Assembly: GCF_000328765.2 (NCBI RefSeq)
Contig: NC_019954.2
Coordinates: 1,492,501-1,556,500 of the forward strand
Direction: 5' to 3'
DNA length: 64,000 bases
Source of the DNA: Tepidanaerobacter acetatoxydans Re1
Lineage (GTDB): Bacteria > Bacillota > Thermosediminibacteria > Thermosediminibacterales > Tepidanaerobacteraceae
Made by a program: the position numbers and the translations under genes. Positions 1 through 64,000 of the stretch are shown piece by piece (within the stretch, counting starts at the first letter, position 1; each line of letters starts with the position of its first letter). The notes beneath the pieces are model-generated. The model was not told the origin of the DNA, did not search any database, and was given only the letters and a program-made list of their open reading frames with translations.

Positions 1-123
1 CACAACATCACTGCCAATTATATTAAATAATGCTTCTCTTACAAAATCTGATGTTGGGCGGGTGTTCATACCGTTTATCGATTTAATTTTTCTACCTCTG
101 TGAAAACCGCCAATAATTCTCAT
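1..123 (-). CDS. rsmD: 16S rRNA (guanine-N2)-methyltransferase RsmD, N-terminal fragment
   Basis: The reverse strand from 123 encodes 41 residues and runs off the left edge. The peptide begins MRIIGGFHRGRKIK and continues with TRPTSDFVREALFNI, the hallmark N-terminus of RsmD, which methylates G966 of 16S rRNA. The position downstream of recG and a SASP gene suits the usual Firmicute recG/rsmD/coaD neighbourhood. The only clear Shine-Dalgarno (GGAG at 143-146) lies about 17 nt from this ATG and is better spaced for an out-of-frame ATG at 134-136, so the start has an unusual spacing. No other in-frame start exists before an upstream TAA. The identification rests on 41 residues only. Confidence 0.85.
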   Translation of the reverse strand, partial: MRIIGGFHRGRKIKSINGMNTRPTSDFVREALFNIIGSDVV

Positions 124-178
124 AAGCCAAACACATTAAACTCCTTTCAAGCAATATTCTAACATATTAGCGACAAGT

Positions 179-277
179 TTAAAACAAATAATTGTATTTT
201 AACGATATTTTATTTAAAGGTATTGAATACTTTTCTTTAGGTCGGCTTATACTATAACTGTAATAAACTTTCCCCAT
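179..277 (-). CDS. possible 32-residue leader or small ORF upstream of rsmD
   Basis: An ATG at 277 is preceded by a strong ribosome-binding sequence (GGAGG, 8 nt spacing) and opens a 32-codon frame starting MGKVYYSYSISRPKEK and ending in TAA at 179-181. I recognise no family. The product is basic and tyrosine-rich, with no membrane segment. It ends about 55 nt upstream of the rsmD start. It could be a small protein or a leader peptide for rsmD, but the frame is short enough to be chance, and the good Shine-Dalgarno is the only real support. Confidence 0.25.
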   Translation of the reverse strand: MGKVYYSYSISRPKEKYSIPLNKISLKYNYLF

Positions 278-306
278 AAGCTCTTCCTCCGGTTTCTCCT
301 CTCCCA

Positions 307-328
307 ATGCCGGCATTTATGCCGGCAT
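307..328. repeat. two copies of the palindromic decamer ATGCCGGCAT
   Basis: Two identical 10-nt self-complementary units (307-316 and 319-328) are separated by TT. As RNA they would pair into a GC-rich hairpin on either strand; as DNA they form tandem dyads. They lie between the SASP terminator and rsmD. They could be a second terminator stem (there is no U-run on the minus strand), a leader hairpin or a protein-binding site. Confidence 0.6.
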
Positions 329-354
329 TACTATTTGTTTAATTTACTTTGTAT

Positions 355-391
355 AAAAAAAGGCAGGCTCAAAACGAGCCTGCCTTTTTTT
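355..391 (-). terminator. intrinsic terminator of the SASP gene
   Basis: Stem AGGCAGGCTC (361-370) and GAGCCTGCCT (376-385) close a 5-nt loop, flanked by A6 and T6 runs, so the hairpin has a U-tract in both directions. It lies just downstream of the SASP stop codon on the minus strand. Confidence 0.9.
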
Positions 392-398
392 GATTTAT

Positions 399-623
399 TT
401 ATTGAGTTGTCGTTCCGCCACTTGCACGTCTTTGATAATCCTCAATCATTTTTCTTACCATATGGCCACCGACAGCACCACAATCTCTCGAAGAATAATT
501 TCCCCAATATCCATCTGCAGGGGCTTGAATTCCAACTTCTTTAGCAACTTCATTTTTAAACTGTTCCATAGCCTTATACGCTTCAGGAACTACAAGCTTA
601 TTTCTTTTTTGTCCCAATGCCAT
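399..623 (-). CDS. alpha/beta-type small acid-soluble spore protein
   Basis: A 74-residue protein that coats and protects DNA in the spore core and is degraded at germination. It shows the family signature: LVVPEAYKAMEQFKNEVAKE followed by a Gly-rich centre (GYWGNYSSRDCGAVGGHMVRK) and a short polar tail. The segment around NEVA resembles the GPR protease cleavage site (inference). The start has a good AAGGAGG Shine-Dalgarno about 12 nt upstream. The gene is single, with a sigma-G-like promoter upstream and a strong terminator downstream. It shows directly that the organism forms endospores. Confidence 0.95.
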   Translation of the reverse strand: MALGQKRNKLVVPEAYKAMEQFKNEVAKEVGIQAPADGYWGNYSSRDCGAVGGHMVRKMIEDYQRRASGGTTTQ

Positions 624-656
624 AATCTGATTTCACCTCCTTCATCATCGTACTGT

Positions 657-685
657 TAATATAACCTAAGAAAAAGTCTATATAC
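657..685 (-). promoter_or_regulatory. sigma-G-like forespore promoter of the SASP gene
   Basis: Reading the minus strand: -35 GTATA (681-685), a 17-nt spacer and -10 TATATTA (657-663). This matches the SigG consensus (GHATR, then CATWHTA) except for the first -10 base. The expected start is 30-35 nt ahead of the ATG. Confidence 0.5.
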
Positions 686-733
686 TAGAATAATCTGCCT
701 TGAAATCCAATCGATTCATAAAATTTTTATAAA

Positions 734-788
734 AAAATAAACGACTACAGCATCTTTCAAAACTCAATATACTTAAGTCGTTTATTTT
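734..788 (-). terminator. terminator downstream of recG
   Basis: A 13-nt inverted repeat (734-746 and 776-788, core AAACGACT/AGTCGTTT) encloses a 29-nt loop and ends in an A/T-rich tract, 55 nt beyond the recG stop. It could also act for transcripts from the other strand. Confidence 0.6.
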
Positions 789-842
789 ATGTAATAAATT
801 ATTTTTTATTTCTTAACAATAATTAAGTTTAATGGATAAAAA

Positions 843-2864
843 CTATATGCAGATTTTTGTTTCCAATGACTTTTTTAGATTTTTATACTCAGGCAACAGA
901 AGATATTTTTTTTCTAAAATTTGATTTGCTAACTTTTGTGTGGTTTTAAGAATTTCTATGTTATCAATAAAACTGGCAAATTTAAATTCAAAAAATCCAT
1001 GCTGCTTAACCCCTAAAAATTCTCCGGGGCCTCTAAGCTCCAAATCCTTTTGCGATATTTTAAAGCCATCATAGCAGTTCATTAGATAATTCAATCTTTC
1101 CCTTGCAGTTCCTTGATTAGAACCTGATATTAAAATACAGTAAGACTTTAAAGAACTTCTGCCAACCCTGCCTCGTAATTGATGAAGTTGAGCAAGCCCA
1201 AATCTTTCGGCATTTTCAACTATCATCAAAGTAGCAAGTGGAACATCAACACCAACTTCCACAACTGTAGTTGCTACAAGAACTTGGATTTTTTTTAATA
1301 AAAATCGATTTAGCATCTTATCCTTTTCATCCTGCTTCATTTTACCATGCAACATTCCGATTTGTAAGTATGGATACTCTTGTCTTAAGTATGCTGTGTG
1401 TTGTTCAACATTAATTATTTCTAATTCATTTTCCTCAACTGCCGGACATACCACATAAACCAAATGACCCTTTTTGACTTCTGAAGCCATAAAATCATAT
1501 ATTCTTTTTCTCATAGAATCGTTTACTACATAAGTATCCACCTTCTGCCTGCCTGCCGGCAATGTATCAATAACAGAAATATCTAAATCGCTGTATAGTG
1601 CCATAGCAATCGTTCTGGGTATAGGAGTAGCACTCATTACTATAACATCTGGACAATGACCTTTTTTTACCAGATTTTCTCGTTGTTTTACTCCAAATCG
1701 ATGCTGTTCATCAGTAATAACCATTCCCAGTTTTTTAAACTCTACATCTTCTTGTATAATTGCATGTGTCCCCACTAAAACATCTACAGTCCCATTTTTC
1801 AGTTTTAAGAGAAGTTTTTTTCGTTCTTTTTCGGCAAGCCCTCCTTTTAGCATGTCTACATTTATATCAAATGGACTGAGAAATCGTTTCAGTGTATTAT
1901 AGTGTTGTTCTGCTAAAATTTCCGTAGGAGCCATCATAACACCTTGAAAACCATTTTTTACCGACAGATATAATGCAGCACACGCTATTACAGTTTTACC
2001 TGAACCAACATCACCTTGGATAAGTCTACTCATAATATACTCACTTTTAAGGTCTTTTATAATATCTTTTAAAACCTTTTCCTGGCCGGAAGTAAGAGTA
2101 AAAGGGATTCCTGATAAAAAAGGTTCTAGATCAATAGTATTATATACGTTTTTACGTTTTTCAGATTTTGAATAATATCTAGATAAATTTACACCTAATT
2201 GAAATAATAATAATTCTTCAAATATAAACCTTTCTCTTGCTTTTTCCAACATTCTAAAGTTTTGCGGAAAATGAATATTTTTTATTGCTTCTTCCAGCGA
2301 TAGTAAATTATACCTGCTTAATATATCATTCGGTAGTGTTTCTTCTAAACCGGAAAATTTTTCTATGGCATTTTTAACTGTATTTCTGATGAAATTTTGA
2401 GAAATACCTTTAGATAGCGGATAAATTGGCCGAATTCTTTCAATCTTAATATTACTGACCTTTTCAAATTTTATCCATTCAGGGCTAGAAATTTCGTAAA
2501 CACCAAAGTTCTTTTTAATTTTCCCTATTAATAAAAGCCTTTGATTGGGATAAAAACTTTTTTCTACAAATGGTTGATTAAAAAATACGGCATAACCTTT
2601 ATTTTGACCGTCAGTAATCGGAAGCTTTGTTATATAGATACCTGTTCGCGTTTTCCTGCTCACAGCAGAACCTGTAACAATACATGGAAAAACTCCAGTT
2701 TCGTCCTCTGTTCCTTGCTTAAATGTCAAAGGTGACATATCCTGGTAATCTCTTGGAAAATAAAACAAAACATCTCTAATAGTGTATATCCCTAATTTGG
2801 AGAGCTGTTTGGCTCTTGCCGGGCCAATGCCTTTAATATTTTTTACATCAGATGATACATCCAT
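843..2864 (-). CDS. recG: ATP-dependent DNA helicase RecG
   Basis: RecG reverses stalled replication forks and branch-migrates Holliday junctions. An N-terminal helix-hairpin-helix-like and OB wedge domain (about 1-150) precedes an SF2 helicase with Walker A GDVGSGKT, Walker B DEQHRFGV, motif VMSATPIPRT and the LRGRVGR arginine-finger motif. The length (673 residues) is normal. Three starts lie close together (GTG 2873, ATG 2870, ATG 2864). The AAGGGTG Shine-Dalgarno overlapping the fakA stop is best spaced for 2864. The gene follows fakA by a few bases and probably ends that transcript. Confidence 0.96.
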   Translation of the reverse strand: MDVSSDVKNIKGIGPARAKQLSKLGIYTIRDVLFYFPRDYQDMSPLTFKQGTEDETGVFPCIVTGSAVSRKTRTGIYITKLPITDGQNKGYAVFFNQPFVEKSFYPNQRLLLIGKIKKNFGVYEISSPEWIKFEKVSNIKIERIRPIYPLSKGISQNFIRNTVKNAIEKFSGLEETLPNDILSRYNLLSLEEAIKNIHFPQNFRMLEKARERFIFEELLLFQLGVNLSRYYSKSEKRKNVYNTIDLEPFLSGIPFTLTSGQEKVLKDIIKDLKSEYIMSRLIQGDVGSGKTVIACAALYLSVKNGFQGVMMAPTEILAEQHYNTLKRFLSPFDINVDMLKGGLAEKERKKLLLKLKNGTVDVLVGTHAIIQEDVEFKKLGMVITDEQHRFGVKQRENLVKKGHCPDVIVMSATPIPRTIAMALYSDLDISVIDTLPAGRQKVDTYVVNDSMRKRIYDFMASEVKKGHLVYVVCPAVEENELEIINVEQHTAYLRQEYPYLQIGMLHGKMKQDEKDKMLNRFLLKKIQVLVATTVVEVGVDVPLATLMIVENAERFGLAQLHQLRGRVGRSSLKSYCILISGSNQGTARERLNYLMNCYDGFKISQKDLELRGPGEFLGVKQHGFFEFKFASFIDNIEILKTTQKLANQILEKKYLLLPEYKNLKKSLETKICI

Positions 2865-2877
2865 AAACATCACACCC

Positions 2878-4545
2878 TTACTCTACTGAAACAATGTAAT
2901 AATATAAGTTTTGCCCTCCAAAATAATATTCTATATCGAAATCCTTATATTTTTTTGCTAAGATTTCTACCGTCTTTTGTATTGAATAATCATCTATATC
3001 GGCTCCATAGTAGATTGTAATTATCCCATCCTGTCTACCTTCGGTCATAAGAGCTACCAATTTGAAAATTACTTCCTCTTTTTCTTTTCCGGTTATTAAC
3101 AAATCGCCATCCTTTATTCCTAGAATATCTCCTTTTTTAATTTTATTACCGTTCCACTCAGTATCCCTAACCGCATAAGTCACCTCTCCGGAAACTACAT
3201 TTTTAATATTTCGCTTCATGTTTAAAATATTTTCTTCTACTGAAAGCTCCGGATTAAAGGCAAGTAAAGCTGAAATACCTTGTGGAATCGATTTTGTCGG
3301 GATTACATAAATATTCTTATTAGATAAACTCTTTGTTTGTTCGGCAGTTAGTATTATATTTTTGTTATTCGGCAGTATAATAATATTATCAGAGGAGTTT
3401 TTTTCTACTGTTGATAGGATATCTTCAGTACTGGGATTCATCGATTGACCACCTTCGATGATATCCGCACCCATGCTTTTAAAAATTTCATTTAAGCCTT
3501 TACCTTGAGATACTGCAATTACACCTATATTTTTCTTACTTATCTTGAAATCTTCCAGATGTTCAATATAATTTTCCCTATCATCTTCATTTGAACCGTT
3601 TATAATTTCCCGATGCTGTATTTTCATGTTATCGATTTTTATTTTTGAAAGTTCTCCCCACTTCAAAGAGCAACTCAAAACTTTATCGGGGTTATTTGTA
3701 TGAATATGAATTTTAACCAATTCATCCATACCTATCACTATCATTGAATCTCCTAAATTAGACAATTCACTTTTTATCGATTCTATATCAATTTCTTTTC
3801 CGGTAATAAAAAGTTCAGTACAATACATATATTTTATTTCTTGACCTAGTTCTTTATTATGGTGCATCTCTTCATTAATGGTCTGCAAATTTTGTTCTGA
3901 TGAGGAAAAATCAAGATCAATGTTTGGATTTTTTATTGCTTCATAAAAACCTTTTAATAAAAACAAAAGTCCTTTTCCTCCTGCATCTACAACTTTTGCC
4001 TCTTTTAGTGCTTTAAGCATCTCCGGAGTCTTTTCTAACACTTTTTCCCCATATATCAACGTGTTTTGAAGTATTGTTTCGAAATTATTATTACGCTTTG
4101 CTTCAAAAATCATTCTATCGGCAGTTTCCCTGGCTACCGTCAATATCGTTCCTTCTACCGGTCTCATTACGGCTCGATAAGCTGCATCGACCCCACTTTT
4201 ATAGGCAGCTGCAAGCTCCATTGGTGTAATACTGTATTTATGTATCGGTATGCCTTGGGCAAAGCCTCTAAAAAGTTGAGATAATATAACCCCGGAGTTT
4301 CCTCTCGCACCCATTAAAGAACCCCAAGCTGCAGCATCAGCAATTTTTTTTAAGTTATTCGATGATATTTTTTCTAGTTCCTTTACAGCTTGATCCATAG
4401 TTAATGACATATTTGTTCCGGTATCTCCATCTGGAACTGGAAATACATTTAAAGCATCTACAATTTTTTTATTTTGCCTTAAAATAAAAGCAGCATTAAT
4501 TATGGCTTTTTTTAACACGCTACCATCAATTTTCTCCATAACCAA
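2878..4545 (-). CDS. fakA: fatty acid kinase catalytic subunit FakA (DAK/YloV family)
   Basis: This is the ATP-binding kinase that, with a fatty-acid-binding FakB partner, phosphorylates exogenous fatty acids for phospholipid synthesis. An N-terminal DhaL-like domain carries NVFPVPDGDTGTNMSLT, with the Asp residues that bind Mg-ATP; the middle and C-terminal region matches the YloV family. No fakB is in the window. An ATG at 4561-4563 overlaps the AGGAGG Shine-Dalgarno itself, so translation more likely starts at TTG 4545 (9 nt spacing) or ATG 4539. It lies in the conserved asp23-fakA-recG order and is probably cotranscribed with asp23. Confidence 0.93.
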   Translation of the reverse strand: MVMEKIDGSVLKKAIINAAFILRQNKKIVDALNVFPVPDGDTGTNMSLTMDQAVKELEKISSNNLKKIADAAAWGSLMGARGNSGVILSQLFRGFAQGIPIHKYSITPMELAAAYKSGVDAAYRAVMRPVEGTILTVARETADRMIFEAKRNNNFETILQNTLIYGEKVLEKTPEMLKALKEAKVVDAGGKGLLFLLKGFYEAIKNPNIDLDFSSSEQNLQTINEEMHHNKELGQEIKYMYCTELFITGKEIDIESIKSELSNLGDSMIVIGMDELVKIHIHTNNPDKVLSCSLKWGELSKIKIDNMKIQHREIINGSNEDDRENYIEHLEDFKISKKNIGVIAVSQGKGLNEIFKSMGADIIEGGQSMNPSTEDILSTVEKNSSDNIIILPNNKNIILTAEQTKSLSNKNIYVIPTKSIPQGISALLAFNPELSVEENILNMKRNIKNVVSGEVTYAVRDTEWNGNKIKKGDILGIKDGDLLITGKEKEEVIFKLVALMTEGRQDGIITIYYGADIDDYSIQKTVEILAKKYKDFDIEYYFGGQNLYYYIVSVE

Positions 4546-4566
4546 TCCCGAAAACCTCCTCATCTC

Positions 4567-4920
4567 TTACTTTGTTCTGACTCCATGAATTATTACATTG
4601 GTTCGGTCAGGTCTAAATCCCAATATATTCTCTAAGATAAAATTTACTTTTTCAATCACATTATTAGCAACCTCATGAATTTTTGTACCATACTGAACTA
4701 TAATATGCAAATCTACAGTAAGCATATCTTCATCAATTTTTACTTCTACACCTTTGTGAAGGTTTTCCTTTCCGAGAAGCTCGGTTAAACCATCACTCAT
4801 TTTTCTCGATACCATTCCAACCAATCCATAGCACTCCATAGCTGCATTACCGGCAAGTACAGCTATCACTTCCCTGGATATCTCTATTTCTCCTAAGGAA
4901 TTTTTAATTATATTCTTCAA
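4567..4920 (-). CDS. Asp23/Gls24 family envelope protein (YloU)
   Basis: A 117-residue protein of the Asp23/Gls24 alkaline-shock family, with core IEISREVIAVLAGNAAMECYGLVGM and DLHIIVQYGTKIHEVANNV. Members form abundant membrane-associated sheets in some Firmicutes; the molecular role is unsettled. I place the start at TTG 4920, 7 nt after GGGAGG, because the upstream ATG (4950) would put that ribosome-binding site inside the gene. It lies 21 nt before fakA and divergent from rpmB, the usual Bacillus order. A -10-like TATAAT lies upstream on the minus strand but the -35 is poor. Confidence 0.92.
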   Translation of the reverse strand: MKNIIKNSLGEIEISREVIAVLAGNAAMECYGLVGMVSRKMSDGLTELLGKENLHKGVEVKIDEDMLTVDLHIIVQYGTKIHEVANNVIEKVNFILENILGFRPDRTNVIIHGVRTK

Positions 4921-5018
4921 CTGGCTGCCTCCCTTCAATTCACCATTCATTTACATCCATTATAATATATTTTTTGTTTTTTTCATAATTAAAAGTTGTT
5001 TAAGGTAGGCTTTCCTTA

Positions 5019-5047
5019 TTGCAGTGCTCCCGTTTATATGATAAAAT
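5019..5047 (+). promoter_or_regulatory. sigma-A-like promoter of rpmB
   Basis: TTGCAG (5019-5024), a 17-nt spacer and TAAAAT (5042-5047). The predicted start leaves a leader of about 105 nt before rpmB, long enough for autoregulation, although I recognise no known leader fold. Confidence 0.6.
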
Positions 5048-5157
5048 ACTTTTGGCATATTAAAGAGAATTCCTATGTGGTTGTCAAAGAGCTTAAAGTT
5101 GATTTTTTCAGTACATCGGAAAACTAACTATATTGTATTGTACAAGGAGGTGCAATA

Positions 5158-5346
5158 ATGGCAAAGTGTGAGGTTTGTGGTAAGCTTCCCAGGAAAGGCA
5201 TACAACTTAGCCATTCCCATAGAAAATCAAAACGTACATGGGCTCCAAATATTCGCCGGGTAAAAGCTGATTTAAATGGTCGTACAAAAAGAATCAATGT
5301 ATGCACCAGCTGCTTGCGTTCCGGAAAAGTAAAAAGAGCCAAATAA
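5158..5346 (+). CDS. rpmB: 50S ribosomal protein L28
   Basis: A 62-residue large-subunit protein with the L28 pattern: MAKCEVCGK, a basic centre (SHSHRKSKRTWAPNIRRV) and CTSCLRSGKVKRA. Two CxxC pairs (C4/C7 and the C-terminal CTSC) mark the zinc-binding form rather than the zinc-independent paralogue. It has a strong AAGGAGG site 7 nt from the ATG. It is transcribed opposite to its neighbours, converging on spoVM through a shared terminator. Confidence 0.98.
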   Translation: MAKCEVCGKLPRKGIQLSHSHRKSKRTWAPNIRRVKADLNGRTKRINVCTSCLRSGKVKRAK

Positions 5347-5351
5347 AAATC

Positions 5352-5372
5352 AGCGTGCCGGTTAGCACGCTT
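5352..5372. terminator. bidirectional terminator between rpmB and spoVM
   Basis: Stem AGCGTGC (5352-5358) and GCACGCT (5365-5371) with a 6-nt loop, followed on the plus strand by a T-run and on the minus strand by TGATTTTTATTT. It serves both converging genes and touches the spoVM stop codon. Confidence 0.9.
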
Positions 5373-5374
5373 TT

Positions 5375-5458
5375 TTATTTTTCCTGGCCAAACAAACCTA
5401 GAACAGCTTTAACAAACTTGCTGAGGGTTCTTGGGAGTTTTAATACATATATCCGCAT
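5375..5458 (-). CDS. spoVM: stage V sporulation protein SpoVM
   Basis: A 27-residue gene easily missed because of its size. The peptide MRIYVLKLPRTLSKFVKAVL plus LGLFGQEK-type tail matches the Bacillus SpoVM pattern of an N-terminal MKFY-KLP start and an amphipathic helix. Pro9, needed in B. subtilis for shallow insertion into the convex forespore membrane, is conserved. SpoVM recruits SpoIVA to start spore-coat and cortex assembly. A GGGGTGGG-type Shine-Dalgarno precedes the ATG, and position next to rpmB and asp23 is the same as in Bacillus. Its gene ends at the shared terminator with rpmB. Confidence 0.93.
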   Translation of the reverse strand: MRIYVLKLPRTLSKFVKAVLGLFGQEK

Positions 5459-5479
5459 TAACCCACCCCTTTCACCATT

Positions 5480-5635
5480 TCATTTAGTGTTATACAAAAT
5501 CCACCCAAACCAAATTAAAAAACCTCCCATAGCCAGCATCCACAACCAAGGAGGCAGGCTTACAATTAGTATAACTATTCCAGCTATTGCTGCCGCTAAA
5601 CCCAGGATTTTCTTTATATCACAATATCCCCACAT
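5480..5635 (-). CDS. small two-segment membrane protein upstream of spoVM
   Basis: A 51-codon frame starting MWGYCDIKKILGL, with two hydrophobic stretches (about 10-27 and 29-48) joined by a SLPPW turn, and a short charged tail. An AGGGGG Shine-Dalgarno precedes the ATG and the stop lies 21 nt before spoVM, so the two are probably cotranscribed. I do not recognise a characterised family; similar tiny LPPWLW hairpin proteins are annotated as hypothetical in clostridia as far as I recall. It sits where Bacillus has thiN/yloS. A sporulation role is suggested only by its neighbour. Confidence 0.7.
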   Translation of the reverse strand: MWGYCDIKKILGLAAAIAGIVILIVSLPPWLWMLAMGGFLIWFGWILYNTK

Positions 5636-5714
5636 TTAACCGACCCCCTACTCACAAATAATTCTCCGTTATTTTATTATATTCCGCATACCATATCAGT
5701 GATACTAAATTCCA

Positions 5715-6365
5715 TTAATGAGCTGTCTTTAATTTTTCAATTACATCCCCCGGATTAGAAGATAGATAAATCGCAGAACCTGCAACCAGTATATCAGCTC
5801 CGGCTTTAATTATATCTGGTGCATTCTCCTCATTAATACCTCCATCTACCTCAATTAAAATTTCGGGATTCTCTTGTAGAATAACCCTCTTTAAATCCCT
5901 GATTTTTTCTAGCATCTTAGGAATAAATTTCTGCCCACCAAATCCAGGATTCACACTCATTATAAGAATCATGTATATATCATCAAGTATGTATTGAAGA
6001 CTGGACAAAGGTGTCGAAGGGTTTAATGCGACACCTGGTTTTATACCTTTGTTTTTAATATAGTTTACTAGTCTGTTCAAATGTACCGTAGATTCCACGT
6101 GAACAGTAATAATATCCGCTCCGGCTTTAATAAAATCATCAATATGTTTTTCAGGATTTTCAATCATCAGATGGACATCAAACGGAAGATATGTTTTTCC
6201 TTTTAAGCTTGATATAACCGGGGGACCAAGGGTAATATTCGGCACAAAATGCCCGTCCATGACATCTATATGTAAGAGATCAGCTCCGCCATTTTCAACT
6301 TTTTTAATTTCTTCTGATAAGCAACAAAAATCCGCTGATAAAATAGAAGGTGCAACTTTAACCAT
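5715..6365 (-). CDS. rpe: ribulose-phosphate 3-epimerase
   Basis: A 216-residue TIM-barrel enzyme interconverting D-ribulose 5-phosphate and D-xylulose 5-phosphate in the pentose phosphate pathway. The family motifs are all present: VAPSILSADF, HIDVMDGHFVPNITLGP (metal-binding Asp and His), FDVHLMIENP, MSVNPGFGGQKFI and EVDGGINEEN (catalytic Asp). Position downstream of prkC matches the Firmicute cluster, but rsgA, which normally lies between them, is missing. A terminator upstream suggests it is expressed separately from prkC. Confidence 0.97.
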   Translation of the reverse strand: MVKVAPSILSADFCCLSEEIKKVENGGADLLHIDVMDGHFVPNITLGPPVISSLKGKTYLPFDVHLMIENPEKHIDDFIKAGADIITVHVESTVHLNRLVNYIKNKGIKPGVALNPSTPLSSLQYILDDIYMILIMSVNPGFGGQKFIPKMLEKIRDLKRVILQENPEILIEVDGGINEENAPDIIKAGADILVAGSAIYLSSNPGDVIEKLKTAH

Positions 6366-6423
6366 GAATCAAACCTCTTTCTAAATATTATTTATAGAAA
6401 ATTAAAATATAACCACATTGTTT

Positions 6424-6453
6424 AAAAAAGATACCGGCGGGTTTATACCCGCC
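6424..6453 (-). terminator. terminator after prkC
   Basis: GGCGGGT (6436-6442) pairs with ACCCGCC (6447-6453) around a 4-nt loop; on the minus strand it is followed by a TCTTTTTT run. It ends the long yicC-to-prkC operon just after the prkC stop. Confidence 0.75.
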
Positions 6454-6459
6454 TTAGAT

Positions 6460-8322
6460 TTATCGTTCCCCTTTAAAATAAAGCACATCATCTAACCAGA
6501 CTTCTATTTCCATCTCTCCGGCTCCTTCTATTGACACATTCAAGGGGCTATCTTCGGGAGTATGGTTTTTAAGATAAACAGTACGATTCTTACCCAAATC
6601 ATCTGACACTACTATCTTTACGGTAGTCTCTGCGGATTCGGAAGAAAGTAGGATTGGCCCAACTGATATTTCTTTTAATTGAACAGGTCCGCTGCTTATT
6701 ACAATACTGATAGAACCATTTAGCTCCATAGCCTCATTTGGTTTTGGGTTTTGCTCAATTACCGTATTTTCCGGTGCTTGATCGGGTTTTTTCGAAACAC
6801 TGCTGACCATGATATTTTTCTCTTTTAATAATGCTTGTGCCTCATCCAATGTTTTACCCACCAAATTTGGTGCATTTATTGTTTCAGGTCCTATGCTGAC
6901 AGTAAAATTAACCGACTCACCTTCTGAAAGGGTAAAGCCTTCTCTGGGATTTTGGTCTATGATAATGCCCTCAGGTACATCAGGAGAGTTTTCGGGAATT
7001 ATTCGGCCAGGTTCTAATCCATAGCTGTTTAACAAAGCAATGCCTTCGGCCTCAGTTTTACCGACTATGTTTGGAACTGTAGCAGCTTTAGGGCCTTTGC
7101 TTACTACCAAGTCTATAGAAGGATGGGTTGTTTTTACTTTTTGATCACCCTTGGGGTCTTGATCTATAACTTGCCCTGCGGGAGCCTTATCAAAAACCCT
7201 CTCGGCAATATTAGGTTTTAAGTTTAATTTTTCAAGCTCTTTTACAGCGTCCTCCTCCTGCCAGCCTATTACATTTGGGACTATAACTTCAGGCACATCA
7301 ATATATTTTCTCGCTAAAGCCGCTCCGAGATATGAAAAAACCCCGAATAATACTACAAGTGAAACAGCAATGGCTAAACCTTTTGCAATATTCTTTGGTT
7401 TTTTTCTTATAGGCTTGGAGTTAGAAGTCGATAAGTTATTTTTGAAATTATTCATCACCATTGTATGCTCTATATTATCACTATGCTTGAAATTAATTAC
7501 TTCTTCGTCTGTTAAAGCCCTCATTAAATCATTCTTTAATATTTTGGCATTTTGATATCGGTCCCCCGGCGACTTAGCTAAACACTTTTGGACAATCATT
7601 TCAAGTTCTTCGGGAAAGCCGGGAATCGTATCAGAAATTAATGCCGGTCTTTCCTGAATTTGCTTTAAAGCTATGGCTACCGGTGTCTGACCATTAAAAG
7701 GTAATTGACCGGTAAATGCTTCATACAATACTATCCCTAATGAATATAAATCTGATCTTTCATCCACTATATCACTTTTGGCTTGCTCCGGCGAAAAGTA
7801 CTGAACCGACCCAAAAACATTATCGCTATTGGTTATGGTTGCTCCATCTGCAGCACGGGCAATGCCAAAATCTGTAACCTTTATCCTGCCATCAGATGTT
7901 ATCATGATATTTTGAGATTTAATATCCCTGTGAATTATTTTATTTCTGTGTGCACATTCTAAAGCATCACATATTTGTATGCCCATTTCTACTACCTCTG
8001 CAGGAGGTATAGGGGCATTTTGTTTTATAAATTGTTTTAATGTGATGCCTTCTACATATTCCATGACTATATAATATAGCCCATCCTCTTCACCAACATC
8101 ATAAATTCCTACTATATTTGGATGAGATAAGCTGGCAGCAGCTTGAGCCTCTCTTCTAAATCGTCTTACAAAATCTTCATCTTCGGCAAAATCCTGCTTT
8201 AATACCTTTATGGCTACAACTCTATTAAGTAGATTGCATCTTGCTTTATAAACTACGGCCATTCCACCACCGCTGATTTCCTCTAAAATTATATATCGAT
8301 TTCCCAAAGTTTTTCCTATCAT
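6460..8322 (-). CDS. prkC: PASTA-domain serine/threonine protein kinase PrkC
   Basis: A membrane receptor kinase that senses muropeptides or lipid II and phosphorylates targets in growth, cell-wall and germination control. The kinase domain (1-270) has VAIK (Lys39), HRDIKSQN (Asp133) and DFG (151-153). A membrane segment spans about 312-336. Three extracellular PASTA repeats follow (about 345-410, 412-478, 481-545), each with a VPN-(I/L)-GK-type start and QNP or QDP motif. The last 70 residues form an extra beta-rich tail. The start codon overlaps the prpC stop by 4 nt, coupling kinase and phosphatase. Confidence 0.97.
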   Translation of the reverse strand: MIGKTLGNRYIILEEISGGGMAVVYKARCNLLNRVVAIKVLKQDFAEDEDFVRRFRREAQAAASLSHPNIVGIYDVGEEDGLYYIVMEYVEGITLKQFIKQNAPIPPAEVVEMGIQICDALECAHRNKIIHRDIKSQNIMITSDGRIKVTDFGIARAADGATITNSDNVFGSVQYFSPEQAKSDIVDERSDLYSLGIVLYEAFTGQLPFNGQTPVAIALKQIQERPALISDTIPGFPEELEMIVQKCLAKSPGDRYQNAKILKNDLMRALTDEEVINFKHSDNIEHTMVMNNFKNNLSTSNSKPIRKKPKNIAKGLAIAVSLVVLFGVFSYLGAALARKYIDVPEVIVPNVIGWQEEDAVKELEKLNLKPNIAERVFDKAPAGQVIDQDPKGDQKVKTTHPSIDLVVSKGPKAATVPNIVGKTEAEGIALLNSYGLEPGRIIPENSPDVPEGIIIDQNPREGFTLSEGESVNFTVSIGPETINAPNLVGKTLDEAQALLKEKNIMVSSVSKKPDQAPENTVIEQNPKPNEAMELNGSISIVISSGPVQLKEISVGPILLSSESAETTVKIVVSDDLGKNRTVYLKNHTPEDSPLNVSIEGAGEMEIEVWLDDVLYFKGER

Positions 8323-9077
8323 GTTTTTTCACATCCCACTTTATCCGCTTTAATTATACCTACAGTAATATTGTCTTCTCCACCTCTTAAATTCGCTTCA
8401 TCAATAAGCTTTTGAGCGGCTTGTTCAGGTCCTCCTGAACTTAATACAATATTTTTAATACTGTCATTTTCCAACATATTTGTCAGGCCATCACTGCACA
8501 GAACTATTATATCATTATCTTTTAAATCAAATTCGAGAATATCCGGCTCTAACAACTCATCTGTGCCTAGTGCCTTTGTAATTATGTTTTTCATCGGATG
8601 AGTTTTAGTTTCTTCCATAGTTATGCGCCCATCTTCAGCCAATTCCCATACAAGAGAATGATCCCTGGTTAACTGTTTTATATGATTTTCTCTGATTAGG
8701 TATGCTCGGCTATCACCTACATGACCTATATACAGATGCCTTCCATGAAAAAGTGCTATTGTTATTGTGGTTCCCATTCCTAACAACTCATCATTTTTTA
8801 AAGATAGTGAAAATACTTTGTTATTTGCTTTAGATATAGAAGATTTGAGAATTTCTTTAACTTCCTGAGCACTGCAATCCTCTAACAAATGACTATTTAC
8901 ATATGTAGATACTTCTTCAACAGCAATTTTGCTGGCAATCTCACCTCCCTGATGGCCTCCCATTCCATCAGCTACTATAAAAAGCTGCGGAAGCTTGCTC
9001 CCCTTTTGGGGAAAATAAAACATATCTTCATTATTTAATCTTGCCTTCCCAACATCACTTTTTATTATACCAATCAT
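8319..9077 (-). CDS. prpC: PP2C-family protein phosphatase PrpC (Stp)
   Basis: A 252-residue cytoplasmic metal-dependent Ser/Thr phosphatase that reverses PrkC phosphorylation. The PP2C signatures are present: RLNNEDMF, VADGMGGHQGG (metal-binding Asp), GHVGDSRAYL, LCSDGLTNML and GGEDNITV. Translation is probably coupled to prkC (ATGA overlap), and it follows rlmN by only 4 nt. Confidence 0.97.
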   Translation of the reverse strand: MIGIIKSDVGKARLNNEDMFYFPQKGSKLPQLFIVADGMGGHQGGEIASKIAVEEVSTYVNSHLLEDCSAQEVKEILKSSISKANNKVFSLSLKNDELLGMGTTITIALFHGRHLYIGHVGDSRAYLIRENHIKQLTRDHSLVWELAEDGRITMEETKTHPMKNIITKALGTDELLEPDILEFDLKDNDIIVLCSDGLTNMLENDSIKNIVLSSGGPEQAAQKLIDEANLRGGEDNITVGIIKADKVGCEKT

Positions 9078-9081
9078 AATT

Positions 9082-10113
9082 TCACCTCACTAGTAAACTT
9101 CGCCGAAGCTGTCCGCAGGCTGCGTTTATATCGCTCCCCATTTCCCTTCGAACAGTTGCTGAAATGCCATTATTTAAAAGTATTTGTTCAAACTTTCTTA
9201 TTCGGGAGTCATCACTCTTTTTAAATTTTTTACCTTCCACAGGGTTAAGGGGTATTAAATTTACATGGCATAACAAGTCCTTTAACAAGTTTGAAAGTTC
9301 GCAAGCACATTGTTCAGTATCATTTATATCAGAAATCAATATATATTCAAAAGTAATGCGCCTTTTTGTTTTCATTATATAATATTTACATGCATCTAAC
9401 AATTGTAAAATTGGATAACGCTCGTTTATTGGCATTAAACTGCTTCGTATATCATCATTGGGTGCATGTAAAGACACTGCAAGGGTAATCGGTAAACCCT
9501 CTTCCGCTAGACGGATAATCTTTGGAACTATCCCGCATGTAGAAACGGTCAGTCTTCTATAGCTTATATTAAAAGCTAGGGGTGAATTCAAAATCCTTAG
9601 AAATTGTATTAATTCATCATAGTTTAAAAGCGGTTCGCCACTTCCCATTACAACCACTCGGCTTATCTTTACGTTGGAATCTTTTTCTATTGCTATTACC
9701 TCGTCCGCCATTTCCCACCAAGCTAAATTTCTCACCATTCCACCTTCTGTTGAGGCACAAAAAGCACACCCCATGGAACAACCCACCTGGCTAGAGATGC
9801 AAGCAGTAGTCCCAAAAGAGTACTTCATTTTTACACTTTCGACCATTTGTCCATCTTCCAAAGCAAAAACATACTTAGTCGTTTCATCAATTTCTGATTC
9901 ATATTTTTTGTATATATCTATCTTGCCTACATAAGCACAATCCTTCAATCTAGCTATTAAGTCCTTTGACAGATCCGTCATTTTTTCAAATTCAGTTTGC
10001 CCTTTATATATCCATTTAAAAATCTGCTTTGCCCTATATACCGGCTCACCAAGCTGCTTTATAAATTCTTCCATCTGAGTTAGTGTTAAACTTTTCAAGT
10101 TGGTTTTCTCCAT
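9082..10113 (-). CDS. rlmN: dual-specificity 23S rRNA A2503 / tRNA A37 C2-methyltransferase RlmN
   Basis: A radical-SAM methyltransferase of 343 residues. The cluster-binding CX3CX2C is C112-SMG-C116-AF-C119, preceded by the typical SSQVG. The methyl-carrying C-terminal Cys is seen in INAACGQLRR (Cys333). The motif GSGEPLLNYD (SAM binding) and SLHAPNDDIRSSLMPIN are diagnostic. It lies in the conserved rsmB-rlmN-prpC order. Confidence 0.98.
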   Translation of the reverse strand: MEKTNLKSLTLTQMEEFIKQLGEPVYRAKQIFKWIYKGQTEFEKMTDLSKDLIARLKDCAYVGKIDIYKKYESEIDETTKYVFALEDGQMVESVKMKYSFGTTACISSQVGCSMGCAFCASTEGGMVRNLAWWEMADEVIAIEKDSNVKISRVVVMGSGEPLLNYDELIQFLRILNSPLAFNISYRRLTVSTCGIVPKIIRLAEEGLPITLAVSLHAPNDDIRSSLMPINERYPILQLLDACKYYIMKTKRRITFEYILISDINDTEQCACELSNLLKDLLCHVNLIPLNPVEGKKFKKSDDSRIRKFEQILLNNGISATVRREMGSDINAACGQLRRSLLVR

Positions 10114-10126
10114 TAAAATATCTCCT

Positions 10127-11473
10127 TCAAGCCTTTATCCTTTTTAAACGTGCTATAAAAAAACCGTCAGTCCCATGTATGTTTGGGTATAATGTGATAT
10201 AACCGTAGGATTGTTTAAGGCTGTTATGCAGCTTTTCCGGAAGATACGGCCTTAAGTCATCATAAATAAAAGAATCATTTTTTGCAAGAAATTCATCTAC
10301 ATTTTTTTCATTTTCTTCAGGTTCTATGCTGCATGTGCTATAAATTAAAAAACCTCCCGGTTTTACATATTTTGAACATACTTCAAGAATCTCCTTCTGT
10401 TCAGATTTTAAAGCTGTTATATCTTCAGGTTTTTTTGACCACTTGATATCAGGTTTCCTGCGAATAACACCAAGCCCAGAACATGGAGCATCAATTATAA
10501 CCTTATCAAACTTTCTGAACATATTTTTATCAGGTATTTTGGCATTTCTTACCTCCGGCACAACAATAGTTGCTTTTAATCGGCGGCAGTTTTGTTCTAT
10601 TAGTCTGACTCTATGAGGATGAATATCCCATGCAATTATTTCACCCTTATTTTGCATAATAGCAGCCATATGAGCAGTTTTACCGCCTGGTGCGGCGGCT
10701 ACATCCAACACTTTGTCATTACTTTTTACTCCGGCCGCCAATGATGCTATAATAGAACTTTCATCTTGAGGAGCAAAAAGTCCTTTATTAAAACTTTCCA
10801 GTTGGGCAATAGGAGGTGAATCTAAGATATATAAAGTTTCTTCAGTAAACAAACCAGGTGCTACACGTGCTCCTTCGGCTGATAATTGTTTTTCTAATTC
10901 TTCTCTATCGGCAACCAAGGTGTTTACCCGAATGCACGGCTTAGGTCTTTCATTCAAGGCCATACATAATTCTTCGGTAAAATTTTTATCAAATAATTCT
11001 ATCCATCTTTGAATAAGCCAAGAGGGAAAAGAATAATAGATAGATAAGTATTTTTCTATATTTATATTCTTGTTTGGATATACTATCTTATCTCTTTTCC
11101 TAAGCACATTCCTTAAAATAGCATTAGTAAAATTAGCCGCCCTTTTCCCTTCATATTTTTTAACAAGACTTACTGATTCATTGACTGCCGCAAAATCCGG
11201 CACCCTGTCTAAGAAAAATGTTTGGTATATTCCCACCCTAATAGCATTTTTAACAAATGGCGATATTTTAGACAAGTCTATTTTGGAAAATTGTGATATT
11301 ATATAATCTATTCGCAGAAGGTTTTGTACAACTCCATTAACTAATTCAGTAACTAATGCTCTGTCTTTTAGCGACATATCCGAAGTTAGGTGTTGATTTA
11401 AAAGTAAATTCCCATAAGACCCTTCTTGTATTTTTATTAGCATGCAAATGGCCAATTCTCTAGGATTGGACAT
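10127..11473 (-). CDS. rsmB: 16S rRNA (cytosine-967-C5)-methyltransferase RsmB
   Basis: An N-terminal NusB-like RNA-binding domain (about 1-135) and a C-terminal Rossmann methyltransferase with VLDVAAAPGGKTAHMA, DAPCSGLGVIRRKPDIKW (general Cys) and YSTCSIEPEEN (catalytic Cys). It modifies C967 of 16S rRNA. The start at ATG 11473, 11 nt after GGAAGGAG, is preferred over an in-frame ATG 21 nt upstream; it overlaps the end of the DUF116 gene by 14 nt. Confidence 0.97.
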   Translation of the reverse strand: MSNPRELAICMLIKIQEGSYGNLLLNQHLTSDMSLKDRALVTELVNGVVQNLLRIDYIISQFSKIDLSKISPFVKNAIRVGIYQTFFLDRVPDFAAVNESVSLVKKYEGKRAANFTNAILRNVLRKRDKIVYPNKNINIEKYLSIYYSFPSWLIQRWIELFDKNFTEELCMALNERPKPCIRVNTLVADREELEKQLSAEGARVAPGLFTEETLYILDSPPIAQLESFNKGLFAPQDESSIIASLAAGVKSNDKVLDVAAAPGGKTAHMAAIMQNKGEIIAWDIHPHRVRLIEQNCRRLKATIVVPEVRNAKIPDKNMFRKFDKVIIDAPCSGLGVIRRKPDIKWSKKPEDITALKSEQKEILEVCSKYVKPGGFLIYSTCSIEPEENEKNVDEFLAKNDSFIYDDLRPYLPEKLHNSLKQSYGYITLYPNIHGTDGFFIARLKRIKA

Positions 11474-12260
11474 TTTTGTATTGCTCCTTCCCATTTAAAA
11501 AAAATTCAATTGCTTTGGCTACCTTTTCTAAATCGACCTTTGTATTCTTACACGGCCCTTCAGGTCTTATATTTAAAACTCCCATTACCGGCAAGGGATT
11601 TGTATCCAGAATTCCTTCGGTTAAATCCCTCTCACATGCAATGGCCACAACTGCCTTAGGTTTAATATCCATTACCTTCTTTCTTGCCAAAGTACCACCT
11701 GTTACTACTGTCAGGTTCACACCATAGTCGCTGCTTATCTTTAAAAGTTTATCTATATCACATCGTCCACAATGTCTGCAATTAGATACATCAGTTGTGA
11801 CCTTATAAGGGCAGTCCCATTTTTGCAAACAGTGAGGTGCAAGAATAAGAATATCATTCGGAGTTAGGTCGTAGTTACGACTTTGAAGCAACTTATTGTT
11901 TACTTCTATATACGAACTTTTAATAATATCCTTAGGTATGTGAAAGGCTTTCCCTAAGGCCAAGGCTAAAGGAAATAAGATGTTTAATGAAGTATTCATT
12001 AACTTTTCAAGACCAAAAAAAGTTTTGACATGCCAGAGTGTCATAACAACTCCAGCCAAGCCTATGCTGACTATTAAAATGAATAAACTTAAAAGAATTA
12101 TTACTGCAAGCAATATATAGCGATACCAATTGCCAAATCTATTGTAGTAAATAAGAACTCCCGAAAAAATCATTCCAATAATAAGCAGTACGCTGAAAGA
12201 AAGCAAGCCAATAAAGACTCTCTTTTTTACAGTTTCTCCATTTTGTTTATACATCAGCAA
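11460..12260 (-). CDS. DUF116 family membrane protein with Cys cluster
   Basis: About 266 residues. Two hydrophobic segments lie near the N-terminus (about 15-37 and 45-75), followed by a cytoplasmic domain with HCLQKWDCPYKVT and CRHCGRCDI, a six-Cys arrangement that could bind metal or an Fe-S cluster. It belongs to the conserved but uncharacterised DUF116 family, found between fmt and rsmB in many clostridia. A TTG at 12260 is 6 nt after GAGGGAG; an ATG at 12254 is the alternative. It overlaps both fmt and rsmB, so it is translated as part of the operon. Confidence 0.85.
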   Translation of the reverse strand: MLMYKQNGETVKKRVFIGLLSFSVLLIIGMIFSGVLIYYNRFGNWYRYILLAVIILLSLFILIVSIGLAGVVMTLWHVKTFFGLEKLMNTSLNILFPLALALGKAFHIPKDIIKSSYIEVNNKLLQSRNYDLTPNDILILAPHCLQKWDCPYKVTTDVSNCRHCGRCDIDKLLKISSDYGVNLTVVTGGTLARKKVMDIKPKAVVAIACERDLTEGILDTNPLPVMGVLNIRPEGPCKNTKVDLEKVAKAIEFFLNGKEQYKNVQS

Positions 12261-13185
12261 AAAATTCTCCCTCTTTTATATCATGGCCGACTAGGTATTC
12301 AGTTGCCTTTAGCCGCTTTTTGCCAGCTTCTTGCAGCTCAAGTATGAGAATACTACCGTCACCTGTTCCTACAAGAAAGCCCTCATTTTTTACCAGACCC
12401 ATAAACCTACCCGGATGAGATTTTATTCCGGCTGAATATGGTTTTGCCTTCCATATCTTAATTTCGCGGCCGTTCCTTATGGTATACGATCCTGGCCAAG
12501 GATATGTTCCTCTTATTAAATTATAAATCTCATTAGTGTTTTTTAACCAATTTATTTTGCCATCTTCTTTTTTTAGCAGGGGAGCATATGTTGATTCTTC
12601 GTGATTCTGGGACTTTCGAATTAAATTACCTGATTTTATGCATGAAAGTGTTTTTAATAAAAGATTTCCGCCCAAATATGATAATTCTCTGGAAAGATCC
12701 TCTGATGTCCAATCATTTTTGATGGCTATTTGCTCCTGTAAAAAAATATCTCCAGTATCCAAGCCTTCATCCATCCACATAGTCGTTACACCTGTTATTG
12801 ATTCGCCATTTATAATAGACCATTGTATTGGAGCTGCACCTCTGTATTTGGGCAGCAGTGAAGCATGAACATTGATGCAGCCTATCTTAGGTATCTTAAG
12901 CACCCTTTGGGGCAAAATTTGCCCGAAGGCAACAACAGTTATTATATCAGGTTCCAAAGCAATAAGTGTGTCAATAAAATGTTCTTCTTTGACTTTTTCA
13001 GGCTGATAGACCGGAATGTCATATTGAACTGCCAATTTTTTAATCGGCGGTGGAGTAATTACCCTTTTCCTACCCACCGGGCGGTCAGGCTGAGTAACTA
13101 CTGCCACTACATTTATATTCTCTTTAATTAACATTTCTAATGGTACAACGGCAAACTCAGGGGTTCCCATAAATATAACTTTCAT
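12247..13185 (-). CDS. fmt: methionyl-tRNA formyltransferase
   Basis: Formylates initiator Met-tRNA with 10-formyl-tetrahydrofolate. Motifs are MGTPEFAVVPLE, VTQPDRPVGRKR, NVHASLLPKYRGAAPIQW (catalytic Asn and His), the GVTTMWMDEGLDTGDI loop and the C-terminal tRNA-binding domain. The full length of about 312 residues is typical. The start at 13185 gives 6 nt to the GAGGA site at the end of def. Confidence 0.98.
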   Translation of the reverse strand: MKVIFMGTPEFAVVPLEMLIKENINVVAVVTQPDRPVGRKRVITPPPIKKLAVQYDIPVYQPEKVKEEHFIDTLIALEPDIITVVAFGQILPQRVLKIPKIGCINVHASLLPKYRGAAPIQWSIINGESITGVTTMWMDEGLDTGDIFLQEQIAIKNDWTSEDLSRELSYLGGNLLLKTLSCIKSGNLIRKSQNHEESTYAPLLKKEDGKINWLKNTNEIYNLIRGTYPWPGSYTIRNGREIKIWKAKPYSAGIKSHPGRFMGLVKNEGFLVGTGDGSILILELQEAGKKRLKATEYLVGHDIKEGEFFADV

Positions 13186-13187
13186 TT

Positions 13188-13652
13188 TCATTCCTCACTA
13201 TCAGGTTCAATAAATTTTATGGCTTTATCTACAAAAAGCTTACCTTCCAGATGGTCTATCTCATGGCATAAAGCCCTTGCTAATAAATCTTCTCCCTCTA
13301 TTTCAATATATTTTCCCCACTTGTCCTGCGCCTTCACTTTAACTCTACTCGGCCGAGGTACTTCGCCTAATATACCGGGTATACTCAAGCATCCTTCTGG
13401 TTCGATTACTTCTCCTTTGCTTTCAACTATTTCAGGATTTACCAGCACGATCGGTCCTTCACCCACATCAATAACTACTACTCTTTTTAGTATGCCAACC
13501 TGTGGTGCTGCAAGCCCTACGCCATTAGCATTCATCATGGTTTCCAGCATATCTAATATAAGGGTATGCAGGCGCTTATCAAATACCGTTACATTTCTGG
13601 ATTTTTTTCTCAGCACCTCATCGCCATATTCTCTAATATTCCTTAAAGCCAT
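13188..13652 (-). CDS. def: peptide deformylase
   Basis: A 154-residue metalloenzyme removing the N-formyl group from new proteins. All three motifs are intact: [18 protein letters not shown] (metal Cys) and HEIDHLEG (two metal His and catalytic Glu). The start [11 protein letters not shown] at 13652 follows AGGAGG by 7 nt; an upstream in-frame ATG lies inside priA and lacks a ribosome-binding site. It is adjacent to fmt, giving the paired formylation/deformylation unit. Confidence 0.98.
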
Positions 13653-13663
13653 CGTCATTCCTC

Positions 13664-15859
13664 CTATAATAAATCCAGTGGTTCCATATCCCATGACATA
13701 TCGACTTTTCTATTATTATTTAAGATCTGCATATGGTTGCATATATTTACTAAGGTTTGAATTTGCTTACTTTTTAGTAAAATATTGTATCTATAATTGT
13801 CTTTAATCTTTGATCTGGGTGCCGGCACAGGACCATAGATTTCTATATCGTTATTATATTTCTGATATAATATTTGTCTTACTTCTTCAGCTTCTTTTTT
13901 TATTAAGTCTTCATAACGACTTTTAAATACGATATTTAACATATGACAAAACGGGGGATAAAGAGCTTCACGGCGAATCTTGAGTTCCTCTTGATAAAAA
14001 CCGCTTATATCAAAATTACAGGCAGCCCTTATAGCAAACGATTCAGGTGTGTATGTTTGAACATATACCATGCCCGGAGTATCTCCTCTGCCGGATCTTC
14101 CTGCTACTTGAGTTATCAACTGAAAAGTTCGCTCACCAGACCTAAAATCCGGCATGTTAAGCGCAGTATCCGCGCTGATAATTCCGACCAGTGCCACATC
14201 TGGGAAATTAAGACCCTTGGCTACAGTTTGAGTTCCTATTAGTATTTGGGCTCCGCCTCTTTTAAAGTTCAATAACATCTTTTCCAAAGAACCTTTTCGA
14301 GAAGTAGAATCTGAATCAATTCTAATAGTTCTGCATTTTGGGAAAAACCTCTTTACTTCTTGTTCCACCTTTTCCGTTCCTGCCCCAAAGTATCGTATAT
14401 TCCTACTTTTACACTTTGGACAAATGTCCGGAGCTTTTATGCTGTACCCACAATAATGGCATTTCCCGCTTTTATCTTCAAAGTGATATGTCAATGCAAT
14501 ATCACAGTATTTGCACTTTAATACAAACCCACAATCACGACAAATCACAAAAGTCGAATGCCCTCTGCGATTTAAAAAAAGTATTATCTGTTTGTGCTTT
14601 TCTAGGGTTTCTTTCATGCCGGATAATAATTTCCGACTAAAAATATGTCGATTGCCTGATTTTAGTTCTTCCCTCATATCTATTATTTCCAGTTTTGGCA
14701 AAGATCTTCCTGAAACTCTTTTCGTCAGCTTAGCCAGGGAATATTCTTGCTTAGCAGCTTTATAGAAAGACTCAACTGAAGGTGTGGCACTGCCTAAAAC
14801 TAAGCTGGCATTTTGTTTTTTCGCCCTGAATTCGGCAACCGTCCTAGCATCATAATAGGGATGTTCCCCATTTTTATAAGAGGATTCATGTTCTTCATCT
14901 ATAATAATCATGCCCAAATCTTTTATAGGTGCAAATATGGCCGATCTTGCACCTAAAACTACTAACGCTTCACCAGAATATATCCTCTGCCATTCATCAA
15001 ATCTTTCTCCTTGTGAAAGTTTGCTATGCAAAACAGCAGTTTTCCCGGGAAAGCGGCTACGAAATATCGAAAGCATCTGCGGAGTTAAAGAAATTTCAGG
15101 AACAAGCATAATAACCTTTTTCCCAGCTTTTAATACATTTTCTATTGCTCTAATATAAACTTCGGTTTTACCACTACCGGTCACCCCGTAAATAAGGGTA
15201 GTTCTTTTTGAATCATTGAAATTTTTAATTATTGTTGTTAATGCATTTTGCTGTTCAATAGTTAAGTTAATATGCTCACAGATATTATTGGTCGTAATAA
15301 CCATAGGCCGCCTTCTGACTACTCTATAATCTCTCTTAATTACTCCTTTTTCAGTTAAAGCTGTCAGGGCTGACCTTACTGATGCAATAGGCATTTTTAG
15401 ATTTTCTGATATGTCATGAACTGTAGCTGTTTCTACATTTTTTAAATATTCTAGTACTCTCTTTTGATTAAAAGCTCTGCTTGATATAACCTTGTCAGTA
15501 GAACATACTGAATAAACCGATTCTGTTTTTGAACTGACTTTCGGGGGCAGCATAAGCTTCAAAAAATCGACAATTGGAGTTCCATAATATTCAGCTAATA
15601 ACTTGGATAAATCTACTAATTCCATAGGAAGCGAGATGGCTTCTTTACTTATGACTGCTTTAAGTTCGTAATCCGTCGTTTTTTCTATAAAATCAAAAAG
15701 CTCTGTAACTACACCTGTTACTTTTATATTGTTGAAAGGAACACATACTAAATCACCTATATTGATTGAGGAGGCTATATCCTCGGGAACTAGGTAAGTA
15801 TATTCCCTTTTGGCTTTTGGGTGTCTTACATCTACAGCCACCAAACAAGTTTTAATCAA
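13664..15859 (-). CDS. priA: primosomal protein N' (replication restart helicase PriA)
   Basis: A 731-residue SF2 helicase that reloads the replisome at stalled forks. It has a 3'-DNA-binding domain, a winged-helix segment, Walker [16 protein letters not shown] box ([12 protein letters not shown]), VLGSATPS and a zinc-binding insert with paired CxxC motifs (CRDCG, CKYC, CHYC, CPKC), then AGRSGRG. It sits in the standard coaBC-priA-def-fmt order. Confidence 0.97.
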
Positions 15860-15882
15860 AAAACCTCCCCTCCGAAAAACCC

Positions 15883-17094
15883 TTAAAGTTTTTGATATTG
15901 CTCCATATATAAAAATACTCTATCTAAAATCTCATCAGCTAAATCTTTTTTTAGCATCTTAGGCAGTTCTTCAATTCGACCATCTCTGTATAATATTTTT
16001 ACTATATTTGTATCTTTGGCAAATCCGGCTCCCTCTTGTGTAAGGTCATTTAAGATAATAAAATCAAGATTTTTTCTTATTAATTTATCTTGAGCATTAG
16101 CTGCTGCATTAGTTGTTTCAGCGGCAAATCCGACCAATATCTGATGCTGTTTTTTGTTTCCCAATTCTTGTAAAATGTCAGGATTTTTCTTAAGTTCTAT
16201 AATCATATTAAAGCCATGTTTTTTTATCTTCTCCGCTTCAAAATGTTTGGGTGAAAAATCCGCAACAGCCGCCGCTTTAATAACAACATCAACCTCCGGA
16301 TAATGTTGCATTACTGCTTTAAACATTTCCTGGGCTGTTTCGACCTGTATGTATTTATAAAGTCCCAGTGGCGGATCAAGATTCGTTGGCCCTGAAATCA
16401 ATATAACTTCTCCGCCGCGATGAATTGCTCTTTCGGCCAAAGCATAACCCATTTTCCCGGAAGAATGGTTCGTGATAAATCTTACTGGGTCAATAGGTTC
16501 TCTGGTTGGACCAGCGGTTATTAAAAACTTCTTATCTTTTAAATCACCATCTTTTCCCAAAATAATCTTAACTTGAGTTATGATATTTTGTGGTTTGGGA
16601 AACCTACCCTTCCCAGTATATCCGCATGCTAATTCACCTTCTTCCGGTTCCATGATAATAGCACCGGTTGCTCTTAAAAATTCAATATTTTTCTGTGTTA
16701 CAGGATTTTCATACATATTTACGTTCATAGCAGGTACAATTATCTTTTTTGCATTAGTGGCAAGTGCCGTTGAAGTCAGCATATCATCGGCTATTCCTGC
16801 GGCCAACTTAGCAATAATATTTGCAGTTGCCGGCGCTACCAAGAAAATATCGGCTTTATCGGCCAATGCTACATGTTCAACTTCCCATGAAGAAGGTTCT
16901 GCAAACATGTCAGTAATAACCGGATTCTGTGACACAACTTGAAAAGTTAATGGTTTGACAAATTCGCATGCGGATTTTGTCATTACAACTTGGACATTAG
17001 CACCGGCTTTTTTAAATAATCTCACAAGTTCTACCGCTTTATAAATTGCTATACTGCCGGTAACTCCTATTACCACAAACTTATCTTTAAGCAT
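15883..17094 (-). CDS. coaBC: bifunctional phosphopantothenoylcysteine decarboxylase/synthetase CoaBC
   Basis: Two consecutive steps of coenzyme A synthesis. The N-terminal flavin-dependent CoaC half has VTGSIAIYK, VEHVALADKAD (catalytic His), PAMNVNMYENP and ELACGYTGKGRF (catalytic Cys). The C-terminal CoaB half starts near LITAGPTREPIDPVRFITN and contains IKAAAVADFSP. Length (403) is normal. Confidence 0.97.
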   Translation of the reverse strand: MLKDKFVVIGVTGSIAIYKAVELVRLFKKAGANVQVVMTKSACEFVKPLTFQVVSQNPVITDMFAEPSSWEVEHVALADKADIFLVAPATANIIAKLAAGIADDMLTSTALATNAKKIIVPAMNVNMYENPVTQKNIEFLRATGAIIMEPEEGELACGYTGKGRFPKPQNIITQVKIILGKDGDLKDKKFLITAGPTREPIDPVRFITNHSSGKMGYALAERAIHRGGEVILISGPTNLDPPLGLYKYIQVETAQEMFKAVMQHYPEVDVVIKAAAVADFSPKHFEAEKIKKHGFNMIIELKKNPDILQELGNKKQHQILVGFAAETTNAAANAQDKLIRKNLDFIILNDLTQEGAGFAKDTNIVKILYRDGRIEELPKMLKKDLADEILDRVFLYMEQYQKL

Positions 17095-17102
17095 GGTTCA
17101 CC

Positions 17103-17312
17103 TCATTGTTTTGCCCCGGGTTTAACCCGTTCTATAAGGATTTTTCCTGCATCAAGTTCAAATAATGCTATTGAAACAGGTTTTTTCGTGTTTACCTCTA
17201 CAAGTTCTTTTGCACCTTCTACCAGTTGGCGAGCTCTTTTAGCCGCTGCTACAGCAATAATATACTTACTGTCATATTTAGTTGTAAGAGAATCTATAGA
17301 TGGATACATCAT
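17103..17312 (-). CDS. rpoZ: RNA polymerase omega subunit
   Basis: A 69-residue subunit that assists assembly of the RNA polymerase beta' subunit. It has the typical N-terminus YPSIDSLTTKYDSKY and the AAAKRARQLVEG helix. The ATG overlaps the gmk stop by 4 nt and coaBC follows within 8 nt, the conserved order. Confidence 0.95.
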   Translation of the reverse strand: MMYPSIDSLTTKYDSKYIIAVAAAKRARQLVEGAKELVEVNTKKPVSIALFELDAGKILIERVKPGAKQ

Positions 17313-17926
17313 AATTGGCTTCCTCCCTTGATCTCCAAAAGTTTCTTTTTATTTCTTGACACCCTACATCTTTCGGCCAGGACTATAGATTGAAGCATTA
17401 AAGCTGCTGTATCCAAATCTTCGTTTATTATAACATAATCATAGTCAAAGGCTGCCTGAATTTCCTCTTTTGCGCACTTGAGCCTTAAATCAACAGAATC
17501 TTTAGTATCACTGCCTCTTTTTATGATGCGTTTTTCTAATTCTTCAATACTTGGAGGCGCTATAAATATGAAAATCCCTTCAGGATAGTTTTTTTTAACT
17601 TGAGCCGCACCCTGTATATCAATTTCGAGAATAACGTCCTTGCCTTCGCTAAGCTTTTTAATAACAACATCTTTTGGTGTGCCATAATAGTTAGTATATA
17701 CCTTAGCCCATTCTAAAAACTGTCCTTTTTTTATTTTATCTTCAAAGTTTTCATGACTCATAAAAATATAATTAACACCGTCTAACTCACCAGGCCTGGG
17801 TAACCTTGTAGTAGCAGATGTAGAAAGAAATACATCTTCAACTTTACTTACAAGTATATTACACAATGTTCCTTTGCCAACTCCTGAAGGACCTGATACC
17901 ACAATTAACATACCCTGTTCCCTCAT
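17309..17926 (-). CDS. gmk: guanylate kinase
   Basis: A 205-residue kinase converting GMP to GDP with ATP. It has P-loop SGPSGVGKGTL, STSATTRLPRPGELDGVNY (GMP site), YYGTP and the lid-region RGSDT. The ATG at 17926 lies 7 nt after AGAGGGG; a second in-frame ATG is 15 nt downstream. Confidence 0.98.
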   Translation of the reverse strand: MREQGMLIVVSGPSGVGKGTLCNILVSKVEDVFLSTSATTRLPRPGELDGVNYIFMSHENFEDKIKKGQFLEWAKVYTNYYGTPKDVVIKKLSEGKDVILEIDIQGAAQVKKNYPEGIFIFIAPPSIEELEKRIIKRGSDTKDSVDLRLKCAKEEIQAAFDYDYVIINEDLDTAALMLQSIVLAERCRVSRNKKKLLEIKGGSQL

Positions 17927-17937
17927 CGAAAACCCCT

Positions 17938-18228
17938 CTATTCGAAATTAGTTTCTTCTTCTTCAACTTCATCTTCTATCAAGTTTTTATTGCTACCCAA
18001 TCTATGAGCTACGGTTTCGGGTTGGATAGCAGATAAAACTACATGATCACTGTCTGTTATTATAACCGCACGGGTTCTCCGGCCGTACGTGGCATCTATA
18101 AGCATACCGCGGTCACGAGCCTCTTGTATTATTCGTTTTATAGGAGCTGATTCTGGGCTCACTATGGCTATTATTCTATTAGCCGATACTATATTCCCAA
18201 ATCCGATGTTAACAAGTTTAATGTCCAC
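17938..18228 (-). CDS. remA: extracellular matrix regulator RemA (DUF370)
   Basis: A 96-residue member of the RemA/DUF370 family, with [21 protein letters not shown], an [19 protein letters not shown] core and an acidic C-terminal tail. In B. subtilis RemA is an arc-shaped DNA-binding protein that activates biofilm matrix genes; here regulatory targets are unknown. It has the usual position between yicC and gmk. Confidence 0.94.
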
Positions 18229-18246
18229 ACTAATACCTCCTGATTT

Positions 18247-19119
18247 TTACTCGATATTTTGAATTTGTTCTCGTATTTTCTCAAGTTCGCTCTTTATGTC
18301 AATAACTTCTTTGGAAATGCTGCAATCCAATGACTTGGCAGCTATTGTATTTACTTCTCGAAACATCTCCTGGGCAATAAAATCCATTTTTCTACCTACT
18401 GCTTCCTTAGAATTTACCAACTCTTTCATTTGATCTAGATGACTATTTAATCGAACTATTTCCTCGGTTATGCAAGCTTTTTCAGCAAATAATGCTACTT
18501 CCATCTCAATCCTTTGCTGATCAAGTGAAATGTCACTACAAAGCTGCTCCAGATTGAACATAAGTTTTTTTCTGTATTCGGCAGGAGCGACTTTTGCCAG
18601 TTCTTCTATTGATTTTGTCCTATTCTTAATAATTTCAAGTCTCTTATATAAATCCTTCCAGAGGTTTTCACCTTCCTTTTCCCGCATTTTAAATAAGTTT
18701 TCCAGTGCATCATCTATGGACGGCACTAAAGTACCCCAAAGCTCTTGTTCTGTAGGAAGTTCTTCTTCCACATTAAAAATATTTGGCATCAGAGAAAGTA
18801 GTGACAATGAAATCGGACCTTCAAAACCAATTTCATCTTTTAACTCTATCAATTTTTTATAGTAATTGTTAACAAGTATTTTGTCAATTTTTATATTCAC
18901 CGGAACGTTCTCGTTATACAAGTTAATAAATACATCGACCCTGCCTCGAACTATTTTCCCCTTAATATAATTTTTTATCTTCTCCTCCAGAAAAAGCCAA
19001 GGTTTTGGTAGTCTGACAAATATATCTAAAAATCTATGATTCACTGAACGAATTTCTACAATCCAGTGATATTTGCCAATATTTTCACCTCGACCATAGC
19101 CAGTCATGCTTTTAATCAT
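18247..19119 (-). CDS. YicC/YloC family endoribonuclease
   Basis: A 290-residue protein with the N-terminal signature MIKSMTGYGRGE and SVNHRFLDIFVRLP, a helical middle and the C-terminal MDFIAQEMFREVNTIAAKS. The family has endoribonuclease activity in E. coli and B. subtilis and is linked to RNA turnover. It is the first gene of the long minus-strand operon and directly follows the palindromic leader element. Confidence 0.95.
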   Translation of the reverse strand: MIKSMTGYGRGENIGKYHWIVEIRSVNHRFLDIFVRLPKPWLFLEEKIKNYIKGKIVRGRVDVFINLYNENVPVNIKIDKILVNNYYKKLIELKDEIGFEGPISLSLLSLMPNIFNVEEELPTEQELWGTLVPSIDDALENLFKMREKEGENLWKDLYKRLEIIKNRTKSIEELAKVAPAEYRKKLMFNLEQLCSDISLDQQRIEMEVALFAEKACITEEIVRLNSHLDQMKELVNSKEAVGRKMDFIAQEMFREVNTIAAKSLDCSISKEVIDIKSELEKIREQIQNIE

Positions 19120-19160
19120 TTTAAACCCCTTTTATTATTTGTGATAGATAATAAACCTAT

Positions 19161-19184
19161 TAAACCAGGGTTAACCCTGGTTTA
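19161..19184 (-). promoter_or_regulatory. 24-nt perfect palindrome in the yicC operon leader
   Basis: The half-site TAAACCAGGGTT is followed directly by its exact reverse complement. The element lies about 13-36 nt downstream of the transcription start predicted from the promoter at 19204-19232. As DNA it looks like a dimer operator; as RNA it would form a hairpin with little loop. There is no U-run after it, so simple termination is unlikely. Confidence 0.6.
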
Positions 19185-19203
19185 CTCAGTAATCGTCCAA
19201 ATT

Positions 19204-19232
19204 ATTATATCATTTAATTTTGTTTTAAACAA
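19204..19232 (-). promoter_or_regulatory. sigma-A-like promoter of the yicC operon
   Basis: Reading the minus strand: TTGTTT (19227-19232), a 17-nt spacer and TATAAT (19204-19209). It is the best candidate driving yicC through prkC. Confidence 0.75.
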
Positions 19233-19245
19233 TAATATACCCGCC

Positions 19246-19274
19246 TTCAAAAAGCCTTATTTTAGTGTTATACT
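19246..19274 (+). promoter_or_regulatory. sigma-A-like promoter of rqcH
   Basis: TTCAAA (19246-19251), a 17-nt spacer and TATACT (19269-19274), with a short leader before the AAGGAGG site of rqcH. It is divergent from the yicC promoter, with only about 14 bp between the two -35 boxes. Confidence 0.5.
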
Positions 19275-19298
19275 TAAACACGATAAGGAGGTTTTTCT

Positions 19299-21608
<2,310 letters not shown>

Positions 21609-21665
21609 CTAAATGTTCATATAGCAAAAAGCTATGGCAAAAATTATAATAAATTTCCTTAAGAT

Positions 21666-22592
21666 CTATTTATTTACTTTCCTGTTTCTTAATATATTCA
21701 ATATAAGACTCATATCATCTGGCAGTGGTGCTTCAAATTCCATATACTGATTATTGCTGGGATGGCAAAAGCCAAGTTTATACGCATGAAGTGCTTGCCC
21801 CTTTATTTCAAAGGGGACTTTTTTCCTTGAATAAATAGGGTCACCGACAATCGGATGACCGATAAATTTCATATGAACCCTTATTTGGTGCGTCCGACCG
21901 GTTTCAATAGCTACTTCAAGAAAAGTAAATTCATCAAATCTCTCTAACACTTTAAAATGCGTAATAGCTTCTTTTGAATTTTTTGTAGTAACTGCCATTT
22001 CTTTTCGTTTTATAGGGTGTCTTCCGATCGGAGCATTTATTGTAGCTTTATCTTCCTGAACCTTGCCCCACACTAAAGTTTGATAAACCTTTTTAACTTC
22101 TCGACTCTTGAGTTGTTTCGAAAGATTTATATGCGCAGTATCATTTTTTGCCACAACGATTACTCCGGAAGTATCTTTATCCAACCTGTGTACTATTCCC
22201 GGCCGCATTGTGCCTCCACGGGCAGACAAATCCTTGGTATGATTAAGAAGAGCATTAATGAGTGTGCCTGAATAGTTTCCCGGAGCCGGGTAAACTACCA
22301 TACCTCTGGGTTTATTTATAACAACAATATCCCTATCCTCAAAAATAATGTCCAATGGTATATCCTCTGGGTCTATCAAAGGCTGCAAAGCTTGAGGAAC
22401 AGTAACAATTATTTGGTCTTCTTGCCTTAACCTATAATTAGGTTTTACAATAGAGCCATTTACCTTTATCCAACCTTCAACTATACCCTTTTTTAAAAAG
22501 CTTCGGGAATCTTGCAGTTTATCAGCTAAAAAAATGTCTAGTCGTTTTTTTTCGTCATCTCTCGTTACTGTAAATGCATATTTATTATCCAA
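21666..22592 (-). CDS. 23S rRNA pseudouridine synthase, RluD family
   Basis: A 308-residue RluA-family enzyme with an N-terminal S4 RNA-binding domain (about 14-75) and the catalytic motif GIVHRLDKDTSGVIVVAK, where the Asp is the nucleophile. EVAIETGRTHQIRVHM is also typical. It likely makes pseudouridines in helix 69 of 23S rRNA. It begins 4 nt after lspA, so they are cotranscribed. Confidence 0.95.
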   Translation of the reverse strand: MDNKYAFTVTRDDEKKRLDIFLADKLQDSRSFLKKGIVEGWIKVNGSIVKPNYRLRQEDQIIVTVPQALQPLIDPEDIPLDIIFEDRDIVVINKPRGMVVYPAPGNYSGTLINALLNHTKDLSARGGTMRPGIVHRLDKDTSGVIVVAKNDTAHINLSKQLKSREVKKVYQTLVWGKVQEDKATINAPIGRHPIKRKEMAVTTKNSKEAITHFKVLERFDEFTFLEVAIETGRTHQIRVHMKFIGHPIVGDPIYSRKKVPFEIKGQALHAYKLGFCHPSNNQYMEFEAPLPDDMSLILNILRNRKVNK

Positions 22593-22595
22593 GAC

Positions 22596-23057
22596 TTACC
22601 TCCTATTTTTGCTCTGCAAGCTTCCCGGCTCTGCACGAAAAGTTATAAGATATGCCAAAATTAAAGTACCTACAACTATAGCACAATCTGCTATATTAAA
22701 AACCGGCCAAATCCTAAAATCTAAAAAATCAACTACGTAACCATATCTTAACCTGTCGATGAGATTCCCTACAGCTCCGCCAAGAACCATAGCCATAGCT
22801 ATTCCGAGAATTTTTTCTTTGATTGGATATTTAATCATTATAAATATAATTATTAATGTAATAATAACTGAAACCGCAGCAAAGAAAAATATCTTGCCTT
22901 TTAAAATACTAAAAGCTGCACCTGTATTTTGTACATAAGTTATGTGGAAAATATTTTTTATAACAGGAATTGAATCATATGGTTCCATTTTTCGTTGTAC
23001 AAAATATTTCGTTACCATATCAGCTGCCAAAATAACTATACTCAAAATAATATACAA
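22596..23057 (-). CDS. lspA: lipoprotein signal peptidase (signal peptidase II)
   Basis: A 153-residue membrane aspartic protease with four hydrophobic segments. The catalytic pair lies in VVDFLDF (Asp110) and NIADCAI (Asp124), with GGAVGNLIDRLRYGYVVD between. It cleaves signal peptides of diacylglyceryl-prolipoproteins. Its promoter is visible directly upstream. Confidence 0.97.
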   Translation of the reverse strand: MYIILSIVILAADMVTKYFVQRKMEPYDSIPVIKNIFHITYVQNTGAAFSILKGKIFFFAAVSVIITLIIIFIMIKYPIKEKILGIAMAMVLGGAVGNLIDRLRYGYVVDFLDFRIWPVFNIADCAIVVGTLILAYLITFRAEPGSLQSKNRR

Positions 23058-23090
23058 AACTGCTACCCTCCACAGCTTGCGTTTTTTTCA

Positions 23091-23119
23091 ATTATATAAT
23101 ACACTGTTTTAAACTTCAA
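23091..23119 (-). promoter_or_regulatory. sigma-A-like promoter of lspA-rluD-pyrR
   Basis: On the minus strand: TTGAAG (23114-23119), a 17-nt spacer and TATAAT (23091-23096), just after the terminator of the preceding gene. Confidence 0.7.
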
Positions 23120-23120
23120 T

Positions 23121-23146
23121 GCAAAAAATGCCCATATAAGGGCATC
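23121..23146 (-). terminator. terminator of the division cluster transcript
   Basis: ATGCCC (23128-23133) and GGGCAT (23140-23145) form a hairpin followed on the minus strand by TTTTTTGC. It lies directly at the end of the DksA-like gene. Confidence 0.75.
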
Positions 23147-23787
23147 TATTTCCCAAATTCATTTTTATCATCTTCATCAGGGTCTTCTTCATCTATAATA
23201 CTATCGATCCTCTCTACTATACCTCTCTTTTCATCGCTATCAACATATGTTTCATTATAGTAAGCCGCCTCGTTAGGTACATCTTGAGGGCCATCAGATG
23301 TACCATATCTTGCTACATCTTGCCATGCATCTTCACCATCATACTCTATTTCACCGGTGCCATCAAGAAAACTTCTGACGAAAGGAAAATTGAGTACTTC
23401 TTCTTCAATAGGTCGTTTACTATGGTCACCAGGCTTTTCTTCCGACTTTTTACAGTCTACGCAAAAGGTCGTATAAGGTAAGGCTTTTAACCTCTCTTCT
23501 TCAATTATTTTTCCGCATCTTTCGCATCTCCCATAAGTTCCGTTACTAATTCTATCCAATGCATGATTGACCTTCATTAATAAGAGCTTTGCATTTCCTT
23601 TTAAACCTTGATCTTTTTCCCGTTCAAATGTTTCGGCACCTAAATCTGCAGGATGATTATCATACCCTGAAAGTTCACCTACAGACTCTTTTAATGACTC
23701 ATTGCTGTACTTTGTCAAGTTGTCTATTTGTTTCTCTAGTTCGTTTTTAAGCTTTTCGAGTTCGCTCTTAAAATAGTTTAGGCGCAA
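23146..23787 (-). CDS. TraR/DksA-type zinc-finger protein (YteA-like)
   Basis: A 213-residue protein with a coiled-coil N-terminus (1-40), NHPADLGAETFEREKD, and a C4 zinc finger made of CERCGK and CVDCKK (about 88-113), like DksA. The long acidic C-terminal extension (about 120-213, ending in a Glu/Asp-rich stretch) is typical of the YteA family of Firmicutes. The role is unproven; RNA polymerase binding is inferred from the finger. It ends the division-gene operon. Confidence 0.88.
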   Translation of the reverse strand: MRLNYFKSELEKLKNELEKQIDNLTKYSNESLKESVGELSGYDNHPADLGAETFEREKDQGLKGNAKLLLMKVNHALDRISNGTYGRCERCGKIIEEERLKALPYTTFCVDCKKSEEKPGDHSKRPIEEEVLNFPFVRSFLDGTGEIEYDGEDAWQDVARYGTSDGPQDVPNEAAYYNETYVDSDEKRGIVERIDSIIDEEDPDEDDKNEFGK

Positions 23788-23811
23788 GCATTGACCTCCT
23801 TATTTTTAATG

Positions 23812-24114
23812 TTATCGTATAGAAATTTGTTTCTGGACAATCTCTACTATATCTGCAATAAATGTTCCTATAATTGGTAATTTCAAAATTACCATGCGTT
23901 GAAGTATATAGATAACAAAAGCACCCAAAAGGGTGAATCCTACGGCCATGCCGAAACCCCTAGCAATACCACCTAAGAAATTAACGTAGAGCACTTTTTT
24001 TGGATCTCTTAAAATTTCCAAATATTCCGCCAAGTTGAGTTTTTCTATTCTTATTGAAAGCTCATCGATTTTTTGACTTAAATCCTCAAAAATCTTTTCA
24101 TTCTTATCACTCAT
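23812..24114 (-). CDS. DUF5665 membrane protein
   Basis: A 100-residue protein with an N-terminal coiled coil (about 5-30), the segment AEYLEILRDPKKVLYVNFLGGIARG and one long hydrophobic region (about 50-75). It matches the clostridial family I know as DUF5665, of unknown function. It lies between divIVA and the DksA-like gene. Confidence 0.8.
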   Translation of the reverse strand: MSDKNEKIFEDLSQKIDELSIRIEKLNLAEYLEILRDPKKVLYVNFLGGIARGFGMAVGFTLLGAFVIYILQRMVILKLPIIGTFIADIVEIVQKQISIR

Positions 24115-24181
24115 AAGGGTTCCCTCTAAAATAATTTATCCAAACAAGGTTTTTTTATTCCAGAATTTTAGTTTTTATAGA

Positions 24182-24805
24182 CTATTCTTCTTTTAAAAGG
24201 CTTATCTCACCTATATTACTTCTCTCATCAGGTGTTTCTTCGCTTAATGTTTCTTCAGCTGATACTTCTGCAGTAAATGCTTGCTCATCGCCCTTGTCAT
24301 CAGCAGCCGCAGCGTCCGAGATAGATACCCTCAAATCCGAAACATTATTACTAAATATATCCAGCTTCAGGCAGTCTAGGTAATCCAATTGAGATTGGAG
24401 AAAATTCTTAAATCTCGTTTTGTATAAATAAAACTGCCTTATTAATTCTTCGTTTTGATTATTTATTTGATTAGTTTTTTCCTCAGCACGCCGTAATATT
24501 TTATCCGCTTGCATAGATGCCTGCTTTAATATTATTTCCCTTTCTTTCTGTGCATTTATCTTAACCTCTTCAGCAGTTTTTTCGGCTAAAACAAGGGTGT
24601 TTTTTAATGTAGCTTCAATTTCTTTATAGCTTTGTATTTTTCCCTCTAAAAATTCAATTTGTTCTTTTAAATCTTTATTTTCCTTATATATTTTCTCGTA
24701 ATTCTCTGTTAACCTTTCTAGAAACTCGTCCACTTCTTCCTTGTTATAGCCTCTCATAGATTTACTGAATTCTTTTTTTTGAATTTCCAACGGTGAAATA
24801 TCCAC
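24182..24805 (-). CDS. divIVA: cell division protein DivIVA
   Basis: A 207-residue coiled-coil protein that binds negatively curved membrane at poles and septa. The N-terminal lipid-binding domain reads PLEIQKKEFSKSMRGYNKEE; a long coiled coil (about 30-130) follows and an acidic tail ends the protein. It sits with yggT and sepF as in other Firmicutes. Confidence 0.94.
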   Translation of the reverse strand: MDISPLEIQKKEFSKSMRGYNKEEVDEFLERLTENYEKIYKENKDLKEQIEFLEGKIQSYKEIEATLKNTLVLAEKTAEEVKINAQKEREIILKQASMQADKILRRAEEKTNQINNQNEELIRQFYLYKTRFKNFLQSQLDYLDCLKLDIFSNNVSDLRVSISDAAAADDKGDEQAFTAEVSAEETLSEETPDERSNIGEISLLKEE

Positions 24806-24817
24806 TATGTCATCTCC

Positions 24818-25096
24818 TTACCAAAGAATCGCTAACAATAATCTGATGATAATTCCTCGTAAAACATCCAGAAAAAGCAAGGCTAATATAGGCGAAAAAT
24901 CTAGATAGTAGCCAGGACCCCTAGGTATAAATTTTTCTAAAAAAGATCTGAACGGAAACAGAATAGGCTCCGTAATTTGATAAATAACTCTATAAATATT
25001 TGAATTAATCGGATTTGGGAAAAATGATAAAACAATCCGTATCGTAATCATAAAATAGAGAAACTGAAAGAACATATTAACTATCTTTAATAGCAA
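24818..25096 (-). CDS. YggT family membrane protein (YlmG)
   Basis: A 92-residue membrane protein with two hydrophobic segments and the family motif IRIVLSFFPNPINSNIYRVIYQITEPILFPFR. The function is unknown; it is linked to division and envelope biogenesis by its steady position between sepF and divIVA. Confidence 0.92.
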   Translation of the reverse strand: MLLKIVNMFFQFLYFMITIRIVLSFFPNPINSNIYRVIYQITEPILFPFRSFLEKFIPRGPGYYLDFSPILALLFLDVLRGIIIRLLLAILW

Positions 25097-25109
25097 AATC
25101 TCACACCTC

Positions 25110-25553
25110 TCATTTTGAAATTAGAGATGATTTTTCCAAGTTGTATTCTTCCATATCAACTCCGGAAACATCTATATTGTCTGGTGCAAAAACAAATATT
25201 CCTGAGCCTATTTTCCTCGCAGTTCCGTTTAGTGCGTAAATACTACCCGCCATAAAATCCAATATTCGCTTTGCGTTTTCCTTATCTAGTTTTTCTAAAT
25301 TCACTATAGCTGCTCTTCGATTCTTTACTTCGTCAGTTATTTCACGAACTTCTTCAAATGAACTGGGTTTAAATATTACCATTTTATTCTTACTTGTTTG
25401 ATGAATATTAATGACTCGACTTGCAGGTTTTTGCTCAGGCCTTACAATATAAGGCTCATAATTTTCTTTTTCCGGTTCTTCAGGCATTTCATCTTGGATG
25501 CCCAAAAAATACAACACTTTTTCAAAAAACGTTTTTGTGTTCATTTTTATCAC
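25110..25553 (-). CDS. sepF: cell division protein SepF
   Basis: A 147-residue protein with an N-terminal membrane-binding amphipathic region (MNTKTFFEKVLYFLG), a linker and the SepF core: IFKPSSFEEVREITDEVKNRR, AIVNLEKLDKENAKRILDFMAGSIYAL and GIFVFAPDNIDVSG. It organises FtsZ filaments into rings and can replace FtsA as an anchor. Confidence 0.96.
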   Translation of the reverse strand: MIKMNTKTFFEKVLYFLGIQDEMPEEPEKENYEPYIVRPEQKPASRVINIHQTSKNKMVIFKPSSFEEVREITDEVKNRRAAIVNLEKLDKENAKRILDFMAGSIYALNGTARKIGSGIFVFAPDNIDVSGVDMEEYNLEKSSLISK

Positions 25554-25562
25554 CTCTTAAAG

Positions 25563-26255
25563 TTATTTTTCCCTAACCCCAAAAATACCGGTCCCAATCC
25601 TAACCATATTTGCCCCTTCTTCAACAGCCACTTCAAAATCATTGCTCATTCCCATAGATAAATATTCCATATTTACATTATCAATATGTGTTTGCTTTAT
25701 ATTTTTAAAAATTTCTCTTAATTGCCGAAAATACGGCCTTACATCTTCTGGATTTTGCTTAAAAGGAGCTATTGCCATTAAACCTCTAACCCTTAAATTT
25801 GGAAATAAGGCAATCTTTTCTATAAAGCTTTTAGTATTATCCGGATCTACTCCATACTTTGTTTTTTCTCTGCCAATATTTACTTGAACCAGGACATCGA
25901 CTGTTTGTTGTATCTGCTCGGCTCTTTTTTGTATTTCTTCAGCCAGTGGCAAACTATCGATTGACTGAATCATAGAAAATAAGCCAAGCGCCATCTTCAC
26001 TTTATTTCTTTGTAAATGACCTATTAAATGCCATTGAACATTTCCATTTACCAATTCCTTTTTATCGCGGGCTTCCTGAACTCTGTTTTCACCTAATAAA
26101 ACAAGACCGCTGTCAACCGCTTTTTGAATAATTTCAGGTGGAATTGTTTTTGTAACTGCTACTATATCAATATTTTCAGGGTTTCTACCCGCTCGCTCTG
26201 CAGCAAATTTTATTCTTGATTTGATGTTTGCAATATTTTCTTCTAATAAAGACAT
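25563..26255 (-). CDS. YggS family pyridoxal phosphate homeostasis protein
   Basis: A 230-residue single-domain PLP-binding protein of the alanine racemase fold. The PLP Lys lies in DIVAVTKTIPPEII; LLGENRVQEARDK, WHLIGHLQRNK, and LRVRGLMAI follow, with the phosphate-binding GTGIFG at the C-terminus. It modulates the PLP pool. It corresponds to ylmE next to sepF. Confidence 0.96.
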   Translation of the reverse strand: MSLLEENIANIKSRIKFAAERAGRNPENIDIVAVTKTIPPEIIQKAVDSGLVLLGENRVQEARDKKELVNGNVQWHLIGHLQRNKVKMALGLFSMIQSIDSLPLAEEIQKRAEQIQQTVDVLVQVNIGREKTKYGVDPDNTKSFIEKIALFPNLRVRGLMAIAPFKQNPEDVRPYFRQLREIFKNIKQTHIDNVNMEYLSMGMSNDFEVAVEEGANMVRIGTGIFGVREK

Positions 26256-26266
26256 GCTATCCCCTC

Positions 26267-27454
26267 TTATTTTTTTAGTAAAATTTTATCTCCTGGTTTT
26301 AATCCATTTATAATTATATTATTTTCATTGCGAGCTGTGATTTCTATAGGTTTAAATTGTTTTTTACCTTGTTCTATTATATATACCCCTTCCTTTCCTT
26401 CATTAAAAAACAAACCAGTTGAAGGTATTATGTTACCCGTATAAGTTCCGGTAACAACAAATACTTTTATTTTCCTCGAGTCTAGAAGACTATCTAAGCC
26501 TGTATTAACTAAAAAAAAGCCTATAGACCCGTCTTCGCTAATATTTATCAGCTTTGCTTTTATTTTTTCATTGCCATCATTACCATCGAGCAATTTTATA
26601 TAGTAACTTCTTCCTTCCTCCATTTGATGTTCTAGCTTAAGTGCTAAATACCAAGTGAAATTATCTATTATTTTGACTACGGCTTGGTTTGTTTTGATGA
26701 TTGCTGATAAATCCCTATCACTTGAATCATCGCTTACAGCTTGCAATTGAGAATAGGTAAGTTCTCCAAGCGTATCAGCAACCAGCAAGTCTTCAAAACC
26801 ATCTATATTTAGGCTTACTATCCCTGCAATGGGAGCATAAACTACCGTGTCAGATTCATTTAATACATTTTTTAACTTCTCCAATTGTTCTTGTAAGACA
26901 TCTATATTAGCTTTATTGGAATCAATTTTTTCCTGTTTTTCTTCTCTTAGTCTGGTCAGCTCATCTTCCAGTAATTTCGCCTTGCCGGAATCACTAATAT
27001 CTGTGGCATCTTTTAGTTTTTGGGTAATATCTTCGATGGATTTGTTAATTAGATTTAAAGATATCGATGAAGTATCCTCACTATCTTTTAAGGATTTTAT
27101 TTTATCTTCAATTTCAGTTATTTCTTGCAGATAAATCTCTTTTTTTCTGGCATCTGTAGTAACTCTAAAAACCGGCGCACCTACCCTAACTCTTTCGCCC
27201 GAATCTACTAGCAATTCCAATTTGCCATTTGTCGGCGATAAAAGCACTTTTTCATTTTTTATAATAACAGCATCAGAAAAAAAACCTTTATCAATCGTTC
27301 CTTTTGACACTACATATGTTTTTATATGTAAAAAATGATAGGCAGCAAAAATTATGATTCCAATAAAAAATAAAATCAGGATAGAACGCACTCTTAAAAA
27401 AAACGATTTTTTAGGCTTTAAATATATCACCTTTTTATTAGAATTCTGATGCAT
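26267..27454 (-). CDS. HlyD/membrane-fusion-type envelope protein
   Basis: A 395-residue protein with an N-terminal membrane segment (about 20-42), a biotinyl-lipoyl-like region (LLVDSGERVRVGAPVFRV), a coiled-coil hairpin (about 95-185), the return strand VVYAPIAGIVSLNIDGFE and a C-terminal barrel ending GLKPGDKILLK. This is the architecture of HlyD adaptors, but no transporter gene is nearby. It heads the yggS-sepF-yggT-divIVA cluster, a recurring clostridial arrangement as far as I recall, so a role in envelope or division is a guess. Confidence 0.85.
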   Translation of the reverse strand: MHQNSNKKVIYLKPKKSFFLRVRSILILFFIGIIIFAAYHFLHIKTYVVSKGTIDKGFFSDAVIIKNEKVLLSPTNGKLELLVDSGERVRVGAPVFRVTTDARKKEIYLQEITEIEDKIKSLKDSEDTSSISLNLINKSIEDITQKLKDATDISDSGKAKLLEDELTRLREEKQEKIDSNKANIDVLQEQLEKLKNVLNESDTVVYAPIAGIVSLNIDGFEDLLVADTLGELTYSQLQAVSDDSSDRDLSAIIKTNQAVVKIIDNFTWYLALKLEHQMEEGRSYYIKLLDGNDGNEKIKAKLINISEDGSIGFFLVNTGLDSLLDSRKIKVFVVTGTYTGNIIPSTGLFFNEGKEGVYIIEQGKKQFKPIEITARNENNIIINGLKPGDKILLKK

Positions 27455-27611
27455 CTTTCAAATCACCTTTTTGGGCAAAATACCAAGCAGACTTTATTAA
27501 GTATGCGCTTTACAGTAAACTAAGCTATTATTTTATATGTTCTCCAAAAATAGGCATAATCCTCTTTTTAAGATTACTGCAGTTAAAAAAATAAAGCAAA
27601 AATTTAACGTT

Positions 27612-27648
27612 AAAAAGCCGCTTACCGGAAACGAGGTAAACGGCTTAC
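27612..27648 (-). terminator. terminator after tRNA-Pro
   Basis: AAGCCG...CGGCTT with an inner TTACC/GGTAA stem and one mismatch, followed on the minus strand by TTTTT. It lies about 110 nt beyond the tRNA 3' end. Confidence 0.7.
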
Positions 27649-27753
27649 ACTAAATTTCTATTAAAACTATCCTTGCACTTAAAAATAGCACTTTCTCAAT
27701 CATAAGATCTTAGTCTATAGATAACTTCTATAATCCTTAATAATTAAAGAAAC

Positions 27754-27830
27754 TGGTCTGAGTGGGGGGACTTGAACCCCCGGCCTCTAGAACCCCATTC
27801 TAGCGCGCTACCAAACTGCGCCACACCCAG
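27754..27830 (-). tRNA. tRNA-Pro (anticodon GGG)
   Basis: The minus strand from 27830 folds as a full cloverleaf of 77 nt. The acceptor CTGGGTG pairs with CACTCAG, the anticodon stem is CTAGA/TCTAG around loop ATGGGGT with T33 and anticodon GGG, and the T-arm is GGGGG-TTCAAGT-CCCCC. CCA is encoded at 27754-27756. It reads CCC and CCU codons. Confidence 0.97.
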
Positions 27831-27852
27831 ATTCTTTCAAATAGCATATATT

Positions 27853-27881
27853 ATTATAAAGCATAGACTTGGTAATTTCAA
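27853..27881 (-). promoter_or_regulatory. promoter of tRNA-Pro
   Basis: Minus strand: TTGAAA (27876-27881), a 17-nt spacer and TATAAT (27853-27858), about 20 nt before the mature 5' end. Confidence 0.75.
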
Positions 27882-27979
27882 GTCCTTTAAATAATTTTAT
27901 GGTTTTTCAAGATGATTTACTTTGCCGGGTCACTAAATGATTGCTTCGTATGAATAATAAAGAAGCTATACCCAACTAT

Positions 27980-28870
27980 TTATAAAAATTTTACCCCTTC
28001 CGAATCTGATGATAGTACTTTATAGCAAGATTTTATACCTGCTCTTGAAAAGATGTCTACCATATGTTCACCTAATGCGTCAGCCCTCTCCCTTAAAGTT
28101 AGGCATACAACTGTAGGGCCGGATCCGCTTAAAAAACCGGCAAAAGCACCCTTTTCCCTTACTGTCGCAAGTATCTTTTCCATGCCGGGAATTAATTGGC
28201 TCCTAAATGGTTGGTGCAACCTGTCCTGACAAAAAATATCCATATTGGATAAGTCGCCTTGGGCCATTGCAGCCACAAGCATTGCCGTGCGACTAATGTT
28301 AAATACGGCATCTTTAAAGTTTATCTCTTCAGGAAGGATCTTCCTCGCATCCTCTGTTTTTAGCTCAAAATCCGGTATACAAACCACAAATTTCAACCAA
28401 AATGGCATAGGAAAGGTTTTATAAATAATCTTATTTTCATATATCATGGATAGACAAAAACCCCCGAATGCTGCAGGCACTACGTTATCAGGGTGTCCTT
28501 CCATTTCGGTTGCAATTTTTAGTAGTTCACTGTTCTCAAAAATATCTCCTATCAGGTGATTAGCCGCCATTAACCCCCCAACTATGCAAGCAGCACTGCT
28601 TCCCAGACCTCTTGCTAGAGGAATATGGTTTTCTAAAACTATTTTTAAATCCTTGTTTACATTTGCACGTTTTAGAACTTTAGCTGCCGCCTGATAAACT
28701 AAGTTGGTTTTATCTAATGGGATTTCTTCAACTCCTTCTCCTTTTACATAGACTTTGGGAGCATCTGAAAATTCCATATCAATATAGTTATATAGTCCAA
28801 GTGATGCGCCGAGGCAGTCAAAACCCGGACCAAAATTTGCTGTCGTAGCCGGAATCTTAACTCTTACCAT
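27980..28870 (-). CDS. thrB: homoserine kinase
   Basis: A GHMP-family kinase phosphorylating homoserine for threonine synthesis. Motifs are VKIPATTANFGPGFDCLG, the ATP-binding PLARGLGSSAACIVGG, and GAFAGFLSGSGPTVVCL. The start at ATG 28870 (7 nt after GGGGAG) is preferred over an ATG 15 nt upstream that overlaps the Shine-Dalgarno. It lies 4 nt after thrC and is the last gene of the thr operon. Confidence 0.97.
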   Translation of the reverse strand: MVRVKIPATTANFGPGFDCLGASLGLYNYIDMEFSDAPKVYVKGEGVEEIPLDKTNLVYQAAAKVLKRANVNKDLKIVLENHIPLARGLGSSAACIVGGLMAANHLIGDIFENSELLKIATEMEGHPDNVVPAAFGGFCLSMIYENKIIYKTFPMPFWLKFVVCIPDFELKTEDARKILPEEINFKDAVFNISRTAMLVAAMAQGDLSNMDIFCQDRLHQPFRSQLIPGMEKILATVREKGAFAGFLSGSGPTVVCLTLRERADALGEHMVDIFSRAGIKSCYKVLSSDSEGVKFL

Positions 28871-28874
28871 GCTT

Positions 28875-29936
28875 TCACTCCCCATATATTTCTTTTTCTA
28901 GCAACTCCATTCTTGCCTCAATAACAGTCGGCTTCACTCCGTTCTGAATAGCTGTGTCGGGATCTTTTAAACCATGACCAGTTAATACTGCCACGATCTT
29001 CTCTCCTTTTTTCAAGACCTTATCCTTACACATTTTTATAATGCCTGCTACCGAAGCAGCCGAAGCCGGCTCAACAAAAACACCTTCTTTTTTTGCCAGA
29101 ATTTTATATGCTTGCAAAATTTCATCATCTGTTACTTTTTGTATCCTGCCTCCAGAATTTTCAGCAGCTTCTACGGCGTACTTCCAGCTTGCAGGATTGC
29201 CTATTCGAATAGCCGTAGCGATGGTTTCAGGGTTCTCGATAACTCTATTTTCAACAATTGGTGCTGCACCAGCAGCTTGGAAACCCATCATTTTAGGCAA
29301 CTTCTTACTTTTTTTAAGTGAGTAGTATTCCTTAAACCCCTTCCAATAAGCCGTTATATTTCCTGCATTTCCCACCGGAATAGCAAGATAATCCGGTGCC
29401 TCTTCAAGCTCATCACAAATTTCAAAAGCAGCAGTCTTTTGGCCTTCGATCCTGTATGGATTTATTGAATTAACAAGAGTTATTGGCTTCTTGGAAGATA
29501 TTTCTCTTACCATCTTTAAGGCATCATCAAAATTGCCGTTTACAGCAATTACTTTTGCTCCATAAGCAATTGCCTGAGCCAATTTTCCCATAGCAATAGC
29601 ACCATTTGGAATCAAGACAATGCATTTCAAGCGAGCTTTTGCCGCATAAGCAGCCGCAGAAGCAGACGTATTGCCTGTAGAAGCACATATGACAGCACTT
29701 GCATCATCTTCAACAGCCTTAGAAACGGCAACAGTCATTCCCCTGTCTTTAAAAGATCCTGTTGGATTCAAACCCTCGTATTTTAAATAAATATGCACTT
29801 CTGTATCCAAGTACTCTTCCAGATTCTTTGCTCGAAGTAAGGGTGTACTACCTTCACAAAGTGTAACTATATTCTTTTTGTCTTTAACAGGAAGATATGA
29901 AAAATAATTATTAATTATTCCTGTTTTTTGCCTCAT
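28875..29936 (-). CDS. thrC: threonine synthase
   Basis: A PLP enzyme of 353 residues converting O-phosphohomoserine to threonine. The PLP Lys is in [11 protein letters not shown] (Lys63); the phosphate-binding region is [15 protein letters not shown]. It is the shorter Bacillus-type enzyme. It abuts hom (0-nt spacing) and thrB. Confidence 0.97.
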
Positions 29937-31208
29937 TTAACATTCCCCCTCAACTCTAATAACTGTAGATATTTCAACTACCTGTTTATACGCCCTGATT
30001 TCATCTAAGGCTTCTTGAAGATTTTTAAACGGAACATCATACGTAACCATGACGATTTCAGCGGTGCCATTTATCGTGTTCTTTTGAAATACTTTTGATA
30101 AACTAATTTGATTTTCTCCAAAAGCTCCCGCAATTTTTGAAAGCACCCCCGGCCTATCGAAAACTCTCAATCGCAAATAAAAACTCGTTACACTTTCTCC
30201 CGAATCCATTACATTTAGGCGATTGTAGCATGTGCAGTGGAGTTTACTCCCGTTTTTATTTCTAACGGCTTCCATAATATCTGCAACTACAGCACTTGCA
30301 GTAGGCATTTTACCTGCTCCTAACCCATAAAACATAACAGGTCCCACAGCATCACCTTCAACCATTATTGCGTTAAATGTTCCGGATACACTGGCTAAAG
30401 GATGATCTTTTTTTAACAGCACCGGTGTTACCGAAACTTCTATATTATTTTCATTTTTTTTGCCAAGAGCGATGAGTTTTATAACCGCTCCTAATTCACG
30501 TGCATACTCAATATCCAAATGACTTATGTTGTCTATACCTTCTGTATAAACCTGCTCTGGAGTAATGCGAGTGTTGAATGCGATAGAAGATAGTATGGCC
30601 AGCTTTCTTGCGGCATCAAAGCCTTTTACATCATTTGTAGGATCGCTCTCTGCACACCCTTCGAGTTGAGCCTTTTCTAGGGCTTCACTAAAGCTTTCGC
30701 TTTTCTCAGTCATCTGACTTAAAATGTAGTTAGTAGTACCATTTAATATTCCCATTACCTTAACAATATCATTAGCAGATAAGCATTGTTTCATTGGCAT
30801 AATTATTGGTATCCCGCCACCCACGCTGGCTTCAAACAACAAATTCACATCTTTTTCTGCCGAAATTTTTAAGAGTTCATTTCCGTGTTCTGAAATCACC
30901 TCTTTATTGGCGGTTACTACATGCTTTCCTCTGCTTAATAATTCTCTGATATAAGTGAGAGCGGGCTCTTCACCACCCATAACTTCAGCAACCACCGAAA
31001 TATCCTCATCTTCTAAAATATCTTCAAATTTATCTGTTATTTTCCCCTCTACTAGGCTTGACCTTCGTTTATTTATATTTTTTACAAGAACTTTTTTTAT
31101 ATTTATTCGATCTCCAATTCTTTTTTCTATTATATCATTATTTTTTTCTATTAATTCTACGACTCCTGTACCAACAGTGCCTAAACCTAAAATGCCAACT
31201 TGTATCAT
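29937..31208 (-). CDS. hom: homoserine dehydrogenase
   Basis: A 423-residue enzyme reducing aspartate semialdehyde to homoserine. It has the NAD(P) loop GILGLGTVGTGVVELI, VTANKEVIS (Lys), GILNGTTNYILSQM and EGCAESDPTNDVKGFDAARK, and a C-terminal ACT domain (about 345-423; YLRLRVFDRPGVLSKIAGAFGENQIS) for feedback control by threonine. Confidence 0.98.
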   Translation of the reverse strand: MIQVGILGLGTVGTGVVELIEKNNDIIEKRIGDRINIKKVLVKNINKRRSSLVEGKITDKFEDILEDEDISVVAEVMGGEEPALTYIRELLSRGKHVVTANKEVISEHGNELLKISAEKDVNLLFEASVGGGIPIIMPMKQCLSANDIVKVMGILNGTTNYILSQMTEKSESFSEALEKAQLEGCAESDPTNDVKGFDAARKLAILSSIAFNTRITPEQVYTEGIDNISHLDIEYARELGAVIKLIALGKKNENNIEVSVTPVLLKKDHPLASVSGTFNAIMVEGDAVGPVMFYGLGAGKMPTASAVVADIMEAVRNKNGSKLHCTCYNRLNVMDSGESVTSFYLRLRVFDRPGVLSKIAGAFGENQISLSKVFQKNTINGTAEIVMVTYDVPFKNLQEALDEIRAYKQVVEISTVIRVEGEC

Positions 31209-31233
31209 TGTTTAACCATCTCCTGTCGTTTTT

Positions 31234-31677
31234 TCATCCCTGGGCTACTATGTCGACTTTTTGAACGCCATCCGTATTTTGTATGATTGCCAATAAATCT
31301 TCAACATTTTTAGTCATATTACCTGTTTCAAAAGAAATAGTAACACTTGCCATATTCTGGATAGGTATATTTTGATTAATAGTTAATACATTACCATGTG
31401 CTCTTGCAATCTCATCCAAAATTGCAGATAAAACACCAGGTATGTGCTCTAACAACAAAGAAACCGTTATTATCTTACCCATGCTAGCCTCATAAAAAGG
31501 GAAAATATAATCTTTATACTTATAAAAAGCACTTCTGCTCATTCCGACAGTTTCAGTTGCTTCATTAATAGTTTTGGCTTTTCCGCTCTTTAAAAGTTCT
31601 TTTGCTTTAACAGTTTTCTTCAAAATCTCCGGCATTATTTCTTCCTTTATGATATAAAAACCGCCTTTTTCGACCAA
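31234..31677 (-). CDS. ACT domain protein, PheB/UPF0735 family
   Basis: A 147-residue protein with a helix-turn-helix-like N-terminus (TINEATETVGMSRSAFYKYKD) and a C-terminal ACT domain (SLLLEHIPGVLSAILDEIA). The family includes B. subtilis PheB, often next to hom-thr genes; an amino-acid-sensing regulatory role is likely but unproven. The start is TTG 31677, 7 nt after GGAGG. It leads the hom-thrC-thrB operon behind a near-consensus promoter. Confidence 0.9.
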   Translation of the reverse strand: MVEKGGFYIIKEEIMPEILKKTVKAKELLKSGKAKTINEATETVGMSRSAFYKYKDYIFPFYEASMGKIITVSLLLEHIPGVLSAILDEIARAHGNVLTINQNIPIQNMASVTISFETGNMTKNVEDLLAIIQNTDGVQKVDIVAQG

Positions 31678-31737
31678 CTCCGTTCCTCCTTAATCAATTG
31701 TGCGTATGTAGTAAACATATATACATAGATGAAAGAC

Positions 31738-31766
31738 ATTATAGCACAACCTTAAATAAAAAACAA
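31738..31766 (-). promoter_or_regulatory. sigma-A-like promoter of the threonine operon
   Basis: Minus strand: TTGTTT (31761-31766), a 17-nt spacer and TATAAT (31738-31743). The leader is only about 55 nt, too short for a T-box, so regulation by tRNA-Thr is unlikely here. Confidence 0.75.
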
Positions 31767-31829
31767 TGCCATATATTCATGTAATTTTACAATTTTATAA
31801 GATATTTGTTTGGTAGCCGCATTCTGCTT

Positions 31830-31858
31830 TTATTTAGTAAAATAATTTGTGTTATAAT
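31830..31858 (+). promoter_or_regulatory. candidate promoter of the DUF1405 gene
   Basis: TATAAT at 31853-31858 with a weak -35 (TTATTT, 31830-31835) 17 nt upstream, about 30 nt ahead of the start codon. Confidence 0.4.
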
Positions 31859-31889
31859 AAAGTTCACAAGGTTTTCAGGGGGAATATAA

Positions 31890-32456
31890 TTGCATAAAAA
31901 AGATATAAAGCTTTCATTATTATTGATACTATTTTGCATAAATTTCATTGGCTCTGTTTACGGTTTTTATTGGTATCGACAACAACTATCAACAACCCCG
32001 ACACTTTTAAAAGTTTTCGTGCCTGATAGTCCAACAGCTTCCCTACTTTTTTCTATTGCACTTTTGCTCATAATAATAAAAAAACCCAGACCGTTTGTAA
32101 CATTAATCGCCTGCGCATGGCTCATTAAATATGGACTCTGGGCAGTAATAATTAATACCCACTTTTTTTTAATAGGCGGTAATTATACCTTCACGAATTT
32201 TCACCTTACTTTGTCACACCTGGGTATGGCTATTGAAGGTTTTTTATTTATAAACAAATGTCATTTCAGCAAAAAAGATATGATTGTTTTAACCTTCCTT
32301 ATGATAGCAAGCGATGCCATAGACTACAGTTTAGGAATATATCCTTGGCTTTTCGCACAAGGTCAGTTAAAAACAGCTGTTTTTTCAGCTGTCTTACTGA
32401 CAATTTTTATCAGCATTTATTGCTTTTTGAAACTTAAGACACAAATCACTAAGTAA
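31890..32456 (+). CDS. DUF1405 membrane protein (YpjA-like)
   Basis: A 188-residue integral membrane protein with about six hydrophobic segments. FIGSVYGFYWYRQQLSTTP near the N-terminus, VPDSPTASLLF and the HLGMAIEGFLF and LMIASDAIDYSLGIYPWL motifs identify the DUF1405 family; function unknown. The start is TTG 31890 after a GGGGG site. Its last 63 bp overlap the convergent nth gene, which is long for such an overlap. Confidence 0.88.
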   Translation: MHKKDIKLSLLLILFCINFIGSVYGFYWYRQQLSTTPTLLKVFVPDSPTASLLFSIALLLIIIKKPRPFVTLIACAWLIKYGLWAVIINTHFFLIGGNYTFTNFHLTLSHLGMAIEGFLFINKCHFSKKDMIVLTFLMIASDAIDYSLGIYPWLFAQGQLKTAVFSAVLLTIFISIYCFLKLKTQITK

Positions 32457-33080
32457 GCACTCATCGCATAGGGGTTTTCGTGCGCGGCAAATATTGCGAC
32501 CATGGTAAATTAGCCAATGATGAGCCTTTATCCATAAATTTTCGGGGATTTTCTCCCTTAAATCCCTTTCAACTTCAATTAAATTCTTTTTATCGGAAAA
32601 ACCCAAGCGATGAGCAAGCCTATATACATGAGTATCCACAGCAAATGCGGGCTTGCCAAAGGCATTTGCCAAAACAACATTGGCAGTCTTACGTCCAACT
32701 CCCGGAAGCTCTATCAATTCATCAAAGTTAGACGGCACTTGCCCATTATATTTTTCAAAGAGTATCTTTGAAGTTTCTATTATATTCTTGCTTTTATTTT
32801 TAAATATGCCACATTCTTTAATATCCTGTTCCAGTTCAGACTTGTTTGCTTCAGCAAAATCTTTAGGACCTTTATATTTTTTAAAAAGTCTTTCCGTCAC
32901 TTTGTTTACTCGCTTATCAGTACACTGAGCCGATAGGATCGTAGCAATTAACAGCTCAAATGGGCTGCTGTGATTCAAGGCAGTCGTTGCCTCAGGATAT
33001 AACTTGCTTAATTTTGAAATTATAGCAGTTATACGTTCCCGCTCTTTTTCTTCAGATGTAATCTTGTCCTTTTTCATCAT
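32394..33080 (-). CDS. nth: endonuclease III
   Basis: A base-excision-repair DNA glycosylase/AP lyase for oxidised pyrimidines. It has the helix-hairpin-helix LPGVGRKTANVVL (catalytic Lys), AVDTHVYRLAHRL (catalytic Asp) and the 4Fe-4S cluster motif C-X6-C-X2-C-X5-C in CRARKPLCDECLLSDLC. The start is ATG 33080 (or 33077) after AAGGAAAG; an in-frame TTG lies 21 nt upstream. Confidence 0.97.
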   Translation of the reverse strand: MMKKDKITSEEKERERITAIISKLSKLYPEATTALNHSSPFELLIATILSAQCTDKRVNKVTERLFKKYKGPKDFAEANKSELEQDIKECGIFKNKSKNIIETSKILFEKYNGQVPSNFDELIELPGVGRKTANVVLANAFGKPAFAVDTHVYRLAHRLGFSDKKNLIEVERDLREKIPENLWIKAHHWLIYHGRNICRARKPLCDECLLSDLCLKFQKAINADKNCQ

Positions 33081-33114
33081 AATCTTTCCTTGCAATTCCA
33101 AATATTATCTGGTT

Positions 33115-34536
33115 TCAAGCTGCTTTACTTTTTTTTATCATTTCCTTTAGAACATCAATGGCCTTCCTTAATTGAATATCCTCCGCCAAAGAAAGCTTTT
33201 TATATATAGCATCATCTAAAGCTTTATAGAAATTTGCATCGACAACGCCGGTCGAAGGCAAGCCAGCTTTCTGCTGCAAAGCTTTTACCGCCTGTTGTGT
33301 CCTTGGCCCGAAAACTCCATCCGGAGTGGTGTTAAACAAGTTCAAGAACCGCAATCTTTGTTGAATGCCTAGCACTTCTAAGCCGATATTTCCATATTTT
33401 AATGTTTTTTGGCTGTTTAACGGACTAAAATCTTTAAATGGATTTGTTTTATCTGTTTCGACGACTATATCAGGGATTATTCCTGTTTTATTAATATTTG
33501 TACCGTTTGGTGTCGTATAGTGTGCAATAGTTAATTTAATTCCGCCTAATGTTCCTAAACTAAGAGTCCTTTGCACCATACCTTTCCCAAAAGTCTTTTC
33601 GCCAACCAAAATACCGACTTTCCTATCTTTAATGGCTCCGGCCAATATTTCCGATGCACTTGCAGAACCTCCATTTACAAGTACAACCAATTTATTGGAT
33701 GACATCTCAGATTTTGATGTATATGATTGGATATTACCATCTTTTGAAACTATGTTTACTATAGGACCTTTGGGTACAAATCGAGTAGCCACTTCTACAG
33801 CTTGATCAAGATAACCTCCCGGGTTATTGCGAAGGTCTAAAACTATACCAAGAACTCCGCCTTTTTTAAAATCATTAAGGGCTTTATCTAAATTTTCCAC
33901 CGTATTTTCATTAAACTCACTTATTTTTATATAGCCGATACCCTGCCCTAATATCTTGGAGCTAATGGGATTTGTTTTGATAACACCTCGTTCTACTTCA
34001 AATCTTAGTACCTGCCTGTCATCTCCCCTGATAACGCCTATATTTACCTTTGAGCCTTTATCACCTTTTAACCGGTTTAATATATCCGAAAGAGGTAGGC
34101 CGGTTACATTACTGCCGTCAATTTCTATAAATCTGTCACCCGGTTTTATTCCCGCTTTTTCGGCAGGGCTACCCTCTAAAACCGAAACAACGGTTATATA
34201 TTTATCCTTTAAAGTAATTACAACACCTATGCCTTCAAAATTCCCGCTTGTTTCTTCATTAAATTCTTTAAATTCCTCAGGAGTAAAATACTCGGAATAT
34301 GGATCGTCTAATGACTCAATCATCCCTTTAATAGCTCCTCTTAATAAATCCAAATCCGCTACATCTTCAACATAATTCGTTTTTAAAAAATTCTCCATCT
34401 GCATCAAAAAGTATATTTCATCCGGAATCTTTTCTTCTGCCGCTATAACTTTATCATATGTAACAGGAGTTATAGAAAGAAAAGATATCATAGCTATTAT
34501 TATGATGCATTTGAACCACCTAGAGCGTTTTTTCAT
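33115..34536 (-). CDS. S41 family carboxy-terminal processing protease with peptidoglycan-binding domain
   Basis: A 473-residue CtpA/CtpB-like serine protease. An N-terminal hydrophobic anchor or signal (about 8-27, ending VIAAEE), a PDZ domain (about 85-160), the S41 core with NGGSASASEILAGAIKD (nucleophile Ser) and GEKTFGKGMVQ (Lys), and a C-terminal PG_binding_1 domain (VLGIQQRLRFLNLFNTTPDG onward). In spore formers this type of protease can act in sigma-K signalling, but ctpB identity is not shown. The start is ATG 34536 after GGAGGAAGG. Confidence 0.94.
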   Translation of the reverse strand: MKKRSRWFKCIIIIAMISFLSITPVTYDKVIAAEEKIPDEIYFLMQMENFLKTNYVEDVADLDLLRGAIKGMIESLDDPYSEYFTPEEFKEFNEETSGNFEGIGVVITLKDKYITVVSVLEGSPAEKAGIKPGDRFIEIDGSNVTGLPLSDILNRLKGDKGSKVNIGVIRGDDRQVLRFEVERGVIKTNPISSKILGQGIGYIKISEFNENTVENLDKALNDFKKGGVLGIVLDLRNNPGGYLDQAVEVATRFVPKGPIVNIVSKDGNIQSYTSKSEMSSNKLVVLVNGGSASASEILAGAIKDRKVGILVGEKTFGKGMVQRTLSLGTLGGIKLTIAHYTTPNGTNINKTGIIPDIVVETDKTNPFKDFSPLNSQKTLKYGNIGLEVLGIQQRLRFLNLFNTTPDGVFGPRTQQAVKALQQKAGLPSTGVVDANFYKALDDAIYKKLSLAEDIQLRKAIDVLKEMIKKSKAA

Positions 34537-34625
34537 ATTTATACCTTCCTCCGGATAATCATAGTGTCTATATTTTAACATAAAATTGTACGGATTGTAT
34601 AATAATTTTAAAAACCTTTCTAAAA

Positions 34626-34652
34626 AATAAAAGCCTAAATAAGGCTTTTATT
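34626..34652 (-). terminator. terminator of the nitronate monooxygenase-like gene
   Basis: AATAAAAGCCT (34626-34636) and AGGCTTTTATT (34642-34652) around a 5-nt loop with T-rich ends on both strands. Confidence 0.75.
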
Positions 34653-34694
34653 AAATTGGCATTAAACAATTATTAATTTCTTTTCGGTTTATTT

Positions 34695-35777
34695 TTAAAT
34701 AAACTGTAAATGGTATTTGGTTTCGGATACCAATTCATCCATAAGCTGTTTTACCGAAACAATTTCTTTGATTCTATAAACATTTGTGCCTGCAAACGCA
34801 AATCCGTTATCAAAATTTCCTCTTTGAGCATTAATCAATGCATCTGCTATACAGTACGGTGCTTTGGCGGGATTACACGGTTTTAAGCAGTTGCACAGGC
34901 AGCGAATAGGTTTTTTCTTGCCTGCTTCAACCTCAATTAAAAATTTGTTTCTAATAGCCCTTCCTATCATACCTACCGGACTGTGGATTAGTTGTACATC
35001 ATCAGGAGTTGCCTCCAGATATACTTTTTTAAATTCATCAGACGCATCACATTCATGTGTTGCTACAAAGCGAGTGCCCATTTGGACTCCGGAAGCTCCT
35101 GCCTGTATAAGGTTAGCAATATCTTGGCCATTAAAGACTCCGCCTGCGGCAATAACCGGGATTTTTTTTCTATAAAGCTCCTCATAAGGTTTTATTGTAT
35201 CCAAGACACTTTTTAAAAGGTCGATAAGCTGAAATGACGGGTGCTTGATTTCCTCTTCAGAAAATCCAAGATGACCTCCGGCCAAAGGTCCTTCAACCAC
35301 TATGGCATCTGGCACAACACCATAGTGCTTATGCCAGCTTTTGCAAATCACAGCTGCAGCCCGCCCGGAAGAAACTATTGGGACATTTTTTGTATCAGAA
35401 CCCATTGTAAATTGCGGTAATTTTAAAGGAAGGCCGGCACCGGAAAATATGATATCAATCTTTTGCTTTACAGCTTCTGCAACCATTTCTTCAAAGTTAT
35501 TTAGTACAACCATAATATTTACACCTAAGATTCCATCCTTGCATATATCTCTGGCTTTTTGTATGTGCATTCGCAAAGCCCTAAGATTTGCTTCTTTCTT
35601 ATTTTTGAGATAATCCGGTTCATTAAACCCAGGCTCAACCCCGGAGATAACACCAATGCCACCGTTTAATGCCACATTACCGGCTAAAGAAGAAAGGGAA
35701 ATTCCTACTCCCATACCGCCTTGCACAATAGGGACTCTAGCAACAAGATTATCTATTCTAAGCTCAGGTAAATTCAT
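34695..35777 (-). CDS. nitronate monooxygenase-like FMN enzyme
   Basis: A TIM-barrel flavoprotein of about 360 residues of the 2-nitropropane dioxygenase family, related to enoyl-ACP reductase FabK. It has PIVQGGMGVGISL, VVEGPLAGGHLGF, VIAAGGVFNGQDIANLIQAGASGVQMGTRF and a C-terminal Cys-rich segment RCLCNCLKPCNPAKAPYCIA, typical of a clostridial subgroup. The substrate is not known. Start ATG 35777 lies 6 nt after AAGGAGG. The gene is monocistronic. Confidence 0.88.
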   Translation of the reverse strand: MNLPELRIDNLVARVPIVQGGMGVGISLSSLAGNVALNGGIGVISGVEPGFNEPDYLKNKKEANLRALRMHIQKARDICKDGILGVNIMVVLNNFEEMVAEAVKQKIDIIFSGAGLPLKLPQFTMGSDTKNVPIVSSGRAAAVICKSWHKHYGVVPDAIVVEGPLAGGHLGFSEEEIKHPSFQLIDLLKSVLDTIKPYEELYRKKIPVIAAGGVFNGQDIANLIQAGASGVQMGTRFVATHECDASDEFKKVYLEATPDDVQLIHSPVGMIGRAIRNKFLIEVEAGKKKPIRCLCNCLKPCNPAKAPYCIADALINAQRGNFDNGFAFAGTNVYRIKEIVSVKQLMDELVSETKYHLQFI

Positions 35778-35801
35778 ATGCAACCTCCTTAATATGTTAG
35801 C

Positions 35802-35827
35802 AACTACTAATACTTACTATTAATACT
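35802..35827 (-). repeat. tandem 13-nt direct repeat in the promoter region of the flavoprotein gene
   Basis: On the minus strand AGTATTAATAGTA is followed immediately by AGTATTAGTAGTT, matching at 11 of 13 positions. It lies 25-50 nt upstream of the start codon, downstream of a TATACT-like -10. It could be a binding site, but low complexity makes chance possible. Confidence 0.35.
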
Positions 35828-35892
35828 TTCTTATAGTATATAACTTATTTTTGAAAAAGGGAAGAAGTAAAAAATACATAGACATTTGCTTT

Positions 35893-36861
35893 CTATTTAC
35901 ATTTTCTTGCAATAACCTCCGGAGCATCCTCTAAAAGTTTTTTCATTGGGGTATTCGGAAGTATTACAATAGAGCGCTTCGCTTTTTGTACATATCTTTC
36001 AGCCATATGTTCAGTATATTTTAACCCACCGGATTTTTGTATTATTTCAACAGCTATACTCATTTCATCTTCGTTTGTATTCTTGTTTTTTAAAATTTCT
36101 TGTAAGCGTTCCCTGTCATCGGAGTGTTTTAATGCATAAATAACCGGCAGTGTTATTATGCCTTCTCTTATATCTGAACCAGTAGGTTTACCAAGCTTCT
36201 TATAATCACCCGTAAAATCCAACAAATCGTCAATTATTTGAAAAGCCATGCCTATGTTTATACCATAACTATATAAGGCTTTTATAATTTTATCCGGAGC
36301 TTTTGAAACATCTGCTCCCATCTGTGCACTTAAAGCAAATAAAATCGCTGTCTTCTTCTGTATTCGGTAAAGGTAGTCTTTAAATGTTAAATCAGTATCA
36401 AAAAGATCTTCTCTTTGTTTTAACTCACCTTCACAAATCTGAGACATAGCCTTAGAAACTTGTTCCAATATATTGGAATAAGTTGAAGCAGCCAAGATTT
36501 CAAAAACCTTGCAGAAGATGTAATCGCCGGCATAAACAGCCACATCCTTACCCAACTGAGATTGAATACTCAAAACTCCTCGTCTTATAGGTGAATCATC
36601 TACAATGTCATCGTGAATTATTGTAGCTGTATGTATAAGTTCTACTGAAAGTGCTAAAGGTCTTACTATTTCAAAATCATATTCGCCAAACCTTGCGGCT
36701 GCTAAAAGCATTGCCGGTCTAAGTCGCTTCCCACCGGAACTTATCATATTCATTAACGGTTTTTCTATTAATTTTCTTTTAGTGCTTACAGCTCGTATTA
36801 AATCATCTTCCAAAATCAGCAACTCTTCTTCTATTTCACCCACAATTTGTTTGAACATCAT
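35893..36861 (-). CDS. trans-polyprenyl diphosphate synthase (HepT-like)
   Basis: A 322-residue prenyltransferase with the two aspartate-rich motifs HDDIVDDSPIRRG and IDDLLDFTGD, and SGGKRLRPAML near the N-terminus. It makes long isoprenoid chains, by analogy heptaprenyl diphosphate for menaquinone. No hepS partner or menaquinone genes are in the window, so product length is unknown. Start ATG 36861 or 36858, after GTGGTGAT. Confidence 0.92.
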   Translation of the reverse strand: MMFKQIVGEIEEELLILEDDLIRAVSTKRKLIEKPLMNMISSGGKRLRPAMLLAAARFGEYDFEIVRPLALSVELIHTATIIHDDIVDDSPIRRGVLSIQSQLGKDVAVYAGDYIFCKVFEILAASTYSNILEQVSKAMSQICEGELKQREDLFDTDLTFKDYLYRIQKKTAILFALSAQMGADVSKAPDKIIKALYSYGINIGMAFQIIDDLLDFTGDYKKLGKPTGSDIREGIITLPVIYALKHSDDRERLQEILKNKNTNEDEMSIAVEIIQKSGGLKYTEHMAERYVQKAKRSIVILPNTPMKKLLEDAPEVIARKCK

Positions 36862-36901
36862 ATCACCACACATGAAAAATCTCATTGAAATGAAATAAAA
36901 T

Positions 36902-36946
36902 CTTATACTGCATGTTTAGTATAAGTATTTTATTTGTAAATGTCTA
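36902..36946 (-). promoter_or_regulatory. promoter and overlapping dyad of the polyprenyl synthase gene
   Basis: Minus strand: TAGACA (36941-36946), a 17-nt spacer and TATACT (36918-36923). An 8-nt inverted repeat, CTTATACT (36902-36909) and AGTATAAG (36918-36925), covers the -10 and start site, a layout suited to a repressor. Confidence 0.5.
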
Positions 36947-37181
36947 TACACCAATTTTAAGCATTATTTTATTTCTTAATAAAAAGGAGTTTTTATATTT
37001 GTAAAGAATTATGTTATTGAGAACTGATATAAAGCAGGTAATAACAGTCGTGATAAATAATTACATTACTATTTATTTTCTTGCTAAAGCATGAAACCTT
37101 TTGTATGTCAAAACCGTCTAACATGATAGATAGATTTATACCCTATATCTAACTATATAACAGCAAGGAGGAGGTAATAGT

Positions 37182-37877
37182 TTGCCCGTAATAGAATTGA
37201 AGAATATATCACGCAGTTACAGAAATGGTCAAGTCTTTATAAATGCTCTTGAAAATATTAATTTAAGTATTAATGAGGGTGACTTTATTTCAATTATGGG
37301 GCCTTCGGGTTCAGGCAAATCTACCATGCTTAACATTTTAGGCTGTTTAGATAGGCCTACCTCGGGTACATATGAAATCGCAGGCAGGCGAGTTGAGAAG
37401 ATGGGCGACAGTGAACTGGCAGATATACGCAATCAGCTTCTAGGCTTTGTATTTCAAAGCTTTCACCTGCTGCCTGATTTAAATGCTTTAGAGAATGTTG
37501 AATTACCGTTAATTTATCGCGGTTTAAGCGGTAGCGAACGTTATAAGCGGTCTGTTAAAGCACTTAAGTCCGTAGGTCTAGAGCAGCGTATTCATCATCG
37601 ACCATCACAGCTTTCGGGTGGTGAGCAACAGCGAGTAGCAATCGCAAGAGCTATTGTAGGAGATCCTAAAGTATTACTTGCGGATGAACCAACAGGTGCT
37701 TTAGATTCAAAAACCAGTGAAAGCATAATGGAAATTTTCCAAGAGCTAAATAATCAAAGAGGTATAACCATTGTTCAGGTGACCCATGAGAAAAGTGTAG
37801 CTGAATATGGTCATACAATATTTCATTTGCGAGACGGTAAAATAGAGCATGTTGAAAATGTAATCAAACAAAAATAA
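37182..37877 (+). CDS. ABC transporter ATP-binding protein, MacB/LolD type
   Basis: A 231-residue ATPase with Walker [11 protein letters not shown]-loop [21 protein letters not shown], signature [15 protein letters not shown] and Walker [13 protein letters not shown] followed by the D- and H-loops (QVTHE). The [12 protein letters not shown] pattern is typical of the MacB/LolD group. The start is TTG 37182, after AAGGAGGAGG. It leads a three-gene cassette with an adaptor and a permease, isolated on the plus strand among minus-strand genes. Confidence 0.95.
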
Positions 37878-37916
37878 CGTTTAATTATCTTATTTAATTT
37901 TTGGAGGTAATAGAAA

Positions 37917-39641
37917 ATGATGCAGCGTATTTTAATGATCGCCTTAATTATAGTAGTCGTAATCGGCGGAGGATTTTATGCTTATAAGGAACTTTTACCA
38001 CCGCCAGAGCAAGAGGCTCAAGGTCCGGTATATTCAACAAAACCCGTAGTTCGTGGAGATATCACCGTTGGGATAGACGTTACGGGGCCTTTAAACCCCT
38101 CACGAAGCGGCAGTATACAAGCTCCCGGCGGAAGAAATTATTACGAAATGTCTGCCGAGGATATTCAATATACTTTAGTCGAAATTTTAGCCGAAGAGGG
38201 CACCGAAGTTAAAATGGGACAAGTTATTGCAAGGCTGGCAGCACCGGAACTTCAAACTCAAATTAAAAATGCTCAGGATGAATTGGAAAGTGAAAAAAAA
38301 TTTCTATCAGATTTAACAGGTCTGCCTTCAGAGAGACTATATGAGGTAAATCCATCTCAGGGCGTTATCTTGAGGGCACCTATTGACGGAAGGGTTTCCG
38401 GCCTTTCAGTCGCTGAAAGTCAAGAAATCAAGCAAGGACATATTGTTGCTAGAATTGTTGATGACTCTCGTTTTAAGATTGATGCTAAATTATACCCAGA
38501 TGAGTTTAGTAATATAAAATTAGGTGATGAACTTGCTTTGAGATTTTCTATATTTGATGGTATATATTATGGAACGATAACAGATATAAACCCAAATCCG
38601 GTTCCCGATGGCGATGAAGATGAACCCGCAAAGGGCTTTGTACACTGGATAACCATCGAAGGCAGCAATCCCGGACTAGTAAAATCCGGCCTTGAAGTTC
38701 ATGTGGGTATACCATTAGATAAAAATAACTCCACAAAAGTGTCATGGTTTTCAAGTCCTTCCACCGTTACAGGTTTCGTTGATGAAGAAAGAGTTTTATC
38801 AACAGTAGAAGCAGTTGCGACGCAAGTCCATGTCAAAGAAATGGAAACTGTTAAAAAGGGTGACCCTATTGTCTCTCTATCCGGCTCAGATGTTCAGAAA
38901 ACAATTCAGGAAAAGCTCGATAAAATTCGCGAAAAGGAATTTGAGTTGTCTCAGCTCTATTCAAAAGTTGGGCAAATGGAAGTCAGGGCACCTATGGATG
39001 GCATTATAGCCAGTTGGGATACACAACTTGGAGCTCAGGTTCGCTCGGGAGAATGGATGGGTTATGTTTTTAATACCAGTGATATGGGAATGTGGGTCGA
39101 AGTTGACGATATTGATGTTTTACTTATAAAACAAGGTTCTCCGGTAAAAGTCACCGTAGATGCACTTCCAGGCGAAACCTTTGAAGGTGAAGTAATGCAT
39201 GTAGATACTATGGGTCAAGACATGAAGGGAATTACAAAATTTGCCGTGGACATTGAAGTAAAAGGAGGACCTAATCTACGACCTGGTATGCAGGCCAGAG
39301 CTTATATTGATGCAGGCAGTGCCAAAGATGTACTGTTGGTACCGTTGGAGGGAGTATTCGAAGAAGATGGCGTTCAAAAAGTTGAAATCCTAAATCCGGA
39401 CGGAACTACAAAAGCTGTACCAGTAAAGCTCGGTTTAATGAATGACCGTTTGGCCGAAGTTAAAAGCGGTCTAAAAGAAGGTCAATTGGTAATAACCGGA
39501 AGCAGTGCTGACCTGCTGCCAAGTCAACATATTGGAAACAAAGATTCTATAGTTCCTTCAAATGATGACAATGACAAAAATAAAGATAAAGATAAAGACA
39601 AGGAAGGCAATGGCGGGGAAAAAACACCGGCATCCAATTAA
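37917..39641 (+). CDS. double-module membrane-fusion adaptor of a MacAB-like exporter
   Basis: A 574-residue extracytoplasmic adaptor anchored by an N-terminal membrane segment (3-23). It appears to contain two consecutive lipoyl/barrel units: one around 82-165 (VEILAEEGTEVKMGQVIARL, then LRAPIDGRVSGLSV) and one around 296-380 (VHVKEMETVKKGDPIVSL, then VRAPMDGIIASW), each with only a short helical hairpin. A beta-barrel and membrane-proximal domain follow, and a Lys/Asp repeat tail (about 552-563). Ordinary MacA has one such unit and about 370 residues. The start has GGAGG 9 nt upstream. Confidence 0.85.
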   Translation: MMQRILMIALIIVVVIGGGFYAYKELLPPPEQEAQGPVYSTKPVVRGDITVGIDVTGPLNPSRSGSIQAPGGRNYYEMSAEDIQYTLVEILAEEGTEVKMGQVIARLAAPELQTQIKNAQDELESEKKFLSDLTGLPSERLYEVNPSQGVILRAPIDGRVSGLSVAESQEIKQGHIVARIVDDSRFKIDAKLYPDEFSNIKLGDELALRFSIFDGIYYGTITDINPNPVPDGDEDEPAKGFVHWITIEGSNPGLVKSGLEVHVGIPLDKNNSTKVSWFSSPSTVTGFVDEERVLSTVEAVATQVHVKEMETVKKGDPIVSLSGSDVQKTIQEKLDKIREKEFELSQLYSKVGQMEVRAPMDGIIASWDTQLGAQVRSGEWMGYVFNTSDMGMWVEVDDIDVLLIKQGSPVKVTVDALPGETFEGEVMHVDTMGQDMKGITKFAVDIEVKGGPNLRPGMQARAYIDAGSAKDVLLVPLEGVFEEDGVQKVEILNPDGTTKAVPVKLGLMNDRLAEVKSGLKEGQLVITGSSADLLPSQHIGNKDSIVPSNDDNDKNKDKDKDKEGNGGEKTPASN

Positions 39642-39653
39642 GGAGTGAATAAA

Positions 39654-41000
39654 ATGTTTAAATCGCTACGGATATTACCTGCACTTACTCGATTTTGGTT
39701 TGCCGCTCGAATGGCAGCTCATGGTATATTGGCACATCCTATGCGCTCGGCACTTACAATATTAGGTGTAACTATTGGTGTAACTTCTGTTGTAAGCCTT
39801 ATGGGAATAGGTGAGGGTGCAAGGCAAGCTGTTGTAGCTCAATTTGAAAGTCTTGGTTCTAATGTAATTGCTATTAAGGCAAACGATCCTTCGGTAGAAT
39901 TTGATCCCGATGATGTGCAAGACTTAGTAGAACGAGTCGATGGAATGGACATGGCCACACCTGTGGTTTATACAAAAGCAGTAATGCGTTGGCGACGTGC
40001 TCGCGGCACAGTCGACATAATCGGAGTAAACAGCGAATTCCCAAGTATTAGAGATAATGAGCTGCTATCGGGTCACTTTTTTACTAAATTACATGTATCT
40101 CAGCGATCTCCGGTTGTTGTTTTAGGCTACAATATGGGTTTCGGTTTAATGGGAGGCCGCAATCCTGTCGGTCAAGTTATTAGTTTAAACGGCAGGACTT
40201 TTAGGATCGTCGGCGTATTAGCTCCAAAAGGTCCCGGCAAGGCAGATGACATTGATGACAAAATAGTCATACCTTATACAACTGCTTTAAAAATTGCGGA
40301 TAAAAAAACGGTTGCTGAAATATGGGGCAAAGCTGAAACCCCACTAAAAGCAGACCTTGCTGTTGTTCAGCTCGGCAGAATTTTTAAAAGAAAATTGGGC
40401 CTAGATCAAAGTGCTCCAACTACTTTATCCGGCAATGACAGCAAAGGTGAAGCAACCGATGAAACAGTTGCACAAAGCAGCTCGGCCGATATGGAAATTG
40501 CTATGGAATCATCTTCAGATTCAGCAGACAGCAATCCCATAATTCCAGGCGGTGAAGATTTAATTACCATCACTAACTTAAATCAGTTAGTGCAAGAAGC
40601 TGACCAAGCCAATCGTGTAATGACTCTTTTACTTGGCGGTATTGCAGCAGTTTCACTTTTAGTAGGCGGTTTGGGAATAATGAATATTATGCTCGTGGCA
40701 GTTACAGAGCGCACACAGGAGATAGGAGTTCGCCGGGCGCTTGGAGCAAAGCAGACTGATTTATTAGTACAATTTTTATTAGAAGCACTTTACGTGAGCG
40801 GCATAGGTGCAATAGCCGGCACAGTGGCTGGTATATGGGGGCTAAATGTTTTTGCCCGACATGGGTTTGAAACAGCTATCAGTTTTGAAGCCATAAAAAT
40901 AGCTGTTGTTGTGGCATTGGTATCAGGGCTTTTATTTGGAATTTATCCTGCTGTTTCGGCATCTTCAGTTCCGCCTATTGAAGCCTTAAGACGGCAGTAG
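39654..41000 (+). CDS. MacB-like ABC transporter permease
   Basis: A 448-residue permease with one N-terminal membrane helix (AHPMRSALTILGVTIGVTSVV), a large extracytoplasmic MacB core domain and three C-terminal helices including GGLGIMNIMLVAVTERTQEIGVRRALGAK, the conserved FtsX/MacB coupling motif. A Ser/Asp/Glu-rich insert (about 260-300) precedes the last helices. It has no fused ATPase; that is encoded by the first gene of the cassette. ATG 39654 is 8 nt from GGAG; a GTG lies 9 nt upstream. The substrate is unknown (peptide, antibiotic or lipoprotein). Confidence 0.92.
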   Translation: MFKSLRILPALTRFWFAARMAAHGILAHPMRSALTILGVTIGVTSVVSLMGIGEGARQAVVAQFESLGSNVIAIKANDPSVEFDPDDVQDLVERVDGMDMATPVVYTKAVMRWRRARGTVDIIGVNSEFPSIRDNELLSGHFFTKLHVSQRSPVVVLGYNMGFGLMGGRNPVGQVISLNGRTFRIVGVLAPKGPGKADDIDDKIVIPYTTALKIADKKTVAEIWGKAETPLKADLAVVQLGRIFKRKLGLDQSAPTTLSGNDSKGEATDETVAQSSSADMEIAMESSSDSADSNPIIPGGEDLITITNLNQLVQEADQANRVMTLLLGGIAAVSLLVGGLGIMNIMLVAVTERTQEIGVRRALGAKQTDLLVQFLLEALYVSGIGAIAGTVAGIWGLNVFARHGFETAISFEAIKIAVVVALVSGLLFGIYPAVSASSVPPIEALRRQ

Positions 41001-41094
41001 GGTTATGTTGCGGATTTGTAGTTAAAAGTTTCTTTTGCAAAAAATAGGCTTTTACATTCATACATTTTATAGTTACAGCAAGAAAACAGAAACG

Positions 41095-41138
41095 GGATGA
41101 TGCTTTAATTTATATTCAGCATAAGTAAAACATCATCC
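41095..41138 (-). terminator. possible terminator between the exporter operon and the DUF2508 gene
   Basis: GGATGATG (41095-41102) pairs with CATCATCC (41131-41138) across a 28-nt loop; the minus strand continues T-rich (CGTTTCTGTTTTCTT). Confidence 0.45.
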
Positions 41139-41156
41139 TGCCATATAACCTAAAGC

Positions 41157-41405
41157 TCATTTTAATATTTTATTAATTAGCTGGTTCTTATCTAATTTCA
41201 GGCCTGTTTTTTTTGCCTGCTTTATTAGAAAGTCAAAATGCTCAACTGCTGCTTGCTTTCTTATAATAGCTAGATCTACCGCCTCAGGATCATTTTGAGC
41301 CCATTGAAAGGCTCTTTCTGATAGATACATTTCCAGACAGGCTTTTTCAATTTCAGCTATTAGAGCCTCCAAATTTTCATGATTAGTGTCAGAAGTTTGA
41401 GTCAT
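41157..41405 (-). CDS. DUF2508 family protein (YaaL-like)
   Basis: An 82-residue helical cytoplasmic protein. The pattern LIAEIEKACLEMYLSERAF, then DPEAVDLAIIRKQAAVEHFDFLIKQAK, fits the DUF2508/YaaL family of unknown function. It has an AGAGGAGAGGG ribosome-binding site. It is not next to recR, the usual neighbour. Confidence 0.75.
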   Translation of the reverse strand: MTQTSDTNHENLEALIAEIEKACLEMYLSERAFQWAQNDPEAVDLAIIRKQAAVEHFDFLIKQAKKTGLKLDKNQLINKILK

Positions 41406-41462
41406 AATACCCTCTCCTCTGATAAGTTTATAATATATATATGCGAGAAAGAGGATATATTT

Positions 41463-41510
41463 GCAAAAAAGCAGCTGTATTTTTAGATTAAAAAATAACA
41501 GCTGCTTAAC
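41463..41510 (-). terminator. terminator of the valS-folC operon
   Basis: AAGCAGCTGT (41469-41478) and ACAGCTGCTT (41498-41507) with an inner T/A stem; the minus strand continues TTTTTTGC. It lies about 130 nt after folC, and the DNA between (41511-41640) has no other recognised feature. Confidence 0.7.
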
Positions 41511-41640
41511 TTATATTTTCGATGATAATTAAAGCAATCCTTAATTCATAAATATTGTCGTCCTTATTCTATTCTTTTGTAACTTTTTGTTCGGGCAAGT
41601 ATCTGCTTTTGATTTAAATTTAATATCTCTTTTGTCATTT

Positions 41641-43023
41641 TTATCTTAGTAAAGTCCTGACATAACCTATCATGTACAATGAGCCTGCAAAAACAATCAT
41701 ATCTTCCGAATTAGCTAAAGTTTTAGCAAGCTTTACAGCATCTTCTATCTTTTCTTCAGCATACACTTGAATCGCAGTATTGTTACTTATCTTTTTTTCA
41801 ATATCCAAATCTTTAACATTCATCTGAACAACACTATCACCAAATAATTCGGCTATAATATCAGCCAATTCGCATGCAGTTAAGGCTCGCGGGTTATTCG
41901 GTGCCGTGGTAATAATAATGTCTGCCACAGGAACTATATCACGCAGCATCTCTTTATAGTCTTTATCCGCCAAAATACCTGTTACCAAGATTTTTTTTCT
42001 GTTGCTGTAATATTGATTTAACGCTTCTTTTAGTGTTTTTATTCCAGCTATATTATGAGCACCATCAATTAGAATAGTCGGATTTTCAGATATTAACTCA
42101 AGCCTTCCCGGCCACCTTGCATTTCTAAGGCCGGAATATATCGCATCACTTTTTATCTTAATTCCCTGCATATTTAATACTTCAATTGCGGCAACAGCTG
42201 TAGCAGCATTATCTAACTGGTGTCTGCCGATTAGCTGAATTTTAAGGCCTGTAAAAGTATTTTCTGGAGTTTTTAAATCAAAAACTAATCCTTTTTCGTC
42301 ATCACTTATCAGATGATAGTATACTGTTTCACATGATTCTCGAGCTTGTTCATTGCTCACCTTTATTAGCTTGCAATTCAGTGAATTACTGACTTCTTTA
42401 ATTGCTCTCATAGCTTCATATTCTTGCGGACTTGTTACAACCGGAATGCCGGGCTTTATTATACCGCATTTTTCCCGGGCAATATCCTCCAGCGTATTAC
42501 CGAGATATTGTTGATGATCGAGGCTAATTGGAGTGATTACGCTTACCATTGGTGTAACAACATTTGTTGCATCAAGCCTTCCTCCCATGCCCACCTCCAG
42601 CACAAGAAAATCTACTGCCTGTTCTTTGAAGTATAGGAATCCTATAGCTGTAACAACCTCAAATTCTGTTGGAGAGCCAAGATTATTTTCACGCATATAC
42701 ATTACCGCTGCATATACCTTGTCCGCAAGCCTTGCTAAATCATCATCAGAAATATTTTCACCATTTACCCGCATCCGCTCATTAAAAACCTCAAGGTATG
42801 GCGATGTATACAGACCTACCTTAAAGCCTGCAGACCTTAAAATTGAATCAATCATCGCACATGTAGAACCCTTTCCGTTAGTACCGGCAACATGTATTAT
42901 TTTAATTCCTTTATGCGGATTGCCTAGAATCTCTAAAAGTTTTGTGATATTTTGAAGACCGAGTTTTGTACCGAATCTATTGAGACCATGAATAAAGTCT
43001 AGCGCCTGGTTATAGCTTAGCAT
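41641..43023 (-). CDS. folC: bifunctional folylpolyglutamate synthase/dihydrofolate synthase
   Basis: A Mur-ligase-family enzyme that adds glutamate to folates and may also make dihydrofolate. The P-loop is VAGTNGKGSTCAMI, followed by SPYLEVFNERM, GMGGRLDATNVV, SLDHQQYLGNTLEDIAREKCGI and LIDGAHNIAG. The start is ATG 43023 after GGAAGGGA. It follows valS by about 40 nt, the common Firmicute pair. Confidence 0.96.
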   Translation of the reverse strand: MLSYNQALDFIHGLNRFGTKLGLQNITKLLEILGNPHKGIKIIHVAGTNGKGSTCAMIDSILRSAGFKVGLYTSPYLEVFNERMRVNGENISDDDLARLADKVYAAVMYMRENNLGSPTEFEVVTAIGFLYFKEQAVDFLVLEVGMGGRLDATNVVTPMVSVITPISLDHQQYLGNTLEDIAREKCGIIKPGIPVVTSPQEYEAMRAIKEVSNSLNCKLIKVSNEQARESCETVYYHLISDDEKGLVFDLKTPENTFTGLKIQLIGRHQLDNAATAVAAIEVLNMQGIKIKSDAIYSGLRNARWPGRLELISENPTILIDGAHNIAGIKTLKEALNQYYSNRKKILVTGILADKDYKEMLRDIVPVADIIITTAPNNPRALTACELADIIAELFGDSVVQMNVKDLDIEKKISNNTAIQVYAEEKIEDAVKLAKTLANSEDMIVFAGSLYMIGYVRTLLR

Positions 43024-43063
43024 ATATTCTTTCCCTTCCATAAAAAATAAAATAATTTAAGCC

Positions 43064-45715
43064 TTATTTTGAAGACAGATCTGCCATCATTTTTAACCTT
43101 TGTTCTACTTTCTGCAGCATTTCTTGATAATCTTTTTGCTTTTGTTGCTCTTTTTCAACTATATCTTGAGGAGCCTTTTCCAAAAATCCTTGATTGCTTA
43201 ACTTTTTATTTACCCTTTCAATTTCGTTCTTCAGATTTGACTTTTCCTTTTCAAGTCTTGCAATTTCAGTATCTAAATCTACCAGACCCTCCATCGGAAT
43301 GAATATTTCCGCGCCCTTAATCACACAAGATACAGCTTTATGCGGAATTTGTAAGTCTTCTTCTCCAAATTCCATTTTAGATACCTTGGCAAGACTATAA
43401 ATTATGTCAAGATTGCCTCTTAGTATATCCTTAACCGAAGAACTGCTCACCCTGACTAAAGCCGATGCTTGTTTGCTCGGCGGGACATTCATTTCTGCTC
43501 GGATGTTCCTTATACCCCTTACTGCATCCATTACCAGTTCCATCTGGTCGACATCCTCGAACTCCCACTCAGGTTTATATTCAGGCCATGAAGATACCAT
43601 TATGCTAAGCCCTTCACGGGAAATATGCTGCCAAATTTCTTCAGTAATAAACGGCATAAAGGGATGCAGCAATTTTAAGGCCTGTTCTACCACATTAACC
43701 AAAACTAACTGGGTAATTCTCCTAGCCCCACTATTTTTGCCATATAAATCTATTTTAGCCATTTCTATATACCAATCACAAAATTCATTCCAGAAAAAGT
43801 CATAAATCTTCTGAGCAGCCATACCTATTTCAAATTTTTCCAGGGAATCTGTGACATCACGTGTCACGTCATTAATTCGCTTTAATATCCAACGATCCTT
43901 TAAAGCTAATTTACTCAAATCAATTTCGCCCGGCGTAAAATCCTCAAGATTCATCATTATAAATCGAGAGGCATTCCAAATTTTATTTGCAAAATTACGA
44001 CTTGATTCGACTTTTTCCCAGTAGAACCGCATATCATTGCCGGGTGCATTGCCAGTGCATAAGGTAAATCTTAAAGTATCTGCTCCGTACTTATCAATAA
44101 CCTCCAGAGGATCGATGCCGTTTCCTAAGGATTTACTCATCTTCCTGCCTTGGGCATCTCTCACAAGCCCTGTTATTACCACATACTCAAAGGGAGGTTT
44201 TTTCATAAATTCCATAGCTGAAAAAATCATCCTGGCAACCCAAAAAAATATGATATCATATGCCGTAACTAACACCGAAGTAGGATAAAAATACTTTAAA
44301 TCAGGCGTATCTTCCGGCCAGCCCAAGGTTGAAAATGGCCATAGTGCTGAACTAAACCATGTGTCAAGTACATCAGGGTCCTGCTCAATATTGCTGCTGC
44401 CACATTTTGTGCATACTTTTACATCATCCCTAGATACCATTGTTTCACCACATTCTTGGCAGTACCACGCCGGAATCCTGTGCCCCCACCAAAGCTGTCG
44501 TGATATACACCAATCTCTGATATTCTCAAGCCAATTCAGGTATATTTTTGCAAATCTTTCCGGAACAAACTTTACTTCCCCTTGTTTTACAACATCAATT
44601 GCTGGTTTTGCAAGAGGTTCCATTTTTACAAACCATTGCTTAGAAACTACCGGTTCTACAATGGTATGACAGCGATAACAATGGCCTACACTATGATTTA
44701 AATCTTCCATTTTTTCAAAAAAACCTTCTTGCTGCAATTCTTCCACTATGGCTTTCCTGCAATCAAATCTATCCATGCCTTTGAATTTCCCTGCATTATC
44801 ATTCATTATGCCATTATCATCTATAACAATAATTATCGGAAGGCTGTGGCGAAGACCCATTTCAAAATCATTTGGATCATGGCCGGGTGTCACCTTCACA
44901 GCTCCTGTACCAAATTCCGTATCTACGTAAGAGTCACCAATAACGGGGATTTCTTTTTCTACTATTGGTAGAATTACAGTTTTGCCAATTATGCCCTTGT
45001 AACGTTCATCATTAGGATTTACAGCCACTGCCGTATCTCCCAAAATTGTTTCAGGTCGGGTGGTAGCAACCGTTAGATAACCCGAACCATCTTTATATGG
45101 ATACTTTACATAATACAGCTTATCATTGCGATCTTCATGCTCTACTTCAATATCTGAAAGTGTTGTCTTACAAGTTGGACACCAGTTGACAATATAGTGG
45201 CCGCGATATATAAGGCCCTTTTCATATAAACGAACAAAGACTTCCCTAACAGCCTTACTTAAACCTTCATCCATAGTAAACCTGAGTCTTGACCAATCAC
45301 ACGAAGAACCAAGCTTTTTCAATTGATTAATAATCGTGTCACCATATTTTTCCTTCCATTCCCACACTCTTTCCAGAAATTTTTCTCTTCCTAAATCATA
45401 TTTGGATAAACCTTCATCAGCTAACTGCTCTTTTACTTTCGCTTCAGTAGCTATCCCTGCATGATCAGTGCCAGGCAGCCACAGTGCCGAATAGCCTTGC
45501 ATCCGCTTAGTCCTGATCAAGATATCCTGCAGTGTATTATTTAATGCATGACCCATATGGAGTTGGCCGGTCACATTAGGTGGTGGAATAACAATTGTAA
45601 AAGGTCGCTTTTTTGAATCTATTTCAGCATGAAAAAGATTTTCTTTTTCCCAAAACTCATACCATTTATCCTCTACCTCTTTGGGATCGTAAACAGAAGG
45701 TAAATTTTTTTGCAT
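43064..45715 (-). CDS. valS: valyl-tRNA synthetase
   Basis: An 883-residue class I synthetase with [17 protein letters not shown] (HIGH at 53-56), [17 protein letters not shown] (KMSKS), a CP1 editing domain, zinc ribbons ([20 protein letters not shown]) and the C-terminal coiled-coil arm (about 815-880). The start is ATG 45715, 8 nt after GGAGT. It is controlled by the T-box leader upstream. Confidence 0.98.
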
Positions 45716-45761
45716 ATCACACACTCCTATACTTTGCTACTTTAAATTACTATCGTAAAAT

Positions 45762-45991
45762 CAAAAAGCCTTTCACCCTCTAAAGGACGAAAGACTCGCT
45801 TTCGCGGTACCACCTTAATTCCTATACCGGCACTTTAAGCTTTAACGGGCATAACCGTCTTCGGCTACTTAATTTTATTCACCGAAGCTGCTCCAGGGCG
45901 ACCTTCAAAGCTACTCCCGGAAGGCTTTCAGCCTTGACCTTCCTCTCTTTCTGGAAGATTACTTCTACTCCTCCCTATCAAAACATTCTTT
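45762..45991 (-). ncRNA. T-box riboswitch of valS
   Basis: The minus strand carries the T-box core AAGGTGGTACCGCG (45803-45816), followed by the terminator arms AGTCTTTC (45789-45796) and GAAAGGCT (45767-45774) and a T5 tract. Stem I has the AGTAGAAGTAA-type 5' motif. The likely specifier is GTC (45900-45902), a Val codon, in GAAGGTCGCC; this assignment is inferred. Uncharged tRNA-Val is expected to allow readthrough into valS-folC. Confidence 0.93.
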
Positions 45992-45997
45992 TCCTTT

Positions 45998-46026
45998 ATT
46001 CTACTTATGTTACAAGCCTTTGTCAA
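45998..46026 (-). promoter_or_regulatory. promoter of the valS T-box transcript
   Basis: Minus strand: consensus TTGACA (46021-46026), a 17-nt spacer and TAGAAT (45998-46003). Confidence 0.8.
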
Positions 46027-46049
46027 TACTTGCACACATCATCAATCAA

Positions 46050-46856
46050 TTACAATATACCAGTAGTAATCAATAAAATCATAATAATACCTACAACAAT
46101 CCGATAATAAGCAAAAGGCTTGAGAGAATGCTGTTTTAAATATGAAAGGAACCTATCAACTGCCAGCAGTGCAACGATAAAAGATACTACAAAACCTACG
46201 ACTAATGCTTGCAGTTCCAGAGGACTTGTACCGGAATATCCTTTAAACAAAGAAAACCCGGTTGCAGCTACCATAGTCGGAATAGCAAGAAAAAAAGAAA
46301 ACTCCGCAGCTGCCTTTACTGAAAGTCCCGCAGCCATGCCACCCATAATAGTTGAAGCCGATCTTGACATACCTGGTATTAATGCAAGGCATTGGCCTAT
46401 GCCAATGATAAAAGCCTGTCCTAAATCGGTTTTATCCATATCATTTAAACCGCTGCGGCCAAAATAATTTTCCGCCAATATCATTAAAAAGCCCCCGACT
46501 ACAAGAGCTATAGCGACAGTAAATGATGAAAACAGATACTTTTCTATGACATCATTTATTAAAAGGCCTATAACTGCTGCCGGTAAAAAAGCGATGAAAA
46601 TTTTAAACCATAATTCAAAACCCTTCTCACCAGGTCTGATATGCTTGATAGAATCAATGATTTTATATCGATAATAATAAACTACCGCAAGGATAGCACC
46701 TAGCTGAATAACAATTTCAAACATCGTATGAAAGCTGTTGCCCTTAAAATCTATAAAATCTCCCACAATAATCATGTGACCTGTAGAAGATATCGGTAAA
46801 AATTCCGTAATGCCTTCAACTATTCCCATTACTGCAGCTTTAAACAATAAGCTCAT
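46050..46856 (-). CDS. uppP: undecaprenyl-diphosphatase UppP (BacA)
   Basis: A 268-residue membrane enzyme that recycles the undecaprenyl carrier and confers bacitracin tolerance. Motifs are GIVEGITEFLPISSTGHMI and LIPGMSRSASTIMGGM (catalytic region), with about eight membrane segments. The start is ATG 46856 after GGGAGGAG. Confidence 0.97.
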   Translation of the reverse strand: MSLLFKAAVMGIVEGITEFLPISSTGHMIIVGDFIDFKGNSFHTMFEIVIQLGAILAVVYYYRYKIIDSIKHIRPGEKGFELWFKIFIAFLPAAVIGLLINDVIEKYLFSSFTVAIALVVGGFLMILAENYFGRSGLNDMDKTDLGQAFIIGIGQCLALIPGMSRSASTIMGGMAAGLSVKAAAEFSFFLAIPTMVAATGFSLFKGYSGTSPLELQALVVGFVVSFIVALLAVDRFLSYLKQHSLKPFAYYRIVVGIIMILLITTGIL

Positions 46857-46927
46857 ATTTCTCCTCCCTTTTTGCAAGTCACTTGCGAAGTTGCTACTTA
46901 GTATTTTGCTTTTATTATATCTTCTTT

Positions 46928-46956
46928 ATTATATCTTTCTTGCTCTGCAAGGTCAA
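46928..46956 (-). promoter_or_regulatory. promoter of uppP
   Basis: Minus strand: TTGACC (46951-46956), a 17-nt spacer and TATAAT (46928-46933). The -10 block AGATATAATAAA is repeated once about 15 nt downstream. Confidence 0.75.
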
Positions 46957-47034
46957 TGAATGGCTTTTTGGTCAAATTTAGCTCTTAGCAGAAATTACAA
47001 TAAAAATAATTAGATTAAATATTTTATTTACTTT

Positions 47035-48276
47035 TTATTGGCCAGACTTAATCATTTGGCTCATTTTGAAATACAGTAAAATTGCAATCATTTCCGTGAT
47101 ACAAGTAAACATCTTAATAATCCCCAGTTTATTAAGGTCATATAAAAACCCCACCAAAGCCGATCCACCTAGGAGTGCCAAACCATAGCATGCATTAAAC
47201 ACTCCGTAGCTTGTGCCTCGCTTGTTAAATGGTGTAATATCCGCAATAGCCGAACGCATAATCGTCTCATGGGTTCCTATGACAATCCCGAAAATTATCA
47301 TACCAATAATAATCATTGTCGAAGATGTGCTAAATGTCAAAAATGGAATTAAGAGTGTGATAAATGGTACGGCAATAAGTACTAATAGACCTCCTGTTTT
47401 TGTTTTTGCTTTCTTTTTCATTTGGTCATATGCTCTGCCGATAACAAGTGCTGTTATTGCATCTACAATCATAGCACATGAATATAAGAGAGTTATATTT
47501 CCATCGGATAGCAAATTATTTGCTTTTAAATGATAGCCGATGACACTGAAATTAACAAATCCCAAAGTGCAAAAGAATGTAAAAGCAGTATATATCCAGA
47601 ATGTCGGTCTTAGATTTTCAGTATAAAATTCTCTTTGCTTAATAGAGCGGATTAATTTTTCTCTTTCAGTCTTAAAATATGCAAAGGTTACAAAAAACAT
47701 TAGAGCAATAAACGGTATCAAGAGTAATTTATAACCTAATTGGTACTGGACAACCCTATTTTCAGCGGTAAAATAAAAAACTAAAGTAAAAATTAGAGGG
47801 CCGGTAAATGCGCCGATTTGATCCAGTGCTTCCTGAAGGCCAAAAGCAAATCCAGTTCCAACCTGATTTTCAGCAACTGCAGACAATATTGTATCTTTTG
47901 CAGGATTGCGCAGAGATTTTCCTATGCGCTCTGCAAGAATAAGTATAATAAGAATATTCCAATTCATTGTGAGGCCCATTAAAGGCACAGCTATTAACAT
48001 GCCATAGCCTGTAAAAATAAAAAGCCAGTGTTTTCCGCTCTTATCTGACAGAATACCAGCTATTAGCCGTAAAAAATATCCTAAAAATTCTCCTATACCA
48101 AAAATCAATCCAACTTGTGCAGCATTAATGCCAAGTAAATTGAAGTACTGACTATTTGCGCTACGGGCACTTTCATAGACCATATCGCCTAGTAAACTAA
48201 TAACGCCAAATATAGTTATAACAGCAATGACTGAGTTAAGCTGTTCCTTGGATTCGCTGTTCACCACCCTACGCAC
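47035..48276 (-). CDS. major facilitator superfamily transporter
   Basis: A 413-residue protein with about 11-12 hydrophobic segments and the MFS loop motif GILSDKSGKHWLF between helices 2 and 3; ERIGKSLRNPAKDTILS is a second conserved cytoplasmic loop. The substrate is unknown. The start is uncertain: a GTG at 48276, or GTG codons at 48267/48264 better placed after GAGG. It appears monocistronic. Confidence 0.88.
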   Translation of the reverse strand: MRRVVNSESKEQLNSVIAVITIFGVISLLGDMVYESARSANSQYFNLLGINAAQVGLIFGIGEFLGYFLRLIAGILSDKSGKHWLFIFTGYGMLIAVPLMGLTMNWNILIILILAERIGKSLRNPAKDTILSAVAENQVGTGFAFGLQEALDQIGAFTGPLIFTLVFYFTAENRVVQYQLGYKLLLIPFIALMFFVTFAYFKTEREKLIRSIKQREFYTENLRPTFWIYTAFTFFCTLGFVNFSVIGYHLKANNLLSDGNITLLYSCAMIVDAITALVIGRAYDQMKKKAKTKTGGLLVLIAVPFITLLIPFLTFSTSSTMIIIGMIIFGIVIGTHETIMRSAIADITPFNKRGTSYGVFNACYGLALLGGSALVGFLYDLNKLGIIKMFTCITEMIAILLYFKMSQMIKSGQ

Positions 48277-48338
48277 CTCATTTTTCGCAAATTTATACGT
48301 AGTTTGCTATTAAATTAATTTAGACATTATATCTACCC

Positions 48339-48968
48339 TTATTTAACTTTGATTTTGTCCTTTATTTGTTCAAACTTCTTATCTCCTATTCCCGAAACAT
48401 TCTTTATATCGTCTATAGTCTTAAACAAGCCGTTAGTTTTTCTGTAATCCATAATTTTCTGAGCGGTCACAGGGCCAATGCCGGGTAATTGAATAAGTTC
48501 TGCTTCGCCTGCGGTATTGATATTAATTTTGCCGTCATTTTTAGAACTTACACCTACCGTAGCCTCATAAGTAGTATCTTCGAATTCTGATTGTTCCGGT
48601 GTTTCCCCAATTTGGGGAACATATAATTTATCTTCATCATGCACCTTTTGAGCCAGATTTAACCGTAAAAGATCAGCATCGTGGAGGTGACCTCCTGCTA
48701 TTTCTATAGCATCTTTTACTCTATTCCCTTCTTCCAAAGTATATACGCCGGGGTTTTTTACCGCTCCGGTAACATAAACCACTATTTTCTCCTTTCCTGC
48801 AGCCGGGGCTGTAACAGGGATTGCAGGTTCCTCCTGAAGTTTAAATGCTATCTCCGGAGGCTTCCTGAAAAATACATAATATGTAACAGAACCTAGGGAA
48901 ACAATTAATATCAGCAGTATACCTAAAAGCATTTTTTCTCTCCTGCTAAAATCAAACACTTTTATCAC
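48339..48968 (-). CDS. ComEA family helix-hairpin-helix protein
   Basis: A 209-residue membrane-anchored DNA-binding protein: TM segment (about 13-33), SLBB domain (IVVYVTGAVKNPGVYTLEEG) and C-terminal tandem HhH (KININTAGEAELIQLPGIGPVTAQKI). This is the DNA receptor of natural transformation in Bacillus; comEB/comEC are not next to it here, so competence is not established. Confidence 0.94.
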   Translation of the reverse strand: MIKVFDFSRREKMLLGILLILIVSLGSVTYYVFFRKPPEIAFKLQEEPAIPVTAPAAGKEKIVVYVTGAVKNPGVYTLEEGNRVKDAIEIAGGHLHDADLLRLNLAQKVHDEDKLYVPQIGETPEQSEFEDTTYEATVGVSSKNDGKININTAGEAELIQLPGIGPVTAQKIMDYRKTNGLFKTIDDIKNVSGIGDKKFEQIKDKIKVK

Positions 48969-48987
48969 CTTACCCCCATCAATTTCC

Positions 48988-50541
48988 CTATATTTCTATA
49001 CCTATTATCTCATATAACTTTTTAATATCGATATTAGCCCTGATTATATCCGCCCAGCGATCATATTCAGCCTCTTTAAATTTATTAAAATCAAAAGATT
49101 TGGCATTGTTTGTGATAACACTTTCATCATGTTTAATATTTTTTAAAAAGTTTACGAATCTCATGGTAAAATCATGATTGTCAAATATTCCGTGAATAAA
49201 GGTTCCAAGGGTACGACCCGTTGCTGATATAAGGCCGTCTAATGAATTATCAGAGCAGTTATAGGTTTTTATAAAATTAATTTCTTTGCCTTGTTGTATA
49301 ATATTTCCAGAATATATGCGATAACCTTCTATTTCTGATCCGCTTAAAACATCTGCTGGAGCCGGAAGATTATCTGAAATTTTCCCTAACACACGTATAG
49401 AATCCTGTTGCTGTAGTTCTATGTGCACATCAAGCAAGCCTAATCCTTTTATGTTTTCCTTTATTCCAAAGTCCGAAGAAAAACTCAGGGTTTTTCCCAA
49501 CAAAGGATAACTGCTGCCCATACCCAAAATTACCACACCCGTTTTAGAAAGCTCCTGAATTTCTTTATCCCAACCTCTTGATTGAATAAATTCCATGCTC
49601 TCTTTGGGATTTTCTGATCCCGGAATTAAAACCATATCCGCATCGTCAATGGGACCATTGTATACATATGATAGCTGGATTCCCGGAAATTCACCTAATG
49701 GCGCAAAGTCAGTAAAATTTGTAATTCGAGGCAGACTTAAGACTTTTACCTTTAATTGGCTTTCTTTATCCATATCGGCATTGTCGCTTCTATCATACTT
49801 TTGCATCAACCGTTCTTTTTCCGATTGAGGAGAATCCTCCTCATCTATATAGATATCGGCATAAGGTACAACTCCTAAAACCGGCCGTTTTATTATATCC
49901 TCCAGCATTTCAAGACCTGGTTCAAGCAGCTTTAAATCTCCCCGAAATTTGTTTATTATAACGGCTTTTACCATGGCTTTTTCATTATCATTCAATAAAA
50001 GCATTGTTCCTGCCAATGATGCAAAAACCCCACCTCTGTCAATATCTCCTACAATAACTACTGGGGCATTAACTAATTCGGCCATACCCATATTGACGAT
50101 ATCTCTTTCGCGAAGATTTATTTCCGCAGGACTTCCAGCCCCCTCTATAACAATTATGTCATTATCCCGAGCCAACTCATCATAGCTTTCTTTTATCAGT
50201 TGCATCAGTTTTGGTTTGTATTCATGGTAGTCCATCGCTGAAAAGTTGCCAAAAGGTTTGCCTTTGACTATTACCTGACTATTTTTGTCCGAACGCGGTT
50301 TTAACAGTATTGGATTCATTATGACTGAAGGTTCTATACCGCATGCTTCAGCTTGGGTAGCTTGAGCTCTGCCCATCTCTAAGCCATCCCGGGTTATATA
50401 TGAATTTAATGCCATATTTTGGGATTTGAATGGCGCAACTTTAAATCCATCTTGCTTAAATAACCTGCAAAGTCCGGTAACTAATCGACTTTTTCCTACG
50501 GAAGAGCCAGTTCCTTGAATCATTATGCATTTAGCTGTCAT
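48988..50541 (-). CDS. cobQ: CobQ-like cobyric acid synthase with degenerate glutaminase domain
   Basis: A 517-residue protein. The N-terminal ATP-dependent amidoligase domain is intact (MIQGTGSSVGKS, PFKSQNMALNSYIT, GRAQATQAEAC, VIEGAGSPAEINL, DIDRGGVFASL). The C-terminal amidotransferase domain is abnormal: where CobQ has GICGGYQ with the nucleophilic Cys, this protein has GMGSSYP (Gly342), and the GYEIHMG motif reads GYRIYSG. His450 (GTFIHGIFDN) is kept. The family makes cobyric acid by amidating adenosylcobyrinic a,c-diamide with glutamine nitrogen. The ATG overlaps the sufBD stop by 4 nt. No other cobalamin gene is in the window. Confidence 0.88.
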   Translation of the reverse strand: MTAKCIMIQGTGSSVGKSRLVTGLCRLFKQDGFKVAPFKSQNMALNSYITRDGLEMGRAQATQAEACGIEPSVIMNPILLKPRSDKNSQVIVKGKPFGNFSAMDYHEYKPKLMQLIKESYDELARDNDIIVIEGAGSPAEINLRERDIVNMGMAELVNAPVVIVGDIDRGGVFASLAGTMLLLNDNEKAMVKAVIINKFRGDLKLLEPGLEMLEDIIKRPVLGVVPYADIYIDEEDSPQSEKERLMQKYDRSDNADMDKESQLKVKVLSLPRITNFTDFAPLGEFPGIQLSYVYNGPIDDADMVLIPGSENPKESMEFIQSRGWDKEIQELSKTGVVILGMGSSYPLLGKTLSFSSDFGIKENIKGLGLLDVHIELQQQDSIRVLGKISDNLPAPADVLSGSEIEGYRIYSGNIIQQGKEINFIKTYNCSDNSLDGLISATGRTLGTFIHGIFDNHDFTMRFVNFLKNIKHDESVITNNAKSFDFNKFKEAEYDRWADIIRANIDIKKLYEIIGIEI

Positions 50542-51461
50542 TGCAGAAAACCTCGTAGTATGACATCCTCAGCTTCTTCTTCAGAAAGACCCAGAGTCAT
50601 TAATTTTAGAAGCTGTTCTTCGGCTATTCTACCAATAGCAGCCTCGTGAGTCAATTGAGCATCTGGATGCTCTGCGGTAATAGCAGGCGTTGAGCTTATT
50701 TTGCCTTGATCCATTATGATAGAATCACATTCAACATGTCCCTTACTGCTGGCCCTGGCGATAACTATTGGCCGAAATACCTGCTTGGAATTATCTTTTG
50801 CAACCGAGCGAGATACAACTTTTGCATTGGAACCCCGACCATTAAGCTCTATTGTCATATCAGATACCGCTTCCTGATTTTGGTGGGTCAAAAGACGTTC
50901 GGTTATAATCAGGCTTGCCCCTTCGGCTAATTTAGCTTTTGTATCGCGGACAGTGCTATCAACACCTTTTATTTGCACAAGTTCCATTTCCGCCATAGAG
51001 TCTTGCTCCATCATGACAAGTGTTTGTGGGTTTAAAACCCTTTCACCGCTTCCTTCGCCTTCACCGTAGTGTTTTTCTAAATACCGCATTTTTGCACCCT
51101 TTTTAACAATTATTTCATGAATACCGTCATGCTGGGATTTTTTAGAGCCAGGATTATGAATTCCACAGCCGGCGACTACAGTTACATCAGCACCTTCACC
51201 TATGATGATTGTATTATATACGACATCCACCACTCCGGACATGGTTATCAAAACAGGAATGTGTACCGCCTCATTTTTAGTGCCTGGCGCAATTATGACA
51301 TCGATGCCGGGCTTGTCAGTTTTTGGGCGAACCTCAATATTGGCAGAAGAATGACGTATGATTCCCTCTCCATTCTTTCTGATATTAACAGCTCCTGATG
51401 GTATTTTATGCAAATCTGCAATATTTTTCAAAAGCTCATTTTCAATAGCATTCAATTTCAT
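50538..51461 (-). CDS. SufB/SufD-like Fe-S scaffold protein (minimal SUF/SMS type)
   Basis: A 307-residue SufBD protein, shorter than Bacillus SufB or SufD. It has the beta-helix core with VVAGCGIHNPGSKKSQHDGIHE, GRGSNAKVVSRSVAKDNS, HVECDSIIMDQGKISSTPAI and EHPDAQLTHEAAIGRI, matching the conserved SufBD C-terminal region. With SufC it would form an ATP-driven Fe-S assembly complex of the two-gene clostridial/archaeal kind. The start is ATG 51461, 8 nt after GGAGG; it overlaps sufC by 20 nt. Confidence 0.92.
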   Translation of the reverse strand: MKLNAIENELLKNIADLHKIPSGAVNIRKNGEGIIRHSSANIEVRPKTDKPGIDVIIAPGTKNEAVHIPVLITMSGVVDVVYNTIIIGEGADVTVVAGCGIHNPGSKKSQHDGIHEIIVKKGAKMRYLEKHYGEGEGSGERVLNPQTLVMMEQDSMAEMELVQIKGVDSTVRDTKAKLAEGASLIITERLLTHQNQEAVSDMTIELNGRGSNAKVVSRSVAKDNSKQVFRPIVIARASSKGHVECDSIIMDQGKISSTPAITAEHPDAQLTHEAAIGRIAEEQLLKLMTLGLSEEEAEDVILRGFLQ

Positions 51462-52179
51462 TATCATTACCTCCACAATTTGCCTGCCAGCAGCATCTTG
51501 AATCCTTTTGTATCAGTGGCAATATTTTATCCTTCGAACCTCTTTCGGCTATCTTGCCGTCGGCCAAAAGAATTATTTCATCCGCCAGTGATAAGACTCT
51601 TTCATGGTGCGTAATAACCACACTTGTTACATTGCCTTTTTTATGGTAGTTTCTAATTAGTTGCAGTAGGTTTTCAAAGCTCCAAAGGTCAACACCTGCT
51701 TCCGGTTCATCGTAGATTACTAATTTTGATGGTCTTGCAAGAACAGTGGCTAACTCAATCCTCTTCATCTCGCCGCCTGAAAGGCTTGCATCGCATTCTC
51801 TGTCAAGATAATCCTGAGGGCATAAACCTACTGCTCGAAGCATAGCCCTTAACGAGCTTTCGTCTGCAGATATTTTAAGCAGGTCTTTGATCTTCATACC
51901 CTTAAATCTGGGAGGATTTTGAAACGCATAACTGATGCCGACCTTGGCACGTTCGGTTATGCTTAGATTTGTTATATCCTCGCCATCAAAAATCAGTCGG
52001 CCTTTATCATTTTTATAAATACCCATAATGACTTTGGCTAGTGACGTTTTCCCGCCGCCATTTGGACCGGTCAAGGCATAAAACTTATTATTCTCCAACT
52101 CTAAATTTATATCTTCTAATATAGAAAAGTCCTCATGACCGTTTTTCAAGTGCAGGTAAACAGATTCGAGTTTTAACAT
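51442..52179 (-). CDS. sufC: Fe-S cluster assembly ATPase SufC
   Basis: A 245-residue ABC-type ATPase with Walker A TGPNGGGKTS, Q-loop YAFQNPPRFKGMKI, signature LSGGEMKRIELATVLA and Walker B LVIYDEPEAGVDLWS, all typical of SufC. The C-terminus carries an unusual Cys-containing tail (CCWQANCGGNDNEIEC) that overlaps the start of sufBD. Start ATG 52179 after AAGAGG. First gene of sufC-sufBD-cobQ. Confidence 0.94.
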   Translation of the reverse strand: MLKLESVYLHLKNGHEDFSILEDINLELENNKFYALTGPNGGGKTSLAKVIMGIYKNDKGRLIFDGEDITNLSITERAKVGISYAFQNPPRFKGMKIKDLLKISADESSLRAMLRAVGLCPQDYLDRECDASLSGGEMKRIELATVLARPSKLVIYDEPEAGVDLWSFENLLQLIRNYHKKGNVTSVVITHHERVLSLADEIILLADGKIAERGSKDKILPLIQKDSRCCWQANCGGNDNEIECY

Positions 52180-52203
52180 AATTCTCAACCTCTTTCCTTC
52201 CGT

Positions 52204-52231
52204 ATTATATATATTGCATAAAGCTAAACAA
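52204..52231 (-). promoter_or_regulatory. promoter of the sufC operon
   Basis: Minus strand: TTGTTT (52226-52231), a 16-nt spacer and TATAAT (52204-52209), ending about 25 nt ahead of sufC. Confidence 0.6.
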
Positions 52232-52445
52232 AAATTTATTCAACAGCTATTTACGGGTAATTGTTAACCTGTTAATATTTTACCTCACTTTACTCTTTCA
52301 TACAATAGTTGCCCTTTGATAAATAGCCGTTCTTAAATAACTCAAAACCATTATATGGAATATTAAGGTGATATAGGGTAAAATCAAAATAATTACGGCA
52401 TGCATATCAAAATATCTTAATTTATCTTTCAAGTTTTGCAACACA
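52232..52445. other. AT-rich intergenic DNA between leuS terminator and sufC promoter
   Basis: No supported gene. A short frame on the minus strand begins inside the leuS terminator hairpin and lacks a ribosome-binding site. Repeated TTAAC/GTTAA words at 52257-52280 could be a regulator site but are not convincing. Confidence 0.5.
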
Positions 52446-52477
52446 AAAAGAGCACCAATCATTTCCGTTGGTGCTCC
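52446..52477 (-). terminator. terminator of leuS
   Basis: GAGCACCAA (52450-52458) and TTGGTGCTC (52468-52476) around a 9-nt loop, followed on the minus strand by TTTTTGTG. Confidence 0.85.
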
Positions 52478-52550
52478 ACACAAAATGTTATATTATTTCA
52501 CCGTCTATTTTACTCGTGGACAGCTAATTATATAAAATTCTTAAAATAAA

Positions 52551-55001
52551 TTACTTTACCACTATATTTACAAGCTTTTTAGGTACAGTAATAACCTTTA
52601 CTATTTTTTTATCTTCTAATAAAGGTAAAAGTTTTTCTTGTTTTAATGCTGCTTCTCTCATTTCATCTTCTGAGGCTTCAACAGAAATTTTCATTTTATC
52701 TCGCACTTTTCCATTAATCTGTATAACAATTTCTATTTCATCTTCCACTATGGCATTAGCATCATATTTAGGCCAAGGCATTAGATGAACACTCTCTTTA
52801 TGGCCTAAAGTATGCCACAACTCCTCCGTTATATGAGGGGCAAAAGGAGCTAGCAGCAAAAGGAGATTATCTAAAGCTTCTTTTAATACGGTTTTTGAAA
52901 TGTTAGTATCTTTGTGGGCATTTAATCCGTTTACCATTTCCATTATAGCACTTATAGCAGTATTAAAGTTAAACCTTTCACTGACATCTTCAGTTACTTT
53001 CTTGATAGTTTTGTGAGTAATACGGCGTACATCCTTATCATATTCTCCAAAGTTCCCTGCATTACTTAATTTATTGGATAATTCTTCTACCAGTCGAAAG
53101 ACCCTCTGAAGAAATCTAAAACATCCTTCCACACCTTGGTCACTCCACTCCAAATCCCTTTCCGGTGGAGCAGCAAAAAGTATGAACAGCCTTGCAGTAT
53201 CGGCTCCATATTTTTCTATAATTTCTTCAGGACTTACAGTGTTCCCAATAGATTTTGACATCTTGACACCGTCTCTTAACACCATACCCTGTGTGAGCAA
53301 ATTCTCAAAAGGCTCATCAACGGTTACCAGGCCGGCATCACGAATTACCTTATTAAAAAACCTTGAATACATCAAATGCAGTATGGCATGTTCTACACCG
53401 CCTATATATTGATCCACTGGCATCCAATAATTAACCTTTTCTCGAGCAAATGGTTCTTCTTCGTTTCTGGCATCGGTATATCTGTAAAAATACCAAGAAG
53501 AACATACAAAGGTATCCATCGTATCGGTTTCTCTGCGAGCCAGTCCATGGCATTTTGGACAAGTTGTATTTAAAAACTTATCACATTCTTGCAGTGGGGA
53601 AGTGCTTCGACCATTAAATTGTATATCTTCCGGCAGCAATACCGGTAAGTCCTCTTCGCGCACAGGGACTACACCGCATTTATCACAGTAAATTATGGGT
53701 ATAGGTGCACCCCAGTATCTCTGACGTGAAATCAGCCAGTCTCTAAGTTTAAAGTTTACTTCAAACTTTCCAATTCCTATATCTTCCATATATCGACCTA
53801 TGGCTTTGATGGCCTCAATATTACTCATACCGTTAAATCTATCGGAGTTCACCAGGATGCCGTCATCTACAAAAGCCTCATTCATTTCATCAGGATGTAA
53901 GGTTTTATCTTGCGGAGAAATAACTACCTTTATAGGCAAGTTATACTTTTTCGCAAATTCAAAGTCACGCTGGTCATGGGCCGGAACCCCCATAACAGCC
54001 CCAGTGCCATAACCCAATAGCACATAATTTGCTATCCAAATAGGCACTTTTTCGCCGTTCATGGGATTTATAGCATATGCTCCTGTAAACACACCCTCTT
54101 TTTCAGTTTCAGTAGAAGTCCTGACTATTTCGTTGTATTTTTCCATTTTCTTTTTAAATTCTTTAACAGAAACTTCATACTCTGTTCCAGAAGAAAGGGT
54201 TTCTACCAACGGATGTTCAGGTGCTAAGACTACATATGAAACCCCATAGACCGTATCAGGTCGTGTGGTAAATACTGAAATTTTATCACCCGTTTTCTCA
54301 GCATTAAATGAGAACTCCACACCTTCACTTCGTCCAATCCAATTTTGCTGCATGGTTTTGACTTTATCCGGCCATCCATGAAGTTTTTCCAAATCATTTA
54401 ACAGTTCGTCCGCATAATCAGTTATCTTAAAAAACCATTGTTCAAGTTCTTTTTTAACAACCTCAGTTTTGCAGCGGTCACATATTCCATCTACCACCTG
54501 TTCGTTTGCCAAAACTGTTGAACATGATGGGCACCAATTCACAAAAGCCTTTTTGCGATACGCAAGACCTCTTTTATATAACAATAAAAAAAACCACTGA
54601 GTCCATTTATAGTAATTAGGGTGACATGTAGCAACTTCTCTATCCCAGTCATAGCTTAATCCTAATTGCTTTAACTGTGTTCTCATATTATCGATATTAC
54701 TCCATGTCCATTTAGACGGATGTATGCCATGCTTTATGGCAGCATTTTCAGCCGGAAGACCAAATGCATCCCACCCCATGGGATAGAGTACATTAAAACC
54801 GTTCATTCTTTTAAATCGTGCAACTACGTCACCTATTGAATAATTGCGAACATGGCCCATATGCAGATTCCCTGAAGGATATGGAAACATTTCAAGACAG
54901 TAATATTTAGGTTTATTATAATCTTCTGAGGTTTTGTATATCTTATTTTCTTCCCATTTTTTCTGCCACTTACTCTCGATAAGTTTAAAATCGTATTTCA
55001 A
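52551..55001 (-). CDS. leuS: leucyl-tRNA synthetase
   Basis: An 816-residue class I synthetase with [18 protein letters not shown] (HIGH at 47-50), the editing domain ([30 protein letters not shown]), [17 protein letters not shown] (KMSKS) and zinc-binding Cys pairs. It is preceded by its own T-box leader. Confidence 0.98.
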
Positions 55002-55087
55002 CTTAATTGCCTCCTTCGTAAATAATATTCAAAAAGCAGCTAGGTTTATATTATATTAACAAAAGCTTATATTTTAATGCATTAAAT

Positions 55088-55285
55088 TAAAAAAAGTTTC
55101 TTATCCCTTGTTAGGGACGAGAAACTCTTCCTCGCGGTACCACCCTAATTGGCCTTAATGCCCAACTTAAACATTTTAACGCCTGTCGGCTTAGCCGAAG
55201 GTGAGTTCGGAGGTTTACTCTCCCGGATTTCACCAGTATTCCGAGTCTCTGCTTAGAGTAACTACCTCTTACTACTCCTTCTAGT
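55088..55285 (-). ncRNA. T-box riboswitch of leuS
   Basis: The minus strand carries AGGGTGGTACCGCG (55133-55146) followed by a terminator with arms AGTTTCT (55120-55126) and AGAAACT (55095-55101), inner GTCCC/AGGGA-type pairing and a T7 tract. Stem I begins AGGAGTAGTAAGAGG. The likely specifier is CTC (55203-55205), a Leu codon, in GAACTCACC; this is inferred. The promoter is not clear; a weak TCGAAT-17-GATACT lies just upstream. Confidence 0.93.
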
Positions 55286-55323
55286 ATCTTTTAAATTAAG
55301 TAATGATTCGATAGAATAAATAA

Positions 55324-55728
55324 TTATATTAGATTTTCCTTATTATTATATTGCAAGTCTTTTTTAGTGTCAATGCTATCCGACGGTAAATCAATCGTTT
55401 TTGCATCTGCCCAGAGTCGCTCCAACATGTAGTATTCTCTTTCAGAACGAGTAAAAATATGAACAATTACATCATAAAAATCTATAAGCACCCATCTGCC
55501 GTCTTTATAGCCTTCTTTGCTTTTAAATCTATATCCTTTTGCAACAAGCCTTTGTTCAACTTCGTCGGCCAGTGCTTGAACATGAATCGGTGATATGCCG
55601 GTAGCTATTACAAAGTAATCAGAAAATACCGCTATAGAACTTATATCCAGCACTAAAATATCCTGACCCTTTTTATCCTTTAAAATACCGGCCGCTTCAA
55701 TGGCACAGGTTTTAGGGTCTATTATCAT
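55324..55728 (-). CDS. rsfS: ribosome silencing factor RsfS
   Basis: A 134-residue protein that binds L14 and blocks subunit joining under starvation. The conserved core is DILVLDISSIAVFSDYFVIA, YKDGRWVLIDFYDVIVHIF and REYYMLERLWADA. It is placed after nadD, yqeK and the LCP gene, a standard cluster. Confidence 0.97.
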   Translation of the reverse strand: MIIDPKTCAIEAAGILKDKKGQDILVLDISSIAVFSDYFVIATGISPIHVQALADEVEQRLVAKGYRFKSKEGYKDGRWVLIDFYDVIVHIFTRSEREYYMLERLWADAKTIDLPSDSIDTKKDLQYNNKENLI

Positions 55729-55745
55729 CCATTTCCCTCCATATA

Positions 55746-56921
55746 TTAATTTGCATCCTTCCCAACTATTATCGTAGGAAGAACAATACTGTCATCTGCT
55801 TCTTCTTCAAGCCGTGCCTGCGTAAGCACTTTAGCAATTTCCTCCGCTTCACTCTTTTTATCCTTCGGATATATTATAGTGGTAGTTTCGTAATCGAAAT
55901 TATCGGCATTTGCCACAGTAACTACCTTAAAGCCTTGGGATTCGAGCTTACTTGCCACTTTAGAAGCAACACCTTTAGCGCCATTACCGTTTAGCACGGC
56001 AACTTTAATGTTACCATCATCAAAAAATATCTCATCTATCATCTCGTCAAGCTGATTCTGAAAAGGTATAAAATAGCTTGTCCCCGAAATGTATTTGCCC
56101 TCACCCGGTACTATATACATTTTTATATCTTCTTGCTTTACCTGCCTTGCAAAATTAGCCAGACTTGCCATCTCTAAAGGTTGTATATCGGTTTCTACAT
56201 TTTCTTGAATTATATCTATGATTTTAGGAAGCTTTAAAAGAGTAGCAGGTTTAAGGGCTTTTTTTATCAGAGCCTCCACGAATTGCTGCTGAGCTTTAAC
56301 GCGGCCAATATCGGCATCTGCATAACCCCTATATCTTACAAATTGTTCCGCCTTATCTCCATCAAGAGTTTGCTGCCCGGGGTATAAATCTATATATATA
56401 CCACCTGCAGGGTCACTGTATTTCATTCGTTCTTTAATATCTATGTCTACACCGCCCAAGGCCTCTACTATATTTTTAAAGCTTGAAAGCTTAACTACCA
56501 CATAATTGTGAATAGGCACACCTAAAAAATTCTTTACGGTTTTTACCGCTAAATCTGCTCCGCCAAACGCTGTTGCAGCATTTATCTTTTGAATTCCGTA
56601 TTCTCCAAGCCTTATTCTCGTATCTCTCGGGATTGATAAAATTTTGACATCTTTATTTTTTTTGTCCAAACTTACTACTAAAATAGTATCTGAACGATGC
56701 CGGTTATGTTCTTCTTTAGCTCCTAAGGTACCTGCATCCATGCCCAAAAGTAATATATTTTGTCTGCCGCCTTCCACTAGTTCATCGGTATTTGAAGTAT
56801 TAGGATCGCTGCCGGCTTCCAATGGTGCATTCAAACTCCTAAGCGTATAATAGAATCCGCTTCCCAGCGAAAGTACTATAAATAAAAGAATTGATAAAGC
56901 TATTTTTAAAGGCCTTTTCAT
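55746..56921 (-). CDS. LytR-CpsA-Psr family protein
   Basis: A 391-residue extracytoplasmic ligase attaching anionic glycopolymers to peptidoglycan. An N-terminal membrane anchor (about 5-27), the LCP domain (NILLLGMDAG, HRSDTILVVSLD, ILSIPRDTRI, FVRYRGYADADIGR with catalytic Arg/Asp residues) and a C-terminal LytR_C domain (IKVAVLNGNGAKGVASKVA). Its start overlaps yqeK by 4 nt. Confidence 0.95.
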   Translation of the reverse strand: MKRPLKIALSILLFIVLSLGSGFYYTLRSLNAPLEAGSDPNTSNTDELVEGGRQNILLLGMDAGTLGAKEEHNRHRSDTILVVSLDKKNKDVKILSIPRDTRIRLGEYGIQKINAATAFGGADLAVKTVKNFLGVPIHNYVVVKLSSFKNIVEALGGVDIDIKERMKYSDPAGGIYIDLYPGQQTLDGDKAEQFVRYRGYADADIGRVKAQQQFVEALIKKALKPATLLKLPKIIDIIQENVETDIQPLEMASLANFARQVKQEDIKMYIVPGEGKYISGTSYFIPFQNQLDEMIDEIFFDDGNIKVAVLNGNGAKGVASKVASKLESQGFKVVTVANADNFDYETTTIIYPKDKKSEAEEIAKVLTQARLEEEADDSIVLPTIIVGKDAN

Positions 56922-57505
56922 ACTCTCCCCTCGCTCTCCCTTTGCATAAGAATAAAATTCCTGCCTAAAATTGTCCTTGGATGTAATAAGCTTTTTTTGC
57001 TTAAAACATACCTTATTGTAGAATCAAAAGCACCAATAATTGCATCGTCAAGGTCTTGAAAGGCCTTTACTCTTAACTCTTCAACGCCAGGAAAACACCT
57101 GTTCGGTTCAATGAAATCCGAAAGAAATATTATCCTATCAAGCAGGCTCATATCTGCATCACCAGTAGTATGAACTTTTATAGCTGTAAGTATCAGTTCG
57201 TCATTAATACCATATTCAACTTTGGCTATCGCGGCCCCTAAAGGTCCGTGTATCAGAACTTTTTCTCGTCTTTCAATATCATCTAAAAGTATACCAAAAT
57301 ATTTTACCAGTTTCAACTGGCACTCCATATCCAGCCCTTTGGCACAATCATGAAGCAGGCCCGCTACTTTGGCTTTCTCAATATCTTCTCCGTAACGACC
57401 TGCCAATTTTTCTGCAGTTTGCATAACACCCAATGAATGTAAGAATCTCTTATCATTCATGCTTTTTCTTAATTTTCGTTTCATTTCCTCCAGCGTCATT
57501 TTCAC
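56918..57505 (-). CDS. yqeK: HD-domain diadenosine tetraphosphatase YqeK
   Basis: A 195-residue HD phosphohydrolase cleaving Ap4A symmetrically. Metal ligands are visible in RFLHSLGV, GLLHDCAKG, VLIHGPLGA and KVHTTGD, with LSDFIEPNR near the C-terminus. Both ends overlap neighbours by 4 nt (nadD and the LCP gene), so translation is probably coupled. Confidence 0.95.
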   Translation of the reverse strand: MKMTLEEMKRKLRKSMNDKRFLHSLGVMQTAEKLAGRYGEDIEKAKVAGLLHDCAKGLDMECQLKLVKYFGILLDDIERREKVLIHGPLGAAIAKVEYGINDELILTAIKVHTTGDADMSLLDRIIFLSDFIEPNRCFPGVEELRVKAFQDLDDAIIGAFDSTIRYVLSKKSLLHPRTILGRNFILMQRESEGRV

Positions 57506-58116
57506 CTGTAAAGACCACTTTTCCGTATATATGTTTCTACACTCTCAGGAAGGAGATATTTGATGGAAAGGCCTTCTTTAACCCTCCTGCGTATTTCAGT
57601 CGAGGAAATGTCAAGGCTTGTAACTTTCATGGGAACAACTTGATGGCCATATATTTGCCTAATTTGCATCAGTTTCTGATTTAGCTGTTCCATTGGATAG
57701 CCGGGTCTAGTTGCAGCAATAAAAGTGCAGTAACTTAAAACTTTGTCCACATCTTTCCAGGTCAGTATATCAAAAACTGCATCTGCTCCACTGATAAAAT
57801 AAAGTTTTACATTCTTGCCCAAATCATTGTAAAACTGCTCTAAAGTATCAACGGTATAAGTTAAGCCCGGTCTTTCAATCTCCATTCTTGAAATTTCAAA
57901 AAAAGGATTGTTGTTGATAGCAAGCATTGTCATAAGATATCTGTCTTCAGAAGATGTAACCGCATAACCTTTTTTGTGAGGTGGCCTTCCGGCAGGTGTA
58001 AAAATAACCCTGTCTAATTTAAAGTTGGTTCTAGCCGTTTCTGCTGTGACAAGATGGCCATAATGAATGGGGTCAAATGTTCCTCCCATTATACCCACCT
58101 TTTCGTTGTTTGACAA
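57502..58116 (-). CDS. nadD: nicotinate-nucleotide adenylyltransferase
   Basis: A 204-residue enzyme forming deamido-NAD from NaMN and ATP. It has GGTFDPIHYGHLVTA (HxGH-type site), PAGRPPHK, FISGADAVFDILTWKD and the ISSTEIRRRV C-terminal motif. It starts the nadD-yqeK-LCP-rsfS unit. Confidence 0.97.
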   Translation of the reverse strand: MSNNEKVGIMGGTFDPIHYGHLVTAETARTNFKLDRVIFTPAGRPPHKKGYAVTSSEDRYLMTMLAINNNPFFEISRMEIERPGLTYTVDTLEQFYNDLGKNVKLYFISGADAVFDILTWKDVDKVLSYCTFIAATRPGYPMEQLNQKLMQIRQIYGHQVVPMKVTSLDISSTEIRRRVKEGLSIKYLLPESVETYIRKSGLYR

Positions 58117-58215
58117 TACAAATCCTCCCTTTACAGCTTTAAATCATCAAGATTATACCATGCTTAACTCCAATCTTTCAATATAAAAGTTTTTTGGTTT
58201 AGTATATAGTTATCC

Positions 58216-59484
58216 TTATTCCATGTAATAGAATTCTATATTACCGATTTTTACCGTATCACCTTTCTTAATCCCTTGGGCTTTTAATTCATCATCAATA
58301 CCCATTCTCTTGAAAGTGCGCTGAAGTCGTTTGACTGCCGACTCATTCTCAAGGTCGGTCATTGCTACCAATCGTTCGACCGCCTTACCTGAAATATAAA
58401 ACACCTGACCGCCCTTACTGATTTTAAAAGGTTCTTCCTCTATTATTCTATATTGCTTAATATGTTCTACCGGTTCTTGCTTTGGTATTTTTGAAAGCAT
58501 CTCTCCAATATACTGCAAAAGTTGCTTTATCCCATGGCCTGTTGCTCCTGATACAGGCATTATGGTATAACCGGACTTTTCAATTATCGGTTTGATTATT
58601 TTGTAATTTTCCTGTGCTTTTGGCAAATCCATTTTGTTGGCCACAACCACCTGAGGCTTTTCTGAAAGCTCTTTGCTGTACTTTACAAGTTCTTGATTAA
58701 TCGCATAGAAACCCTTAAGAGGATCTCTTTCTATGCCTGACATGTCCAACACATGAACAAGCAGACGGGTTCTTTCCACATGTCGTAAAAACTCATAACC
58801 CAAGCCCTGCCCTTCATGAGCTCCTTCGATGAGGCCTGGAATATCAGCCAGCACAAAGCTGCTTCCTTTGCCCAGCCCCGGGTCTACAACTCCTAAGTTA
58901 GGAGATAGTGTAGTAAAGGGATAGTCGGCAATTTTAGGTTTTGCCGATGTCATTCGGGAAAGCAGTGTGGATTTTCCGGCATTGGGAAAACCTATAAGAC
59001 CCACATCGGCTATTAGTTTTAATTCTAACACAATCCAACGTTCTTCACCCGGCTCACCTTTCTCGGCAAAATCCGGTGCCCTGTGAACCGAGGAAGTAAA
59101 TCGTGCGTTACCGCGACCTCCCCGACCTCCTTTAGCTACAACAAAACTTTCTCCGTTTTCTACCAAATCTGCAAGTATTTCGCCGGTCTCGGCATCCTTT
59201 ACAAGAGTTCCCGGTGGCACATTGATAACAAGGTCTTCGGCACTTCGGCCAAATTTGTTAGACCCTTGACCATGTTCACCTCTTTTTGCTTTATAATGAA
59301 TTTTGTACTTAAAATCCATAAGAGTTGACAAGCCGGGATCTACCATTAGAATTACATCTCCGCCTCGACCTCCGTCGCCTCCGCTGGGCCCTCCGCGCGG
59401 CACATATTTTTCTCTTCTGAAGGCCACAACTCCATTGCCTCCGTCTCCAGCTTTTACATAGATTTTTGCATGATCTACAAACAT
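58216..59484 (-). CDS. obgE: GTPase ObgE (CgtA)
   Basis: A 422-residue ribosome-assembly GTPase. It has the Gly-rich Obg domain (1-158), the G domain with GFPNAGKSTLLSRM, DIPGLIEGA and NKMDLP, and the C-terminal OCT domain that Gram-positive Obg carries (about 345-422). In spore formers Obg is also needed for sporulation initiation. It lies directly after the Spo0B-like gene, as in Bacillus. Confidence 0.98.
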   Translation of the reverse strand: MFVDHAKIYVKAGDGGNGVVAFRREKYVPRGGPSGGDGGRGGDVILMVDPGLSTLMDFKYKIHYKAKRGEHGQGSNKFGRSAEDLVINVPPGTLVKDAETGEILADLVENGESFVVAKGGRGGRGNARFTSSVHRAPDFAEKGEPGEERWIVLELKLIADVGLIGFPNAGKSTLLSRMTSAKPKIADYPFTTLSPNLGVVDPGLGKGSSFVLADIPGLIEGAHEGQGLGYEFLRHVERTRLLVHVLDMSGIERDPLKGFYAINQELVKYSKELSEKPQVVVANKMDLPKAQENYKIIKPIIEKSGYTIMPVSGATGHGIKQLLQYIGEMLSKIPKQEPVEHIKQYRIIEEEPFKISKGGQVFYISGKAVERLVAMTDLENESAVKRLQRTFKRMGIDDELKAQGIKKGDTVKIGNIEFYYME

Positions 59485-59532
59485 TTATATCACACCTATC
59501 AATCAGTTTTTACTGTAATAATTGGAAACCTT

Positions 59533-60198
59533 CTAATTAAACCGACTAAACACGGGTGTTTTGCTATCGCTTAAATGGATGTGTTTAGTGTTAAATATTA
59601 CCCGTTCTCCTGTAGTCTTAGAGAATATCTCTAGCTTTGACTTTCCTAAAATAACCTTTATATCTTTTTCACCCTGAAACTTATCAAGTTGTAAACTATA
59701 TCTCTGTAATTCTTCTTTTAGCTTTGATAATTGTGGAACATAAGGTTCTTTATCAATTACCTCTACACTCATGTTTATATTTTTTTGTTTCATGGTATAT
59801 AGCATTTCCAATAAGCAAGTTATCATTGAAACATTGGTTAAATTGTTGCAAATATAACTAACTTCTTTATCTTTGTTTTTTATACTATCTATATATTTTA
59901 AAGCATCTTCATATTTTTTCAACTGAATCATACTATATAAAACTTGTAAGTGATTTTGAAAATCATGTCTTGTTAATCGAAAAACTCGAAAAAGGCTTTT
60001 TGCGGCACCTGAAATTTGTCTTTGACCATGAAAAAAGTCAATCATCGCAAAACCTGCTACATGGAAAAAAAGACATATCAAAATAATCTGTATTTTCTCG
60101 TCAAATTCTAGATTAAGTAAGGCAATTGCTGCCATAGTAGAAAGCATTTGACTTACTGTAATTATAAACGGAAAACTCTTCTTGTCTAACAAACCCAT
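59533..60198 (-). CDS. membrane-anchored Spo0B-like phosphotransferase
   Basis: A 221-residue protein with two hydrophobic segments (about 10-30 and 37-56), then a SpoOB-alpha helical hairpin: FRLTRHDFQNHLQVLYSMIQ, with His78 in the position of the phosphorylated His30 of B. subtilis Spo0B, and LKKYEDALKYIDSI. No ATP-binding N/G1/G2 boxes are seen. It sits between rpmA and obgE exactly where Bacillus has spo0B, supporting a phosphorelay function. The start may be ATG 60198 (very close to AAGGGGA) or TTG 60192. Confidence 0.82.
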   Translation of the reverse strand: MGLLDKKSFPFIITVSQMLSTMAAIALLNLEFDEKIQIILICLFFHVAGFAMIDFFHGQRQISGAAKSLFRVFRLTRHDFQNHLQVLYSMIQLKKYEDALKYIDSIKNKDKEVSYICNNLTNVSMITCLLEMLYTMKQKNINMSVEVIDKEPYVPQLSKLKEELQRYSLQLDKFQGEKDIKVILGKSKLEIFSKTTGERVIFNTKHIHLSDSKTPVFSRFN

Positions 60199-60561
60199 TC
60201 CCCTTTCACACTTAATTTCGCTAACAGTTTCATATACTTCTATAATTAAGTTTAACGGTATAAAATTTGATATTAGTATTTTTACTTTTTATGTATTTTA
60301 TTTGTATTCTATTTTGTTATCTCAAAATCCTTCTATCGAAAATAGAACACTGGTCTTTCAGATATTTAAATTTATACTCAAAAACCGTATTTCCATTCTA
60401 TCTGATGTTGTTGACACATTAGCAGTCTTGATTCTAATGTAAAAATCCTATCTTCGTAAACTTATTGTCAATATGCAGCATGTCTTATTATAATTAAGAA
60501 CAATTTGCTGACATTCTATGTCTAAATTAACTTTATAAAGCAGCATCAATCTTTGCTTGGT
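60199..60561. other. AT-rich intergenic DNA between the Spo0B-like gene and rpmA terminators
   Basis: No gene with a ribosome-binding site was found on either strand. It holds one plus-strand promoter-like pair, TTGTCA (60465-60470), an 18-nt spacer and TATAAT (60489-60494), with no plus-strand gene downstream. The promoter of the Spo0B-like gene is not obvious. Confidence 0.5.
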
Positions 60562-60562
60562 A

Positions 60563-60598
60563 ATAAAAAACAAAGGTAACTTTTTCCATAGTTACCTT
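60563..60598 (-). terminator. second terminator after rpmA
   Basis: AAGGTAAC (60573-60580) and GTTACCTT (60591-60598) close a 10-nt loop; the minus strand continues TGTTTTTTATT. Confidence 0.8.
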
Positions 60599-60600
60599 AA

Positions 60601-60626
60601 AAAAGCAGCTCCTATTTATAGGAGCT
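60601..60626 (-). terminator. first terminator after rpmA
   Basis: AGCTCCTA and TAGGAGCT (60607-60626) form a tight hairpin with a 4-nt loop overlapping the rpmA stop codon; the minus strand continues GCTTTTTT. Confidence 0.8.
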
Positions 60627-60898
60627 TAGTTTGCTGCATATATGCTTACGAGTTTCTTATCTTTTCCCTTTTGTTCAAACTTAACATAACCATCAGCTTT
60701 AGCAAAAAGTGTATGATCTACACCCATACCTACATTTTGTCCTGGATATATCCTCGTGCCTCTTTGGCGAACCAGTATGCTCCCGGCACTTACAAACTGC
60801 CCGTCATACCTCTTGACCCCTAAGCGCTTAGCCTGACTGTCTCGACCGTTTTTCGAACTTCCTCCGCCTTTTTTCTGAGCAAAAAGCTGTAAATTCAT
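60626..60898 (-). CDS. rpmA: 50S ribosomal protein L27
   Basis: A 90-residue protein near the peptidyl-transferase centre. The N-terminal MNLQLFA extension precedes the Gly/Lys-rich [15 protein letters not shown]; in Firmicutes this extension is cut off by the Prp protease encoded by the gene just upstream. [25 protein letters not shown] is typical. Confidence 0.98.
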
Positions 60899-60901
60899 CA
60901 G

Positions 60902-61237
60902 CTACACCTCCTCTATAAGTTCAGTCTGAATATTCGACGGATATGATTCTGCAATATCTCGAATTCCTAAAAATATGGTCTCAAGAATAATTGTCGCTTT
61001 TTTAAACTCTTCTGCTGTCATATCATCAGGAAGTTTTAGCATGAAACAACCTGGTTTTTTATCAACCACAGGTTTTATGCCAGCGACATTCTTTAGCCCC
61101 AAAACTGCGGTTTCTGCCAAGGCTGAAACTCCAGCACAAACTATATCTTTGCCATAATCGGCATACTCTGCATGGCCTGATATTTCTATTGATTTATAAC
61201 CGCCAAAAGGATGGGACTTTATTCTTACCCTTATCAT
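60902..61237 (-). CDS. prp: ribosomal-processing cysteine protease Prp (YsxB)
   Basis: A 111-residue protease that trims the N-terminus of L27. Catalytic His22 is in ISGHAEYADYGKD and Cys34 in IVCAGVSALAETA. It lies between rplU and rpmA, the conserved order. Confidence 0.96.
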   Translation of the reverse strand: MIRVRIKSHPFGGYKSIEISGHAEYADYGKDIVCAGVSALAETAVLGLKNVAGIKPVVDKKPGCFMLKLPDDMTAEEFKKATIILETIFLGIRDIAESYPSNIQTELIEEV

Positions 61238-61238
61238 A

Positions 61239-61550
61239 CTATCCTTCTATTTTTTCAATTTGAATTTCCGTAAATGGCTGGCGGTGGCCTTGCCTCTTAC
61301 GATAATTCTTCTTAGGCTTGTACTTAAAGACGATAATCTTATCGCTTTTGCCGTGACGCAGCACTTTAGCTGTCACTTTCGCATTCTCAAGCCATGGTTT
61401 CCCTACCTTAAGACCATTATCCTCAGATAATGCCATAACTTTGTCGATTTCAATTGATTCTCCTACATCTGCCGGAAGTTTTTCAACTTGAATTATATCA
61501 CCTTCCGATACACGATACTGTTTTCCACCAGTTTCAATAACTGCGTACAT
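61239..61550 (-). CDS. rplU: 50S ribosomal protein L21
   Basis: A 103-residue protein binding 23S rRNA, with [38 protein letters not shown] and [19 protein letters not shown]. The start at ATG 61550 follows AAGGAGGAG; an upstream in-frame ATG lies in the structured leader. Confidence 0.98.
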
Positions 61551-61637
61551 AATTAATCTCCTCCTTATTCTCGCCGGAATCCAGGTAACTTGTTTTAAAA
61601 CCCGTTCCGTGCGGTGGAAGGCATAATACAACCACCT
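61551..61637 (-). ncRNA. structured leader of rplU (L21 leader type)
   Basis: About 87 nt between the promoter and rplU. On the minus strand GGTGG (61632-61636) can pair with CCACC (61613-61617) and CGGAA (61605-61609) with TTCCG (61575-61579), giving two stems before the Shine-Dalgarno. Firmicutes carry a known L21 leader here, thought to be autoregulatory; the match was judged by position and pairing only. Confidence 0.6.
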
Positions 61638-61642
61638 ACGAT

Positions 61643-61672
61643 ATTTTAGCACATGAAAACCTTACATGTCAA
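61643..61672 (-). promoter_or_regulatory. promoter of rplU-prp-rpmA
   Basis: Minus strand: consensus TTGACA (61667-61672), an 18-nt spacer and TAAAAT (61643-61648). Confidence 0.8.
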
Positions 61673-61694
61673 TGCAATTTAATATCTTATTATA

Positions 61695-62171
61695 TTATTT
61701 AGTTGGAAAATGCCAAATTAATGGTTCCAGTGGCCGCTTAACCATTTGTTTATTATGATCTGTAGTTTCTTTAAATCTAATGATGTTATCTCTGTGCTTA
61801 GGTATTTCTTTGTCGGTTTGCTTAACTGTTTGTTCAATTTGCTCTAACGCCATATATTTATTTTTATTTTTATCTTTATCTTTTTTATCTGAAATCTCCT
61901 TTATGTTATCATCTGAAGTTGATTTATTCTCGATGTTCAGCTCTGACATGACACTTTTATCACTTATAGTTGGTACCGGTTTTACAATTTGCTTCATTGG
62001 GTGATTTCTGGGGTAATTCTTATATCCGTTTTTTTTAATAGAAGTATGTTTGCTCATCTTGTCATCAAGAAAAACCACCAGTCCTAAAACATTGGCCATA
62101 AGCAATAGGTAAATTACCGGCGTAGTAATTTCATCTTCATAACCAGGAGAAAAATTCTTCACGTCACCCAT
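61695..62171 (-). CDS. hypothetical single-pass membrane protein
   Basis: A 158-residue protein that I do not recognise. One membrane segment (about 18-35, VIYLLLMANVLGLVVFL) follows a short N-terminus; the rest is highly charged, Lys-rich and low-complexity (DKKDKDKNKNKYMALEQ), probably disordered, with a short C-terminal stretch PLEPLIWHFPTK. It lies between ypeB and rplU. Orientation and partners are unknown; it is probably restricted to close relatives. Confidence 0.65.
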   Translation of the reverse strand: MGDVKNFSPGYEDEITTPVIYLLLMANVLGLVVFLDDKMSKHTSIKKNGYKNYPRNHPMKQIVKPVPTISDKSVMSELNIENKSTSDDNIKEISDKKDKDKNKNKYMALEQIEQTVKQTDKEIPKHRDNIIRFKETTDHNKQMVKRPLEPLIWHFPTK

Positions 62172-62311
62172 ATTATATCCTCTCCCCTTACATCAATTCT
62201 CTTATTTATTACCTTATATCTATATTATGTTGTCAAAATTTTATTCGCCACAAAAATTTATCTTTGAAAGATTAGAGCTATTGAAGAATTTATATTTACT
62301 ATTCCTATAAA

Positions 62312-62360
62312 TAAAAACCATGCGTATAAGATGGTTGTCCAGCTTATATTAATGCATGGC
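62312..62360 (-). terminator. terminator of the sleB-ypeB operon
   Basis: CCATGC (62318-62323) and GCATGG (62354-62359) close a loop of about 30 nt with possible inner pairing; the minus strand continues TTTTTATTTAT. The rest of 62172-62407 shows nothing else. Confidence 0.6.
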
Positions 62361-62407
62361 TTTTGGTTTTATAGGGGGCTTTTATACCATTATTCAACTT
62401 CTGTTTT

Positions 62408-63757
62408 TTACATAGTCATTGTACCCTTGTCCGTTTCTACAACTTTTAAAATTTGTTCTTCATTACCATTTTCAGCATTTATATAAATAAAATAGCGGTC
62501 AGAATTTAGCTCTGCATCCACCTCATAGCAAAGCTTTTCTCTTAACGCTTCATCAGGAATCAAAGCCAGTCGGATTCTTCTGATACTTAAATTTGGACTT
62601 AATTTATCTTTTACCTCTTGTTCGGTAATTTCAGGTTCAGGCAACTTACGCTTATTATGCGAGGTTAAATAAGCCAGGGTATTAAACCCTACAACTTCGC
62701 CAGTGTCTAAAGCCACCTCAACTTTTATAAAATCAGGATATAATAGCACATCATTTTCTTTTGGAACGAATGATATTGTTACAGTATTGTTTTCCCTGAT
62801 AGAACCGGTAGGCTCCATATTTTTGTAATTTATAGATTCTATATAGGTTTTTGCTTTATCTAGTGCTCGCTTTATAGGTATTTTAGAGCCATCTATTTCC
62901 CTGGTATTTAAAAACCATATCACATGACCTCCAATTTCACTTACATCCATAATAATATTAGGGGTCGTATTTCCCTTTTTTGTAAATTCGATAGTGTATG
63001 CAGGAATATTCCCCTTTGTTCTCCCAACTACATCAGCTCTAAAATCCCCTTTTGCTACTTTATTTACAGCTTGTTGAGCAATTGCAGCAGCTTCGCTCTC
63101 ACTTATGGGCTTACCTGTTAAGGCTTTTGCAGTCACTTGTTCGACATGATCGGAAAAAGGCCCATCATAAGTAATGGTAGGTACTTCCTTTTTAAGCTTT
63201 TCATCAATGGCTTCAAAATTATCTGCCATACCTTGAACTTTCTTTATAGCTATCAAGCTATCTGGTTTATCTTCCCATCTTATTTTGCCAGCAGTTACAT
63301 CATCTTGTAAACGCCGAAGATCTTTATTTAAGTTTTGAACGTTTTTTCTGAATTGCCTCATCTTCTCCCATTCAGCATCGGATATTTCTTCCTTTTTTAC
63401 TAATTTGTCGGCAATATTATAAGAAAAATCACCTAACTGTGCAAAAAATTTTTGCATATTTGTCATATCTCTGTCACCCAACGGCATAGTTGCCAGGCTG
63501 GTTCTTGCTCCTTCAGCCTGGTGCCAAATCGTAGTCAGCATCATAATCCTCTGTTCGTTTGATGACGTAACTTCACTCTTTGAAATTAAGATATTTAGAT
63601 TGTTTACTTGCTCCAGTAGATTATAAAATCCTCGCTGATAAGAAGCCTCTAAAGCGTTTTCCGCCGAAAATGCTCTGGTGGACACCGACCAGTAGCCAAA
63701 TACAAGGCCTCCTAATACTAGCAGATTAATTATCCAAATATATTTTTTTTTCAACAT
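62408..63757 (-). CDS. ypeB: germination protein YpeB
   Basis: A 449-residue spore protein with an N-terminal membrane segment (about 6-26), a helical middle region and C-terminal PepSY-type repeats (ALTGKPISESEAAAIAQQAV; KALDKAKTYIESINYKNM). It holds SleB stable in the dormant spore and is needed for cortex hydrolysis. The start is ATG 63757 after GGAGGG; the frame is open further upstream into sleB but lacks a ribosome-binding site there. It follows sleB by 14 nt. Confidence 0.95.
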   Translation of the reverse strand: MLKKKYIWIINLLVLGGLVFGYWSVSTRAFSAENALEASYQRGFYNLLEQVNNLNILISKSEVTSSNEQRIMMLTTIWHQAEGARTSLATMPLGDRDMTNMQKFFAQLGDFSYNIADKLVKKEEISDAEWEKMRQFRKNVQNLNKDLRRLQDDVTAGKIRWEDKPDSLIAIKKVQGMADNFEAIDEKLKKEVPTITYDGPFSDHVEQVTAKALTGKPISESEAAAIAQQAVNKVAKGDFRADVVGRTKGNIPAYTIEFTKKGNTTPNIIMDVSEIGGHVIWFLNTREIDGSKIPIKRALDKAKTYIESINYKNMEPTGSIRENNTVTISFVPKENDVLLYPDFIKVEVALDTGEVVGFNTLAYLTSHNKRKLPEPEITEQEVKDKLSPNLSIRRIRLALIPDEALREKLCYEVDAELNSDRYFIYINAENGNEEQILKVVETDKGTMTM

Positions 63758-63771
63758 CAGACCCTCCGTTT

Positions 63772-64000
63772 CTATTTGGCAAACACATGTCGCCCTATTC
63801 TGGTTACTATTGAACGCGACCATATCCACGGGCTAACTGATTTATAAGGATTCCAGAAGAATACACTGCCATAGGTCGGATCCCATCCGCTCATAGCTTG
63901 ACGAGCAGCGTCAAAATTATTTCTAGATGGGTATCTTGACCATATCAAACCATTGCTGACCGATTCAAATGCCCCCGGTTGGTAGATTACATCGGCTATC
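63772..64000 (-). CDS. sleB: spore cortex-lytic enzyme SleB, C-terminal fragment
   Basis: About 75 residues of the C-terminus; the rest lies beyond the right edge. The segment reads VIYQPGAFESVSNG, AARQAMSGWDPTYGS, VFFWNPYKSVSPWIWSR and ends IGRHVFAK, the hallmark of the Hydrolase_2/SleB lytic transglycosylase domain. The location directly upstream of ypeB supports SleB rather than the related CwlJ. Confidence 0.93.
   Translation of the reverse strand, partial: IADVIYQPGAFESVSNGLIWSRYPSRNNFDAARQAMSGWDPTYGSVFFWNPYKSVSPWIWSRSIVTRIGRHVFAK

Follow-up and report, generated by a model that had tools for sequence, protein, structure and literature searches.

A cobyric acid synthase without its glutaminase nucleophile, and a probable lineage-wide switch from glutamine to ammonia in Tepidanaerobacter and related genera

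Background

Glutamine is viewed as the near-universal amide donor, delivered via sealed ammonia tunnels, and the ATP-dependent amidotransferases of the families considered here generally accept ammonia in its place in vitro. CbiA makes the diamide that precedes the step catalysed by CobQ. The lineage to which Tepidanaerobacter belongs is known from ammonia-rich digesters.

A classical single-enzyme case is vertebrate carbamoyl phosphate synthetase 1 (CPS1), in which the glutaminase cysteine has been lost naturally (Ser294 in human), ammonia is used and the dead domain is structural (PMC4655335). Single-domain NAD synthetase shows that an ATP-dependent amidation can use ammonia in vivo, and the survey in the same paper found pyrG and guaA always fused to a glutaminase, the criterion being domain content rather than active-site residues (PMC3376133). 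Loss of glutamine synthetase has been published for mesophilic acetate oxidisers and for Blochmannia vafer (PMC4374699, PMC5924567, PMC5113046 and PMC3017870). According to PMC4374699, T. acetatoxydans can grow with ammonium concentrations as high as 1 M and has glutamate dehydrogenase, without glutamine synthetase or an ammonium transporter.

We analysed a stretch of 64,000 nucleotides of T. acetatoxydans Re1 (contig NC_019954.2, positions 1,492,501 to 1,556,500), referred to here as the window, in which a first-pass annotation had described a CobQ protein lacking its glutaminase nucleophile.

The cobQ gene and its product

The features of the locus, in window coordinates, are as follows.

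48988..50541, minus strand: cobQ/cbiP, cobyric acid synthase of 517 amino acids, single genomic copy (open reading frame; exceeds the cut-offs of NCBIfam NF001989 and TIGR00313)
49756..50541, minus strand: ATP-dependent amidoligase half, residues 1-262, motifs intact including GTGSSVGKS and DIDRGG (domain match, alignment)
49168..49752, minus strand: GATase_3 (glutaminase-like) domain without nucleophile, residues 264-458 (PF07685, 109 bits against a cut-off of 27)
49504..49524, minus strand: nucleophile elbow GMGSSYP, residues 340-346, canonically GICGGYQ (alignment)
49516..49518, minus strand: codon 342, GGC for Gly, at the catalytic Cys position (open reading frame, alignment)
49192..49194, minus strand: codon 450, catalytic His kept (open reading frame, alignment)
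49306..49326, minus strand: GYRIYSG, residues 406-412, drifted from canonical GYEIHMG (alignment)
49606..49626, minus strand: IPGSENP, residues 306-312, drifted from canonical IPGTKNT (alignment)
50538..52188, minus strand: genes for SufD-like and SufC-like proteins, immediately upstream of cobQ and given for context only (open reading frames, locus comparison)

The product matched the CobQ profiles over its full length (NF001989, 562.7 bits against 273; TIGR00313, 443.9 against 309.9), and it carries a CbiA-type P-loop amidoligase domain with conserved motifs as well as the GATase_3 domain. In match, domains, genomic place and the presence of the pathway it is like the canonical CobQ/CbiP of sister genera; it differs in having Gly for the catalytic Cys and in the drift of the GYEIHMG and PGTKNT motifs. 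The elbow stretch of the reading frame is VVILGMGSSYPLLGK. In the alignment Gly342 falls under a Cys that is invariant in canonical relatives, which bears out the nucleophile loss described in the first pass, and the drift of both motifs and the integrity of the amidoligase half and His450 proved to have been described correctly as well. The GATase_3 fold is thus recognised by profile and His450 is present, while the Cys of the G-x-C-x-G elbow is absent; judged by its sequence, the domain does not function as a glutaminase through the known mechanism. A search of the CobQ sequence against solved structures gave no match at E 0.01, and the AlphaFold model (mean pLDDT 60, mostly 30-50 in the GATase part) was too poor for placing Gly342. 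Elsewhere in the window, a T-box leader lies upstream of valS (45780-45990, minus strand; Rfam RF00230, 128 bits).

CobQ in related genomes

Across 22 genomes of the order, the nucleophile column of CobQ holds Gly in Re1 (G000), in G011 and G012 of the same genus, and in G003, G004, G005 and G006, and Cys in the others. G007, the earliest branch of the Cys-losing group, retains Cys, but its catalytic His is Asn. Since the Cys is also lost in the six other genomes, a sequencing error is excluded as the source of Gly342, and the alignment contained no alternative Cys elsewhere in the GATase domain that was conserved within the group and might be a relocated nucleophile.

The canonical cobQ of sister genera (GICGGYQ) occupies the same locus, between sufCD and a comEA-like gene, and the Cys-less gene is therefore an ordinary cobQ changed in place. 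The gene order leuS-sufC-sufD-cobQ-comEA is kept in most of the family. The drifted motifs of the GATase half, together with the position of cobQ beside sufCD and outside the cbi cluster, might suggest that CobQ was recruited to amidate a new substrate, a role raised in the first pass. This is most improbable given the canonical CobQ of sister genera at the same locus, the strong conservation of the amidoligase half, and the lack in Re1 of any other CobQ for the standard step; a search of its single-contig genome (2,761,252 bases) found no second cobQ.

The sufC/sufD-like genes at 50538-52188 pair with cobQ in most of the family and are missing from this place in G004. A second, canonical cobQ is present in G004, which has a canonical cbiA-cobQ pair (L072 26-2536, C9; L080 12717-14055, C15) besides a cobQ and a cbiA that both lack the Cys, the cbiA being of another lineage. 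In G005 (L017, L028, L005) a frameshift at about residue 376 splits cobQ, and four residues are deleted from the PyrG elbow, reflecting either decay or assembly error.

CbiA and the cobalamin pathway

The CbiA elbow reads YAEGGGLMYL, against canonical YAECGGLMYL, in G000, G011, G012, G006, G010 and G007. The CbiA of G004 belongs to a different lineage (37% identity) and has the same Cys to Gly replacement, which we take to be an independent event. With CobQ and CbiA both changed from Cys to Gly, both cobalamin amidotransferases are therefore without nucleophile.

A complete-looking cbiA-cbiJ cluster was found at about 486-498 kb in Re1, and cobU, cobD, cbiB, cobS and cobC are grouped at a separate locus, in a tally that leaves out cobT and the corrinoid adenosyltransferase. 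A cobalamin riboswitch accompanies each of the two clusters. This check of the pathway, proposed with the first-pass annotation, also makes a new amidation role for CobQ unlikely, the corrin-ring cluster, the late genes and both riboswitches being present.

Decay of a dispensable B12 pathway would be another way to account for the change in CobQ. PMC4374699 reports T. acetatoxydans cobalamin genes as partly missing, the glutaminase half of CobQ evolves faster than the amidoligase half, and cobalt transporter genes adjoining cbiA seem broken in Re1. The cbiA-cbiJ cluster, cobU, cobD, cbiB, cobS and the two riboswitches are nevertheless intact, dN/dS is far below 1, and enzymes that are not B12-specific, those of purine, pyrimidine and tryptophan synthesis, show the same change, so that decay is very improbable. 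In both G000 and G011, deletion seems to have truncated and fused the transporter genes concerned, cbiM, cbiQ and cbiO, which are intact in G012 (L064 3506-4482; L087 16469-19085). The partial lack of cobalamin genes published for this species is at odds with the near-complete set seen here (L097, L064).

Other amidotransferases

A search of the Re1 genome for class I GATases showed Gly at the nucleophile position of TrpG (GVGLGHQ), CTP synthase PyrG (GIGIGMQ) and GMP synthetase GuaA (AIGYGMQ), and the PurQ elbow, GIGNGFQ, has the same replacement. The Cys to Gly enzymes of Re1 are thus CobQ, CbiA, PyrG, GuaA, PurQ and TrpG, and the view of CobQ as an oddity of one enzyme gives way to a loss that is genome-wide and common to a clade. 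PurQ has Gly in all nine genomes of the group and PyrG in six (G007 keeps Cys with GMH for GMQ, and G005 is deleted there), as do all five group copies of GuaA that were read and TrpG in both group genomes encoding it. Every copy of these enzymes read from 13 relatives outside the group has Cys.

Other glutamine sites are altered as well. Every group PurF read keeps its N-terminal Cys and has Glu for the otherwise invariant Gly of the STTG glutamine loop, giving (S/T)(T/S/N)E. The GatA nucleophile Ser is Ala in G003 and G004, and its cis-Ser loop has a two-residue deletion in G003, G004 and G006; the Re1 GatA keeps the Lys-Ser-Ser residues and has an altered SSGYYD loop, which we take to bind glutamine. 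In G010 (C119; L247, 519-aa minus-strand open reading frame) a class II amidotransferase-like domain starts VSGIVAVF, where CGI would be expected.

Two proteins of Re1 retain the nucleophile: a gamma-glutamyl hydrolase-like (PuuD-like) protein (GICRGMQ) and GatD (AICGGYQ), which also retains its His. A 243-aa GATase_3 protein at 794 kb was considered as a stand-alone glutaminase for CobQ and ruled out, being this GatD, beside MurT and with its Cys intact.

It could be supposed that a separate cellular glutaminase (GatD, the PuuD-like hydrolase or some other enzyme) supplies ammonia to the Cys-less enzymes, glutamine remaining the source, and the retained Cys of the two proteins would fit this. 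The gatD gene adjoins MurT, however, as expected of a lipid II amidation pair; searches of Re1 for GATase_3 and class I GATase proteins brought up no spare member of either family; a single enzyme would need to serve six or more partners unrelated to one another; and most group genomes have no glutamine synthetase with which to make glutamine. We consider such a supply unlikely. For CobQ itself, nothing was found that could be the borrowed glutaminase proposed in the first pass: apart from CobQ, the GATase_3 proteins are CbiA, whose own Cys is lost, and GatD.

Missing genes

All nine group genomes have CarB and none has CarA, whereas the two co-occur outside the group. The pyr operon of Re1 is pyrB-pyrC-carB-pyrK-pyrD-pyrF-pyrE, without carA, and carB directly follows pyrC. 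Full-length GlmS and glutamine synthetase are each present in 13/13 relatives; within the group GlmS is absent from all nine genomes and glutamine synthetase from seven, the exceptions being G012 and G004. In place of GlmS, NagB working backwards may make glucosamine 6-phosphate. Five of the nine group assemblies are of MAG quality (82-89% complete), which makes absences from them weaker, and the case is carried by G000, G011 and G012 (99%) and by G004 (92%).

Both remaining glutamine synthetases look foreign or divergent. That of G012 shares 63-64% identity with the family enzyme, whose own copies are 93-96% identical to one another, and that of G004 is 41-48% identical to others. The G012 gene adjoins complete canonical GatA and GatB genes, and this GatA is 57-67% identical to every GatA compared, against the 74-86% shared by the order's canonical copies; the G012 synthetase looks re-acquired from outside the order. 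These gatA-gatB and glutamine synthetase genes (L234 6718-11325, C8) occur in a species whose other amidotransferases are Cys-less, and tRNA amidation may here have gone back to glutamine chemistry.

Phylogeny and selection

In a tree built on CarB and PurL together with the PyrG and GuaA synthetase parts, the nine group genomes were monophyletic with a bootstrap of 100, G007 splitting first and the remainder grouping at 82. The PurQ and CbiA Cys losses and the losses of CarA, GlmS and glutamine synthetase are therefore most simply placed in the stem of the group, with CobQ and PyrG following later.

All four Gly codons (GGT, GGC, GGA and GGG) are in use at the replaced residue, and Gly has therefore been maintained through silent change. 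The backbone of the nucleophile elbow residue is strained (PMC5871853), which would make Gly a likely replacement. Between G000 and G011, dN/dS was 0.08-0.20 for glutaminase parts and 0.04-0.07 for synthetase parts; for CobQ it was 0.047 in the amidoligase half and 0.196 in the second half. The glutaminase parts are relaxed but still constrained, and the domains are maintained.

Probable amidation with free ammonia

Of the three options raised for CobQ in the first pass, sequence comparison gives the best support to the use of free ammonia. CobQ is very probably an ammonia-dependent cobyric acid synthase whose dead glutaminase domain is kept as a scaffold, as one part of a lineage-wide switch. 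We propose that Tepidanaerobacter and four related genera descend from an ancestor that ceased to use glutamine as amide donor in most or all biosynthetic amidotransferases. This would have come about by three routes: replacement of the nucleophile Cys by Gly (CobQ, CbiA, PyrG, GuaA, PurQ, TrpG), the loss of whole proteins that were either separate glutaminase subunits or strictly dependent on glutamine (CarA, GlmS), and damage to other glutamine sites (the PurF loop, the GatA serine). CobQ would then amidate adenosylcobyrinic acid diamide with free ammonia, high external ammonium allowing synthetase halves to run without a glutaminase.

Use of ammonia in vivo by the amidotransferases of the lineage is accordingly a strong expectation, and we think it probable that a free-living lineage, through concerted loss of nucleophiles, glutaminase subunits and glutamine synthetase, gave up glutamine as donor in essentially every biosynthetic amidotransferase it has, in enzymes of unrelated folds, and uses free ammonia to make purines, pyrimidines, tryptophan, amino sugars and B12. 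An ammonia-rich habitat combined with glutamine sparing is a plausible driver, which we favour on balance: loss of glutamine synthetase would make glutamine scarce where ammonia is cheap, and a cell unable to make glutamine would profit from not spending it. Some glutamine is still required for protein. Some glutamine chemistry may also persist in the lineage, GatD keeping its Cys and His and PurF its N-terminal Cys, and MurT-GatD appears still to be glutamine-dependent.

The likeness to CPS1 lies in the loss of the nucleophile with retention of the domain, ammonia use being deduced here from sequence. CPS1, however, is one enzyme of an ammonia-detoxifying organ, whereas here at least six enzymes of one bacterium are affected, by Cys to Gly replacement. 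In NAD synthetase the glutaminase domain is absent, probably ancestrally, whereas here it is retained. Loss of the synthetase is common to this group and to the glutamine-synthetase-free bacteria described before, for which the accessible parts of the reports do not mention loss of glutaminase sites. Glutamine synthetase is likewise lacking in Syntrophaceticus schinkii and Clostridium ultunense. A literature search covering few subscription journals found no report of Tepidanaerobacter amidotransferases or of genome-wide glutaminase nucleophile loss. Precedents thus exist for single enzymes (CPS1, and NAD synthetase at family level), and the genome-wide state may be new.

Conclusions

Annotation pipelines still name the Cys-less proteins of this lineage as glutamine-hydrolysing. 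The sister genera that keep the Cys offer a natural before-and-after comparison for the seeming abandonment of glutamine, making testable what non-hydrolytic roles glutaminase domains have, whether tunnels open when the ammonia is external, and to what extent the chemistry of a habitat may reshape central nitrogen metabolism. Such a switch would help to explain why these acetate oxidisers do well in ammonia-rich biogas digesters, on which they may even depend.
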